Part shown: one piece after another, positions 1 through 41,017 of the stretch
How positions within the stretch are numbered: position 1 is the first letter of the stretch
Layout of the letters: the number at the start of each line of letters is the position of its first letter
From: a virus
Direction: 5' to 3' (one strand)
Length of the DNA stretch: 41,017 nt
Virus record (IMG/VR): IMGVR_UViG_3300032020_000022
Coordinates: 1 to 41,017 of that record
Notes under the pieces: model-generated
What the model saw: the letters and a program-made list of their open reading frames with translations, nothing else
What the model was told of the DNA's origin: nothing
Databases searched by the model: none
Made by a program: the position numbers and the translations under genes

Positions 1-106
1 CACGCTCCATTCTTAACAATCTACTAGAGGAATTACTGTCAGGTTCTCTTGGTAGATTGTATGTTGCTAAAATTACGGCTATCCTCTCTACTGCTTCCTT
101 GTCCAT
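1..106 (-). CDS. Small phage protein, N-terminal part; gene continues across the contig junction
   Basis: An open frame starts at ATG 106-104, seven bases after a GGGAGG ribosome binding site, and runs off the left edge as 35 codons (begins MDKEAVERIA) plus one base. That leftover G joins the first two bases of the minus strand at the right edge to make a GTG codon, and reading goes on in frame through 40794. The joined product is 109 residues. Function is unknown. The composition (acidic, with a later ELGYRKLP stretch) resembles short hypothetical proteins of phage early regions. It lies downstream of, and in the same direction as, the YopX operon. Confidence 0.75.
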   Translation of the reverse strand, partial: MDKEAVERIAVILATYNLPREPDSNSSSRLLRMER

Positions 107-120
107 TTTATCCTCCCTGT

Positions 121-312
121 CTATTTCTTTTGCTGTTGCCTAAATATAGTCCCCAATAGCGCATAAGTAAGTAGAAGTTTGTGTGCATCAACTGATTCGG
201 GCAATACTGATTCCTCACCCCAGCATTTAGCTTTGCTATCACAGTTATTACACTTAGTAATCCCTACTTCCTTCCAGATAGGGCACTTCCTTATATCTAC
301 CCAATTAACCAT
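121..312 (-). CDS. Small Cys-rich protein, 63 aa, probably zinc-binding
   Basis: The product has cysteines at residues 10, 21, 24 and 30 (KCPIW then CNNCDSKAKCW), a spacing that suits a small zinc site. No family was recognised. ATG 312 follows the repeated leader with GGGAGG seven bases upstream. It is one of many Cys-pair microproteins in the early arm and is probably cotranscribed with the YopX gene upstream. A host-takeover or regulatory role would be guesswork. Confidence 0.7.
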   Translation of the reverse strand: MVNWVDIRKCPIWKEVGITKCNNCDSKAKCWGEESVLPESVDAHKLLLTYALLGTIFRQQQKK

Positions 313-343
313 TATTGTTATCCTCCCTGTCTATTTCAATAAT

Positions 344-709
344 TCATTCAGGGTTCTCATAGATATTGCCGATGACTTCATACCTAGATGAGTGGTCTGA
401 ATCACAGTTCTCATCAAAGGGTTCCCAGACTCCTATACCCCACCTTACTTCTTGTTTTCTGCCATACCCAGCTACGGTATAAAATGGTTGAACTATATCC
501 CCCTCATAAATCTCCTTGCCGTTTTTGTCTTTTAAGCCTGTGTATTGCATAAGTATGTATTCATTGGTTTCCTCTTTTGACATCATCTCTGGTTCTTTGT
601 AACCAACATCCCAAAAAAGATAACCGCCTAAACTAATTAGAAGATTATCATTCCCAAACCTCATACGATTACGCCGTTTATCCCAAGCCCTAAACTTTAT
701 TTCTCTCAT
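344..709 (-). CDS. YopX family protein
   Basis: The 121-residue product shows the YopX pattern from end to end: MREIKFRAWDK at the N terminus, then QYTGLKDKNGKEIYEGDIV in the middle, and VIGNIYENPE at the C terminus. YopX proteins are common in phages and prophages, especially of Firmicutes; their biochemical role is unsettled. Length is typical, so it looks intact. The start ATG 709 has GGGAGG upstream inside the 17-base leader repeat shared with its two downstream neighbours. Confidence 0.92.
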   Translation of the reverse strand: MREIKFRAWDKRRNRMRFGNDNLLISLGGYLFWDVGYKEPEMMSKEETNEYILMQYTGLKDKNGKEIYEGDIVQPFYTVAGYGRKQEVRWGIGVWEPFDENCDSDHSSRYEVIGNIYENPE

Positions 710-762
710 CTAATCCTCCCTGTCTATTTCTTTAAGGACTACATCCACCGCTTGTTATCCAT

Positions 763-1521
763 TTATCCTCCTTCCTTAATATTGAATACTAGGTTACTTC
801 GGTTAACTTCCACCACTATAGGTTTGATTTCATCCTCAGCCAATCGCAATAAAGGAAAACTGATGGTAACTATATTACTACCTGGACTGATAGTCCTTAA
901 CTCTATTGCCGTATCACACCACCAACCAAATACAGCCGAACCAAATGAGGCATCAGCACCCCTATCAAATCTTTCCCCTTCTACGATTATATCCTTACCT
1001 TCGTGATGGATTAGGATTAGACTGACCTTATGTTTTTCTATTATCTCATCCATCCTATCAGTGAATTGTCTAACATCATACTCATCAGTAAGGCGACCTG
1101 ATACCACCTTAAATATTGGGTCAACAATGATTACCTGTGGTTTGACCTCAGCAATCCATTGTTCTAGTAGGGCTATACCCCAACCTTTATCCAATTTTAA
1201 TTGTTGGGTAGTTAATAGGAATAGATTATTCATTGGAGATAGCTTATTACCAAAAATATATTTATTAACCCGCTTTTGGTAGGCGGCTTTAGGGATTTCT
1301 AACTGGATAATCAATACGGTAGATAGGGTAGTATCAAATCCTAACCAAGGACTACCAGTTGCCAATCGGAAAGCTAGGTCTATGGCAGTCATACTCTTCC
1401 AACTCTTATATGGTCCAAAGATAATTGCCTTACCTTGTGGGATAAGTATCCCATTACCAATCACCTGTTCTATGTATGGCGGTTTCCAGGCTAGGAATTC
1501 TCCCAAACTCTCTGGTTTCAT
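763..1521 (-). CDS. RepA/RadA-like P-loop ATPase, candidate replicative helicase
   Basis: A 252-residue RecA-fold ATPase of the AAA_25/RepA type. Walker A is GPYKSWKS at residues 36-43, Walker B is VIIVDPIF around 128-135, and LILIHHEGK further on is the usual strand-4/sensor region with the conserved His pair. In this family such proteins act as hexameric helicases or loaders at phage and plasmid origins; no DnaB is visible elsewhere, so this is the best helicase candidate. Trp replaces the last Gly of the P-loop. The start overlaps the stop of the 54-aa gene upstream (ATGA), implying translational coupling. Confidence 0.85.
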   Translation of the reverse strand: MKPESLGEFLAWKPPYIEQVIGNGILIPQGKAIIFGPYKSWKSMTAIDLAFRLATGSPWLGFDTTLSTVLIIQLEIPKAAYQKRVNKYIFGNKLSPMNNLFLLTTQQLKLDKGWGIALLEQWIAEVKPQVIIVDPIFKVVSGRLTDEYDVRQFTDRMDEIIEKHKVSLILIHHEGKDIIVEGERFDRGADASFGSAVFGWWCDTAIELRTISPGSNIVTISFPLLRLAEDEIKPIVVEVNRSNLVFNIKEGG

Positions 1522-1682
1522 TTGGTAATTACACTTTCCTTATCACCTATCTCTATGGTGCCTTGCTCCTCCTTTTCTATATCACAGATTGTCAGGTTTC
1601 CATTCTTCTCAGGGTCAATGGAAGCGAAGAAGTTGTTAGGGTAGTTACGGAGTTGCTGTATCAAGGTCTTGATTTCCTTCAT
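1518..1682 (-). CDS. Hypothetical protein, 54 aa
   Basis: A short acidic protein beginning MKEIKTLIQQ and ending ESVITK. ATG 1682 has CAGGAGG seven bases upstream. Its first 38 bases overlap the end of the HTH gene, and its stop overlaps the ATPase start by four bases. This chain of overlaps argues that it is real. It could be a small partner of the ATPase, but only position supports that. No family recognised. Confidence 0.7.
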   Translation of the reverse strand: MKEIKTLIQQLRNYPNNFFASIDPEKNGNLTICDIEKEEQGTIEIGDKESVITK

Positions 1683-2088
1683 TTAATACCTCCTGTTTTT
1701 TAATTGGGATTAAATCCCATAATTCCAAATTTATTAGGACATAGCACACACCAAACTGACAGGCTACTCCTTTCTGTCTACAATCCTCACAGCTAGGCAG
1801 ATTATCCTCAGTATAGCGGAGTTTGAACCTCTTAATCCACCTGCTCAAGGTGCTGGTATCTACCTCATTATCCAATTTCTTGGCTACCACAGCCAATGAA
1901 CCAGAGACAAGGATGTTCTCTATCGGCTCCCTATACTTCTGCTCCAGATATTTCATCAGAGGCGTTTTGGATTTGCCTGAAACTTGAGGCTTGATTTTAG
2001 CCCTGAACCTTTTATGTTTTTTAGGTGCAGGTTGCTTTTGAGCCAATCCTCTCTCAGCTAGGATTTTATCCCTGATTGATTTTACCAT
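1645..2088 (-). CDS. HTH-type DNA-binding protein with Cys cluster
   Basis: A 147-residue protein with a very basic N terminus (about residues 1-45) and a helix-turn-helix-like stretch near 63-90 (LAVVAKKL ... DTSTLSRWIKRF). A Cys cluster follows, CEDCRQKGVACQFGVC near 100-115, likely binding a metal. The order suggests a transcription factor or a replication-initiation accessory. It lies upstream of the ATPase, so regulation of, or recruitment to, replication DNA is plausible but inferred. Its ATG directly follows the stop of the upstream 63-aa gene (TAAATG). Confidence 0.75.
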   Translation of the reverse strand: MVKSIRDKILAERGLAQKQPAPKKHKRFRAKIKPQVSGKSKTPLMKYLEQKYREPIENILVSGSLAVVAKKLDNEVDTSTLSRWIKRFKLRYTEDNLPSCEDCRQKGVACQFGVCYVLINLELWDLIPIKKQEVLNEGNQDLDTATP

Positions 2089-2280
2089 TTATTCCTTACA
2101 TCTGGTTAATTTATAGATGGTATACTTCCAACCAGAATGACCATGTAATCTTTCAAGGTCAACCTTCTGATACCTTGTTTGCTCAAGTGTGCCTATCTGT
2201 CCTCTGGAGGGAGTCTCTAAAACACAGATAGTCCTTTCGCCCCTACCCTTAAAACGGTTGACAAGGATATATAGTTTCAT
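2089..2280 (-). CDS. Hypothetical protein, 63 aa
   Basis: Small basic protein (begins MKLYILVNRF, ends TRCKE) with no recognised family. Start ATG 2280 has a strong AAGGAGG site, part of a leader (AAGGAGGTTACCAATG) that is repeated before the gene at 3079. It abuts the HTH gene with no gap, so it is part of the same operon. Confidence 0.7.
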   Translation of the reverse strand: MKLYILVNRFKGRGERTICVLETPSRGQIGTLEQTRYQKVDLERLHGHSGWKYTIYKLTRCKE

Positions 2281-2296
2281 TGGTAACCTCCTTTCC

Positions 2297-2389
2297 TTAA
2301 TGATAAAGCATATGGCTATACCTAATAAATAGTAATATCAGGATAACCCAAAATAATATAAATCCTAACCAGAACTTCCAACTAATCAC
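2297..2389 (-). CDS. Single-span membrane peptide, 30 aa
   Basis: GTG start at 2389, overlapping the stop of the 102-aa gene upstream by eight bases. The product is almost entirely one hydrophobic helix (WLGFILFWVILILLFI) followed by a short basic-polar tail, as expected for a tiny inner-membrane peptide. The site (GGGGTTGGAGG) sits very close to the GTG, so initiation is probably coupled. Function unknown. Confidence 0.5.
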   Translation of the reverse strand: MISWKFWLGFILFWVILILLFIRYSHMLYH

Positions 2390-2690
2390 CCTCCAACCCC
2401 TTGAATACTTTGCGGATATTATCCCATTCAAGGAGTTTATCCATGAGAAGGGTAACTTGGAATTGTGCTTCCTCAACCAACTCTTTAGGTATGTAACAAA
2501 GGTCGGATAGGGAATTATTATAAACTAGATAATTACCATCAAGATGCCAATTTGGTATAGTGAAGTTATACTTTAACGCCTCTTTGCCTAACTCATCCCA
2601 GTGTAATCCTTTACTATCACACCAATCTGGATAGAACTTTAGGACTTTTGGTATTCCCTGTTCATCATAAGTAATTATGTATGGAATCAT
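2382..2690 (-). CDS. Hypothetical protein, 102 aa
   Basis: Product begins MIPYIITYDE. The ATG at 2690 is chosen because GGGAGG lies just upstream; an in-frame GTG four codons earlier would place the ribosome binding site inside the gene. Trp- and Tyr-rich, acidic C terminus, no motif recognised. Its stop overlaps a 30-aa membrane peptide. Confidence 0.7.
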   Translation of the reverse strand: MIPYIITYDEQGIPKVLKFYPDWCDSKGLHWDELGKEALKYNFTIPNWHLDGNYLVYNNSLSDLCYIPKELVEEAQFQVTLLMDKLLEWDNIRKVFKGLEGD

Positions 2691-2705
2691 TTTACCTCCC
2701 ACATA

Positions 2706-2804
2706 TTATTCTCCTGAATGACCTGCACCAATAAAGGCAAGGAATAAAATGAAACATATTATAATCCCAACAACAATATCACCTGCATCCACAGTTAGCC
2801 TCAC
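2706..2804 (-). CDS. Single-span membrane peptide, 32 aa
   Basis: GTG start at 2804 overlaps the stop of the 92-aa gene upstream (ATGTGAGG). The product carries one hydrophobic helix (DIVVGIIICFILFLAFIGAG). There is no good ribosome binding site, so translation would need re-initiation from the upstream gene. It resembles the other tiny membrane peptides nearby, which supports it modestly. Confidence 0.42.
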   Translation of the reverse strand: MRLTVDAGDIVVGIIICFILFLAFIGAGHSGE

Positions 2805-3079
2805 ATATTTGGTTTTTCCTTGATTGCTTGGTAGTAGCCGAATAGGAATATGGTATCAAGTCCTGGATGTAGAATATCAATATAGGTTTCGGCAAATGCT
2901 ATACCTAATATTCCGCACTTGGAAAACATCATACTTCCCAGTTGGCTTAAACCTGATTTGAGAGGAATGGTTTTCCAGAAACTATCTACCAATTCATGGT
3001 TGCTTTCTAACCAATCTAGGAAAGCCTTTATCTCATCCTTACCTTGTTGAGCAATTTCCTCTGTGTATTCCTGTGTCAT
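2801..3079 (-). CDS. Hypothetical protein, 92 aa
   Basis: Begins MTQEYTEEIAQQ, with an acidic helical N-terminal half and a more hydrophobic C-terminal half (ILGIAFAETYIDILHPG). No family recognised. ATG 3079 follows GGAGGTTACCA and overlaps the stop of the 56-aa gene upstream by four bases (ATGA). Confidence 0.7.
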   Translation of the reverse strand: MTQEYTEEIAQQGKDEIKAFLDWLESNHELVDSFWKTIPLKSGLSQLGSMMFSKCGILGIAFAETYIDILHPGLDTIFLFGYYQAIKEKPNM

Positions 3080-3246
3080 TGGTAACCTCCTTTACCATAA
3101 CAGGCATTGATAAACTTGTCCTTATTAAATCTAGGATTATCCTCCCTAAATACCAAACACAATTTTCTAACTATTATCTCCTTGAGAGCAACTGGTGGAC
3201 AATCCTCTAAGGCTTTGGCTATTCTAATATAATCCTTCTTGGTCAT
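3076..3246 (-). CDS. Small conserved phage-type protein, 56 aa
   Basis: Begins MTKKDYIRIAKAL and contains REDNPRFNKDKFINAC. This combination (KDY...IA.AL near the start, NPRF.+..F..AC near the end) is familiar from many short hypothetical phage proteins, where it forms a small helical fold of unknown function. AGGAGG lies upstream of ATG 3246. It is the first gene after an AT-rich element (3262-3299) that recurs at two other control regions. Confidence 0.75.
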   Translation of the reverse strand: MTKKDYIRIAKALEDCPPVALKEIIVRKLCLVFREDNPRFNKDKFINACYGKGGYQ

Positions 3247-3261
3247 TTGGTTAACCTCCTA

Positions 3262-3299
3262 CTAATATACTTTTTACTGTATAATACTAATAATATAAT
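3262..3299. repeat. AT-rich control element, copy B
   Basis: Bases 3273-3299 are identical over 27 bases to 22315-22341, upstream of the scaffold promoter. The 28 bases 3262-3289, read on the minus strand, match 6883-6910 with two mismatches. All three copies lie in gene-free gaps. The element contains TATAAT, but orientation relative to the genes differs between copies, which suits a protein-binding operator better than a promoter. Confidence 0.6.
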
Positions 3300-3309
3300 A
3301 GTTATTTAT

Positions 3310-3390
3310 CTAGGTAAAGTATTGAGCTATCCCAAACATAATAGCAATACCCATTAGACCACCAAGGAGAATAAATAATAACTCCATCAT
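3310..3390 (-). CDS. Single-span membrane peptide, 26 aa
   Basis: ATG 3390 with GGAAAGGAG directly upstream; the stop is at 3310. The product is a single hydrophobic helix (LLFILLGGLMGIAIMFGIA) with a short tail. It overlaps the end of the 69-aa gene by four bases. Good initiation signal and overlap make it credible despite its size. Confidence 0.55.
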   Translation of the reverse strand: MMELLFILLGGLMGIAIMFGIAQYFT

Positions 3391-3596
3391 ACTCCTTTCC
3401 TTCTGAATATGTCCATAATTTGTTGCCTCAATGTTGGGTTAAATGCTTCTGGACCAGTATCATAAGGGATACCAGAAATAATAAATCCTTTGTCTTGGCT
3501 CATTCCCTTACCAAGTTCATAACCCTTGTGAAGTCCTAGGTCATAAGTCCGTTGCCAGAAGGCTTGCATAGCTTTTTTAGTCATAATGTAAATCAT
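3387..3596 (-). CDS. Hypothetical protein, 69 aa
   Basis: Start taken at ATG 3596 (MIYIMTKKAM), which has GGAGG eight bases upstream. The product has a helical middle (FWQRTYDLGLHKGYELGKG) and a basic C terminus. No family recognised. Overlaps the zinc-ribbon-like gene upstream by four bases. Confidence 0.65.
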   Translation of the reverse strand: MIYIMTKKAMQAFWQRTYDLGLHKGYELGKGMSQDKGFIISGIPYDTGPEAFNPTLRQQIMDIFRRKGV

Positions 3597-3799
3597 CTTA
3601 ATTTCCTCCTTGCCGATAATAATCCACAAGCCACCCTATCCTGATGAATATAAACATCATCCTGCTTGATTAGGGTGCCACCAGGTAATCCACATTTAGC
3701 ACAACAGATAAGTTTGCCTTGTATAGGTTTGGCTACACCTGTAGTATCCTGCGTGGTTCTAGGCTTTCCATGAATGGCTGTTCGCTTCCTTCTACTCAT
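3593..3799 (-). CDS. Small zinc-binding-type protein, 68 aa
   Basis: Basic N terminus (MSRRKRTAIHGK) followed by CCAKCG around residues 32-37, and His 52 and Cys 58 later, consistent with one zinc site. The basic arm suggests nucleic-acid binding; that is inference. CAGGAG lies upstream of ATG 3799. Confidence 0.68.
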   Translation of the reverse strand: MSRRKRTAIHGKPRTTQDTTGVAKPIQGKLICCAKCGLPGGTLIKQDDVYIHQDRVACGLLSARRKLR

Positions 3800-3800
3800 A

Positions 3801-3902
3801 CTATCTTCTCCTGTTGATTAAACAACTGCACAAAAATGCTATGAGTGCTCCAATTCCTCCTGCTAAAACCACCCACCAATTTATTTGCCTAAGTATTCCC
3901 AT
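3801..3902 (-). CDS. Single-span membrane peptide, 33 aa
   Basis: ATG 3902 preceded by AAAGGAGG at good spacing. Residues 9-28 form one hydrophobic helix (WWVVLAGGIGALIAFLCSCL) and the C terminus is NRRR, which by the positive-inside rule would lie in the cytoplasm. It ends two bases before the next gene's start. Function unknown. Confidence 0.6.
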   Translation of the reverse strand: MGILRQINWWVVLAGGIGALIAFLCSCLINRRR

Positions 3903-3916
3903 TGGTTGCCTCCTTT

Positions 3917-4075
3917 CTATTCTATTAAACCAGCTAATCGCTGGCGGTTCCACTTGCGGACTGGTATGTTATCATCCCTAATCCCTGTTAATCCTGTTCG
4001 GCAAATGTAGTAGTTCCTACCACCATTAGCAATTAGGAAGTGGGATATTATACCACCACAGTTTGGACACCTCAT
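3917..4075 (-). CDS. Zinc-ribbon microprotein, 52 aa
   Basis: Begins MRCPNCGG, with a third Cys at residue 25 (YICRTG) and a basic C-terminal half (RKWNRQR). This looks like the front half of a zinc ribbon. AAGGAGG is well placed before ATG 4075. No partner or target can be deduced. Confidence 0.68.
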   Translation of the reverse strand: MRCPNCGGIISHFLIANGGRNYYICRTGLTGIRDDNIPVRKWNRQRLAGLIE

Positions 4076-4090
4076 TAGTTCACCTCCTTA

Positions 4091-4339
4091 TTAGTATTCC
4101 AAATCATCCTCATCAGGTCTATCATCAGCCTCATAAGCCTTAACATCATAGATTGGTTGGGCATCCTCAATGGTGAACCAAATCCCGCAATCGTAGCATA
4201 GGTGATAACTGTTACGGAGGAATTCGGTATTAGCCTTACTACAATTAGGACAGGGTAACTTATATCCGATTTGGTGGTTGCCCCACCTAATCCGTTCGGC
4301 TATTTCCTGCTGGGTTGGTTCACCTTCATAATTTGCCAT
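4091..4339 (-). CDS. Zinc-ribbon protein, 82 aa
   Basis: Two Cys pairs, CPNC (residues 30-33) and CYDC (48-51), separated by 14 residues form a complete zinc ribbon. The C terminus is very acidic (DDRPDEDDLEY). The ribosome binding site is weak (AGGCAA), unusual in this genome. It is the second gene after the leftward promoter at 4526-4555. Confidence 0.72.
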   Translation of the reverse strand: MANYEGEPTQQEIAERIRWGNHQIGYKLPCPNCSKANTEFLRNSYHLCYDCGIWFTIEDAQPIYDVKAYEADDRPDEDDLEY

Positions 4340-4385
4340 TTGCCTAAACCTATAAACTTGATTAAACCGCCGAGCTTAACCGGAC

Positions 4386-4502
4386 TCATCCGTGTCCGTG
4401 AGCTATTGCGTTATGCACGGCTAGGTTATACTTAGCTGAGCCGGTTACATACTTGATAACCCATCCGCATTTGGGGCATTTAACCGTCCGCTCCTTGCTC
4501 AT
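4386..4502 (-). CDS. C2H2-like zinc-finger microprotein, 38 aa
   Basis: Begins MSKERTVKCPKCGW and ends AVHNAIAHGHG. C9, C12, H30 and H35 have C2H2-finger geometry (CxxC, 17 residues, HxxxxH). ATG 4502 has AAAGGAG upstream, just downstream of a consensus promoter. It would be the first product of that transcript. It and the following spacer look more GC-rich than the surrounding genes. Confidence 0.68.
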   Translation of the reverse strand: MSKERTVKCPKCGWVIKYVTGSAKYNLAVHNAIAHGHG

Positions 4503-4525
4503 TTGCTTTCTCCTTTACATAATCT

Positions 4526-4555
4526 ATTATACTTCCTATCTATTGCGTTTGTCAA
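4526..4555 (-). promoter_or_regulatory. Leftward sigma-70-type promoter
   Basis: On the minus strand TTGACA (4555-4550), an 18-base spacer and TATAAT (4531-4526) give a perfect -35/-10 pair. The start point would fall near 4519, just ahead of the 38-aa zinc-finger gene. The palindrome at 4556-4571 abuts the -35 box, so a bound protein would block or recruit polymerase. Confidence 0.8.
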
Positions 4556-4571
4556 TAGCACAAATGTGCTA
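4556..4571. promoter_or_regulatory. Palindromic operator TAGCAC-AAAT-GTGCTA
   Basis: Perfect 6-base inverted repeat around AAAT, touching the -35 box of the leftward promoter. Its half-site, read as ATTTGTGCTA, recurs exactly at 6945-6954, over the -10 region of the main late promoter. This links the two control regions. Confidence 0.6.
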
Positions 4572-4594
4572 CTCGTAGCTGGACATTATGTAAA

Positions 4595-4612
4595 GTAGAA
4601 CAAATGTTCTAC
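4595..4612. promoter_or_regulatory. LexA-like palindrome GTAGAAC-AAAT-GTTCTAC
   Basis: Perfect 7-base inverted repeat matching the Gram-positive LexA (SOS) pattern GAAC-N4-GTTC. It sits between the leftward promoter (4526-4555) and the rightward promoter (4652-4680), and is itself flanked by the outer inverted repeat GGACAT (4581-4586) / ATGTCC (4615-4620). Binding by host LexA or a phage repressor is inferred. Confidence 0.6.
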
Positions 4613-4651
4613 CTATGTCCAGTTAGGTCCAAAATATTTCTTGCAAAACAC

Positions 4652-4680
4652 TTGACAAACAATTTCCTCTATGTTATACT
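4652..4680 (+). promoter_or_regulatory. Rightward sigma-70-type promoter for the lone gene
   Basis: TTGACA (4652-4657), a 17-base spacer and TATACT (4675-4680) form a near-consensus promoter. Transcription from about 4687 would give a roughly 90-base leader containing the perfect palindrome GGGCTAGCCC near 4729-4738 before the ATG at 4775. Confidence 0.8.
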
Positions 4681-4774
4681 AGGGATAGTGAGCGGCAACG
4701 CACTTTAACAACAAAATAGCCTGAACTAGGGCTAGCCCGAAGCAAATCAAGCCGAAGCAAGCTAGCCACTAGGG

Positions 4775-5350
4775 ATGAGCAAATGGAGGACAAAATTGAA
4801 TATAGCTGAACTACAAACTAAAATGGCGGAAGCTATCGCCAAAAACGACATTAAAGCTATTGAGGAAATAGCAGGCGAAATTGTCAAGGGTAAAGCCGAC
4901 CGGCGCAAGCTAGAAGCCGAAGCACTCCAAAAAGAAGCCGAAGCGATGGCAGGACAGCGTGAAGCACTAGCAAGTGAGATTCACGTGCTTGTCAAGGGAT
5001 TCAAGTTAGACAAGCGATTGACCGGGTTGAAGTCTTGGGGCTTTACTTATAAAGTAGACAAAGCTAATCCGGCGGAGCCAGACATTGTCTACAAGTCAGT
5101 CAGTCTAATCACAGCCACAGTCAAGGCTCATAAAGCTGGTGGTGGGGGAGCCACAGGTAAGAGTAAAGCTGAATTTGGGCTATCACTCCAAGAAATCTAC
5201 GACAAGTTTGCCACAGACGAGGACAAAGCTGATATGACCGCCGCGCTTGAGAAGGACAAGACAGTAACTAACCAAGGCTACAGCTATGCTGTCAAGAAGA
5301 GGGTTCAAAAGCGAGCTATCGCAAAGGGAGACCTTGCTCCAGTCAAGTAA
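4775..5350 (+). CDS. Coiled-coil protein of unknown function, 191 aa, in a moron-like cassette
   Basis: The only rightward gene inside the leftward early arm. Residues about 8-70 are a charged, Ala-rich helix likely to form a coiled coil (KNDIKAIEEIAGEIVKGKA, KLEAEALQKEAEAMAGQ). A globular stretch follows (GLKSWGFTYKVDKANPAEPD), then a Gly-rich hinge (GGGGATGKSK, about 127-136), and a helical basic C terminus. No family recognised. The ribosome binding site is weak (TAGGG next to the ATG). Codon choice is visibly richer in G and C than in neighbours. With its own promoter, operators and terminator it looks like an independently expressed, possibly acquired cassette. Confidence 0.8.
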   Translation: MSKWRTKLNIAELQTKMAEAIAKNDIKAIEEIAGEIVKGKADRRKLEAEALQKEAEAMAGQREALASEIHVLVKGFKLDKRLTGLKSWGFTYKVDKANPAEPDIVYKSVSLITATVKAHKAGGGGATGKSKAEFGLSLQEIYDKFATDEDKADMTAALEKDKTVTNQGYSYAVKKRVQKRAIAKGDLAPVK

Positions 5351-5368
5351 ACCCAAGTGTCCACAAAT

Positions 5369-5400
5369 AAACCCAACGAGTTGCCAGTTGGGTTTTTTGT
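5369..5400 (+). terminator. Rho-independent terminator
   Basis: Stem AACCCAAC (5370-5377) and GTTGGGTT (5387-5394), nine-base loop, then a run of six T (5393-5398). It ends the rightward transcript 20 bases after the 191-aa gene and would keep it from opposing the early arm. Confidence 0.85.
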
Positions 5401-5432
5401 TTGCTCCTAGCTAAAACATTATGTCAACCAAC

Positions 5433-5446
5433 AGAACAAATGTTCT
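5433..5446. promoter_or_regulatory. LexA-like palindrome AGAAC-AAAT-GTTCT
   Basis: Perfect 5-base inverted repeat with the GAAC-N4-GTTC signature, downstream of the terminator. Same centre (AAAT) as the site at 4595. Confidence 0.55.
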
Positions 5447-5531
5447 ATCCGCTACCGTGTATAGGGCATACCAATTATGCTGGTAGATTTTGATTGTGGT
5501 ACATCTAGGACAGGTAGTTATGTCAAATGGC

Positions 5532-5545
5532 AGAACATTTGTTCT
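5532..5545. promoter_or_regulatory. LexA-like palindrome AGAAC-ATTT-GTTCT
   Basis: Perfect inverted repeat, equivalent to the site at 5433 read on the other strand. Preceded by TTATGTCAAATGG, a variant of the TTATGTCAA word that also lies beside the 5433 site. Confidence 0.55.
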
Positions 5546-5587
5546 CCTATACGGGTGCCCTAATTTACAGATAGGGTTTTATATTCC

Positions 5588-5760
5588 TAGGTGTTGTCCC
5601 AGAATCCAATTTTTTATCAGTTTTTGGAAGGATTATAGGTAGTATCTCAGAAATTATTTTTCCACCAGTTTCCTTATTAGAACATTTGTTCTGTCAATCC
5701 CCTCTAGGCGTTGTCTCAGAAATTAACTTTCCCACAACTTTCCCTTTCCTTATTAGGATG
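5588..5760. repeat. Three imperfect direct repeats (iteron-like)
   Basis: Units start at 5588, 5636 and 5705 with the shared outline TAGGyGTTGTCtCAGAA, then an AT-rich stretch, then C-rich and TTTCC sequence. Spacing is 48 and 69 bases. Such arrays bind replication initiators in many phages and plasmids. That role is an inference here. Confidence 0.5.
5679..5692. promoter_or_regulatory. LexA-like palindrome AGAAC-ATTT-GTTCT
   Basis: Perfect inverted repeat identical to the 5532 site, lying between the second and third iteron-like repeats. Confidence 0.55.
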
Positions 5761-5765
5761 GCTTG

Positions 5766-6002
5766 TTACTCAAAATCCCTATAACTGACTAAACCCCTTA
5801 CTCCATTTATCTGGCTCCAATCGGTTGGGAACTTTCTAACATCATGGCAATACTTACAGGTGAAATAACCACTTTTATATAATTCCAGAGTTTGGGTTAG
5901 TTGAATCCAATAATGAGCCCCTGTAGGAGATTGGTTGCATTTCCAAACCTCGGATTTAATGTATTCCTCATCACTTTTGATTATACCAGCTTTTCTACCC
6001 AT
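5766..6002 (-). CDS. Zinc-binding phage protein, 78 aa
   Basis: Contains KCNQSPTGAHYW (residues about 21-32) and CKYCHDVRKFPT (about 49-60). A CxxSPTGAHxW element followed by a CKYC knuckle and a +-F-P-T tail is a recurring pattern in small phage proteins, probably forming one zinc site from C22, H29 and the CxxC pair. Function unknown. It overlaps the 146-aa gene by 22 bases and is the last gene of the 6830-5766 transcript. Confidence 0.78.
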   Translation of the reverse strand: MGRKAGIIKSDEEYIKSEVWKCNQSPTGAHYWIQLTQTLELYKSGYFTCKYCHDVRKFPTDWSQINGVRGLVSYRDFE

Positions 6003-6421
6003 GATTTAGGTATCCCTCCAAGTATAGCCATATCCAACATTATCTCAACCATTTGCCTATCCAACCTAGCCTCAATCAATACATTATCTGGGTAGCCAGC
6101 CTTAATCTTTTTCTTCCTTTGCTCCAAAGCATGGAAGCGTCTAACCAACAGAAATCGTTTTCTCCTATCCTCATCACTCAAAGTTATCTTCCTACCACGC
6201 TTATGAGGAACAAATGGATTCCTGTTAAGATAATCTAATCCTTGGTCTACCCAGCATTGTGGGTGGAAATATTGGTAACTATTCCATTTTCTGGATTCAG
6301 GATTACCTTTATTCCAAAACACTACAGCTACCAGTGGGGTGCCAATCTCTATGGGTTGTTCACACCATCTACATTTAGCCTGCTTACGGCACCATCTCAT
6401 AGTAACATTCGGGATAGTCAT
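5981..6421 (-). CDS. Zinc-finger protein, 146 aa (PARP-finger-like N terminus)
   Basis: N-terminal WCRKQAKCRWCEQPIEIG, then a Trp-rich strand and YFHPQCW, give a C-x2-C ... H-x2-C arrangement like PARP-type or treble-clef fingers (about residues 11-57). A basic helical C-terminal half follows (LVRRFHALEQRKKKIK). Nucleic-acid binding is likely. The start overlaps the stop of the 59-aa gene (ATGA). No strong ribosome binding site, so coupling is probable. Confidence 0.72.
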   Translation of the reverse strand: MTIPNVTMRWCRKQAKCRWCEQPIEIGTPLVAVVFWNKGNPESRKWNSYQYFHPQCWVDQGLDYLNRNPFVPHKRGRKITLSDEDRRKRFLLVRRFHALEQRKKKIKAGYPDNVLIEARLDRQMVEIMLDMAILGGIPKSWVEKLV

Positions 6422-6597
6422 AATCCATCTGCTTCTTTCCTAAACATATAATCATCCCAATGTTTTCTAATACGGTGAGTCTGCCAATATATTTTTAACT
6501 CCATCCTCCGTATTTTATGCCATGTAACCCACATAGGATATATTACTAACCATTTCATAAATTTACCATAAATCCAACATAGCCATGCAGTAATCAT
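6418..6597 (-). CDS. Small Trp-rich basic protein, 59 aa
   Basis: Begins MITAWLCWIYGKF, with many Trp residues and a basic second half (HKIRRMELKIYWQTHRIRKHW). The amphipathic, partly hydrophobic N terminus might touch the membrane. It overlaps both neighbours by four bases (ATGA type). AAGGAG lies about 12 bases upstream of the ATG. Confidence 0.65.
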   Translation of the reverse strand: MITAWLCWIYGKFMKWLVIYPMWVTWHKIRRMELKIYWQTHRIRKHWDDYMFRKEADGL

Positions 6598-6830
6598 ACC
6601 AATGAATATCTCCTTTCCTCAATATGTTTCTGCCTAATCAGTTCCCAATTCCTAGTCCTAACCAAATATAGTGGGAATATCACCCCACAATTACATTCAA
6701 ATAGGTTCTTACCAAAAGCAGGATAATGGACAGGACAATGGATGGCTCCAGATAGCTGAGAGCCTAACTCATCTACCAATTTTAGTTGGTCAGGACCTTG
6801 CATATAATATCCCCAACTTCCACTACTCAT
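6594..6830 (-). CDS. First gene of the leftward arm; Cys/His protein, 78 aa
   Basis: Residues 32-48 carry HCPVHYP...FECNCG, a plausible zinc site. The ATG at 6830 lies only six bases beyond a perfect TATAAT, so the transcript would begin at or next to the start codon (leaderless) with no ribosome binding site. An alternative start is Met 10, which has GGGG seven bases upstream and would leave a leader of about 27 bases. Being first after the divergent promoter suggests immediate-early expression. Confidence 0.7.
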   Translation of the reverse strand: MSSGSWGYYMQGPDQLKLVDELGSQLSGAIHCPVHYPAFGKNLFECNCGVIFPLYLVRTRNWELIRQKHIEERRYSLV

Positions 6831-6836
6831 AATCTA

Positions 6837-6865
6837 ATTATATCATATAGGTAATAACTTGTCAA
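6837..6865 (-). promoter_or_regulatory. Main leftward (early) promoter
   Basis: Minus strand: TTGACA (6865-6860), 17-base spacer, TATAAT (6842-6837). Both hexamers are perfect. Predicted start is near 6830, at the ATG of the first gene. Confidence 0.85.
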
Positions 6866-6882
6866 TATACTTACTATACTAA

Positions 6883-6910
6883 TAGTATTATACAATAAAG
6901 AGTATATTAG
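6883..6910. repeat. AT-rich control element, copy A
   Basis: Sits between the divergent early and late promoters. It matches 26 of 28 bases of 3262-3289 on the opposite strand and shares its core with 22315-22341. It overlaps ATACT-AAT-AGTAT (6877-6889), a small inverted repeat. Likely a regulator-binding site. Confidence 0.55.
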
Positions 6911-6928
6911 CTAACTTTACATATTGAC

Positions 6929-6958
6929 TTGACATAACGCTGTCATTTGTGCTACAAT
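6929..6958 (+). promoter_or_regulatory. Main rightward (late) promoter P1
   Basis: TTGACA (6929-6934), 18-base spacer, TACAAT (6953-6958). The -35 box forms one arm of a TGACA-N6-TGTCA inverted repeat, and TGTGCTACAAT is shared with the promoter at 22361-22390. The AT element lies just upstream. Confidence 0.85.
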
Positions 6959-6978
6959 TAGTCCAAGGAGTATCAACA

Positions 6979-7530
6979 ATGTCCGACGGTGAGACTAACA
7001 TTACCCCTACCGAGGGTATATGCCAATCCTTAATACCTTACTATACTGATGGTGGTAAGAAAGCCCGCTATCTGAGTTACCTAGTAGCAGGCTTTTCCAT
7101 TATGGAAGCTGTAGCCTTGGCTAAATGCCATCTGAAATCCGTAATGCGTTGGAGAGAATCTGACCCAACATTTAAGGAGATTGAGGAAAAGTCCAAAGGT
7201 GAGTTGAGGGAGCAACTATCCAATCAGATTATTGATATTGAATTTACCCGTAACTTCCGATTAGTTCTGGCTAAGGACTTCCAAATCCTATTCAAGGATG
7301 CTGCTGATAAAGTATTAACTGAGAAGGAACAGCAATACCTTATGCTAATTAGAAAATTCTACACCCCACAACAATTAACCATGATTAAGCAGTTGGTTGG
7401 TGGTAGTGTAGAATCTAGTAAGGAAGCATTTGATTTTACCCGAACTATCCTAACTATTAGGCTTGAAAAAGAGGAAGGTGTAGTAAAAAAGCAAAGGTTG
7501 CCAGAAGTGTCAACAATCATTGATGAATAA
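6979..7530 (+). CDS. HTH protein, candidate terminase small subunit
   Basis: 183-residue protein with a helix-turn-helix-like region at about 29-50 (YLSYLVAGFSIMEAVALAKC) followed by RWRESDPTFKEIEEK. The style is that of terminase small subunits and related phage DNA-binding proteins, where the HTH recognises the packaging site. ATG 6979 is preferred because AAGGAG precedes it; the in-frame GTG at 6949 lies inside the promoter. It is the first gene of the late operon, but the large subunit is 5.5 kb away, so a late regulator remains possible. Confidence 0.65.
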   Translation: MSDGETNITPTEGICQSLIPYYTDGGKKARYLSYLVAGFSIMEAVALAKCHLKSVMRWRESDPTFKEIEEKSKGELREQLSNQIIDIEFTRNFRLVLAKDFQILFKDAADKVLTEKEQQYLMLIRKFYTPQQLTMIKQLVGGSVESSKEAFDFTRTILTIRLEKEEGVVKKQRLPEVSTIIDE

Positions 7531-7547
7531 CCATGAGGAGGTGTTAA

Positions 7548-7778
7548 TTGCCACCAACAGACCAGAAGGAGTTAATATACGAAATCCATAAAACGGTAAT
7601 TGAGGTTAGGACTGTATTGCTTGGTGCTCCCGATACACAGAATGGTGGATTGGTGGAAAAGGTGAATGAGATTGGTAATAGCCATTATAGATTAAAAAGG
7701 AATTTCTATATTTTAATAGGGGTGCTTGTTGGCAGTGGTGTATTGGGAATAAATCTCTGGAAGGTGTTTGGTGCCTAA
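7548..7778 (+). CDS. Coiled-coil membrane-anchored protein, 76 aa (XhlA-like)
   Basis: TTG start with GGAGGTGTTAA upstream. An N-terminal helix (about 5-35) and linker are followed by basic KRN and a C-terminal membrane span (FYILIGVLVGSGVLGINLW, about 53-72). This layout resembles XhlA/hemolysin-type phage lysis accessories. A role in lysis is possible; no endolysin is recognised nearby. Confidence 0.65.
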   Translation: MPPTDQKELIYEIHKTVIEVRTVLLGAPDTQNGGLVEKVNEIGNSHYRLKRNFYILIGVLVGSGVLGINLWKVFGA

Positions 7779-7890
7779 AGGAAAAAGAGCTTCACCTAGA
7801 CAAGCTGCAGCAGGTAGGAGGAATGTAGTCAAGGCTCAGGTTAGCCGAATAGGATTGAGAGGCAGGCATTATAAGAGGAAAATGGTATGA
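7771..7890 (+). CDS. Very basic small protein, 39 aa
   Basis: GTG start inside the end of the previous gene (overlap 8 bases), with GGAAGG about six bases upstream; the stop overlaps the next ATG (ATGA). The product (starts MPKGKRASPRQAAAG) is rich in Arg and Lys, with no acidic residues. It resembles the 67-aa basic protein two genes on. DNA-neutralising virion roles are common for such peptides; inference only. Confidence 0.6.
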   Translation: MPKGKRASPRQAAAGRRNVVKAQVSRIGLRGRHYKRKMV

Positions 7891-8090
7891 ATCTTAAATG
7901 GAACAGTCCCAACGCCATAGCAGGTTTTATACTCCTTACATCAACCTTGGTAATATTTGGTCTTATGCTCTACCATCAAATAGGCGGCGAAATGGCTAGA
8001 GGTGTTATCATAGGTCATATTGCTGCCTGGGTTGAAATGTTTATCCTATTTCTGTATAGGAAAAAGAATCCTGATGAAGGAGGTAAGTAG
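7887..8090 (+). CDS. Two-span membrane protein, 67 aa, holin candidate
   Basis: Hydrophobic spans at about 10-29 (AIAGFILLTSTLVIFGLMLY) and 40-57 (GVIIGHIAAWVEMFILFLY), ending with a charged tail KKNPDEGGK. Size and topology fit a class II holin. Its place early in the late operon, beside an XhlA-like protein, supports this weakly. Confidence 0.65.
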   Translation: MNLKWNSPNAIAGFILLTSTLVIFGLMLYHQIGGEMARGVIIGHIAAWVEMFILFLYRKKNPDEGGK

Positions 8091-8293
8091 TGGCTAAGAG
8101 TATGAGACTTGGAGGTGGTGGGAGATTCAAGAGACTTGTATCCAAATTAGGAGCCAAGCGTGGTAGAACTAGAACAGGTAAGTCCCGAAAGGTAAGAACT
8201 CCTGGTGCCCTTGCTGCTTGGATAGGTCGTAAGAAGTATGGGAAAGCTCGGTTCCAGAAAATGGCTACTAGAGGCAGAGCTAGACGAAGGTAA
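8090..8293 (+). CDS. Arg/Lys-rich virion-type protein, 67 aa
   Basis: GTG start overlapping the previous stop by one base; AGGAGG upstream. Highly basic, with C-terminal PGALAAWIGRKKYGK ARFQKMA followed by RGRARRR. The GALAAxIGRKKYGxxxFxxMA pattern is familiar from short conserved phage proteins in structural clusters. It may bind packaged DNA or the head interior. Confidence 0.72.
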   Translation: MAKSMRLGGGGRFKRLVSKLGAKRGRTRTGKSRKVRTPGALAAWIGRKKYGKARFQKMATRGRARRR

Positions 8294-8316
8294 TAAATTA
8301 TTTAAGGAGAAGTAAA

Positions 8317-8475
8317 ATGGAAATAAAATTAAAGGATAACCGTATATTTAGAACTACCGTTGATGGTGAGGATATTAGGGTAGGTAATAAGCCAACAGTG
8401 GTTAGTGATAAAATTGGTAAATACCTACTTGAGTCATTCCCCACTATATTAGAGGAAAATAAGGAGGAAAAGTAA
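8317..8475 (+). CDS. Small structural-region protein, 52 aa
   Basis: Starts MEIKLKDNRIF, ends NKEEK. AAGGAG lies upstream of ATG 8317, and the next gene begins two bases after its stop. Short beta-rich protein with DKIGKYLLESFPTI at the end; similar tiny proteins occur among head and tail genes of other phages. Specific role unknown. Confidence 0.65.
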   Translation: MEIKLKDNRIFRTTVDGEDIRVGNKPTVVSDKIGKYLLESFPTILEENKEEK

Positions 8476-8476
8476 T

Positions 8477-9115
8477 ATGGGTAAAGGTTTATTTATCCCC
8501 CAAAAGGTTGGTGGTGTAATGCACGCCCATACGGTTACTACAGCCCAAAAGTTTGTGGTTGATTGGGATAAACTGGTAAAGAATGTCCCAGTTATCAAAG
8601 GGCTGGGTAATCCATCCGAACAGTGGGATTATTTAGTCAATGAGGTTATGGGACCTCAAGGAACTAAAGACCCAGAGTTGTGGAACTATATCCAGCAATT
8701 CAGACGAAAGACTAGGTTTGGTAGGCGTGTAGTCAGGGATAGGAAGATGACCACAGCTTTTGTGGATTTCATTGTTGACCAACTCCAGACCGAGACCTCA
8801 GTGTTTGGTGATTTCAAATACCATGATTGTGGGACAGGAGCCACTGGTGAGGAGATTACTGATACCATCATGGAGAACGATACTGGTGAGGCAAGGTCAA
8901 CTGGCACCCAGACCGAAACTGACCATGATACCTACAAGTCGGTGGCTACTGATACCTTTGCTGGGACATTTGCCATCACCGAGCATGGGTTATTTGCCGT
9001 TGTAACCGCAAATACAGGACCAATGATGGACAGGACAGTATTTTCCGCCATCAATGTGGTAAGTGGCAACCAGATTGAGTTTACCTTTGAGGGAAGTTTT
9101 ACGGCTGGTGGATAA
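8477..9115 (+). CDS. Phage structural protein, 212 aa
   Basis: The second half contains FKYHDCGTGATGEEITDTI, then TGTQTETD, then TEHGLFA and MMDRTVFSAINVVSGNQIEF. This series is a recurrent signature of a virion protein found in many uncultured tailed phages. It is probably a head-tail or decoration component with a beta-sandwich C-terminal domain. The basic N-terminal half (FRRKTRFGRRVVRDRK) may contact DNA or the head. AGGAGG upstream of ATG 8477. Confidence 0.75.
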   Translation: MGKGLFIPQKVGGVMHAHTVTTAQKFVVDWDKLVKNVPVIKGLGNPSEQWDYLVNEVMGPQGTKDPELWNYIQQFRRKTRFGRRVVRDRKMTTAFVDFIVDQLQTETSVFGDFKYHDCGTGATGEEITDTIMENDTGEARSTGTQTETDHDTYKSVATDTFAGTFAITEHGLFAVVTANTGPMMDRTVFSAINVVSGNQIEFTFEGSFTAGG

Positions 9116-9125
9116 GGAGTCTTAA

Positions 9126-9185
9126 ATGCCAGACTTAATTTTACAAAAGATTACTGGTGTCTTAACAGAATGGATGGGGGGATAG
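9126..9185 (+). CDS. Possible 19-aa peptide
   Basis: ATG 9126 follows AAGGAGTCTTAA at normal spacing and encodes MPDLILQKITGVLTEWMGG. Its GGGGGG end supplies the ribosome binding site of the next gene, which starts at the base after its stop. It may be a coupling leader rather than a functional protein. Confidence 0.35.
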   Translation: MPDLILQKITGVLTEWMGG

Positions 9186-9677
9186 ATGATAGCGTTACCT
9201 TCAGGCTTTTATGCTGTAATCAATGAGAGTGGGACTCATATCCATAAGGGCTTTCTTAAAGTAAGGGTAGACATTTACCCTCCAGTGGGTAGCAAGACTT
9301 ATCCTTTATACTATGTTGACCACTTCGACCGAGAACCTACTGAGGCAGAACTGGCTGATGAGGCTTTGTTGGCTCTTGTCCCTACTCATAAAGAGCTTAA
9401 CCCTATCCTATGCCATTTTATCCGCATTAACCCTGAGACCACTAAGACAGAACTAGAGGACATTATCAAGCAGACTTTTGATACTGCTACCCTCCAGCAA
9501 CTTGATAACTTTCAGGGAGACCAAAAACGCCCTGATAGGGAACGATTGGGTAAGGTTGGGCAGTTGATGAATACCCCAGCCAAATGTGGCAGTGGCAGGC
9601 AACTAACACTTAGTGGAGATGCCCAAGCAATTCTCATAAACCAGATAAACACCTCCTTTAAGGAGGTAATAGTCTAA
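9186..9677 (+). CDS. Structural-region protein, 163 aa
   Basis: Begins MIALPSGFYAVINESG, then a basic-hydrophobic strand region and YPLYYVDHFDREPTEAEL. The C-terminal half is polar (DNFQGDQKRPDRERLGKVG). Its position between two virion proteins suggests a particle component. No family recognised with confidence. The stop overlaps the next ATG by one base. Confidence 0.65.
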   Translation: MIALPSGFYAVINESGTHIHKGFLKVRVDIYPPVGSKTYPLYYVDHFDREPTEAELADEALLALVPTHKELNPILCHFIRINPETTKTELEDIIKQTFDTATLQQLDNFQGDQKRPDRERLGKVGQLMNTPAKCGSGRQLTLSGDAQAILINQINTSFKEVIV

Positions 9678-10678
9678 TGCCTCTTTTAGTCAAATACCCA
9701 ACCAATGTAACCACTCAGTCAGTATTGCCAGAGGATGATGACATCTGGGTTTCGCCTAATAACATAAAGGCAGATGACGCTGCCTATGCTTCTATTACTG
9801 CTACTACCTTTGACAGCCCTGATATTAGTTACCGCTTGAAAGCACAAGGCTTTGATTTTTCAGCTATACCAGATGGCTCTAGTATCAATGGCATTATAGT
9901 GGAAATAGAACGCTATAATGACTCTGGTGAGACAGGTGCGGACTACCGAGTCCAATTGCTTGATGCCTCTGGTGCTTTAATTGGGGATAACAAAGCCAAA
10001 GCAGGTAACTGGGCAACCACTCCAACCACACAGTTTTATGGCGGAACTGAGGATAAATGGGGAGTCGCCCTTACTTCAGTGATGGTCAAAGACCCTGATT
10101 TTGGGGTAGTCCTATCTGCTCAGGCTACAGTCGCCAATGCCGACATCTATGTGGATTATATCAGGATAACGGTCTACTACGGCTCTATTGATATTGGGCC
10201 TGGTGCGATAAATAGGGGTAGTACCGCAGAAGTAATGGCAAACACCTATTTTGGTTTAGATAATCCTGCTAATGCTGATGGAGTTTTGAATACTGTTGAA
10301 GTTTGGATGGTTGACCAGGTTAATCCTCTCTACGCTGGCACCTTTTCATTAAGTGATAGCATAGGCACATGTTATGATTCAGAGACTCTGGGTGAAGTCA
10401 ATTCTGGTAGCAAACAAACCTTTACAAACCTTTCAATAGCTGTCCTCACTGGTCATTATCTTGGTTGTAACGCTCCAGGTATATGGAGCAGAAGAATTGA
10501 ACGGGATACATCGGGATATGCAGGTGTCTACTATGCTGTAGGTCATTACATTGCCCCCAATGATTCAACCACCTACACCCTTGAGGATAGTGATGCTATA
10601 AGTCTCTATGGCACAGGGACAGAGACAGAAGCTCCTCTTATCCATCGTTCTCGTTATGTGCATATTTTAGCTCATTAA
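9677..10678 (+). CDS. Virion surface (tail or decoration) protein, 333 aa
   Basis: The N-terminal domain (about 20-170) has the pattern W-x2-P-x2-I-x-ADD-x-A-Y, GFDFSAIPDGSSINGIIVEI, YGGTEDKWG and VDYIRITVYYG. This jelly-roll-like domain is common in phage fibres and decoration proteins. A second beta-rich domain starts with PGAINRGSTAEV and DNPANADG (about 175-325). Likely an exposed, receptor-contacting or decorating protein. The GGAGG ribosome binding site lies in the end of the preceding gene. Confidence 0.7.
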   Translation: MPLLVKYPTNVTTQSVLPEDDDIWVSPNNIKADDAAYASITATTFDSPDISYRLKAQGFDFSAIPDGSSINGIIVEIERYNDSGETGADYRVQLLDASGALIGDNKAKAGNWATTPTTQFYGGTEDKWGVALTSVMVKDPDFGVVLSAQATVANADIYVDYIRITVYYGSIDIGPGAINRGSTAEVMANTYFGLDNPANADGVLNTVEVWMVDQVNPLYAGTFSLSDSIGTCYDSETLGEVNSGSKQTFTNLSIAVLTGHYLGCNAPGIWSRRIERDTSGYAGVYYAVGHYIAPNDSTTYTLEDSDAISLYGTGTETEAPLIHRSRYVHILAH

Positions 10679-10695
10679 ATTAAGGAGGTTTTAAT

Positions 10696-11196
10696 ATGGG
10701 AAGAACATACAATATCGTAGCAGAACACCAAACAATGATAACAGCAGTTAATGTGCTGGTTGGTATCTATCCAGTTGCCACACCGCCTGCTGCTGGCTCT
10801 GTTATCGCAATCAACAGGGTAGAGATTACCCAATCAGAGAACGCCACATCGGCTATGGTGAGGGCTGCTCTATCGGCAAGGACAGGTGGTAACTTGACCG
10901 TTGCTACTGTTACACCTTCGGCAGCGATGTATGGAGGTGCAGTTTCCGCTATTGCTGGTGTAGCAGGCACATTGGCTGCGGGCAAGTGCGGAATTACTGG
11001 CTCGGGAGATGCAACCCCAGGCTATGTTGACTTGGTGGTTGCTGACTTTAATGCCTTGAACGGTTGGCTCTGGATTCCAACACCCTCAGAAAGAATCTTC
11101 ATAACAGGAGCAGTAGCTTTTGTAGTGAGGTTCTTGGCTGACCCTGGCACTCTGTTAGGGTGGACTTGCACAGTAAACTACGAGGAAATCTACTAA
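10696..11196 (+). CDS. Small-residue-rich virion protein, 166 aa
   Basis: Rich in Ala, Gly, Val and Thr, almost certainly all-beta (for example SAIAGVAGTLAAGKCGITG). Ends with WTCTVNYEEIY. Composition and neighbours fit a capsid-cement or tail-surface protein. Precise role unknown. AAGGAGG upstream of the ATG. Confidence 0.65.
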   Translation: MGRTYNIVAEHQTMITAVNVLVGIYPVATPPAAGSVIAINRVEITQSENATSAMVRAALSARTGGNLTVATVTPSAAMYGGAVSAIAGVAGTLAAGKCGITGSGDATPGYVDLVVADFNALNGWLWIPTPSERIFITGAVAFVVRFLADPGTLLGWTCTVNYEEIY

Positions 11197-11205
11197 GGAG
11201 TTTAG

Positions 11206-12156
11206 ATGCCTATTTGGAGACTACCGCCGCGAGTAAGTCAACCACGAGTTAAGGTTATACCTGAAGAGGTAACTCTCTTTTACCAGAATGTTGGAGGAGG
11301 AGCCATTACCCCAACAGGTGCTTTAGGTCTCAAAACAATGAAGGGAGTTGGGGCAGGTGCAATAACTCCTAGTGGAGTGTTAGGCAGGTCAATAAAAATC
11401 CAAATGGGTCAAGGTAGTATAACACCTATTGGCTTATTAGGGCGGAAGATATTTATTTCCGTTGGAGGTGGGAGTATAACCCCGACAGGTGCCTTAGCCA
11501 CAGTTCTTAAAATCTTCCAAAATGTAGGTCAGGGAGTTATAACCCCAATAGGAACTCTAGGTAGGAAGATATTTAAGGCAGTAGGGTCAGGCTTAGTTAC
11601 TCCTATGGGAGTTTTAGGATTATTAACCAAGATTTCGGTTGGTGCTGGTAGTATTACACCAACTGGAGCATTATCTACCATTAAAAAAATCTTTGTTAAT
11701 GTAGGACAGGGAATAATCACTCCTATAGGAACATTAGGGAGAAAAATATCCATCAGTGTTGGGGCAGGAAGCATTACCCCTGCTGGAATATTAGGTAGAC
11801 TAATAAAGATAGCTGTAGGAAGTGGTGCTATTACTCCTATAGGAACTTTGGTCTGGAAATTCAAGATGTTGGTGGGACAAGGTATTATAACTCCAGTTGG
11901 AACTTTATGTATGAAGATTAAGATAGCTGTTGGCGGAGGAGTTATAACTCCTATTGGTGTGTTGTCCTGGAGATTGGTAAGGTATATACTCTTTACAGTT
12001 AAAATGCTTTCCCGTAGTCTTACCAAACAGACAACGGCTAAGACCTTAACAATCAAATTATGTAGCAGAAGCCTAACTACCAATCTATGTAGTAGGTCTC
12101 TAACCTGTATGATACCCGATAGAAGTATTATATTAAAAGCAAGGACGGTGGCATAA
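11206..12156 (+). CDS. Repeat protein with twelve GxITPxG units, 316 aa
   Basis: Residues about 29-260 are twelve tandem units of 19 or 21 residues with consensus VGxGxITPxGxLxxxxKIx; units 1, 4, 7 and 8 begin VGGGAITP, VGGGSITP, VGAGSITP and VGQGIITP. The C terminus has a second short repeat, SRSLT, three times. Regular Gly-Thr-Pro turns and alternating hydrophobics suggest a beta-solenoid or fibre. It lies among surface proteins, so an adhesion or fibre role is likely. Variable unit number between relatives would be expected. Confidence 0.7.
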   Translation: MPIWRLPPRVSQPRVKVIPEEVTLFYQNVGGGAITPTGALGLKTMKGVGAGAITPSGVLGRSIKIQMGQGSITPIGLLGRKIFISVGGGSITPTGALATVLKIFQNVGQGVITPIGTLGRKIFKAVGSGLVTPMGVLGLLTKISVGAGSITPTGALSTIKKIFVNVGQGIITPIGTLGRKISISVGAGSITPAGILGRLIKIAVGSGAITPIGTLVWKFKMLVGQGIITPVGTLCMKIKIAVGGGVITPIGVLSWRLVRYILFTVKMLSRSLTKQTTAKTLTIKLCSRSLTTNLCSRSLTCMIPDRSIILKARTVA

Positions 12157-12470
12157 TGGCAGACTTAACGGTTATAAAAGGTAAATACGGTTACAATATA
12201 AACCTTACCATCCAAAATGCTGATGCAAGTGTTTTTGTCCTGACTGGTTATACCATAACCTTCAAACAATGGGTGGAACATTCACCAGGCAATCTACTAT
12301 TGAGTGGTGCCTGCACCATTGATGTTGCCGCTAGTGGGACTTGCCATTATGCTGTGGTGGCAGGTAATTTTGGTAGGGCTGGTATATTCAAGGGAATAAT
12401 TGAATTAACCAAATCAGGTATTGAGGATGCCACAGATACATTTGATATTGAGGTAAAGGAAAGCGGGTAA
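12156..12470 (+). CDS. Ig-like/BppU-type virion protein, 104 aa
   Basis: The layout VIKGKYGYNINLTIQNADAS, then GYTITFKQW, a C-x-I/D strand, GTCHYAV and GIFKGIIEL is like the N-terminal domain of baseplate upper (BppU-type) proteins and related immunoglobulin-like phage domains, which attach receptor-binding proteins to the particle. Starts at the base where the repeat protein stops and ends one base into the terminase start. Confidence 0.6.
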   Translation: MADLTVIKGKYGYNINLTIQNADASVFVLTGYTITFKQWVEHSPGNLLLSGACTIDVAASGTCHYAVVAGNFGRAGIFKGIIELTKSGIEDATDTFDIEVKESG

Positions 12471-14056
12471 TGACCACAGATACTTTATTTAGGGAGCTAG
12501 TAGCTAATGACCGCAAGTTCATTGAGAACCTTTTTGTGGTTGAAAACAAGGCAAGGCGAATAGTTCCATTTACCTATAATGACATTCAGGCTGATGTGGA
12601 TGCCACTGAGACTGGTATGGACATTTGGGTCAAACCAGCCCAGGTAGGATTCAGCACCGAAAGAATTGCTAAGAGGTTGAAGGATACTCTAACCTCACCA
12701 GGAACCAACACTGTCCTGGTTGCCTATGATGATTTTATTACTGAAAGGTTATTAACCAAAGTAACATTCTTTTACAACCATCTGGCTGCCTTGGAGATAC
12801 CAGGCTTTCCTGAAATCCATCACGACTCAACCTATGAAAAAACTTTCAGGTTCTATGTTAATAATAGGATATTTAGCACCAGTTCTATCTATATAGCCTC
12901 AGCCCGTAGCTATGTAGCAGGTAGGGCTGAGACCATCCACCATCTACTATTTGATGAGTTTGCCTTTTATCCACCTAGAACTATGGATGATATAGTCTCA
13001 CCTGCCCTAGACCGTTTGCCACCTGGAGGGACTGCCGATATTTACTCCACAGCCAACGGTCAGGAGAATGACTTTTTTGATATGTATGGGTTAGCTAAAG
13101 AAGGTAAATCAACATTTACTCCGCATTTCTATACATGGTTTATGCACAAGGAATATGTAATCCTGCTTGGAGACCCTAGGGTTGAGAGACTTATTCCTGA
13201 AACCAACAATCCTGAATTCAAACTTAGTCAGGATGAGGAAAGATTAGTTGCCAACCAAGGATTGACCTTTGACCAGATTAGATGGAGAAGGTGGAAGATA
13301 AAAGAGAAGGAAAGCCTTAGAAGGTCTGGAGAAATGGTGCTAAAGTTCCAGCAGGAATTTCCTGAGGATGATGTATCATGCTTCCTGGCTATAGGTAATA
13401 TGTATTATGATGCTGATGAGGTAAACAAAAAAGCTAAGGAGTGCTATCCTGCCCCGATAAACAGAGAAGGATTGAATGTCTGGTATGAGCCTGTGAAGGA
13501 CAAAATTTATCTTGTATCTATTGACCCTGGACAAGCTAAAATTACCCAATCAGCGATTACTGTTGTTACCTTTGACCAAGATGAGTATGGCAATTACAAA
13601 CCTAAACTTTGTGCTAGGGATGCTGGGCTATACAGTCCTGAAATAACTGCTAGGAAGGCTGTAGCCGCCTCTGATTATTACCATAGGGCTATGATAGTTT
13701 GGGAAGCCAATGCTCATGGATTAGCCATAACTGAATTACTAAAACATAGGAAACCAATCTATATGAGGAAGGATATAATTAGTGGCTATCAAAGTTTGGA
13801 ACCTGGCTGGCTAACCACTGGTGGAGCCAGAGGAACTAAGGATTATATGATGAGCCTAGTTCATAGATACTTACCTGATATGATATGCCACGATATTGAA
13901 CTGATTAGGCAATTCAGAAACTTTAGGTTGGTTGGTGATAAGGTAGAAGTTGTTGGTGCTGACGACATCCATGATAGTTGGGCTATAGCCTTAGCTTGCT
14001 TAAACCCTAAACCAATGAAGCGTGGATATATAGGAAGGACAGGTTATAGATGGTGA
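12470..14056 (+). CDS. terL: Terminase large subunit (packaging ATPase and nuclease)
   Basis: 528 residues, normal length. ATPase half: adenine-binding and Walker A region KPAQVGFST (55-63; the Q-x-GFST form common in phage terminases), Walker B LLFDEF (159-164), and a coupling STANG motif further on. RNase H-like nuclease half: YLVSIDPGQ (first Asp near 350), VWEANAHG, and the terminal ADDIHDSWAIAL with the last catalytic Asp near 500. It cuts and pumps DNA through the portal, whose gene follows. ATG 12470 overlaps the previous stop. Confidence 0.95.
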   Translation: MTTDTLFRELVANDRKFIENLFVVENKARRIVPFTYNDIQADVDATETGMDIWVKPAQVGFSTERIAKRLKDTLTSPGTNTVLVAYDDFITERLLTKVTFFYNHLAALEIPGFPEIHHDSTYEKTFRFYVNNRIFSTSSIYIASARSYVAGRAETIHHLLFDEFAFYPPRTMDDIVSPALDRLPPGGTADIYSTANGQENDFFDMYGLAKEGKSTFTPHFYTWFMHKEYVILLGDPRVERLIPETNNPEFKLSQDEERLVANQGLTFDQIRWRRWKIKEKESLRRSGEMVLKFQQEFPEDDVSCFLAIGNMYYDADEVNKKAKECYPAPINREGLNVWYEPVKDKIYLVSIDPGQAKITQSAITVVTFDQDEYGNYKPKLCARDAGLYSPEITARKAVAASDYYHRAMIVWEANAHGLAITELLKHRKPIYMRKDIISGYQSLEPGWLTTGGARGTKDYMMSLVHRYLPDMICHDIELIRQFRNFRLVGDKVEVVGADDIHDSWAIALACLNPKPMKRGYIGRTGYRW

Positions 14057-14232
14057 TGAGGTTAAAAGATATAATAATGTATATATATGAGGTAGTCTGG
14101 AGCAGAATAGGCGGCAGACCTTGGACCTATATTATCAGGGATAGTTACCACAAACGACCTGTATTGTGGATAGTTGGATTCCTAATCGGTGGAACTGTTG
14201 TTGGAACTATTCTAGGACACATATTCTGGTAA
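14050..14232 (+). CDS. Membrane-anchored peptide, 60 aa
   Basis: Overlaps the end of terL. Basic N-terminal part, then a membrane span at about 39-58 (LWIVGFLIGGTVVGTILGHI). A second ATG two codons on is equally possible. It lies between terminase and portal; whether it acts in lysis or membrane insertion is unknown. Confidence 0.6.
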   Translation: MVMRLKDIIMYIYEVVWSRIGGRPWTYIIRDSYHKRPVLWIVGFLIGGTVVGTILGHIFW

Positions 14233-14243
14233 GGAGATAGAAG

Positions 14244-15938
14244 ATGGTAGTAAAGACATTATCAGCAAAGGATTTGGTAGATAAAGCTAGTGGTCTAAAG
14301 AAGAATTGGTCTACCCGTGATAAGAAGATTAGGGATTGGTATAAAATCCTAAGGCTAACTGATGAACTAGCCCAGGAAGGAATGGAGACTGTTACTGCCA
14401 ATGACCCTAGAACTGGATATAATCTTGGTAAACACCTTATGACCTCCAGTATTATGGCACACAAAATAGCCACTGAGGAGTTGGCATCAGAGGAAATATC
14501 AGCTACCAGTTATCTGGAGAGCTATATCACCAAACGCTGGCGGGCTGTGGAATCCCTGTATAGGAGAACTGGTAGGCAAAGTTTTATAGGTAAGATGGTA
14601 GGATTTATGCTGGCTACTGGTTGGTATTCCATATTTAGTATGGTTACAGATGACCAGATTATGTGTGAGGTTTGGAATCCGCTAGAAGTTTATCCTGAAT
14701 TTGGTGAAAGTGGTCTGGTAGAAGTATCCCATATCTACAGGATGCACCCTGCTGTTGCCAATAGGAAAGCTAAACTGATGGGTTGGGCAACTAAATCTCC
14801 ATTTACTCATGATGTCAACCTATATGACTATTGGGGTTTTGACCTTGACGGTGATGTGGTTAATGGTATAGTCCTAGGCTCGGAATATGTTAAGCCAATA
14901 GAGAAGGATGCTTTCCTAACCGATTTGAGTATGAAACTTGGAGTGGGAATACTGCCTGTGTTTATTTCACCTGTTGGTGGATTACCTGATGAAGGTGCTA
15001 TTGATTCCAAGTGGCAGGAACACTTTGGTGAATCCATAGTAGCCACAAATGAGGACTTAACCAAGAACTACAATAAGATGTTGAGTTTTACCCAACAACT
15101 GGTTAGGACTGCTGCCAATCCTCACTATATAGAATTGTCTAGTGGTGAGACACCTATAATGACTGAGGAGAATATGAAGGCATGGGGTTCAATCCTCAGA
15201 GGAGCACCAGGTGAAATACTACAACCTATGTTAGCTCCAGTTATTCCTGTAGAGTTAAGAACTACTATGTTTACCTACGAGAATATGATACAGAGAGGTT
15301 TATTCCCTTGGCTCCTTTATGGTAATATCCAACAACAATTAAGTTACCTGGCTATGGCTAATGTAGCCTCATCAGCCTTGCAGGTATTAACTCCTTATAT
15401 GGATGGATTAAAAGGAGCCCTGGCTGATATTGATAATTTCCAATTCAATATGATGAAGGTTAATGGCTTCCGTCCTTATAAATTCAAGATGCCTAAAGAC
15501 TTACCTGAGGAATTTGAGTTTGAGGTTCAGGCTGAGATAGAAATTCCTGGTTATCTTGTCCAACGAGCCACCGTAGCCAGGATGCTTGACCCAACCTTTA
15601 GACTTCCAACCGAAATGGTTATGGATAAACTCTTCCCTGAGGTTAGAGACCCATTGAGAACTATGGCTAAGATTAGAAGGGATGATGCTATGATGCACCC
15701 TAGAGCTATATTGGTTGACCAAATACTAGCATACAAGGAGCAAGTCCGAATACTATTTAATGCTGGTAATAAGGAAGCCGCAGCCTTATATGGTAAGTTG
15801 GCTACCTTGATGGAAGCTGAATTGGATGTTCCAACTACATCTACAAAGCCTGCTGTAGCTCCAGAGCAAGAAGTCCCTAGGGAGGTATTTCCTACCAGAG
15901 AAGGAACACAACCTTTAGAAGGGCTAGGAGGGATATAA
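14244..15938 (+). CDS. Portal protein
   Basis: 564 residues, next to terL and before the giant internal protein, as portals usually are. Features typical of the family: a long helical N-terminal region (WSTRDKKIRDWYKILRL), WNPLEVYPEF in the clip/stem region, and LPVFISPVGG. The C-terminal helical wing carries ALYGKLATLMEAE. It forms the dodecameric ring through which DNA passes. AAGGAG before ATG 14244. Confidence 0.88.
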   Translation: MVVKTLSAKDLVDKASGLKKNWSTRDKKIRDWYKILRLTDELAQEGMETVTANDPRTGYNLGKHLMTSSIMAHKIATEELASEEISATSYLESYITKRWRAVESLYRRTGRQSFIGKMVGFMLATGWYSIFSMVTDDQIMCEVWNPLEVYPEFGESGLVEVSHIYRMHPAVANRKAKLMGWATKSPFTHDVNLYDYWGFDLDGDVVNGIVLGSEYVKPIEKDAFLTDLSMKLGVGILPVFISPVGGLPDEGAIDSKWQEHFGESIVATNEDLTKNYNKMLSFTQQLVRTAANPHYIELSSGETPIMTEENMKAWGSILRGAPGEILQPMLAPVIPVELRTTMFTYENMIQRGLFPWLLYGNIQQQLSYLAMANVASSALQVLTPYMDGLKGALADIDNFQFNMMKVNGFRPYKFKMPKDLPEEFEFEVQAEIEIPGYLVQRATVARMLDPTFRLPTEMVMDKLFPEVRDPLRTMAKIRRDDAMMHPRAILVDQILAYKEQVRILFNAGNKEAAALYGKLATLMEAELDVPTTSTKPAVAPEQEVPREVFPTREGTQPLEGLGGI

Positions 15939-15939
15939 A

Positions 15940-18900
15940 ATGCCTAACGGATTTCAGGAACAATTAGCAAAGTGGGAAGCACAAGCCAAAGGTTACTGGG
16001 ATAGAGTCCAAACCAGTCAACAAAAATTGGTTGACTATGGAAAACGATTGGAATTTGTATCAGCACCACTGAAAGCAATAACGGAAAAAGGATATGTGGA
16101 GATAACAACACCAGAGCAATTGGCTACATATCCTGGTTATAAGGAATTATTCCAAAAATATCCATGGTTACAAAAACCTACATTCTATGCTGAGGAAGCT
16201 GCTATGTCTGCAGGACATTGGACTGCGATACCTACAATAATGAGGGCTCCTCTTAAAGCAGAGGTTAACCGTATCAGAGGAGAGATAGATATTACCCTCA
16301 ATGAGATGCAAAAGGACAAATTTTTTGCCACTTTATATTCTGAGGTTCCAACTCTAATTTACCAATCCAAATTAGTAAGAGCAGGTAAAGCTAAACCAAT
16401 ACCAATATCCACATATACTCCTGAGGTTCCTGAAAAATACTATACGGCAATAAGCTCTCCTGATGATATTCTGAACAATCCTGATTTTATGCCTCCGAGC
16501 TTACTTGCATCCTTAAACCCAGATGAATTAAGCCAGATTAAGGATACATTAACCCAAATGATTTCCATTATAAGTGGTGAACCTGTTGTTCCTAAAATGG
16601 CTGGTGAAGCACCACTACCAGAATTACCTGAGTTGGTTGCTCCTACAGAAGTTACAGCTATCCCAGTATCCATGAACCAATTAACCATTGAGGAAATATT
16701 GAAATCCTTATCTACTGTTCCTCCTCCACCTCCAGTCATGTCCCAACAGGAATACATAGATTATCTAAAGGCACAAGGTTACACCGACGAGGATTTGACT
16801 GATGCTGATTTACTCCTTCAACAACAGGCTAAGGAAATTATTGATGATATTATTGAAAGCAATAACCAATTAGCCGCTTACCGTGAGGGTCTAGCCCAAA
16901 TGCCTGATTATAAATTGGCTGATATATTTAAGGAAGTTCTTATATCACCTGGGCTGGCTATGATGGATTTTGCCAATGTTTATTACAAACACGTTAGCCA
17001 ACCACTAGCAGGTTTAGCTTGGAGAAATGTAATTCCTGATTTGGAAGCTGCCTATCAGGAATATGACAAAACCGAAAGTAAATGGTATGCCGCAGGTCAT
17101 GCCTGGAGGGAGTGGGACTCTCCAGGTAGTGGTGCTGCCAGTTGGGGATTGAAATATATGATAATGGAAAACCTTACAGACCCACTCAGTTATGTTGGCT
17201 ATGGTTTATATACTAAAATAACCAAACCAATACCTCCTCTTTCTAGGCTTGTAGGTGCTGCTGAGAGTGGTTATAATATGGTAGCCAATCTACCATTTGA
17301 CCTATTCAAAACCAAAATACTTAAACGCATACCCAAACTCCCTTCACAAATTGCTTTGGAAGATAGTATGGCTGATGTGAAGGTAGTTAGGAAATTCATT
17401 ACTGGTCAGCTAGGTCCACCAATAAATAACCCTGAATATATGCACAAGGTATCAGTCTGGATGCAGCGAGCCGTAAATATAGCTAGGAGGCATCCCGAAG
17501 CCACAAGTGATATTGTGGATGCTGGTAAAGCCTTACTAAAGCATGGTGCTGTTGATGAGGAAACAATATATAGGTGGGCTGGAAGGATGGGTTCTGACCT
17601 AACTACCAATCAAATAACTAAGGAAATGGCAGACAGCGTTACTCAGGTGGTTGATGATTATTTTTGGAGAGGAATTAAAACACCAATAAGAACTTTGGAT
17701 GAAATGGCTACCAAGTTAGCCCAAATCATAGCCCCTAACAATATGGATAATGCCAGGATTATAGCCAAAAGGATTCTAGTTGAGACTGAGGAAGCTATAG
17801 TCAGGGATGCAATATCAACTGGGAGCCAGAAAACCTTTGCAAATGTGATTAGGACATTAGGTAAAAGGAATTTCCAACTAGAAATGTCCATTATGAATAG
17901 TAGTGCCTACCTAGCTAGAAAGCAGGCTGGAGCCTTTACATCACTTCTACATGGAACCAGTGTTAAACTCCAGGCTATATGGCGTAATCAAATAGATAGG
18001 TTTATTGTCCGCCCATTTGCCCAAGCATATTTAGCCTTTGGTATGTATGGTCCTATGAATGTATGGGAAGATTATGGTAGGACAGCCTTAGGTGGTGTTA
18101 AACCTGGTAGGGTAAAAGAACAATTATTCAATGCCTTTTCTGCTGGCACATCATTTGACCCAATGTTGGTATCCAGAGAAGGAGTCTCAGAACTTTTGGG
18201 TCCAATAAGTAGTAGGTCAGCAGATAATAACTGGATATTGAACCTGTTTGGTCAAGCTAAAGGATGGGGAAACAAAATATATGAAAAGTTGGTGGAGATA
18301 CCAGGTGCCCGTGGTGCTGCCATCCGCAGAAATTTTGTCCTTCAGAAAACTATACAGGAAATGGCTGAGAATGGTGGTGATGCCTTTACAGCATTGGCTA
18401 GGGTTGAGGCAGCATTTCCTAAAATAGCTGACAAGAAATTGATTGACTCCATACGCCAATATGTTAACATAGCCAAACTATCAGGTAATAAAAACTCTGT
18501 CCTTAGTGCTATTGATGTATTCTCCAAAAAGAACATTGTAAAAGGAGAAGTCTACGAGATTGTATTGGAACATCCAGAGCTACCACTTGATGTTAGGAAA
18601 CTGTTTTTAGACAAGATGGATGAAGGTGAACTTTTCCTTAGAGGTGCTGATTCCATAACGGATGCGACTACCGATGCCCGTAGATTATTGGATGATGTAT
18701 TCCTAAGAAGTCCTGAACGGGCTATTGACGATTACCATAGATTATCCGAATTTGTAACTGGGTTTGAGGTAACTAATAAAGTAGAACTATCCCAGTCCCT
18801 AAATGCCATAACCTACGCATCCGATATGTATGGTGCCCTTCCTAGAGAAATTGCTGCTAGGGCTAGTATTTCCTCCAGGGGAATGAAATTTGCTGATAGG

Positions 18901-21900
18901 AGTGCTGCCATCCAAGCTGCCAATGACCGTATTTTTATGTTTATGGATAAGGCTGGGTCTGATTTGGATAATATGATTAGGCATTTGGAAACACAAATAG
19001 TCAAGCCTGGATTAGGTCTGACTGATGATTATACCAGGGTAATTAAGGATTTATTTAATGTCAGGACTTTAAGAAGGGATGTGGCTGATAAGTTTAGGGC
19101 GGATTATATAACCTGGTCGGAAGGCTACTTCAAAGGTGCAAAACCAGCAGATTTGAAGTCTGGAGGTTTCTGGGATGAATTTTATGGTGTGAAGGATAGT
19201 AAATTTTACCAATTAGACACCGATATGATGAGGTTGGATAAATTGGAACACCAGGCTATGGATAGAGCCAATAATCTGATGGGTGTTGGGTTACCTTCCA
19301 AACCTCCTGTTATAGTTAGGGATAGACCATTAAGTTTTCTGGATGTTAGTAATTTACTTGGTGTTAGGAGTAATGATATAACCACTGCCTTGCTGGATAT
19401 GCAGGCACTACTCCATAATAAGGAAAGGTTTACTGAGTATGTTAAGATGTTTGTCCGTGATGGGGTTGACATAGGCTTTACTGATGATGCTATTGGAGCA
19501 GTTTATGAACAGGTTATGAAAGGCTTAGGTGTTGACCCTAAAGCGGCAAGTTGGATGCTAAAGAACGAAATGGAGTTGGATGCCATTAGGAGAGATTTGA
19601 TTAGCCTGCATAATAGTAAAATGTTACCTGAGGCGGAAATGGATGAGATTACCAGATATGTTACACAGACTGCGGATATGGCTGAGGATTTAATGTATGA
19701 ACCAGTGTATTATAGGGGTATTGGTAAGGGAGAGGGAAGACAATTAGGTTTAACTGGACAGTATTTTACTAGGACTAGGGAAGAGGCTGAATACTATGGT
19801 CCCAAGGTATTGGAGTCTTATCTCAATCCTAGGAATCCATTAAAAGGAGATAATCTGGAGGATATAGTCATTAAGTTGGATATGAGGGATGAGATTGAAA
19901 GAATAGCAGGAACTAAATTGGAAATGGGTATAGCATATGAGGAGGATGTTGAAGAACTTATATTTGCCAAGGCTAGGAGGTTAGGATATGATGCCATTGA
20001 TATTGGTGAGTGGGTAGCAGTCCTTGATGATTCTATAATTCAGATTGCCAAAGGGGTGGCACCAACAACTACTGGTTATCGTGGTGGTGAATTAAAGGAA
20101 GTTATTGGTAGAACAGCTACCGAAGGTGAAGGTCTTTATGTTAGTAAGAGTAAGGAGTTTGCTGGTGGTTTTGGTAAAGTATCAAAAGTTGAGTTCACCC
20201 AACCTAATAACCCTCTAAGACTTGGTGTTGGTGATGAGTTACCTTCAATTGGTGGGACCGTAAAGAAAACCACAGGAACTCCTTGGTTGGATGAACCTAT
20301 AAAGTCTGCTGACTCTCCTTGGATTAGGCTAAACAAACAGGCAGCCAAAGATGTTGGATATGATGTGGGCGACCCAACCAAATTCAACAGAAGGTTGAAT
20401 GAGTTGTTAAGAGGTGAAGGTTATGATGCTGTTATAGTGCCTAAATCTATAGCTGGTGATGAATTTTATGTTCTGTTGGATGAAAGTTTATGGAAAGTTC
20501 CATCTATGGGTGTCAAACTAGCCTTGAAACCTGCATATCAAGGTTGGCAACAACTCCGCCAATCATCTACGGATGAAGCCCACAAGTGGTATTACAATTA
20601 CTTTACTGATTACACCCATGCCAATGCTTTTGATGCCATGATGAAAACAATTTATCCCTACTGGACTTATGAATCCCAACGACTGTTGTTTGTTCCTAGA
20701 GCCTTCCTCACCCATCCAGGAACATTCATGGCTTTTGAGCGGTGGCAGGATAATACCGAATATGGGTATGTTCATATTCCAGGAACCTCATTAGATATTA
20801 ACCCATTCAGAGGAACTGCTTGGGGTATGTGGACTACTAGGCTGGTTAGAAGAGATTTCCCAGAATACTATGATAGCCTTGGTATAGCAGGTGGGTATGT
20901 AGGATTTATGGATTTCCTTAGTCGTTATGGATTCTATCCTGGTGCCCACTTTGCCTTACCACTAGCTTATTTTGGTGGAACAGAACAACAAATGGGTGAG
21001 ACATTACCTGCCATTTGGAAAACTCCATTATCGGCTCTACAGGCTGTATTTCCTAAGAGTGAATCGGTTAAATGGATTACCGACCATATATTCCCTGATA
21101 GATTTAGAGATTACCTAACTATGGTTGAGGTTACAAAGTTGGGTGGTGAAGCCAAACTGATTTATGCCAAGATGAAGGAAGGTGTTAAACTAACTGATGA
21201 GGAGCAAAGTCTTTGGGATGCAGCTAGAGGAAGTGTAGGAATCTACAGTATGCTTATGGAACAGACATCATTATTCCGTCTAAGGACAGATGAGCAATAT
21301 AGGTTGGCTGAGGAGGCTACCAAGGTTATTGAGGAAATGTCTGGTATTACTGCCGACCAACAGGAGTGGTATCAACGACACGGATACAATCTTTGGGAAA
21401 TATTTGGTGGTATGCCTGATGATATACAAAAGGCATTACAGGAATTAGGCTATTACAAATATGTGGGATTATCCAGACCACTACTACCAGGTCATCAGCA
21501 AGAGGAATTGAATAAATTGGAACTTGATTGGAATGACATAAGGACATATTCCGAAAACCAACTATCACAGATGTTGGAGATACAGCAGGATTTCCTAACA
21601 GGTTCAGAACGAGGCAGATTATCTCCTAGAGATTTTGATGAGAGGTTATTTGAATTATGGAATAACCGCCAAGAGTTTATTAATCAAAGGCAGAAGGATA
21701 ATCCTAACCTAACCCTTGAAGGTAGAAAGGAGTTTGCCCTAAAGTATAATACCAATCCACCAATGTTATCACCATTTGAGGAATTACGCAACCTATACTA
21801 CCAAATTAAATTGGAGGAAACTGTTGACCCTATTACTGGTGAACGGATATATGACTGGGATAAATTCTTCCTCCAGCGGGATTTAATTGATACTGCTATC

Positions 21901-22314
21901 CCAGATTATATGAAGGGTGAATGGGAAAAATTCAAATTAGGTGATACAACCAGAATAGTTGAAGTAAGGCGTTATGTCCTAAAGTATTTTAGGAAATACA
22001 ATGAACTATATGATGCTATATTGGAACGGTTCACTCCTGAAGAACAACAGTTGATAGAGGAATACTTAGGTCTGGAAAGAACTGGGCAAGGTCTGGATAG
22101 ACAGAAGGAAATTGAAGCAATGGTTACTTCTGATGGCAGACAGTTAATCTCAGCCTTTAGAACAGATGTTTCCAATTCCCGCAGAGCTTTAAGATATGCC
22201 AATCCAACCTTGGATGCTTGGTTATATTATTGGGGTAGGGTTACTAGCTTTGCAACCCCTGAGGCTGAAACAATCTACAGGCAGATATGTAGTGAGACAG
22301 GGAGAGCTATATAA
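15940..22314 (+). CDS. Giant internal-type virion protein with two tandem ART-like domains, 2124 aa
   Basis: Begins two bases after the portal gene. Residues about 1-660 are helical, with a Pro-rich linker (VPPPPPVMSQ, near 265). About 680-712 carries FIVRPFAQAYLAFGMYGP. Two ADP-ribosyltransferase-like domains follow. Domain 1 (about 1254-1372): YYRG, GQYFTRTREEAEYYG, NPRNPL, GYDA, LDDS. Domain 2 (about 1375-1521): GYRG, GLYVSKSKEFAGGFG, NPL, GYDA, LDES. This matches the layout of ART domains in 'polyvalent' phage proteins, placed like MuF or T4 Alt effectors injected with DNA. Residues about 1571-1615 (IYPYWTYESQRLLFVPRAFL) resemble a conserved segment of large polyvalent proteins. The C terminus is helical. 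Known: phage ARTs can modify host RNA polymerase. Inferred: this one is ejected and modifies a host target. Confidence 0.82.
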   Translation: MPNGFQEQLAKWEAQAKGYWDRVQTSQQKLVDYGKRLEFVSAPLKAITEKGYVEITTPEQLATYPGYKELFQKYPWLQKPTFYAEEAAMSAGHWTAIPTIMRAPLKAEVNRIRGEIDITLNEMQKDKFFATLYSEVPTLIYQSKLVRAGKAKPIPISTYTPEVPEKYYTAISSPDDILNNPDFMPPSLLASLNPDELSQIKDTLTQMISIISGEPVVPKMAGEAPLPELPELVAPTEVTAIPVSMNQLTIEEILKSLSTVPPPPPVMSQQEYIDYLKAQGYTDEDLTDADLLLQQQAKEIIDDIIESNNQLAAYREGLAQMPDYKLADIFKEVLISPGLAMMDFANVYYKHVSQPLAGLAWRNVIPDLEAAYQEYDKTESKWYAAGHAWREWDSPGSGAASWGLKYMIMENLTDPLSYVGYGLYTKITKPIPPLSRLVGAAESGYNMVANLPFDLFKTKILKRIPKLPSQIALEDSMADVKVVRKFITGQLGPPINNPEYMHKVSVWMQRAVNIARRHPEATSDIVDAGKALLKHGAVDEETIYRWAGRMGSDLTTNQITKEMADSVTQVVDDYFWRGIKTPIRTLDEMATKLAQIIAPNNMDNARIIAKRILVETEEAIVRDAISTGSQKTFANVIRTLGKRNFQLEMSIMNSSAYLARKQAGAFTSLLHGTSVKLQAIWRNQIDRFIVRPFAQAYLAFGMYGPMNVWEDYGRTALGGVKPGRVKEQLFNAFSAGTSFDPMLVSREGVSELLGPISSRSADNNWILNLFGQAKGWGNKIYEKLVEIPGARGAAIRRNFVLQKTIQEMAENGGDAFTALARVEAAFPKIADKKLIDSIRQYVNIAKLSGNKNSVLSAIDVFSKKNIVKGEVYEIVLEHPELPLDVRKLFLDKMDEGELFLRGADSITDATTDARRLLDDVFLRSPERAIDDYHRLSEFVTGFEVTNKVELSQSLNAITYASDMYGALPREIAARASISSRGMKFADRSAAIQAANDRIFMFMDKAGSDLDNMIRHLETQIVKPGLGLTDDYTRVIKDLFNVRTLRRDVADKFRADYITWSEGYFKGAKPADLKSGGFWDEFYGVKDSKFYQLDTDMMRLDKLEHQAMDRANNLMGVGLPSKPPVIVRDRPLSFLDVSNLLGVRSNDITTALLDMQALLHNKERFTEYVKMFVRDGVDIGFTDDAIGAVYEQVMKGLGVDPKAASWMLKNEMELDAIRRDLISLHNSKMLPEAEMDEITRYVTQTADMAEDLMYEPVYYRGIGKGEGRQLGLTGQYFTRTREEAEYYGPKVLESYLNPRNPLKGDNLEDIVIKLDMRDEIERIAGTKLEMGIAYEEDVEELIFAKARRLGYDAIDIGEWVAVLDDSIIQIAKGVAPTTTGYRGGELKEVIGRTATEGEGLYVSKSKEFAGGFGKVSKVEFTQPNNPLRLGVGDELPSIGGTVKKTTGTPWLDEPIKSADSPWIRLNKQAAKDVGYDVGDPTKFNRRLNELLRGEGYDAVIVPKSIAGDEFYVLLDESLWKVPSMGVKLALKPAYQGWQQLRQSSTDEAHKWYYNYFTDYTHANAFDAMMKTIYPYWTYESQRLLFVPRAFLTHPGTFMAFERWQDNTEYGYVHIPGTSLDINPFRGTAWGMWTTRLVRRDFPEYYDSLGIAGGYVGFMDFLSRYGFYPGAHFALPLAYFGGTEQQMGETLPAIWKTPLSALQAVFPKSESVKWITDHIFPDRFRDYLTMVEVTKLGGEAKLIYAKMKEGVKLTDEEQSLWDAARGSVGIYSMLMEQTSLFRLRTDEQYRLAEEATKVIEEMSGITADQQEWYQRHGYNLWEIFGGMPDDIQKALQELGYYKYVGLSRPLLPGHQQEELNKLELDWNDIRTYSENQLSQMLEIQQDFLTGSERGRLSPRDFDERLFELWNNRQEFINQRQKDNPNLTLEGRKEFALKYNTNPPMLSPFEELRNLYYQIKLEETVDPITGERIYDWDKFFLQRDLIDTAIPDYMKGEWEKFKLGDTTRIVEVRRYVLKYFRKYNELYDAILERFTPEEQQLIEEYLGLERTGQGLDRQKEIEAMVTSDGRQLISAFRTDVSNSRRALRYANPTLDAWLYYWGRVTSFATPEAETIYRQICSETGRAI

Positions 22315-22341
22315 TTTACTGTATAATACTAATAATATAAT
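22315..22341. repeat. AT-rich control element, copy C
   Basis: 27 bases identical to 3273-3299, directly after the giant gene's stop and 20 bases ahead of the second late promoter. With the next bases it forms ATACTAAT-AATATA-ATTAGTAT (22327-22348), a perfect 8-base inverted repeat, supporting an operator. Confidence 0.6.
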
Positions 22342-22360
22342 TAGTATATTGGTAGAAAAC

Positions 22361-22390
22361 TTGACAACATTATGTCAAGTGTGCTACAAT
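22361..22390 (+). promoter_or_regulatory. Second late promoter P2 (scaffold/capsid)
   Basis: TTGACA (22361-22366), 18-base spacer, TACAAT (22385-22390). TTGACA and TGTCAA (22373-22378) form a perfect inverted repeat with a 6-base centre, so the -35 box is part of a palindrome. It shares TGTGCTACAAT and spacing with P1 and probably gives extra capsid transcript. Confidence 0.85.
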
Positions 22391-22412
22391 ATAAGATAAG
22401 AAAGGAGATAAA

Positions 22413-23036
22413 ATGACAGAGGAAACGACCTTCAAATTCAATAATGATGGTTCCATTGACATCCCTGTAGATAATAAACCTGTTAGATTTGTTAAGGAAT
22501 CTGATTTATTGGCTGTAAAAGGTGGAGCAGAGAGTAAGGTGAAGGAGTGGGAGACTAAGGAAACCCAGTTTAATACCAGTCTTGCCGAAGCCAACCGCCT
22601 CAGGGATGAGGAACACCAAAACCTTCTCAAAACTCAGGCTGCCCATGAGCAGTTGAAATCCACACACTCCGATTATGACACCTTGAAAACCAAGGTGGGT
22701 GAGTTGGAAAAAGAGAATGGCTCCCACAAGGAGAGTATTGGCAAACATGAAACCGAACTTGCCAATAGGATACGCTATAATCTCATTACCTTCCATAGTG
22801 TAACCGAGGAATCGTTAAAAGGCAAAGACCTTAGCCAACTTAGGAACATTGAGGAAGCCGCCAAGATACTTGGTCCTGGTAAGAAAGGTGGACCAGCAAA
22901 CTATGATGGCGGTGGTGGTCCTCCAGGTGGTGGAAGTGCCCCTGAAAAACCGATAGATAGGGCACATAGGATTCTTGAAGAGCATGAGGCTAAGGGACAT
23001 AGAATTGGTGCAAGAGCCTCAGCCGTAATTAAATAA
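22413..23036 (+). CDS. Capsid scaffold protein
   Basis: 207 residues. The N-terminal strand region (MTEETTFKFNNDGSID) is followed by a long charged coiled coil (about 35-115), a Gly-Pro-rich spacer (GGGGPPGGGS, about 167-176), and a basic C-terminal helix that would bind the capsid protein. This layout, right before the major capsid gene and behind its own promoter, is typical of phage scaffolds. GAAAGGAG upstream. Confidence 0.82.
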   Translation: MTEETTFKFNNDGSIDIPVDNKPVRFVKESDLLAVKGGAESKVKEWETKETQFNTSLAEANRLRDEEHQNLLKTQAAHEQLKSTHSDYDTLKTKVGELEKENGSHKESIGKHETELANRIRYNLITFHSVTEESLKGKDLSQLRNIEEAAKILGPGKKGGPANYDGGGGPPGGGSAPEKPIDRAHRILEEHEAKGHRIGARASAVIK

Positions 23037-23050
23037 GGAGGTAAACTAAA

Positions 23051-24121
23051 TTGACTGCTTCAGGTGGGCATTGGAAAACCCTTGCAGAAGCACAAAAGCT
23101 AACCCAGTCTAGCAAGATAGCTGGTGTCTTTGAGGAGGATATTAAGCGGAATAACCCTTTGGAAAGAATACCAGTAGCTCAGGCAGCAGGAACAGGTCTA
23201 AAGATAGAGTGGTTAAGGGAAAATACAACCACTGAGGATGAAGTGGTAGAGGCTGCTGTTGGAGACCAGTTGGTTTGGGGTGAGAGTGTAGAATATACCG
23301 AGGTTGAATCAACCCTCAGGTATCTCTATATCCAGAGGAAATTAGACCGTTATGTCCAGAATATCTATGGGACTTACAACGACTACAAGGCTCAGGTATT
23401 GCTGGAATGTGAGAAAGGTCTAAGGCGGAAGTTAGGTGATAGGTTAATCTATGCTGATACCACTTATGGTGGTGCTCCAACCCAGTTTGATGGATTCCAT
23501 GCTTTAGCCGCAGAACGAGGTGCTCCTTGGACAACCTCAGCCACAACCAATAGCAAGCTGAACATGGATATGGGTGCTCCTGCTGCATTGAGCCTGTTGT
23601 ATCTCAGAACCATGTTGGATGCTATGGTATTTGGTGTGGATGAGATTTGGGTTCCACCCCAGATTGGTATTCGCCTTGATGCTGCCTACGAGGAAAAAGG
23701 TATAACAAGTCTGGTAGGTAATATGGTAACAAACCTTTTAACCAGAGGTTATAACGATATTGGTAAACCAATCCTATTCTTTGCAGGTGTGCCAATAGTC
23801 CGAACCGATTTCCTAGTTCGTGAGCAGGTATCTACTGGGACAGGTTCATCCAGCGATAAGCGAGGCAAGTATTCCTCAACCGAAGCCTTCTCTCTATTCT
23901 GTGTTAGGTTTGGTAATGTAATAGAGAAGGACCCAGGTGTCTGTTTTGCCTATGGTGGAACTGAGGGTGCTGGAGACCTATATGAACTGTGGACTTGGGA
24001 CAGGCTAGAGGACTTCAATGCAGGTGGTATGCGATTGGACAGTTATGGAACTGTGCTACTAGGTTCCACAAAATGTCTCGGAAGGATTTTTGACATTGCG
24101 GATGACGCAATCGTTGTGTGA
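23051..24121 (+). CDS. Major capsid protein (HK97 fold)
   Basis: 356 residues starting at TTG 23051 with GGAGG ten bases upstream. Features of HK97-type capsids in this phage group: helical N terminus (SKIAGVFEEDIKRNNPLERIP), long E-loop/strand region (EYTEVESTLRYLYIQRKL), spine helix (ALSLLYLRTMLDAMVFG), and the C-terminal domain with FCVRFGNVIEKDPG and LLGSTKCLGRIFDI. Follows the scaffold and precedes a cement-type protein. Confidence 0.88.
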   Translation: MTASGGHWKTLAEAQKLTQSSKIAGVFEEDIKRNNPLERIPVAQAAGTGLKIEWLRENTTTEDEVVEAAVGDQLVWGESVEYTEVESTLRYLYIQRKLDRYVQNIYGTYNDYKAQVLLECEKGLRRKLGDRLIYADTTYGGAPTQFDGFHALAAERGAPWTTSATTNSKLNMDMGAPAALSLLYLRTMLDAMVFGVDEIWVPPQIGIRLDAAYEEKGITSLVGNMVTNLLTRGYNDIGKPILFFAGVPIVRTDFLVREQVSTGTGSSSDKRGKYSSTEAFSLFCVRFGNVIEKDPGVCFAYGGTEGAGDLYELWTWDRLEDFNAGGMRLDSYGTVLLGSTKCLGRIFDIADDAIVV

Positions 24122-24160
24122 GGATAGTAGTATAAAAATACCTTAAGGAGGAAAAAACGG

Positions 24161-25081
24161 ATGACTATAAAAATTTTCAAACCAACCCATAAGTTAATCA
24201 ACAAGAATGGTGCGGTGCTGTGGTTGCCTGCCAATGTGGTCGGTGGTAGAGCACAGATGGGAGAACCTGACCTCTATACTGAGAGTTCAAACCAGCTTTA
24301 CCCGCTAGGAGCCAAGTTGGAGTTTGCTGATGGTAGGGTATTTAGGTATTGTAAGCATGGGGCTACAATCACCATAGATGCTACTGCTGGACCTGCCCTA
24401 CTATTGGTCAATGCCAATGCTGCTCCAGGTGCTACAGGTTATGCAGGCACAGATGGATTTGAGGGAAACCTTTATGCGGCTGCTGTTGTTGGTCAGGAGT
24501 ATGTTGACCTGTGGACTATAATTGCGGCTGCTGGCACTGGCTACAGGACAACCGTCTTTGCTGAGAATTTCTTTGAGGATGGTATGTTAGCAACCTATCC
24601 TACATCCCACCTATGTGAGTATAGGATTTGTGGTAGTGAAATTACCACTACCCCATACACCAGAGTTTATCTTGATGCTCCACTAAAGACTGCCCTTACT
24701 GTAGGAACAGCAGGAGCCTACATATCAAGTGGAACAACTATGGTAGGGTCCTCTGGTGGGACTGGTGTTACTGCCTACCCATCCATCTACTCTCAGGTAA
24801 AGGCTGAGGATGCAGAAGGAACTACCTTTACAAGTGCTGTAGGGGTATCCCTTACAAATGCCTACACGGTTAACTACTTTGGCTGGATTCAGAGAAGGGG
24901 TCGTTGTATCATTACACCTAATCCTTATTTTGGTGATGATGCCAATGAGCGGGAAGCCTATATGATTCCAGGTGGTGGAATGACTTTGAAGGCTGCTGAT
25001 GGAACTCAAAGAATAGGTTATCTGACCCAGCGAACCGTAAGTGGGTATGGTGATTTGGAAATCTGGTTAACGCTAGAGTAA
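24161..25081 (+). CDS. Capsid-associated (cement-type) protein, 306 aa
   Basis: Contains YPLGAKLEFADGRVFRYCKHGA near residues 45-66, a stretch often seen in proteins encoded just after the major capsid gene in uncultured phages. The rest is Gly/Ala/Thr-rich beta structure, ending QRIGYLTQRTVSGYGDLEIWLTLE-like strands. Probably a minor capsid or decoration protein. TAAGGAGG upstream of the ATG. Confidence 0.72.
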   Translation: MTIKIFKPTHKLINKNGAVLWLPANVVGGRAQMGEPDLYTESSNQLYPLGAKLEFADGRVFRYCKHGATITIDATAGPALLLVNANAAPGATGYAGTDGFEGNLYAAAVVGQEYVDLWTIIAAAGTGYRTTVFAENFFEDGMLATYPTSHLCEYRICGSEITTTPYTRVYLDAPLKTALTVGTAGAYISSGTTMVGSSGGTGVTAYPSIYSQVKAEDAEGTTFTSAVGVSLTNAYTVNYFGWIQRRGRCIITPNPYFGDDANEREAYMIPGGGMTLKAADGTQRIGYLTQRTVSGYGDLEIWLTLE

Positions 25082-25091
25082 AAGGAATGGA

Positions 25092-25116
25092 GAGGGAGGG
25101 CTAACTACCCTCCCTC
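25092..25116. terminator. Intergenic GC-rich hairpin
   Basis: GAGGGAGGG (25092-25100) and CCCTCCCTC (25108-25116) form a perfect 9-base stem with a 7-base loop between the cement-type gene and the next gene. There is no T-run, so it is more likely a partial terminator or mRNA-stabilising/processing hairpin that raises capsid mRNA levels. Confidence 0.6.
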
Positions 25117-25137
25117 CTTCATAATAGGAGGAAAACA

Positions 25138-25350
25138 ATGCCGATGGCAGTGGATAATTTAACACCTGATAGTTCAACCGTAGCCATCAGGGATGCTATC
25201 TCCGCCTCAATACAACAATGTATGACTGAGCCAATCCCAGAGGGCTATGATGTTCAGGAAAGTAATAAACAAAAATGGTGTAGTGGAAAAGTCTATGGGA
25301 TTGCCCGTGATAAAACTGGAAAATCCCTAAATGAAGGTAGACAACAGTGA
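25138..25350 (+). CDS. Small structural-region protein, 70 aa
   Basis: Begins MPMAVDNLTPDSSTVAIRDA, with QKWCSGKVYGIARDKTGKSL near the C terminus. Mostly helical. Similar short proteins lie among head genes of other phages, function unknown. AGGAGG at 25127-25132. The stop overlaps the start of the endonuclease gene. Confidence 0.68.
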   Translation: MPMAVDNLTPDSSTVAIRDAISASIQQCMTEPIPEGYDVQESNKQKWCSGKVYGIARDKTGKSLNEGRQQ

Positions 25351-25766
25351 AGGTGCTAAGTGATATACAGATTGGATATTTGGCTGGGATAATTGATGGA
25401 GAAGGTTTTATTACCTTAACCAAATCACCAGATAGGCAAATGCAACCTAGAGTTGGTATTAGTAATACTGACCTTGACCTAATGAATACTATAGCCGATT
25501 GGGTCGGTGATGCTAATATACTAAGAGAATCCAAAGGTAGTAATAGGCAGAAGGATGCTTTTAGGATTCAATGGCAAGGTAGAGCCAAAATTCTGGAAAT
25601 CCTTGAGTTTATTGAGCCTTATCTTATTGTTAAGAAGGCACATGCCCAATTAGTTATAGCATGGATAAAATTCCGAATGAATGGTTATTCTGAAATTGAT
25701 TTGGGTAATGGTTATATAAATGGTATAAGAGTCCTTAATATGAAGGGCAAAAAGGAGATGTTATAA
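25347..25766 (+). CDS. Free-standing LAGLIDADG homing endonuclease
   Basis: 139 residues with a single LAGLIDADG motif at 11-20 (YLAGIIDGEG); single-motif enzymes act as homodimers. The C-terminal half (AHAQLVIAWIKFRMNG) fits the family. GTG start overlaps the previous stop by four bases and its stop overlaps the next ATG, so it has been inserted neatly between two structural genes without disrupting either. Selfish function; the recognition site is probably a homologous late-operon locus. Confidence 0.88.
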   Translation: MKVLSDIQIGYLAGIIDGEGFITLTKSPDRQMQPRVGISNTDLDLMNTIADWVGDANILRESKGSNRQKDAFRIQWQGRAKILEILEFIEPYLIVKKAHAQLVIAWIKFRMNGYSEIDLGNGYINGIRVLNMKGKKEML

Positions 25767-26116
25767 TGATACCTAAAGCGTCAAGATGGTTTACCGTAAC
25801 TATAGCTGCAAGCGGGACTACCTCCAGCGAAACTGACCTAGGTAGCGAATTTGAGGATATACAGGTTTATAATCCAGCTTTGGATATTGCTACCATAACG
25901 GTTAAGCCTAGTAGGGTAAGTGGTGATACTGCAGTTCAGGCTTATACCTTCAATGATGGTGCCACTGGTGATTTTGTTAATACTATCACAGCCAGGGCTA
26001 CCGCTGGGATGAACCTGTTTAAGAACATTTGTGCTAGATTTGTAACCCTTATCCTTGGGGCAGCCCAAACTGGAGGGGCTAGAACCTTTTATGTGAGAGG
26101 AATTAATCCGCTATAA
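25766..26116 (+). CDS. Virion beta-sandwich protein, 116 aa
   Basis: Thr/Ala-rich, all-beta in appearance (WFTVTIAASGTTSSETDLG, ... GGARTFYVRGINPL). The pattern resembles small head- or tail-associated proteins encoded before the tail tip. Exact role unknown. AAAGGAG is in the endonuclease gene's end. Confidence 0.62.
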   Translation: MIPKASRWFTVTIAASGTTSSETDLGSEFEDIQVYNPALDIATITVKPSRVSGDTAVQAYTFNDGATGDFVNTITARATAGMNLFKNICARFVTLILGAAQTGGARTFYVRGINPL

Positions 26117-26128
26117 AGGAGTTGCCAA

Positions 26129-28882
26129 ATGCGGAGTTTGACTGGTTCCTATGCAGACCTGACTACAGCCCAGAGAGCAGCCACGAGGACTCCATACCTG
26201 CGGTTGCTGTTTTGGAATACTCCCAATTATACCTATACTACTGCGGATGCAACCAACAGAATTAAATATGTTTATAATTGGGAGGAGCCTTATGGTGGTG
26301 GAGCAACCCTCAGATTAGCCAACTATGATGGACACTTTACTGCCCTAAACCTTCGTGGTTACAAGGTTGATATTGGTTTTGGCTACAATACAGCTAGTGG
26401 TAATTTATACCATAATGTCCGCAGGGTTTATGTTCTTTACCAACGAGACCTTTCTATGGAGGGTGAACTCCAAACCGAGTTTACCTGTATTGATGATTGG
26501 GCTATCATGGCGGCATCCACTGTTATAGCCGCAGGTAAAAAGTTATCAGGAACTATGGTTGGATTATTCACCCAATTAGAAACTGTAACTGGAGGAACAT
26601 CAAATGCTACAGGTAAAGTTTGGGGAGCAGGTAGTAATTACATTATAGTTATAGGAGTAACTGGAACCTTCTCCGCTGGTGAAACAGTTACAGGTGGAAC
26701 CTCAGGTGCTCAGGTAACTGGGATAACCATTACTGCCCAATCGGCTGCTGGTGGTGGAGGTTGGAACCGAGATACTACCATCCTACAGATATTAACCTCA
26801 ATAACCAGTGGGATATTAACTGGAATAACCTTAGACTCCGATGACCCTGCTGCCACTATAAATACCTATTCACCACTCTACGCAACGGATATTGGTGAGA
26901 GGGTTAGAACCATAGTTAGGCAACTACTCCAAATGTCTAAATGTGGTGCTAGGTTGGAGAATGACGATAAGCTCCATATCCTATATCTGAATACTGCTAC
27001 CGCTGCCCAATATAGTTATGATTCCGACCACGCCTTTTTCGTAGATATTAGGGAGCGAGGATTGATAATTCCTAATACTGTGATTATGGTGGATAATCTT
27101 CCACAAGTTACGGGAGAAACCTATAGCTACTACGGCACGGATGATGATGATAGTTCGGTGGCTGCCTTTGGAGCCATTACCACCATTGAGGTTAATCCAA
27201 CCATCCAATCTAATGCTGAGGCTTTGGCTAGGGCTACAGCCTGGATAGCCCAACGGGTAGCCGAGGCTAATCAAGGTAGAATAGTAGCACCAATGAATTG
27301 TGCTCAGGAACTCTATGATATGATAGAGGCTGTTGATACCAGAGCCAATGTAACGGTTACTGGTAGGGTAGGTAGGATAGACCATATCTATGACCCTGAG
27401 AATGGAATCTACAATATAGAATTGAGGTTAGGTGGGCTGCTAGAGAGGGCTGGTGCTTTCCTACCAACTCCTGATGCCGTTGAATGGGATATAAGGGATA
27501 TATCCATAACCACTCCCAAAGACCCTGTAGTGTTGAGAAAGGTAGTTTATCCTTGGCAGTTATGGAAGTCGGTTCAACCTTATGTTTGTGATTTAACCTT
27601 CAGTTCGGTGGATAAGAACCACATTAGTTGGGCAGCAGGAAGTATTAAGTTTAAGGATGGTTCATCCCTAACTATAAGTGCTGGAACTAATGTGGCTATA
27701 GCCGCTCCTGGTTGGTTATACTTCACTGAAGGTAGTGCTACCCTGACTTATACTACCACCTTTGATGACACCGTGGCTCCAACCCATGGCTTGGTAGCCT
27801 TTGTAGCTCCTGGCTTGGAAACTGGTGCAACAGCATTGATTATTCCTGCTGCTGGTAAGGCACCATTACTAAATGCCGATGTTATTACCTGTATGACCCT
27901 ATCAGCCTTGACAGCAAATTGTGGAACTCTAACCGCTGGGACTATTGATGGTGTTACCGTTAAGGGTGGTGGTGGGAATGTCCTCATTGATTATTCTGGT
28001 TGCCATATCACTGGTCAGTATATTGATTTCTACTATGGTGCTACCAAGAAAGGTTATATTGATGGCGTTGCTGCGGGACTTCTTATAGCTGGCTCTCCTG
28101 ATACGGGGTTGCAATTACTCTGTGCTCGTGATTTGAAAATAGGCAATACGTCATCTAGTTATGGTGTATCTATAACAGCAGGGAAGACAGCAGTAGCTCC
28201 TACGGCTAACGCACTTGAGTTATATTCTAATGATTACATAGGTATGAATCCTGAAGGTGGTTTTTATGTAGATTCGGCATACCTATATATTAGTGGCACA
28301 ACAATAAGACCTACTGACCCTGCGGGACTAAACCTTGGTAGTGCTACCAATTACTACGATACAGTCCACTGTGTAGCTCTCAACTACAAATGTCCCTTAC
28401 CTATAATTGATAATCCTCTACGGAAACTCCGTCAAATGAAGGAAATTGATAGATTAGTAACCCTTGAGGATGTTGATAAGGAGCATTTGGGAAGGATAAC
28501 ACGAAGGAAAGTAAAGAAGGCGGGAGGTTCGCTAACTCTTCCCTTTGAAGATAAGGATTCATTCCCTATTGAGATTCTTGATATTCCTGATGAGGAAGAT
28601 TATAAGGAAGCAGATGAAGCCCATAATATAAATCTACAGCGCAGGCAAAGACTCCAAGATACTATGGAAGCACATATAAAGGAACTTGAAACTGAGGTAA
28701 ATTTTGAAAGACGTGAACACTTGGTTAAAGATATTGATAGGATAGAGAAGCGATTAAAGGAACCAATGGTTAAATATGAACCTGCTACTGGAGTATCCGC
28801 TTCAGGTCAAATTTGGTTACTAATAAAAGCTGTCCAAGAATTAGCTGATAAGGTTGAGGCTTTGGAGGCAAGATTACCATGA
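26129..28882 (+). CDS. Tail tip / tail fibre protein, 917 aa
   Basis: Residues about 1-450 look like a tail hub: WNTPNYTYTTADATNRIKY, EATAW-type helix (RATAWIAQRVAEANQGR) and GRVGRIDHIYDPENG, including a VTGGTS repeat insert near 150-200. Residues about 540-760 are Gly/Thr-rich fibre-like beta sequence. The end (GLNLGSATNYYDTVHC, then QIWLLIKAVQELADKVEALE) resembles the trimerising tail of fibre proteins with a terminal coiled coil; the hallmark catalytic motif of S74 chaperones is not evident. It probably links the short tail to host recognition. Confidence 0.75.
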   Translation: MRSLTGSYADLTTAQRAATRTPYLRLLFWNTPNYTYTTADATNRIKYVYNWEEPYGGGATLRLANYDGHFTALNLRGYKVDIGFGYNTASGNLYHNVRRVYVLYQRDLSMEGELQTEFTCIDDWAIMAASTVIAAGKKLSGTMVGLFTQLETVTGGTSNATGKVWGAGSNYIIVIGVTGTFSAGETVTGGTSGAQVTGITITAQSAAGGGGWNRDTTILQILTSITSGILTGITLDSDDPAATINTYSPLYATDIGERVRTIVRQLLQMSKCGARLENDDKLHILYLNTATAAQYSYDSDHAFFVDIRERGLIIPNTVIMVDNLPQVTGETYSYYGTDDDDSSVAAFGAITTIEVNPTIQSNAEALARATAWIAQRVAEANQGRIVAPMNCAQELYDMIEAVDTRANVTVTGRVGRIDHIYDPENGIYNIELRLGGLLERAGAFLPTPDAVEWDIRDISITTPKDPVVLRKVVYPWQLWKSVQPYVCDLTFSSVDKNHISWAAGSIKFKDGSSLTISAGTNVAIAAPGWLYFTEGSATLTYTTTFDDTVAPTHGLVAFVAPGLETGATALIIPAAGKAPLLNADVITCMTLSALTANCGTLTAGTIDGVTVKGGGGNVLIDYSGCHITGQYIDFYYGATKKGYIDGVAAGLLIAGSPDTGLQLLCARDLKIGNTSSSYGVSITAGKTAVAPTANALELYSNDYIGMNPEGGFYVDSAYLYISGTTIRPTDPAGLNLGSATNYYDTVHCVALNYKCPLPIIDNPLRKLRQMKEIDRLVTLEDVDKEHLGRITRRKVKKAGGSLTLPFEDKDSFPIEILDIPDEEDYKEADEAHNINLQRRQRLQDTMEAHIKELETEVNFERREHLVKDIDRIEKRLKEPMVKYEPATGVSASGQIWLLIKAVQELADKVEALEARLP

Positions 28883-29085
28883 TTAGGAATATGATAACTA
28901 AGATGTTGATGCTGTGGCTTGCTGGGTTGGCTTTTGCTATATTCCTATGCTTATACCTAAGTGGTGGAGAATTGATGTTATATGAGGATATAGCCAGCAT
29001 TAGGTTAGCCGAGCTAATAATCTATTCTGGTATTCTAGGTTATACCATATATGAATGTGTTAGGTATTATAGGAGGGGAAGTTAA
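28879..29085 (+). CDS. Two-span membrane protein, 68 aa, holin candidate
   Basis: Spans at about 10-28 (LMLWLAGLAFAIFLCLYLS) and 46-60 (LIIYSGILGYTIYEC), basic C terminus RYYRRGS. The start overlaps the fibre gene stop (ATGA) with GGAGG upstream. Holins often follow tail fibre genes, so this is an alternative to the 7887 gene as holin. Confidence 0.65.
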   Translation: MIRNMITKMLMLWLAGLAFAIFLCLYLSGGELMLYEDIASIRLAELIIYSGILGYTIYECVRYYRRGS

Positions 29086-29274
29086 ATGGATGGGTTACTA
29101 TTAAATTTATTAAGCAAACCACCCTACACCAATATGGGAGCCAGAAGTAAAATTGGTGAGTTGGTCAATGCTCCACCAATGTCTATTATTACCATTAAAC
29201 GGATTACTGATACTACCAATTCCCAACGGAGGTTAGCCATAGCACAGGAACAAAGGAAGAATTGGTGGGAATAA
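29086..29274 (+). CDS. Hypothetical protein, 62 aa
   Basis: Begins MDGLLLNLLSKPPYTNMG and ends QEQRKNWWE. Starts at the base after the membrane protein's stop, with AGGAGGGG upstream. No family or motif recognised. Confidence 0.6.
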   Translation: MDGLLLNLLSKPPYTNMGARSKIGELVNAPPMSIITIKRITDTTNSQRRLAIAQEQRKNWWE

Positions 29275-29286
29275 AGGAGGATAAGG

Positions 29287-31242
29287 ATGCAAGGATTAAC
29301 GCTTCCACAATTTAGGACATTACTTAGGATTGATTTGAAAGACCCAGGAACCATCTGGGCTGATGGTGAATTGAACAGATGTATCCAAAAGGCTGTAAAT
29401 GACCTTAGCCGTTATATGCCATTGGAGAAGATTTACGAGGAAACATTATCCTTCACGGTTACTGATGAAAGTATTACTATGCCAGCAGCGGCTAGTGCTA
29501 CAGCCATAACAGGTGCCATAACCCTGAATTTATTAGCCAATGGTGATTTACTAACCATAACTGATTACACTCCTGAAGTTCCTAGGAGATTGACGGTTAC
29601 CTTGACTGATGCTGACTATTCGGTTACAGCCCTAACCATCATAGTGAAAGGTTATGACCAGGATGGTAACTACATTGAGGAGAGTTGGTATCTAAAGGAT
29701 TTAAGGGTAACAGCAGTAGCCTACCAAGGTAAATTATACTTCAAGAGGATTACCGAAGTTGAGGTAAACAATATTGCTGGCTCTGCCGCAGCAGGTGATA
29801 CCATTAGCATAGGAACTGGTAATGCCTATGATTCATTTATATTCATAGCCAATAAACCAATCAGACCTGAAAGTGAGGTAGTTACTAATGCCACTGGGAC
29901 AGCCATTACCCTTGTTAGGGATACTGACTACAGGATGGATTTTATCAATGGAGCCATCAAATTTATTAGTGAGGATTCAGGTTTAACAGCCTCAGTAATT
30001 ACTACAACGGATGGAACCTCTGTTACCTGTTCTGCCGATGCTTCAACCAAACTTCCTATTGGAACAAAAATCCGTATTGATAGTGAGGTAATGTTGGTTA
30101 CTGCTGTAACCACAGTTACCCTTACTGTTACCCGTGGTTATGCAGGAACTACAGCAGCAACCCACATAGCCACAAGCACTATTTATATTGGTGGTATGGC
30201 AGCAGGAATAGCCTACCTAATTAGTTATACCAAATCCCGATTAGGTATCAATATTGGTTCCTTATTGCCTGTAGTTACCAGAATCCAAAGGGTAGAATAT
30301 CCTGTTGACCAAGTGCCCCAGCAATTTGTTGCCTTCAATATGTTTGGGGACTTCATGTATATAGCCAGTAAGGTAACTGGTAAATCCCAAGAGGAAATGT
30401 CCACCACTACCGAACATCTAGCCATCTACTATGAAAGGATGCATTTCCCTCCAGGTGAAGGAAGTCCTGCCAGTTATCCATCAGTATTGGATGAGGTAAT
30501 TGCTATAGGTGCTGGTGGTTATGCCTTGCTGATAGAAGCACAACAGTATGAACAGCAGGCTGTTACTGACCTTGCCAGTCTAAGGACTGAGTTAGGTTAT
30601 ATCACAGCGGTTCATACCTCATTTGCCACAGCTATAGGTAAGGTGATAACCTACCTAGAAACTAATACCAATCAGAATACCCAGTATTGGTTAACCAAAC
30701 TAACCACTGATATAGCCGAATTAAGGGATGCCATGGTAGATTCGTTGACAAATGCCCATACCTACTTAAATGCGGTGGCTACTACCGACCTTGGCAAGGC
30801 TAATGTAGGTGCTGAGGCATATACCGAGGCAGGTGATGATAAAATCAATGTGGTTAATCTAGGTTCTAGGGTAGCTGAAAACTATGCTGATTTTTCCAGA
30901 GCTAGGGTAGATATAGCCAACGCCAGGATTGCTGCTGCTATGGCTTACATCCAAGAAGCTGGAATAAGGTTAAGCAATCTATCAACCTATACATCACAGG
31001 CTAGTGGTTGGAGTGATGTAGCCGCTGGGTTTATCTCCGAAGCCCAGCAACACCTACAAAGGATAGATAGATATTTGGCTGAGGCTGGTATCTATAGTGA
31101 GGCAGCCAATGGTGATTTGGTCCTATCAGATAGATTCAGGACTGAGGGATTAAATAGACTTAATGAGTTCCACCAAATCCTAAAAAGCAAGGCTGAATAC
31201 AGAAGGCGGACATCATCAATTCCATTAAAACAGCCCGCTTGA
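29287..31242 (+). CDS. Adaptor-like virion protein with coiled-coil tail, 651 aa
   Basis: The N terminus (FRTLLRIDLKDPG..WADGELNRCIQKAVNDLSRYMP, residues about 8-45) resembles head-tail adaptor proteins that dock under the portal. Beta-rich domains follow, including IDSEVMLVTAV...VTRGYAGTTAATH (about 265-300), a common virion module. The C-terminal 230 residues are long helices (ARVDIANARIAAAMAYIQEAG). Likely joins head and short tail. Last gene of the late operon, ahead of the shared terminator. Confidence 0.7.
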   Translation: MQGLTLPQFRTLLRIDLKDPGTIWADGELNRCIQKAVNDLSRYMPLEKIYEETLSFTVTDESITMPAAASATAITGAITLNLLANGDLLTITDYTPEVPRRLTVTLTDADYSVTALTIIVKGYDQDGNYIEESWYLKDLRVTAVAYQGKLYFKRITEVEVNNIAGSAAAGDTISIGTGNAYDSFIFIANKPIRPESEVVTNATGTAITLVRDTDYRMDFINGAIKFISEDSGLTASVITTTDGTSVTCSADASTKLPIGTKIRIDSEVMLVTAVTTVTLTVTRGYAGTTAATHIATSTIYIGGMAAGIAYLISYTKSRLGINIGSLLPVVTRIQRVEYPVDQVPQQFVAFNMFGDFMYIASKVTGKSQEEMSTTTEHLAIYYERMHFPPGEGSPASYPSVLDEVIAIGAGGYALLIEAQQYEQQAVTDLASLRTELGYITAVHTSFATAIGKVITYLETNTNQNTQYWLTKLTTDIAELRDAMVDSLTNAHTYLNAVATTDLGKANVGAEAYTEAGDDKINVVNLGSRVAENYADFSRARVDIANARIAAAMAYIQEAGIRLSNLSTYTSQASGWSDVAAGFISEAQQHLQRIDRYLAEAGIYSEAANGDLVLSDRFRTEGLNRLNEFHQILKSKAEYRRRTSSIPLKQPA

Positions 31243-31305
31243 GATTAGACGGTTGAAGGAGTCCTGACCAAGTAATATGTGGTAGCAGGTCTAACCTTTA
31301 GCTGT

Positions 31306-31337
31306 AAGGGCTAGGAAGTGGCAATAACCTAGCCCTT
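31306..31337. terminator. Bidirectional terminator between converging arms
   Basis: AAGGGCTAGG (31306-31315) and CCTAGCCCTT (31328-31337) make a perfect 10-base stem with a 12-base loop, in the gap between the last late gene and the end of the DNA polymerase gene. T/A-rich flanks are short, but symmetry and place fit a terminator used from both sides. Confidence 0.75.
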
Positions 31338-31340
31338 TAT

Positions 31341-33041
31341 CTATTCCCAACGCTGTAGGTATTTAACTTCCACAGGGGTTCTGAAAGGAGCTATTTCCTC
31401 CAATGGCTTAAATACATAATCAGGAAAGAATCCATCAACCAACAATTCATCATGCACCTGTAAAGGTATTGGTAAATCTTTGGTAAGAATCAATCCTCGC
31501 TTTAATATCTCCGCAGCACTACCTTGACAAGGATAGTCAATAGCCTTCCTTCTAATACCATCAATGCTCTCCTCTTCCTCAGTAGGTAATCTGATATTCC
31601 TACCAAATACTGTCCTAGCCCTATGAGTTCTTAAAGCATCTTCCTGCCTAGAATCTATCCAATCCATAGCTTGTGGAAACTTTTTACCCCACATAATCCT
31701 TAATTGCCTAACCCTTTCAGGACTCCTAATACCTGAATGTTCCATCAAGGTCTCATCAGTGGCTCCATAGGTCATAGCCAAATTTACAGTCTTGCCTAAT
31801 CTCCTCTCCACATTCATAAAATTGGCTACCTGTAAGTGAATATCAGCGTTTTCATTTCTACTACCATCCGAATTAAACTTTGGCAAGGAAAAGATATATT
31901 GCATTTCCTTGTCGCCAGAAAGATAACCTAGAACTCTAGGCTCTAGTTGCTCCCAATCCACATCAGTCCACACCTCATTATCTGGTAGGAGTATGCCCCT
32001 ACAGTTACAAGGGTGTTCACTACCATCCTTGCGAAACTTCCCTGGTATATTCTGCATATTCCTATCGGTAGAACTAGGTCTGCCAGTAATAGCATCCAAA
32101 TGGAATCTGGTATAGGCACGGCTATCATGTGCCCAAGGCTTGATATAGGTGTTGAGGAGTTTGGAATAATTCCTATACTCCAAAACAATAGAGGCTAATG
32201 GGTCATCCATCTTCTTCAATGTTTCCACATCACTTGAAAGACTGCCTCTACCTCTATCCTTGGTGAATGGTAATTTATGGAATACCTTATACGCTCCTCG
32301 TTTAGCCAATGTGTAGGCTACCTGCTGTGGTGAGCCTGGATTAAATCCAACCTCATCACACAGGCTAAAGTAATAATCCGCCCAATAAGTTAGTTCATCC
32401 TCTATCTCTTGTCTTGTTTCCTGGTCAATCAACAATCCTCTATTGGACATTTCAATCAGTATAGGGATAAGTTGCATTTCCACCGAGAAGTAATCCTTGT
32501 TTATGTCCTCCCAAAATTCATAATATAATTTAAGGGTAGCTCCACTATCCTGCATACATTTCTTGGCAACGGTATCCTGTGGAACATCTAGCATGGTTCC
32601 ACCTTTAGGTATGTATTCCTTAACCTCGTGGACTTCCATCTTATGGACTGGTGATAGCTCCATCAACCCAGCAAATGGGTAACATAATAATCTAGCCATA
32701 ACACTGGTATCCAATACACTGGTATTATCAATCTCATACTCCCTCAATGCTGATAGGTCAAATAAAGCATTGTGGAATACCTTAACTACTGATGGGTCTT
32801 TTAGTAGGTGCCAAGGAGTAGCTGGTGATGGTTCAGGAAATAATTGGAAGTAAAAGCTGATATTAGGTTTGATGGATATTCCTACACCAATAGCAATCCT
32901 TTCCTTGAGGCTGATAGTTTCCACATCTACGGAGATTAGTTTAGGTGGATTATCAACCAATAGGTCTTTATGGATATTGCGGTATGGTTCTACCTCACCC
33001 ATATAGTAGAACAAGTGTTCTGCATCCTGGGCAAAATACAT
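31341..33041 (-). CDS. polA: DNA polymerase family A (Leu762 type)
   Basis: 566 residues with 3'-5' exonuclease and polymerase domains but no 5' nuclease, as in phage enzymes. Exonuclease: D39/E41 (SVDVET), N91/D95 (FHNALFD), D165; the usual motif III Tyr is Lys 161. Polymerase: motif A D362-E367-R369 (DWEQLEPR), motif B R413, K417, L421, Y425 (RRLGKTVNLAMTYG), motif C H530-D531-E532 (QVHDE). L421 equals E. coli position 762, normally Phe or Tyr. Replicates the phage genome. The start overlaps the deaminase stop (TAATG). Confidence 0.96.
   Translation of the reverse strand: MYFAQDAEHLFYYMGEVEPYRNIHKDLLVDNPPKLISVDVETISLKERIAIGVGISIKPNISFYFQLFPEPSPATPWHLLKDPSVVKVFHNALFDLSALREYEIDNTSVLDTSVMARLLCYPFAGLMELSPVHKMEVHEVKEYIPKGGTMLDVPQDTVAKKCMQDSGATLKLYYEFWEDINKDYFSVEMQLIPILIEMSNRGLLIDQETRQEIEDELTYWADYYFSLCDEVGFNPGSPQQVAYTLAKRGAYKVFHKLPFTKDRGRGSLSSDVETLKKMDDPLASIVLEYRNYSKLLNTYIKPWAHDSRAYTRFHLDAITGRPSSTDRNMQNIPGKFRKDGSEHPCNCRGILLPDNEVWTDVDWEQLEPRVLGYLSGDKEMQYIFSLPKFNSDGSRNENADIHLQVANFMNVERRLGKTVNLAMTYGATDETLMEHSGIRSPERVRQLRIMWGKKFPQAMDWIDSRQEDALRTHRARTVFGRNIRLPTEEEESIDGIRRKAIDYPCQGSAAEILKRGLILTKDLPIPLQVHDELLVDGFFPDYVFKPLEEIAPFRTPVEVKYLQRWE
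33008..33021. promoter_or_regulatory. LexA-like palindrome in the 5' end of polA
   Basis: AGAAC-AAGT-GTTCT is a perfect 5-base inverted repeat of the same type as those at 4595-5692, 20 bases inside the polymerase gene. Because it is coding, chance is a real alternative. Confidence 0.3.
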
Positions 33042-33406
33042 TATTTACCTACAATCCTTATTATACCAGCAACCTTCATTACCTGTGAGCATTTTACACA
33101 GGACTCAGCAGGTCTACCTAGACTATCCCGATAATATAAGGTGGCACCATTGATAGCAATACCAAATTTGGCTGCCTGTGCTACCGCATTTGTTTCTGCA
33201 TGGATAGCCCTTTGACAATGTTCATCTTCCATCAAACAACCAACATCATAACAATGTGGCTCACCTGGTGCAGCACCATTATAACCAGTGGATAGGATTC
33301 TGTTATCCTTCACAATTACTGCTCCAACCGATGCTCTTGGACAGGTTGACCTTTTAGCCACCTCCTTAGCTATATTCAAAAAATACTCATCCCAACTAGG
33401 TCTCAT
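33041..33406 (-). CDS. Deoxycytidylate (dCMP) deaminase
   Basis: 121 residues. Zinc-dependent cytidine deaminase signature: HAETNA (H69, E71) and SCVKC (C103, C106; Ser replaces the usual Pro). RASVGAVIV and STGYNGAAPGEPHC match the dCMP deaminase (ComEB-like) subgroup. It converts dCMP to dUMP for dTTP synthesis and so feeds the polymerase next door. GGAGG before ATG 33406, which overlaps the methyltransferase stop. Confidence 0.93.
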   Translation of the reverse strand: MRPSWDEYFLNIAKEVAKRSTCPRASVGAVIVKDNRILSTGYNGAAPGEPHCYDVGCLMEDEHCQRAIHAETNAVAQAAKFGIAINGATLYYRDSLGRPAESCVKCSQVMKVAGIIRIVGK

Positions 33407-34203
33407 TTTATCCTCCTATAAATAATTATGTCCTCATCATCCACCGTTTCTTCACCCTTTGACCTTCTTATATCTTGATAAGGTCCTCCCATTATCTGAT
33501 GCTTAAACCAATCCTGCTGAACGAATCCAATTTCTTTACAAACCTTATCAATCCATTTGGTGAGGAATACCCGCTGTCCATTTTCTATTATATCCTTGGT
33601 AACCACTGACATAGTTCCATCAACAGGCAAACTTTGGTAACACAGTTTATAAACCTTCTCCATAGTTTGGTTATATAAAAAGGTATTTAGCAATCCTACA
33701 TTACCTGTAGTCCTAGCATATTCAGTATATTCCTCCTCATCAACCCTGTATTTATCTTCAACGAACTTGGATACCTTCTTGGCTGGCTTGAAGGCACCAG
33801 CATAAGGTGGGGAGAAGATAATATGATTACAAGGTATTGGTAATATCAATTTACAATTACCGTGTATCAAGGTAACATTTGCCATACCAGGATGGAAACT
33901 TCTCAAATGTTCCAAAACCCTATACTGTATTTTGTTATAACCTTCCTCAATATCAATACAGATAACTTTTCTGTCCATAATTGCAGCTAATATAATAGTT
34001 CCTGTCCCTGCCATAGGGTCTAGGATAATATCACCAGGGACTGTTAGATATTTGATTAGTTCCCATTCCAGATATAACTGCATCTTGGCTAGGTGCTTCA
34101 TTACCTCTGGTGGGAATAATGATTTCCTCCACTTAACATCATCAGGGAAGATTATCCAACCCTCAGAGGTTCTTGGGTATTCCGAAGCGAAGGTCTTATC
34201 CAT
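33403..34203 (-). CDS. DNA methyltransferase (N6-adenine or N4-cytosine type)
   Basis: 266 residues from ATG 34203. S-adenosylmethionine motif DPMAGTGT (about 62-69) and catalytic motif SPPYAG (about 131-136) define an amino-methyltransferase. The order (FPPEVMKHLAKMQLYL, then DPMAGTGT, then SPPY) puts the cofactor motif before the catalytic motif. No restriction partner is visible, so it probably protects phage DNA or regulates it. A TTG two codons upstream is an alternative start. Confidence 0.88.
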   Translation of the reverse strand: MDKTFASEYPRTSEGWIIFPDDVKWRKSLFPPEVMKHLAKMQLYLEWELIKYLTVPGDIILDPMAGTGTIILAAIMDRKVICIDIEEGYNKIQYRVLEHLRSFHPGMANVTLIHGNCKLILPIPCNHIIFSPPYAGAFKPAKKVSKFVEDKYRVDEEEYTEYARTTGNVGLLNTFLYNQTMEKVYKLCYQSLPVDGTMSVVTKDIIENGQRVFLTKWIDKVCKEIGFVQQDWFKHQIMGGPYQDIRRSKGEETVDDEDIIIYRRIK

Positions 34204-34363
34204 CCTCAAACGCCTTTATGGTTATTTTACCTTGTTTAACTAGCACCATTATACGCACAGCCATTTCGCAAGCCTCCTTGTATTTATCATTGAAGGTAGT
34301 AACTCCATTGGCAGACTTATTAAGTATCTCTATAGCTTCCTCTATTTTGATTGGTTCAGTCAT
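34196..34363 (-). CDS. Hypothetical protein, 55 aa
   Basis: Begins MTEPIKIEEAIEIL, helical, ends KAFEDG. It overlaps the methyltransferase start by eight bases and the 50-aa gene stop by four. AAGGA lies upstream of ATG 34363. The overlaps and frame suggest a real gene. Function unknown. Confidence 0.65.
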   Translation of the reverse strand: MTEPIKIEEAIEILNKSANGVTTFNDKYKEACEMAVRIMVLVKQGKITIKAFEDG

Positions 34364-34512
34364 TCCCTGCCATCCTTACCATGTTTATATCCATGAACGA
34401 AGGCATCTATAAATAATTTTTTCTCCATCAATCTTTGTTGGTAAAGAATTGATTCAAGCCATGTCCAATGCTCCTCAGCCAACTGTTTAGGTGTTTTCCT
34501 TGGTTTAGTCAT
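34360..34512 (-). CDS. Small phage protein, 50 aa
   Basis: ATG 34512 has GGAGG upstream; the frame is open further back but without an initiation signal. Product contains EEHWTWLESILY and ends FIDAFVHGYKHGKDGRE; the (I/V)HGYKHG ending is frequent in small phage proteins placed among replication genes. Function unknown. Confidence 0.7.
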   Translation of the reverse strand: MTKPRKTPKQLAEEHWTWLESILYQQRLMEKKLFIDAFVHGYKHGKDGRE

Positions 34513-34723
34513 TAGAATGTTCCTCCATAAATGCTTTAATAGCCTTACACTTCTCTGTGGTATAGAAATACTCTCTACCTGTCCCACATACTATACAATC
34601 AAATAGGAACATCTGTCCTCTAGGAGCTTTGATACCCATTAAAACCTTGACTGGATTGGTGCAGTATCTACCATACTGATATGTGATAAACTCAACCGTT
34701 TCGCCTACATCATTTAGGTTCAT
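34505..34723 (-). CDS. Small Cys-pair protein, 72 aa
   Basis: Begins MNLNDVGETVEFITYQYG and carries FDCIVCGTGREYF (CxxC at about 43-46), with further Cys at 21 and 59. A single zinc site is plausible. It overlaps both neighbours. Weak ribosome binding site (GGATAAAG). Confidence 0.66.
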   Translation of the reverse strand: MNLNDVGETVEFITYQYGRYCTNPVKVLMGIKAPRGQMFLFDCIVCGTGREYFYTTEKCKAIKAFMEEHSND

Positions 34724-34901
34724 TCTTTATCCATACCTTTCCCTTTAATTTCTTGTTAATCGCCTCATTCACTATCATTAAGGCTGTTAATACCATAATA
34801 ACCTCAAACTCTTTAGGATAGGATGAGTAACCTTTTGCATTAGCTATATCCTCAACTGTTGCCACTACTAGGTTGACTATCTCCTTACTTGGTTCACTCA
34901 T
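34710..34901 (-). CDS. Hypothetical helical protein, 63 aa
   Basis: Begins MSEPSKEIVNLVV, ends KGKVWIKNEPK. Two helices with a hydrophobic second half (EVIMVLTALMIVNEAI). AAGGAA upstream of ATG 34901. No family recognised. Confidence 0.65.
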   Translation of the reverse strand: MSEPSKEIVNLVVATVEDIANAKGYSSYPKEFEVIMVLTALMIVNEAINKKLKGKVWIKNEPK

Positions 34902-35106
34902 TAACCGATTCCTTAACAGCTTTGGTTGTTCCTTTAGGATATTCTATCTTTACACCATTTACATTTTTAATATCAGGCATAACGATAGCCTCTGGACTCT
35001 GGTTCTTATTCCTAAAACGATAGGCTCTAATCAGAACCTTGATAAGATTGGTGAACTCAAATTCACCGAAGTGGAATTTCTTCCCAATAATTGAATTGCG
35101 TTCCAT
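34894..35106 (-). CDS. Hypothetical protein, 70 aa
   Basis: Begins MERNSIIGKKFHFGEFEF. Basic, beta-rich, with RNKNQSPEAIVMPDIKN in the middle. GGGAGG upstream of ATG 35106, at the ERCC4-type nuclease stop. Position suggests a small recombination accessory; unproven. Confidence 0.66.
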   Translation of the reverse strand: MERNSIIGKKFHFGEFEFTNLIKVLIRAYRFRNKNQSPEAIVMPDIKNVNGVKIEYPKGTTKAVKESVNE

Positions 35107-35837
35107 TAAATATTCCTCCCTAAAGCCTTTAATAACCTTCTAGCCGTTGCTAATCCTAATCTCTTATTACCCACCATCGTTTCGGCTAAATCCTCAGCAT
35201 CCTGATTAACACAATACCAGAATGTCCCGTAACGGTCAATCAATGCCTTAGCTTTTTCTTCACCTATTCCACCTCCTTCCACAGACATAAGGTTCAAAAC
35301 ATGGGGATTGAAAGTTTCAATGTAGATTTTATCCTTGATATACCGTCTAAGAGTTTTGTGTTCTGCCTTTTGAGCGTTTTGATACAAGGCTACCAATGCC
35401 ATAGCCGTAGCAGTATAATCAAAGGTTTGGACAATAGTTATCCCACACTTATCCAGTTGACTGAGCCAGGCTTGGTAACCAGTGTAACTACAATTATAGG
35501 CTCTGCCAGGAATCATAATGTTTTTATCCCTAGCCTTGTGCCAAACTTGGGTAGCTATCTTTAATCCTGCTATAGGTTCACAAACACCTTCAATAAGTAA
35601 TAGAGTTTCCTCTACCCCATTAGATAATTCTCTCCTGAGTTGTTCCTCTACCTTATCCATACCACCTAGAATTTCGTTTATCTGTTTCCTTTCTACCTGA
35701 ATCCTATGATTATCAAAGGCATACCATAGATAATCAGCAATTCCTTTAGAATTCAATGATAATCTGGTAACAGGAACAGATTGGGCTATTAGGTATTCTA
35801 CCTCAACAGGCTCAAAAATATCCAATAGGATTGACAT
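35106..35837 (-). CDS. ERCC4/XPF-type structure-specific nuclease
   Basis: 243 residues. Nuclease core near 30-60 with ADYLWYAF (D35) and VERK (E49-R50-K51), the GDx(n)ERK signature of the ERCC4 family (Gly replaced by Ala). The C terminus has tandem helix-hairpin-helix elements: VEGGGIGEEKAKALIDRYG and LGLATARRLLKAL (about 185-240). Such enzymes cut branched DNA (flaps, Holliday junctions). Phage versions process recombination or packaging intermediates. The start overlaps the ATPase stop (TAATG). Confidence 0.85.
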   Translation of the reverse strand: MSILLDIFEPVEVEYLIAQSVPVTRLSLNSKGIADYLWYAFDNHRIQVERKQINEILGGMDKVEEQLRRELSNGVEETLLLIEGVCEPIAGLKIATQVWHKARDKNIMIPGRAYNCSYTGYQAWLSQLDKCGITIVQTFDYTATAMALVALYQNAQKAEHKTLRRYIKDKIYIETFNPHVLNLMSVEGGGIGEEKAKALIDRYGTFWYCVNQDAEDLAETMVGNKRLGLATARRLLKALGRNI

Positions 35838-36622
35838 TATCCTATCCCTTTCAACATTTTGATGGTTTGGTTAATCTTGTCAAAGGTTGGCTCTTTGAAT
35901 ATCATACCTTCCAATCCCTTAACCTCAGCCAATTCAATCTTACAATATGGTGCTTTGTCCTTACTATCCCAATATGTCTGGGCAATCACATCCGCACTAT
36001 CACCTAGCTGTTCCCAGCCATGACGCTTTCTTTTACCTGTCCTAGCCTCGGCTATACCACCATCCTTCTGTAAAACTGGTCCGTATTCATCAGTGGCATG
36101 GTGGGTTAATACCAAATGCTTTTCCTTTGTTTTGGCATGGTAGATAAATCCTCTCATCCTGATATATGGCTCCCGATATTCTATTGGTGTTAGGCTGACC
36201 CTCAATGATTTTTCACCAGGTAGTAAATTACCGTTAGTATCTAATTGGATTTCCTGCTTTTCCTGAAGGTAGGCTGTGCAGGTCATTTCGTAAAGTAGTG
36301 TGCCTGTATCCACTACTATGGTAGCCGTATCATCATTCAGGTGGTTGAGGAAACTAACAGCAAATTTGTAAAATAGTTCCTTTATTCCAACAATTATCTT
36401 GCTGGGTCTGGTAGTTAGTTTGGTTGGGTCTAATAGTCCGATTGGGAATGGTAGAGGATAAGCCTCATATTTAATCAGACCTTCATCATATTCCTTCTGG
36501 AACCTGTAAATGGCTCGTTTGAAACCACCTATATCCAACTCCATTACCACTAATGGTTTAGGGAATGTCAATGCTAAGGTAGTTTTACAGGATTTATCCT
36601 CACCCCACAGTCCCATTATCAT
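35837..36622 (-). CDS. RecA-like P-loop ATPase (Sak4-type recombination mediator)
   Basis: 261 residues. Walker A G-EDKSC-KTT at 7-15 (Cys 12 in place of Gly), Walker B ATIVVDTGT near 100, and LVLTHHATDEYG as sensor region. Family members (AAA_24/Sak4) load onto ssDNA and anneal strands, usually beside an SSB and nucleases, as here. It overlaps the 56-aa gene (ATGA) and is coupled to the ERCC4-type nuclease. RecA-like strand exchange is inferred from family only. Confidence 0.85.
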   Translation of the reverse strand: MIMGLWGEDKSCKTTLALTFPKPLVVMELDIGGFKRAIYRFQKEYDEGLIKYEAYPLPFPIGLLDPTKLTTRPSKIIVGIKELFYKFAVSFLNHLNDDTATIVVDTGTLLYEMTCTAYLQEKQEIQLDTNGNLLPGEKSLRVSLTPIEYREPYIRMRGFIYHAKTKEKHLVLTHHATDEYGPVLQKDGGIAEARTGKRKRHGWEQLGDSADVIAQTYWDSKDKAPYCKIELAEVKGLEGMIFKEPTFDKINQTIKMLKGIG

Positions 36623-36789
36623 TTCCCTATCCTCCTTTTTATTACTTTCCTAGCTGCCTCAATCTTAATGCTATCCAATTCCATTGATGATAAGGTATCA
36701 GGATTACGCTTACCATATTTGTCACGATATAACCTTTTGGCTTCCTCATCTATTTCCTGCTGTAACCGCTTGCCATAATCCTCACTCAT
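36619..36789 (-). CDS. Hypothetical protein, 56 aa
   Basis: Begins MSEDYGKRLQQEIDEEAKRLY, highly charged helix, ends KVIKRRIGK. AGAGGAA upstream; the stop overlaps the ATPase start by four bases. Small helical partner of the ATPase is possible. No family recognised. Confidence 0.65.
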   Translation of the reverse strand: MSEDYGKRLQQEIDEEAKRLYRDKYGKRNPDTLSSMELDSIKIEAARKVIKRRIGK

Positions 36790-36790
36790 C

Positions 36791-36979
36791 TTATTCCTCT
36801 ATTAAACCAGTTGGTGTCCAATCCTCATACAACTTTTTAACTTCATCAGCACTTAACCTTACCTCATAACCAGTATCAAGGTAGAGTGATAACTCACCTG
36901 TCTCCTGCTTAACCGTCAGGTATATCCTCCCCGTAAGCACGGCTGATTGTAGTGGTTTCCTAGCATCATAAATATCCAT
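36791..36979 (-). CDS. Hypothetical protein, 62 aa
   Basis: Begins MDIYDARKPLQSAVLTG. Beta-rich middle (RIYLTVKQETGELSLYLDTG) and acidic end. AGGAGG upstream; starts at the base after the nuclease C-terminal piece. No family recognised. Confidence 0.66.
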   Translation of the reverse strand: MDIYDARKPLQSAVLTGRIYLTVKQETGELSLYLDTGYEVRLSADEVKKLYEDWTPTGLIEE

Positions 36980-37456
36980 TTATTCCTCCTGTTGATATAG
37001 TAATCCTTTTGGACAAAAATGACTTACATCACAATAACCTTTACATCTTGCTCCTTCCCAACATTCCCTATCATTACAAGGGGTATCATACCTTCCGTTG
37101 AGTAATGCTGATGTAAGTTGGATGGTTTTAAGATTGAAGTATTCATTGACTTGGTTATTATCCAATTTCCTAATTGGTATTCTGTAAGTATTCCTAGTGA
37201 TACCTCTTGATGTGGCTATGGCTAATCCACCATCCCTAACAGTAACTTGTAACTGCATCCTGCCAATAGTTATTCCTCTCTCCTCCAACATTATCCTGTA
37301 GCGGTTGAGTTGCATTTCCTCTTCCCAATTATCTGCCTTGTCAACCATTTGCTGGAATACTGGCACCATCTTAGGGTCTCCAGCCTTGCCCCACTTACCT
37401 GATGAACGGTATAATCTCGGCACCATTTCAGTTCCACATTTAGGACACTTTGGCAT
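36980..37456 (-). CDS. Cas4-like PD-(D/E)XK nuclease, C-terminal half (split gene)
   Basis: 158 residues: WEEEMQLNRYRIMLEERG (44-61) holds the RecB-family QLxxY motif, then MQLQVTVRDGGLAIATSRGI. A Cys cluster follows (C127, C132, C138, C142, C148), resembling the iron-sulfur region of Cas4-like nucleases. The catalytic D/DYK residues are missing because they lie in the 157-aa product encoded at 37907-38380; an HNH gene sits between the halves. The new N terminus MPKCPKCGTEM carries a CxxC knuckle. Probably works with the other half in trans. Nearby GGAG motif before the ATG is weak; coupling to the HNH gene is likely. Confidence 0.78.
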   Translation of the reverse strand: MPKCPKCGTEMVPRLYRSSGKWGKAGDPKMVPVFQQMVDKADNWEEEMQLNRYRIMLEERGITIGRMQLQVTVRDGGLAIATSRGITRNTYRIPIRKLDNNQVNEYFNLKTIQLTSALLNGRYDTPCNDRECWEGARCKGYCDVSHFCPKGLLYQQEE

Positions 37457-37907
37457 TTAACTCCTCCATAGCCTTATTGTAGCCAGCCTGGAGTCCCTCA
37501 CTATAACCTAATGTATAGCTAGGACTATGCTTTTTCCTTTCAATAACTCTAAGGTTTTCTGGTCTGTTATCTAACTTATCACCATTGATATGGTGAACTA
37601 TCTCATTAACTTTTAATGGTCTACCTAGAACTTTCTCCATGATTAACCTGTGTTCTAAATACCGTTTGCCTTTTATTCTTGTAGTCATGTAACCAAAGTT
37701 ATTGACATGCCTTCCACCTTTCCATGTAGGATGATGTTCATTACTTTGTATCCTCTTACCCAGTATTAGAGCCATTGAATATTTACCTGCACATGACCTA
37801 CAAAAACCAATATATTTTGGGTTATTCAGTAAATCTTTCCTGACAGGTCTGATTTTACCACACAGTATACATGGTTCATCTACATAATATTTGGTATGTG
37901 TTGCCAT
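37440..37907 (-). CDS. HNH homing endonuclease
   Basis: 155 residues. Zinc finger CILC...CRSC (13-39), then HPTWKGGRH, EHRLIMEKVLGRPL (85-98) and NEIVHHINGDKLDNRPENL (101-119) with H105, H106, N108 and N114 of the HNH site; the C terminus has a small helical DNA-binding repeat. The start overlaps the stop of the nuclease N-terminal half (TAATG) and its end overlaps the start of the C-terminal half by 17 bases. It has been inserted into the nuclease gene, splitting it. Confidence 0.92.
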   Translation of the reverse strand: MATHTKYYVDEPCILCGKIRPVRKDLLNNPKYIGFCRSCAGKYSMALILGKRIQSNEHHPTWKGGRHVNNFGYMTTRIKGKRYLEHRLIMEKVLGRPLKVNEIVHHINGDKLDNRPENLRVIERKKHSPSYTLGYSEGLQAGYNKAMEELNAKVS

Positions 37908-38380
37908 TATTTATCTCCTGGGCTACAGTGCGGACAATAGTAGTCTGGTTGTTTACCAACTTCAACTATACCCAAAGCTCTGGCTACCCTATAGCTACCC
38001 CATAGTTTATAATCGGTAAGGACTAAATGACCATCCTCCAATTCTAATAGGTCAAATATATCCCTATCAATACTGAGGGCTATTTCTGCTGGTAATCCTA
38101 GTTCCTTAGCAGCCAATTCTAGCTGTTGATGGTGCCTAATACCTGCCAACATAAAGGCACGCTTATCAGGATTAACCGTGTAGGGTTGGGTCAGTTTGAG
38201 GAACTCCATCATGGTGCCATTAAGTAGTTGGGTAGTGCTAGGAACTCCTTTCCATTCCCGTTCTGTGGATATGATGGTTAATGTTGGTAGTGTAAGACAC
38301 CGTTCATCCATTCGGCATTTGGATAAACAATCCTTGATTGGGATTATTTTATTATCTGGACATTGGAACCATTCTAACAC
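37907..38380 (-). CDS. Cas4-like PD-(D/E)XK nuclease, N-terminal catalytic half (split gene)
   Basis: 157 residues, GTG start with AAGGAG upstream. N-terminal Cys region FQCPDNKIIPIKDCLSKCR...RC, then PSTTQLLNGT, GIRHH (H83/H84), FDLLELEDG (D110) and VLTDYKLWGSY (D123, K125): the full PD-(D/E)XK catalytic set. Intact relatives continue into the QLxxY/Cys region that is here encoded separately at 36980-37456. This half ends with a CPHC knuckle and stop right at the HNH gene. The enzyme likely resects or trims DNA ends for the neighbouring recombination proteins. Confidence 0.8.
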   Translation of the reverse strand: MLEWFQCPDNKIIPIKDCLSKCRMDERCLTLPTLTIISTEREWKGVPSTTQLLNGTMMEFLKLTQPYTVNPDKRAFMLAGIRHHQQLELAAKELGLPAEIALSIDRDIFDLLELEDGHLVLTDYKLWGSYRVARALGIVEVGKQPDYYCPHCSPGDK

Positions 38381-38399
38381 AGTTAATCTCCTTTTATTC

Positions 38400-38742
38400 T
38401 CCTTCTAGGATGAGGGCTGGGACTAAGCTGATTTCTCAGGGGTAACCCAGACTGATTCAGCTAACAAGGATTAACTGTCCTCCGCTACTCAGACCCATTT
38501 ATCAATGGTGCAATTCTTTCTGCCATCCTCACCCTAGCTTTGCCTGAGCCTACTCAGCTTAAAAAAGAATTTCGGCTCAGGCTCTTGCCAGCTAGTGCCG
38601 TAACTTCGCCCACTTTCGCTTACGGAGTCTTTCATCCGCAGCTTGCTGCCCTTTCAGGTAGCTGGCAAGCTCGCTGGCTCGGCAAACTTCCCCTGTTTCT
38701 ACGCCGATACTCTCAGGACACCAGCGAGCATTTATTTAGTTG
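38400..38742 (-). ncRNA. Candidate structured RNA, about 340 nt
   Basis: Gene-free interval inside the early operon, more GC-rich than its neighbours and packed with long stems. Plus-strand positions: 38405-38415/38527-38537 (11 pairs, one G-U only if the minus strand is the RNA); 38542-38550/38574-38582 (9); 38584-38594/38659-38669 (11) enclosing 38598-38603/38620-38625 (6) and 38638-38642/38645-38649 (5); 38669-38677/38721-38729 (9) enclosing 38679-38683/38703-38707 (5); small stems 38495-38499/38504-38508 and 38426-38431/38457-38462. On the minus strand GAAA loops occur at 38612-38619 and 38649-38658. It does not match tRNA, tmRNA or RNase P signatures I know. Confidence 0.65.
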
Positions 38743-39153
38743 TTAAGGTCTAGTAATCTCTTTATTAAAGGCATCTACCGCAGCTACGACACCATCATTT
38801 AACTTGGTAGCTTTCCTATTAACCTCATCTACTCGTTGCCATATTAGTGCCAGTTCACCCTTAATCCATAGACGCAAGTTGTCTATGGCATCAGATACTT
38901 CACCAATAGACTTGGTTAACTCTGCTCTTTTGGCTTCAACCTCTTTAGCCATTCCAGCTATCTTGGCATCAGCCACCCTAGCAGCTTCACCAGCCGCCTT
39001 CTCACCAGCTAACCTTGCTGCCATAGCCGCTTCTTTTGCCTCAGTTGTTGCCTCCTCTGCCTTTTGAGTTAGGTCTACCATCCAGTCCAGAATTGATGGC
39101 AAGGGCTGTGTCATTACCTGCTCTGACGCTCTCTTTTTCCGTTCCTCAACCAT
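38743..39153 (-). CDS. Alanine-rich coiled-coil protein, 136 aa
   Basis: Residues about 28-85 form a long Ala/Glu/Lys helix (EEATTEAKEAAMAARLAGEK), then LRLWIKGELALIWQRVDEVN, a second helix. Likely a coiled-coil oligomer. No catalytic motif. AAGGAGG upstream. The gene stops one base before the structured RNA begins, so the two share a transcript. Confidence 0.7.
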   Translation of the reverse strand: MVEERKKRASEQVMTQPLPSILDWMVDLTQKAEEATTEAKEAAMAARLAGEKAAGEAARVADAKIAGMAKEVEAKRAELTKSIGEVSDAIDNLRLWIKGELALIWQRVDEVNRKATKLNDGVVAAVDAFNKEITRP

Positions 39154-39164
39154 TTATATCCTCC

Positions 39165-39884
39165 TTATTTCTTGATATGGAACACACTGTCATCATCTTT
39201 GGTAACCATACCTGCCGCCTCTAGTGGTGGAATGAATGTTCCCTGGATAATACTGTTGACAAGGTTACTATCACCTTTAACTACTGGGTCCTGGAAAACA
39301 ATATTATTCCACTGTTGCTGGGTCTTACCATCCAATAGGTTGATGGCTTGTTGGATAGGTGTTATTGAGGTAATACCAACCGTAGCACCAGCCTTTCCCT
39401 TCTTTGGTGTAGAACCAGCACCTTCAACACTAATTACTTCCCAACAATCTCTTGGTGTTTCGGTGTTAGTATCCGCATTCCACATCATATGTCCTGGAGT
39501 TATTTGCCATTCCTGAACTTTACCAATTAGAAAGTCTTGGTTCTTTACCTGGCTCTGTGGTGCGTTCTCATCCAAACCAGCATTGATAACCTTGTCTATT
39601 GAGGCACCAAGAACACCCATAGCACTCTTAACCCTATTAGAATGTAGTAGGCTGACTTGGGCTATTGGGAATGGATAAGGTTCGCTGGACTCTATAACCT
39701 CAAGTTCAGAGAAGGTATAGACAACCTCTAATCTGGGTTGTGGCATCTTACCTCTCTTGACCATGCTACCTGTGATAGAATCCAATTTCCCTTTGAAATG
39801 CCTCAGTGGTGTTCCAAATCCTCCTGTCTCATAACCTCTGGTTCTAAGTTGGTCTATTACCTGTTGCTGTGTTAATTCACTCAA
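39165..39884 (-). CDS. Early-region protein, 239 aa, possible ssDNA-binding or recombination protein
   Basis: TTG start with AAAGGA upstream, overlapping the stop of the 52-aa gene (TTGA). N-terminal third has alternating strands (FKGKLDSITGSM, RLEVVYTFSELEVIES) that would suit an OB fold; the C-terminal 60 residues look like a small winged-helix (WNNIVFQDPVVKGDSNLVNSI). Position before the nuclease and ATPase genes is where phages often place an SSB. No diagnostic motif, so the assignment is tentative. Confidence 0.6.
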   Translation of the reverse strand: MSELTQQQVIDQLRTRGYETGGFGTPLRHFKGKLDSITGSMVKRGKMPQPRLEVVYTFSELEVIESSEPYPFPIAQVSLLHSNRVKSAMGVLGASIDKVINAGLDENAPQSQVKNQDFLIGKVQEWQITPGHMMWNADTNTETPRDCWEVISVEGAGSTPKKGKAGATVGITSITPIQQAINLLDGKTQQQWNNIVFQDPVVKGDSNLVNSIIQGTFIPPLEAAGMVTKDDDSVFHIKK

Positions 39885-40039
39885 TTTGTTTGTCCTTTCT
39901 CCTTTTTTGTTATTGCCTTTTTTATATCCAGATATGCTTTTACCACATCCTCTGGTGCATCCCCCAAATCACTTTCAACCCTAACAGATGGGACTATTCC
40001 ACCAAAATCATCAAAAACCTCATCAATTACTATCCTCAT
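39881..40039 (-). CDS. Hypothetical protein, 52 aa
   Basis: Begins MRIVIDEVFDDFGGIVPSV, acidic; ends with a Lys-rich tail. ATG 40039 has GAGGAGG upstream. It overlaps the RHH gene end by 17 bases and the 239-aa gene start by three to four. Might be the partner of the RHH protein, as in antitoxin-like pairs, but there is no toxin motif. Confidence 0.66.
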   Translation of the reverse strand: MRIVIDEVFDDFGGIVPSVRVESDLGDAPEDVVKAYLDIKKAITKKEKGQTN

Positions 40040-40181
40040 TCTTTTCCTCCTCTAACATTAAATATCTACTTAACACATCCTCAATTATCTCATTGGTTCT
40101 CCTTTCCTCCTTTATAGCTTGAATCCTAAGTGCTTTAACTAGGTCTGGTGGTAATCTAACCGTAAATGCTTTCCTGTCCAT
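40023..40181 (-). CDS. Ribbon-helix-helix (Arc/CopG-like) regulator, 52 aa
   Basis: Begins MDRKAFTVRLPPDLVKALRI, then EERRTNEIIEDVLSRYL: the strand (AFTVRLP) and two helices of an RHH DNA-binding dimer. First gene after the promoter at 40214-40242, so autoregulation and control of the replication operon are likely. AGAGGAA is placed before ATG 40181. Confidence 0.85.
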   Translation of the reverse strand: MDRKAFTVRLPPDLVKALRIQAIKEERRTNEIIEDVLSRYLMLEEEKNEDSN

Positions 40182-40285
40182 TCAATTCCTCTTTGATTAA
40201 GTGATACAATCTAATCATATCATATTAGCTACGCTTTGTCAAGCTCTGTGTGCTGTCTAGTGCATAGCTAGATAGCGACTGACAG
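40182..40285. other. Intergenic control region before the RHH gene
   Basis: Contains the leftward promoter 40214-40242. GCTGTC (40252-40257) and GACAGC (40281-40286) could form a stem around two CTAG words, next to the 108-aa gene's stop. No T-run, so not a clear terminator. Confidence 0.5.
40214..40242 (-). promoter_or_regulatory. Leftward promoter of the replication module
   Basis: Minus strand TTGACA (40242-40237), 17-base spacer, TATGAT (40219-40214). Predicted start near 40207, about 26 bases ahead of the RHH regulator's ATG, with a ribosome binding site in between. Confidence 0.75.
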
Positions 40286-40606
40286 CTACGAAGTGCTGAT
40301 AGGAGTGAATGGAACCAAGGGCTTGATAACCTTCTTAGCTGATGTAACCTCAATGAGGACAGCATAGACAGTATGGCAGTCAAGGCAAACATCAACCATC
40401 ACCCTATAGGCTGGAATTTCTGAACCTATAGGTATTTGGCTCCTTTTATCAATTATCACACCTTGCTTGAAATCCATACAACACGCAAATCCTTCCTGGG
40501 CTAATCCAGCCTCCTTCAGTTGTTTGCCTAATGATTCAAATAATCTCTCGGTTGAACCACATACAGGGCATTGGCTAACCTCCTTTTTGTATTTTTCCAC
40601 TAACAT
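40286..40606 (-). CDS. Zinc-finger protein, 106 aa
   Basis: ATG 40606 follows AAGGAGG at six bases; a TTG two codons earlier is less likely. CPVCGS (about 13-18) and CLDC (about 74-77) are two Cys pairs about 60 residues apart, enclosing ACC and a beta-rich stretch. A zinc ribbon with an inserted domain is plausible. Last gene before the next control region. Confidence 0.72.
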   Translation of the reverse strand: MLVEKYKKEVSQCPVCGSTERLFESLGKQLKEAGLAQEGFACCMDFKQGVIIDKRSQIPIGSEIPAYRVMVDVCLDCHTVYAVLIEVTSAKKVIKPLVPFTPISTS

Positions 40607-40775
40607 TTCCAACCTCCTTCACTATTTTGGCGATAGTTTCCCTGTAAGTTTTCCATGCTTCCTTTGCATTTGTTCCACGGATTTCTCTAGCCTTAGAAAT
40701 AGCCTCATCATAGGCTTCATTACCCTTCCTTAATGATGACCTAAGTGTTTCCTTAACTTCCTTTTTGGTTAACAT
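40575..40775 (-). CDS. Hypothetical helical protein, 66 aa
   Basis: Begins MLTKKEVKETLRSSLRKG and is almost entirely charged helix, ends SGKIQKGG. ATG 40775 has GGAGG upstream. It overlaps the zinc-finger gene by 32 bases and encodes that gene's ribosome binding site. No family recognised. Confidence 0.68.
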   Translation of the reverse strand: MLTKKEVKETLRSSLRKGNEAYDEAISKAREIRGTNAKEAWKTYRETIAKIVKEVGNVSGKIQKGG

Positions 40776-40793
40776 TATTCACCTCCATTGATT

Positions 40794-41017
40794 CTATTCA
40801 TCAACAAATCCCAGTGAGAATGGTGGCTTCCCCATAGAATAGAATTTAATATCTGCTTCCCTTTGGGCTTGGGCTACCACAGCCAGTAAATAGAGAACAG
40901 TAGGATGCCACTCAACCTCTAAGATTTTCTCATATTCTGTTTTCAGGTTTTCCAGCTCCTCATCACTCAATAATGGTGGCTTGGCTTGGGGGAGTTTGCG
41001 GTAGCCGAGTTCTGCCA
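40794..41017 (-). CDS. Small phage protein, C-terminal part; gene enters from across the contig junction
   Basis: Open frame from the right edge to TAG 40794 (74 codons plus two bases), reading AELGYRKLPQAKPPLLSDEE, then EWHPTVLYLLAVVAQAQREAD and FSLGFVDE. The first two bases, TG, complete a codon with the last base of the minus-strand frame at 1-106. The joined gene has 110 codons with stop. The LPxxKPPLLSDEE and AQREADIKFY stretches are typical of small phage proteins of unknown function. On its own a start codon cannot be seen inside the window. Confidence 0.78.
   Translation of the reverse strand, partial: AELGYRKLPQAKPPLLSDEELENLKTEYEKILEVEWHPTVLYLLAVVAQAQREADIKFYSMGKPPFSLGFVDE

Follow-up and report, generated by a model that had tools for sequence, protein, structure and literature searches.

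HNH homing-type elements that interrupt a Cas4-like phage nuclease probably carry a split zinc ribbon of their own

How can a protein-coding gene tolerate an inserted gene that cuts its product in two? The question is raised by a 41-kb virus record (IMGVR_UViG_3300032020_000022, of which positions 1 to 41,017, the whole stretch analysed, are called the window here). Three minus-strand frames overlap end to end in this record, namely the first half of a nuclease gene (piece A), an HNH endonuclease gene and the second half of the nuclease gene (piece B), and a cysteine pair stands at each broken end. We analyzed where these cysteine pairs came from, whether the two halves still have the features of one nuclease and whether the arrangement recurs in other genes.

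Layout of the interrupted nuclease gene

Piece A (37907-38380, minus strand; 157 aa, GTG start) consists of the N-terminal half of a Cas4-like PD-(D/E)XK nuclease and an 11-residue tail that is attributed to the inserted element. H84, D110 and D123-Y-K125, the catalytic residues that the original prediction had placed on this piece, are present together with the N-terminal cysteines 18, 22 and 28. The tail (residues 147-157, YYCPHCSPGDK; 37910-37942, minus strand) contains a CPHC knuckle (37925-37936, minus strand), is lacking in intact relatives and is ordered in the read-through model described below. Piece B (36980-37456, minus strand; 158 aa, ATG start) consists of a 14-residue head and the C-terminal half of the nuclease, with the expected QLxxY motif (QLNRYR) and cysteine cluster (four invariant cysteines, 435, 446, 450 and 456 in read-through numbering). 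Its head, also attributed to the element and lacking in intact relatives (residues 1-14, MPKCPKCGTEMVPR; 37415-37456, minus strand), includes a CPKC knuckle (37436-37447, minus strand) whose code supplies the stop codon of the HNH gene. Thus the CPxC motifs noticed at the two broken ends are confirmed, as piece A ends in YYCPHCSPGDK directly before its stop codon and piece B begins with MPKCPKCGTEM.

The gene between the two pieces (37440-37907, minus strand; 155 aa) encodes an HNH_3 homing-type endonuclease with its own N-terminal CxxC/CxxC finger; it matched PF13392 (51.1 bits with a cut-off of 24.8; E=1e-13) and PHROG HNH families. It fills the gap exactly, as predicted, since the TAA of piece A and the ATG of the HNH gene have one base in common (TAATG) and the HNH stop and the piece B start overlap by 17 nt. 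Purine-rich AGGAG-like sites precede the HNH starts. In the window, judged from sequence context, a Shine-Dalgarno-like AGGAGA (37914-37919, minus strand) lies upstream of the HNH start within the code of the piece A tail, and a GGAGGAG (37461-37467, minus strand) lies upstream of the piece B ATG within the 3' end of the HNH gene. Thus, each frame can be translated independently.

Alignment of A and B to intact loci by tblastn showed that the whole insertion (37415-37942, minus strand) places 528 bp where the intact gene has 12 bp (PSGA/PTGA codons), i.e. an insertion of approximately 516 bp. Pieces A and B share one frame across the whole insertion in a one-frame translation. The host frame of the insert contains 14 stop codons, and the open host frame known from the ShiLan domain (see below) is not found here. 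HNH genes are often carried by introns and inteins, and a group I or II intron, or an intein, whose splicing restores the full-length nuclease was therefore also considered. We regard this explanation as hardly credible and rejected it in both forms: the HNH frame takes up all but about 48 bp of the insert and an Rfam search at E-values up to 10 returned no intron family or intron core RNA, while the 14 host-frame stops and the ends of 11 and 14 residues exclude an intein, for which no splicing domain was found either.

Three other features of the window were recorded. A 139-aa LAGLIDADG-type endonuclease frame (25347-25766, plus strand; PF00961, E-value 0.00027, just under the cut-off) stands among structural genes and is a second homing-type gene in this phage. 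The 362-bp non-coding stretch upstream of piece A (38381-38742, minus strand; GC 0.49) contains strong hairpins (folding z of -1.56, not significant) and short patches conserved in three related loci (L001, L002 and L007), and it gave no Rfam match. In addition, a 146-aa protein (5981-6421, minus strand) weakly matches the PARP/DNA-ligase zinc finger (PF00645, E-value 5e-5, below cut-off).

Intact relatives, conservation and predicted fold

The widest scan, after searches for which A, B and aligned intact relatives served as queries, comprised 61 related viral loci. Among them, 58 contained a single gene of ~290 aa that aligned in one continuous piece, the exceptions to the one-frame nuclease being L024, L162 and a frameshifted copy (L025/L151). 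Relatives lacking the HNH gene were not found to carry two separate genes; they have one intact gene, which upholds the proposal that a Cas4-like nuclease gene was split by the HNH gene. The frameshifted copy (L025:5594-5602 / L151:4594-4602, plus strand) is an intact-type relative whose frame shifts near residue 199, by decay or by an assembly error. Isolated phages with this nuclease were also sought, and tblastn found no match among 50,697 records.

Residues 1-146 of piece A match the intact relatives with an identity of up to 79 %, and residues 15-158 of piece B with up to 69 %. The two matches lie four residues apart in the intact gene (12 bp in most close relatives), and thus the 11 residues of the A tail and the 14 residues of the B head arrived with the insert. 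In intact relatives the break site reads PSGA or PTGA, so both knuckles came with the insertion as well. The original prediction had offered a duplicated break point as the source of the two CPxC pairs. This was ruled out because intact relatives have no CPxC at all, and the DNA word shared by the two ends is merely the code for CPxC. By this sequence comparison, the CPxC pairs are assignable to the inserted element and not to the nuclease.

The catalytic H, D, DxK and Q motif of Cas4/RecB-like PD-(D/E)XK nucleases was found in the window halves: H84, D110, D123-x-K125 and Q357, together with seven cysteines (18, 22, 28, 435, 446, 450 and 456), are invariant in 34 sequences including the window. 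These cysteines are candidate ligands of a four-Cys Fe-S cluster. One possibility is that the insertion inactivated the nuclease and that both halves are decaying. A close relative sharing the same split, which would be a sign of long persistence, was not found, and this agrees with decay. However, neither half contains a stop codon or a frameshift, each frame is preceded by a ribosome-binding site, and the window halves retain 65 of the 65 residues that are invariant among 19 intact relatives (64 of 65 in L024); a dead nuclease is accordingly very unlikely. The pN/pS of halves versus intact genes (0.25-0.32) is similar to that of intact pairs, although synonymous sites are saturated and the ratio cannot isolate the time since the split.

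When used singly, pieces A and B gave no convincing Pfam or PHROG family match. The best Pfam matches of the nuclease family were PF12705 (E-value 0.0063, in 5 of 19 members) and PF01930 (E-value 0.022), none clearly past the cut-off, and a sequence-profile search found no match among solved structures. A first model, of an intact relative, was of moderate quality (pLDDT 73.9) and had Exo5, Cas4 and AdnA as its best structural matches, at Z of 6-8 (top 7.9). A second, read-through AlphaFold model was made from the window's own chain as one polypeptide, with stops written as glycine and 33 homologues. In this model A 1-156 and B 306-466, plus residue 206, have a pLDDT of at least 50, a total of 308 residues reach at least 70, and the out-of-frame stretch 157-305 is nearly all below 50. 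The knuckle-bearing blocks have mean pLDDT values of 92, 88 and 91 even though no homologue covers them; the last two values belong to blocks 311-320 and 321-330, the head of piece B.

When both halves of the read-through model were compared with Cas4 SSO0001 by VIA-align, they matched with a Z of 14.0 (3.4 A over 188 residues, model residues 24-461), followed by AdnA (Z 11.2), Cas4-Cas1-Cas2 (11.1) and Exo5 (10.7); Foldseek E-values were not significant for this model or for that of the intact relative. Thus the halves are predicted to fold together into one Cas4-type domain, as had been proposed, when modelled as a single read-through chain. The window protein resembles Cas4, Exo5 and AdnAB-type nucleases in its fold, in its H-D-DxK-Q residues and in having conserved cysteines at both ends. 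Unlike them, it is a phage protein in two pieces, and its gene adjoins recombination and replication genes.

HNH insertions flanked by cysteine pairs in other genes

The same nuclease gene was found to be split in two further loci. In L024 a different HNH gene is inserted about 30 codons further upstream; the N-terminal part ends with EEWCCPECGHKEGE before its stop and the C-terminal part begins with MDGSQKPCPKCGKAM / MDGSQKPCPKCGKAMKVK. In L162, from a divergent phage, the nuclease is split near residue 44, where the N-terminal part ends with ITWKCPACGF and a few further residues before the stop (ITWKCPACGFTIQTQTIEGEQDA) and the C-terminal part begins with MGMKCPNCNINM / MGMKCPNCNINMRPV. The C-terminal half in L162 (L162:778-2751, plus strand) is part of a fusion protein that also has a Gp3-like recombination directionality-factor domain (PF18897, E-value 1e-38).

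CPxC is present in all six broken ends produced by three independent splits at three sites with three divergent HNH genes. The two CxxC knuckles of a zinc ribbon can be read across the break in the window (YYCPHC ... PKCPKCGTEM), and the other two splits also have CPxC at both ends; the match to Pfam Zn_Ribbon_1 was below the cut-off (E-value 0.063). The code of the downstream CPxC contains the HNH stop codon, which lies within it in the window and L024 (TGTCCTAARTGTGG) and at its end in L162. When six HNH proteins were compared, they had 29-50 % identity to the first of them. Each of the three breaks lies between two predicted elements of secondary structure. At two of the three sites natural length changes occur in relatives and the sites are indel-tolerant; L022 has 35 extra residues there and L027-L029 lack about 20.

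HNH genes with cysteine pairs on both flanks were also observed within six DNA methyltransferase genes, where they lie out of frame with the host. When the HNH frames of all retrieved loci were scanned geometrically, L045, L063 and L198 were found; L206 (Cloacimonadota) and L211 (Methylobacterium frigidaeris) came from genome contigs, and the sixth is L237 (Cupriavidus necator), in which the upstream pair is CxC instead of CxxC and the downstream pair is CxxC. The methyltransferase frame is open through the entire HNH gene in all six and always in the same relative frame. When the HNH codons were shuffled synonymously, the host frame stayed open in 0 of 20,000 shuffles in four cases, and in the two GC-rich cases in 0.0011 and 0.0004 of the shuffles. 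This far exceeds chance and indicates that the methyltransferase frame is probably kept open by selection.

Eight HNH frames were found in which the host frame is open throughout, six of them with cysteine pairs at both ends. Of the remaining two, L244 is an intein as judged from its sequence ends, and L110 (L110:2295-5405, plus strand) is a ShiLan-like out-of-frame HNH gene in a long open frame of unassigned function without cysteine pairs at its ends. Among 216 HNH frames, nine had CxxC on both flanks versus 1.9 expected under independent flanks, a control that is crude because its windows are wide. L228 and L354 also passed the cysteine filter, but they do not look like interrupted genes and were rejected as clasped insertions.

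Further scans were performed. In viral contigs, a pattern scan for an HNH motif with CPxC after it gave 26 stretches. These included L024 and L162, the rest being HNH genes with an internal CPxC or with unrelated neighbours, and a second scan of this kind (5 stretches) gave no further clasp. An HNH search in 50 related phages and the window (10 of 51 records matched) added one methyltransferase clasp, L198, and in 299 Pseudomonadota genomes (27 matches) no clasp was found beyond the genome of L211 itself. One phage contig (IMGVR_UViG_3300031772_002235; L198 and L161) carries both a nuclease relative and a clasped HNH gene in a methyltransferase. In addition, the methylase of EBPR siphovirus 2 (L364:501-2861, plus strand) has, judged from sequence, an intein-like insert at a different site; this methylase family is thus repeatedly targeted by several kinds of insertion.

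It could be argued that the ancestral proteins had a zinc ribbon in the loop concerned and that the conserved CPxC code was where the HNH gene homed in, between one knuckle and the other. A native zinc ribbon is indeed present at that place in some relatives of L206 and L198 (CPVC...CGC in the methyltransferase of Methanoculleus virus L4768, just before VLDPF), and therefore the element may have entered a zinc-rich loop in L045, L063, L198 and L206; such a history also agrees with the stop codon of the HNH gene being provided by CPxC code, as seen in both the window and L024. However, the intact nuclease relatives that were inspected have no ribbon at any of the three sites. The L211 site likewise lacks one in related methyltransferases that are uninvaded; in phages DMCA, Pat3 and EBPR these read LVTPPGGxVLDPF or VMDPF, without cysteine. 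The methyltransferase of Mantra reads LVTPPNGVVLDPF and an HNH-less homologue in the L206 genome reads AGCPEDGIVLDPF. Judged by these comparisons, the nuclease cases and L211 do not favour entry into a pre-existing zinc-rich loop, which we consider quite unlikely, and it is most simply assumed that the knuckles of the nuclease gene and of L211 arrived with the insert. As one possible history, the element may have originated in a native ribbon of this kind and taken the ribbon along.

Another explanation is the plain insertion of a free-standing homing endonuclease gene, in which the CPxC tails are incidental and the halves either reassemble by the native fold alone or do not reassemble. HNH genes that split phage genes are known, i.e. 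nrdA of Aeromonas phage Aeh1 and gene 60 of T4 (PMC2988022), split proteins can reassemble without zinc, and hidden HNH genes without cysteine clasps exist (ShiLan in Mantra, and L110). Incidental tails are nevertheless difficult to reconcile with CPxC in six of six tails at independent splits by divergent HNH genes, with cysteine pairs on both sides of six methyltransferase inserts, and with the confident ordering of both tails in a model where no homologue covers them. We thus consider a plain insertion unlikely.

The proposed split zinc ribbon and known insertions

The explanation that we prefer, and consider probable, is that a split zinc ribbon is brought along by a homing-type HNH element, which clasps with it whatever it interrupts. 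A mobile element, neither intron nor intein, would have inserted in a permissive surface loop of the Cas4-like nuclease. Its ends, read in the host frame, would be the two knuckles (CPxC ... CPxC) of one zinc ribbon, and the HNH gene would lie between these knuckles in a different frame. The nuclease would be made as two chains, the first ending with one knuckle and the second beginning with the other, and each open frame would be translated from its own ribosome-binding site. One zinc ion, coordinated at the break by four cysteines (two per chain), would keep the associated halves in native register; with this clamp the nuclease would stay usable, presumably active, and the insertion would be tolerated. 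In the methyltransferases the chain would remain uncut and the out-of-frame HNH stretch would form a long loop whose base is closed by the ribbon. The patchy distribution of the HNH genes is consistent with homing, which we infer to be active.

The original prediction of a split nuclease with a likely zinc staple is thus likely right in substance, and the staple idea is strengthened by its recurrence. What is changed is its ownership, as the sequences suggest that the staple is part of the mobile element and is met again in genes unrelated to the nuclease. A wider claim would be that these elements form a distinct class, i.e. HNH homing genes with their own zinc ribbon, nested between its knuckles and clasping any interrupted protein, be it in two chains (the nuclease) or in a single chain from which a loop is extruded (the methyltransferases). 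We lean towards this claim, but only slightly.

Two kinds of known insertions are close to those described here. In Aeromonas phage Aeh1, nrdA is split by the HNH gene mobE and the split enzyme is active, and gene 60/39 of T4 with mobA is a parallel to it (PMC2988022). As in the window, an HNH homing gene splits an enzyme gene of Aeh1 into two frames and relatives have one gene. The Aeh1 and T4 examples are single cases in other host genes, whereas the clasp of the window recurs in several host genes. Crona et al. reportedly described in 2011 that the assembly domains of Aeh1 are derived from the mobile element, and these domains are not known to have been described as zinc-ribbon halves.

The ShiLan domain is an out-of-frame HNH domain in a phage DNA methylase whose host frame stays open, without signs of an intron or intein (Arsenault et al. 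2025; PMC11855218). Zinc fingers are mentioned in that paper only in the HNH frame, and a harmless loop is all that it suggests for the insert. The six methyltransferase cases are like ShiLan in having a hidden HNH gene and an open host frame. However, in the ShiLan example Mantra the insert is at another site and the host frame lacks a clasp of cysteine pairs, and the window differs from ShiLan in that stops close its host frame and two chains result. As the hidden HNH genes of Mantra and L110 have no clasp, the clasp is not needed for persistence.

Split inteins offer a further comparison. Dassa is said to have described, in 2009, fractured genes whose halves carry split inteins and flank a homing endonuclease gene. 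Such genes are like the window in having an endonuclease gene between the halves and element-encoded tails that join them, but intein tails are much longer and splice covalently, whereas the window tails of 11 and 14 aa would only bind zinc. In the open-access literature no account was found of such insertions being clasped by a zinc ribbon, subscription papers being mostly outside the scope of the search. Thus the zinc clasp appears to be new, while genes split by an HNH gene, like nrdA of Aeh1, and hidden HNH genes, like ShiLan, were already known.

A recurring split zinc ribbon borne by the element is a concrete and easily tested answer to the question raised by this locus. It would also offer protein engineers two natural tags, 11 and 14 residues long, by which the halves of a protein could be rejoined via one zinc ion. 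If the explanation is true, these elements would represent a third route, beside introns and inteins, to a tolerable insertion in a coding sequence, one that acts via metal coordination and not splicing.

Follow-up and report, generated by a model that had tools for sequence, protein, structure and literature searches.

Gene neighbourhood of the RNA

The window analysed in this work is the whole of a viral record (G000) of 41,017 bases. Between 31.3 and 41 kb, the genes of the minus strand make up an operon, whose products include a family-A DNA polymerase, a methylase, a probable Sak4-like protein, and a split nuclease. Given the further minus-strand genes at 0.1-6.8 kb, and provided that the record is circularly complete, the operon would start near 6.8 kb. 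The RNA described here is located ~9 kb into this presumed early operon.

Two minus-strand genes are located upstream of the RNA. The gene of a 239-aa protein (39165..39884), whose homologues lie directly 5' of the RNA in most relatives, is followed by the gene of a 136-aa coiled-coil protein (38743..39153), for which one relative was found (L022). The AlphaFold model of the 239-aa protein consists of beta-barrel strands and a helical C-terminus (pLDDT 77). The model has no significant match in the PDB, and its resemblance to SSB/OB folds is weak. No relatives of this protein were found among cultured phages, and the DNA polymerase and terminase have distant relatives only, in mixed phages. 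A strong promoter-like site (TTGACA-17-TATGAT with an extended -10) at 40242-40214 on the minus strand precedes both the RNA and the 239-aa gene.

The gene downstream of the RNA encodes the N-terminal half of a nuclease-like protein (157 aa, GTG start, 37907..38380, minus strand), and its ribosome site is located 3' of the last RNA domain, with the Shine-Dalgarno sequence outside the fold. The initial annotation had placed the interval between a coiled-coil gene and a split nuclease, and both flanks were named correctly. The nuclease is truly split: the proteins of 157 aa and 158 aa correspond to residues 27-207 and 212-353 of a single protein in L073, and a free-standing HNH gene (37440-37907) separates the two pieces within 36980-38380 of the window. 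Both pieces exhibit extra Cys-rich tails at the break (YYCPHCS and MPKCPKCG), as though both ends had been refitted. No tRNA is located near the RNA in the window or in most of the related loci.

The interval itself is gene-free and GC-richer, as had been described: its minus strand contains no ORF of 60 aa, and the 500-nt bin at 38501-39000 has 47% GC, compared with 36-45% in the remaining 500-nt bins from 31 kb onward.

Domain organisation of the RNA

On the minus strand, the element was refined to begin at 38747 with the leader, where it overlaps the UAA stop of the preceding gene, and to end at 38405. Four closed domains (D1, D2, D3, and D4) are arranged in series, separated by a few nt at most, and their long perfect closing stems consist of 9, 10, 9, and 11 pairs, respectively. 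The large multi-domain RNA that had been proposed for this strand is borne out by covariation and lack of coding in the homologues and by the lack of an Rfam match. The minimum free energy (MFE) of the 343 nt in the window is -124 kcal/mol, whereas dinucleotide shuffles average -106.7 +/- 5.0 (z -3.4; 0/100 as good). The folding z-scores of individual trains of domains in related phages vary from -0.5 to -4.6, so the case for the RNA rests on comparison and not on energy.

D1 (38669..38729, minus strand) consists of P1 GCUCGCUGG (38729-38721)/CCAGCGAGC (38677-38669) and P2 UCGG (38707-38704)/CCGA (38682-38679). The copy in the window scores 71.5 bits by the R1 covariance model, whose training set includes it. 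The usual layout of D1 among the phages is P1 GCUUGCUGG/CCAGCAAGC, followed by UGUCC, the conserved UAUCGG, and CCGA adjoining P1. P1 is changed to GCUUGCCAG/CUGGCAAG in L020 and L061, and it is replaced by GGGUAG/CUACCC in L060, where the inner motif is kept. A pseudoknot was proposed on the minus strand between UCCU (38718-38715) and AGGG (38694-38691), that is, between the strand 3' of P1 and the loop between UCGG and CCGA. The pairs differ by phage: CCU/AGG in the window, CCA/UGG in L047, GUGG/CCAC in L042, and CUCAG/CUGAG in L008. Partners from the same phage pair better than swapped ones (0/1000), and the within-sequence shuffle gives p 0.10. These tests moderately support the putative pseudoknot in D1.

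D2 (38585..38668, minus strand) consists of P1 UUGCCAGCUA (38668-38659)/UAGCUGGCAA (38594-38585), the P2 hairpin CCU-GAAA-GGG (38658-38649), which contains the GAAA-type loop that had been noticed, and P3 CCGUAA/UUACGG. It scores 56.1 bits by the R2 covariance model, in which the copy in the window was likewise a training sequence. Across phages, P1 is UGCCAGCUA/UAGCUGGCA and the GNRA hairpin is mostly CCC-GAAA-GGG. The sequence of the third helix varies by phage and its pairing is kept in many (alignment read by eye), for example ACAAGA/UCUUGU in L025 and GGGAGAC/GUCUCC in L036. Long inverted repeats, perfect or near-perfect, are located near D2 in L037 (~11400) and L025 (~2000) (TACTGTCTAGGCAGTA copies; GCCCTGCGGAGCCCCGG/CCGGGGCTCCGCAGGGC).

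D3 (38542..38582, minus strand) is closed by GCCUGAGCC (38582-38574)/GGCUCAGGC (38550-38542) in the MFE structure. A D3 module is also found between D2 and D4 in L064 (stem GCUUGAGC/GCUCAAGC), L067, L079, L084, L102, and others. D4 (38405..38537, minus strand) is closed in the MFE structure by P1 CUAGGGUGAGG (38537-38527)/CCUCAUCCUAG (38415-38405), which is the 11-bp stem with one G.U pair on the minus strand that the initial annotation had pointed out. An equivalent stem that differs in sequence is found in 17 other trains; it is highly variable and has the ends GGGGU and GCCCC in most. A common short tail is located 3' of D4 in L084, L086, and L087, where a small hairpin and then GGCUGAUGAGG (or a similar sequence) lead up to the ribosome site. 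In L086 and L087 the tail contains a hammerhead-like CUGAUGAG but no matching core, and a hammerhead was rejected.

Homologues and modularity

The first homologues were obtained from loci fetched via the nuclease, where the RNA is found in the same gap or elsewhere. Further loci were obtained using DNA patterns of D2 and D1 and the pattern of leader plus D1. Covariance models were built for D1 (R1, 8 sequences) and D2 (R2, 15 sequences); among 39 related records, R1 finds D1 in 24 and R2 finds D2 in 28. Set aside were 10 of the 22 D1-pattern matches and L030 (chance matches inside genes), the matches of a loose structural regex (mostly chance stems), and a few reverse-strand R1/R2 matches (palindromic echoes of stems). 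The family has copies in ~45 places in related viral contigs.

A sample chosen without regard to the RNA consists of 19 loci with relatives of the 239-aa protein and includes no contig from the R1 training set. R1 matches in 14 of the 19 (E 1e-10 to 0.005), with D1 downstream of that gene. Among the other five, L106 ends at a contig border, and D1/D2 are absent in L094, L100, L103, and L104. The DNA similarity search against 50,697 phage records gave no match, the host search with a strict D2 pattern gave 0 matches in 84,980 genomes, and the host search with a narrower upstream-protein alignment (A5) gave 0 relatives.

The domains are combined in different ways. Full trains of leader-D1-D2-D3-D4 are found in L084, L086, L043, L088, and L102. 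D3 is absent from the trains of L045 and L065, and L067 has an additional D3-like stem. D2 occurs twice in L023 with differing P1, D1 occurs twice in L088, and L061 has D1 modules at either end. L101 has only D1-D2, and D1 stands alone in L022, L042, L047, L050, and L057. The length ranges from 60 nt for a lone D1 to >560 nt. A tRNA (Rfam RF00005, 36 bits) fills the D1 loop within the closing stem on the same strand at L080:4902-4982. A tRNA-like sequence (28.1 bits, just under gathering) with a ~93-nt insert is found at L095:3292-3439, directly 5' of the RNA train.

The RNA copies are found in both early and late operons, before differing downstream genes. Their intercistronic position directly 5' of a ribosome site would suit a cis-acting post-transcriptional element that blocks 3'-5' exonucleases or RNase E, sets defined processing points between the cistrons on either side, or tunes downstream translation. 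The long, mostly perfect stem that closes every domain would suit it as well, and phages without D1/D2 can carry other, unrelated strong hairpins in the same gap (L009/L094, L010/L103, and L015). Simple hairpins would suffice for such a role, however, and the conserved putative pseudoknot, the GNRA hairpin, and the common leader would be superfluous. The change in downstream gene identity argues against gene-specific translational control. The free Shine-Dalgarno sequence in the window is a further point against such an element. We consider a post-transcriptional role unlikely.

Conservation of the structure

Paired substitutions are found in the closing stems of the homologues, most clearly in D4, and the interval is non-coding in the homologues with its structure conserved. 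Pairs changed on both sides amount to 6 of 9 in D1, 5 of 10 in D2, 7 of 10 in D3 (from 6 distinct rows only), and 9 of 10 in D4. The D3 and D4 stems were chosen as the strongest at their place, which inflates their percentage paired, so that the evidence for these two domains consists of position and substitution pattern. On this strand, the stems contain G.U in 22 cases and A.C in 8, with some selection bias in D3/D4. On either side, 35 of 38 copies of the RNA run in the same direction as the neighbouring gene.

The occurrence of the domains at different places and their duplication in L023 and L088 would also be expected of a DNA-level element, such as origin hairpins or a recombination or transposition site, or of a mobile sequence without RNA function. 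The excess of G.U over A.C, the GNRA loop, the same-strand tRNA in D1, and the orientation with transcription all argue against it; moreover, the closing stems covary and the duplicates diverge. A DNA-level explanation is thus highly improbable, and a conserved, multi-domain structured RNA family is almost certainly real.

The boxA-like leader

The leader CUUAACAACUAAAUA is located at 38733..38747 on the minus strand, directly before D1, and the upstream coiled-coil gene uses its UAA (38745-38743) as stop codon. The 14-nt motif UUAACARYUNAAUA is found at 24 distinct sites in the related phage loci, mostly directly 5' of D1-type stems. The UAA of the leader is the upstream stop codon in many phages including the window, and not in L027, L054, L077, and L079. 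The enrichment test leaves out the loci that were fetched with the leader pattern, because their inclusion would not be fair. UUAACAR is found within 30 nt upstream in 13 of 21 multi-domain trains and in 0 of 8 lone D1 copies (Fisher p 0.003, ignoring relatedness), compared with a background of 0.004 per 27-nt window. The leader motif or a near variant, sometimes before variant stems, also occurs without recognised D1/D2 at L050:1342 and 2360, L066:1080, L063:9344, and L038:3186 (reverse-complement positions).

The leader was compared with the gamma-proteobacterial boxA consensus GYTCTTTAANA (PMC5725501), which may not be that of the host. The leader of L080 (GUUCUUUAACA) is an exact fit, that of L027 fits except at one position, and that of the window differs at 4 of the 10 specified positions, keeping C4, T6, T7, A8, A9, and A11. 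Many leader copies depart from boxA 5' of UUAACA. On this resemblance, the leader is probably a boxA.

BoxA has been reported to shield untranslated RNA from Rho in rRNA and CRISPR arrays (PMC12691694). In a rival reading, the leader would do no more than shield the RNA from Rho, and the train would be cut from the operon transcript to act in trans as a stable scaffold or a binder of ribosomes or host factors, like GOLLD and ROOL. The leader stands before long trains only, which is what polarity protection predicts, and the complex multi-domain fold, the conserved sequence inside helices, the tRNA inside D1 of L080, and the tRNA-like sequence just 5' of the L095 train are consistent with such an RNA. 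The variation in domain number, down to a lone D1, is unlike one defined particle. In addition, most copies are embedded between operon genes without a promoter and terminator of their own, and no Rfam model of the GOLLD/ROOL kind matches. A trans-acting RNA is a rather doubtful reading, but the main rival to the one favoured below.

Terminators behind the RNA

Strong intrinsic terminators are found within 280 nt behind 3 of 45 RNA copies (L027, L074, and L080), compared with 2 of 300 random pieces. In these three late-operon copies, the RNA is followed by a strong terminator (-16 to -17 kcal/mol plus a U-tract), a ribosome site, and ATG. The U-tract is ~25 nt from the next ATG, with the ribosome site alone between them. 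The next gene depends on read-through in these loci, because the terminator precedes the ribosome site and there is no room for a promoter. They are the only strong terminators in the leader of a gene among all related phage loci examined. The genes behind the terminator in L080 encode a probable scaffold and a major head protein, and sigma-70-like promoters were identified by eye upstream in L027 and L080.

The order in L074 is D2, leader, and terminator. Its 99% relative L109 kept the leader and terminator in the absence of D1/D2, which suggests that the domains may be dispensable for read-through. L110 and L112 have neither leader nor terminator. These arrangements suggest that genes of this class are indeed under read-through control and that the leader accompanies the terminator.

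No strong intrinsic terminator was found within 280 nt behind the other 42 of 45 copies, which could thus at best act on Rho or pausing. The operon of the window is a similar case: its RNA has no strong intrinsic terminator downstream, and the favoured mechanism would likewise be limited to Rho or pausing there. The lack of a terminator to antiterminate in most copies is also in favour of a trans-acting RNA.

Proposed role in transcription elongation

We tentatively favour a modular, cis-acting RNA of transcription elongation (antitermination). In this mechanism, translation of the upstream gene would end inside the boxA-like leader UUAACARYUNAAUA, and the nascent RNA would fold into independently closed domains (the pseudoknotted D1, the GNRA-capped junction D2, and the stems D3 and D4). 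The leader and domains would make RNA polymerase termination-resistant over the untranslated stretch and beyond, and the downstream phage genes would thereby be expressed. The leader is presumed to work as a boxA (NusB/S10 site), the domains to contact the elongation complex, and the early-operon copies to act like the late-operon ones. For the copy in the window, which lacks a strong downstream terminator, the mechanism has weak support.

The position of the leader before multi-domain trains, the read-through arrangement in the three late copies, and the operon orientation are consistent with antitermination, as is the existence of canT of Tn916, a cis antiterminator of comparable size that consists of RNA only (PMC11658703). 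On the other hand, a terminator behind the RNA can simply be the RNA's own 3' end, the RNA in the window lies deep inside the presumed early operon, and the leader is often off boxA 5' of UUAACA.

A fuller version, which we hold as speculative and somewhat doubtful, is that the boxA-like leader loads Nus factors where upstream translation ends and that interchangeable modules turn the polymerase into a form that reads through over long distances, in early as in late operons. The number of modules would set strength or specificity, and one module would host a tRNA. If antitermination is true, this is a phage RNA system that gains and loses modules like beads and provides a natural series on the control of polymerase by nascent RNA. 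The comparative set is defined by two covariance models and ~45 copies, and it suits deciding between cis antitermination and a trans-acting ornate RNA.

Comparison with known systems

The Rfam 15 covariance models gave no match at gathering in the whole window, and the interval searched at E up to 10 gave only a chance sR32 match (8.7 bits). The 17 related loci gave none except the tRNA inside D1 of L080, and the L088 train gave none. These results are consistent with the initial annotation, in which no known class had been recognised. Since no Rfam match points to a group I/II intron or to HEARO, these readings were rejected. In the open-licence literature, the nearest kinds are GOLLD/ROOL/OLE and put/EAR/canT, none with this architecture. 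The family is uncatalogued, in that no Rfam family, annotated-phage DNA, or host genome matches it. A structured RNA family this large with mix-and-match domains is unusual.

GOLLD and ROOL adjoin tRNA islands, and the linkers of GOLLD can contain tRNAs (PMC12286853). Like these large ornate phage RNAs, the new RNA has no assigned function, and it is associated with a tRNA in L080 and a tRNA-like sequence in L095; however, it is smaller and modular, has a variable domain count, lies inside operons, and has no Rfam match. The likeness to large ornate phage RNAs that had been suggested holds for a large multi-domain RNA of no known class. The variable independent modules, the boxA-like leader, and the three relatives directly 5' of intrinsic terminators indicate transcription control at least as much as a GOLLD/ROOL-like RNA.

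The canT RNA of Tn916 is a structured RNA that acts in cis on transcription elongation and was tested as a 452-nt intergenic fragment (PMC11658703). Together with conAn2 of pLS20 and EAR of the B. subtilis eps operon, it is likewise a structured RNA belonging to a mobile element or an operon, compared here with the new RNA by description. The boxA-like leader and the early and late phage positions are new here. To our knowledge, no train of repeated closed modules has been described for canT, conAn2, or EAR.

The put RNA of phage HK022 consists of adjacent stem-loops and allows polymerase to pass intrinsic and Rho-dependent terminators without a phage protein (PMC9378689). It is ~70 nt long, consists of two stem-loops, and lies behind early promoters, whereas the new RNA comprises 60 to >560 nt, is mostly mid-operon, and has a leader. 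Compared by description, the new RNA also differs from put in its putative pseudoknot and GNRA-capped junction. The boxA of rRNA operons and nut sites has the core UUUAACAA in common with the new leader, and both precede untranslated RNA. The new leader differs from boxA in adding a conserved YUNAAUA that is joined directly to the first stem.
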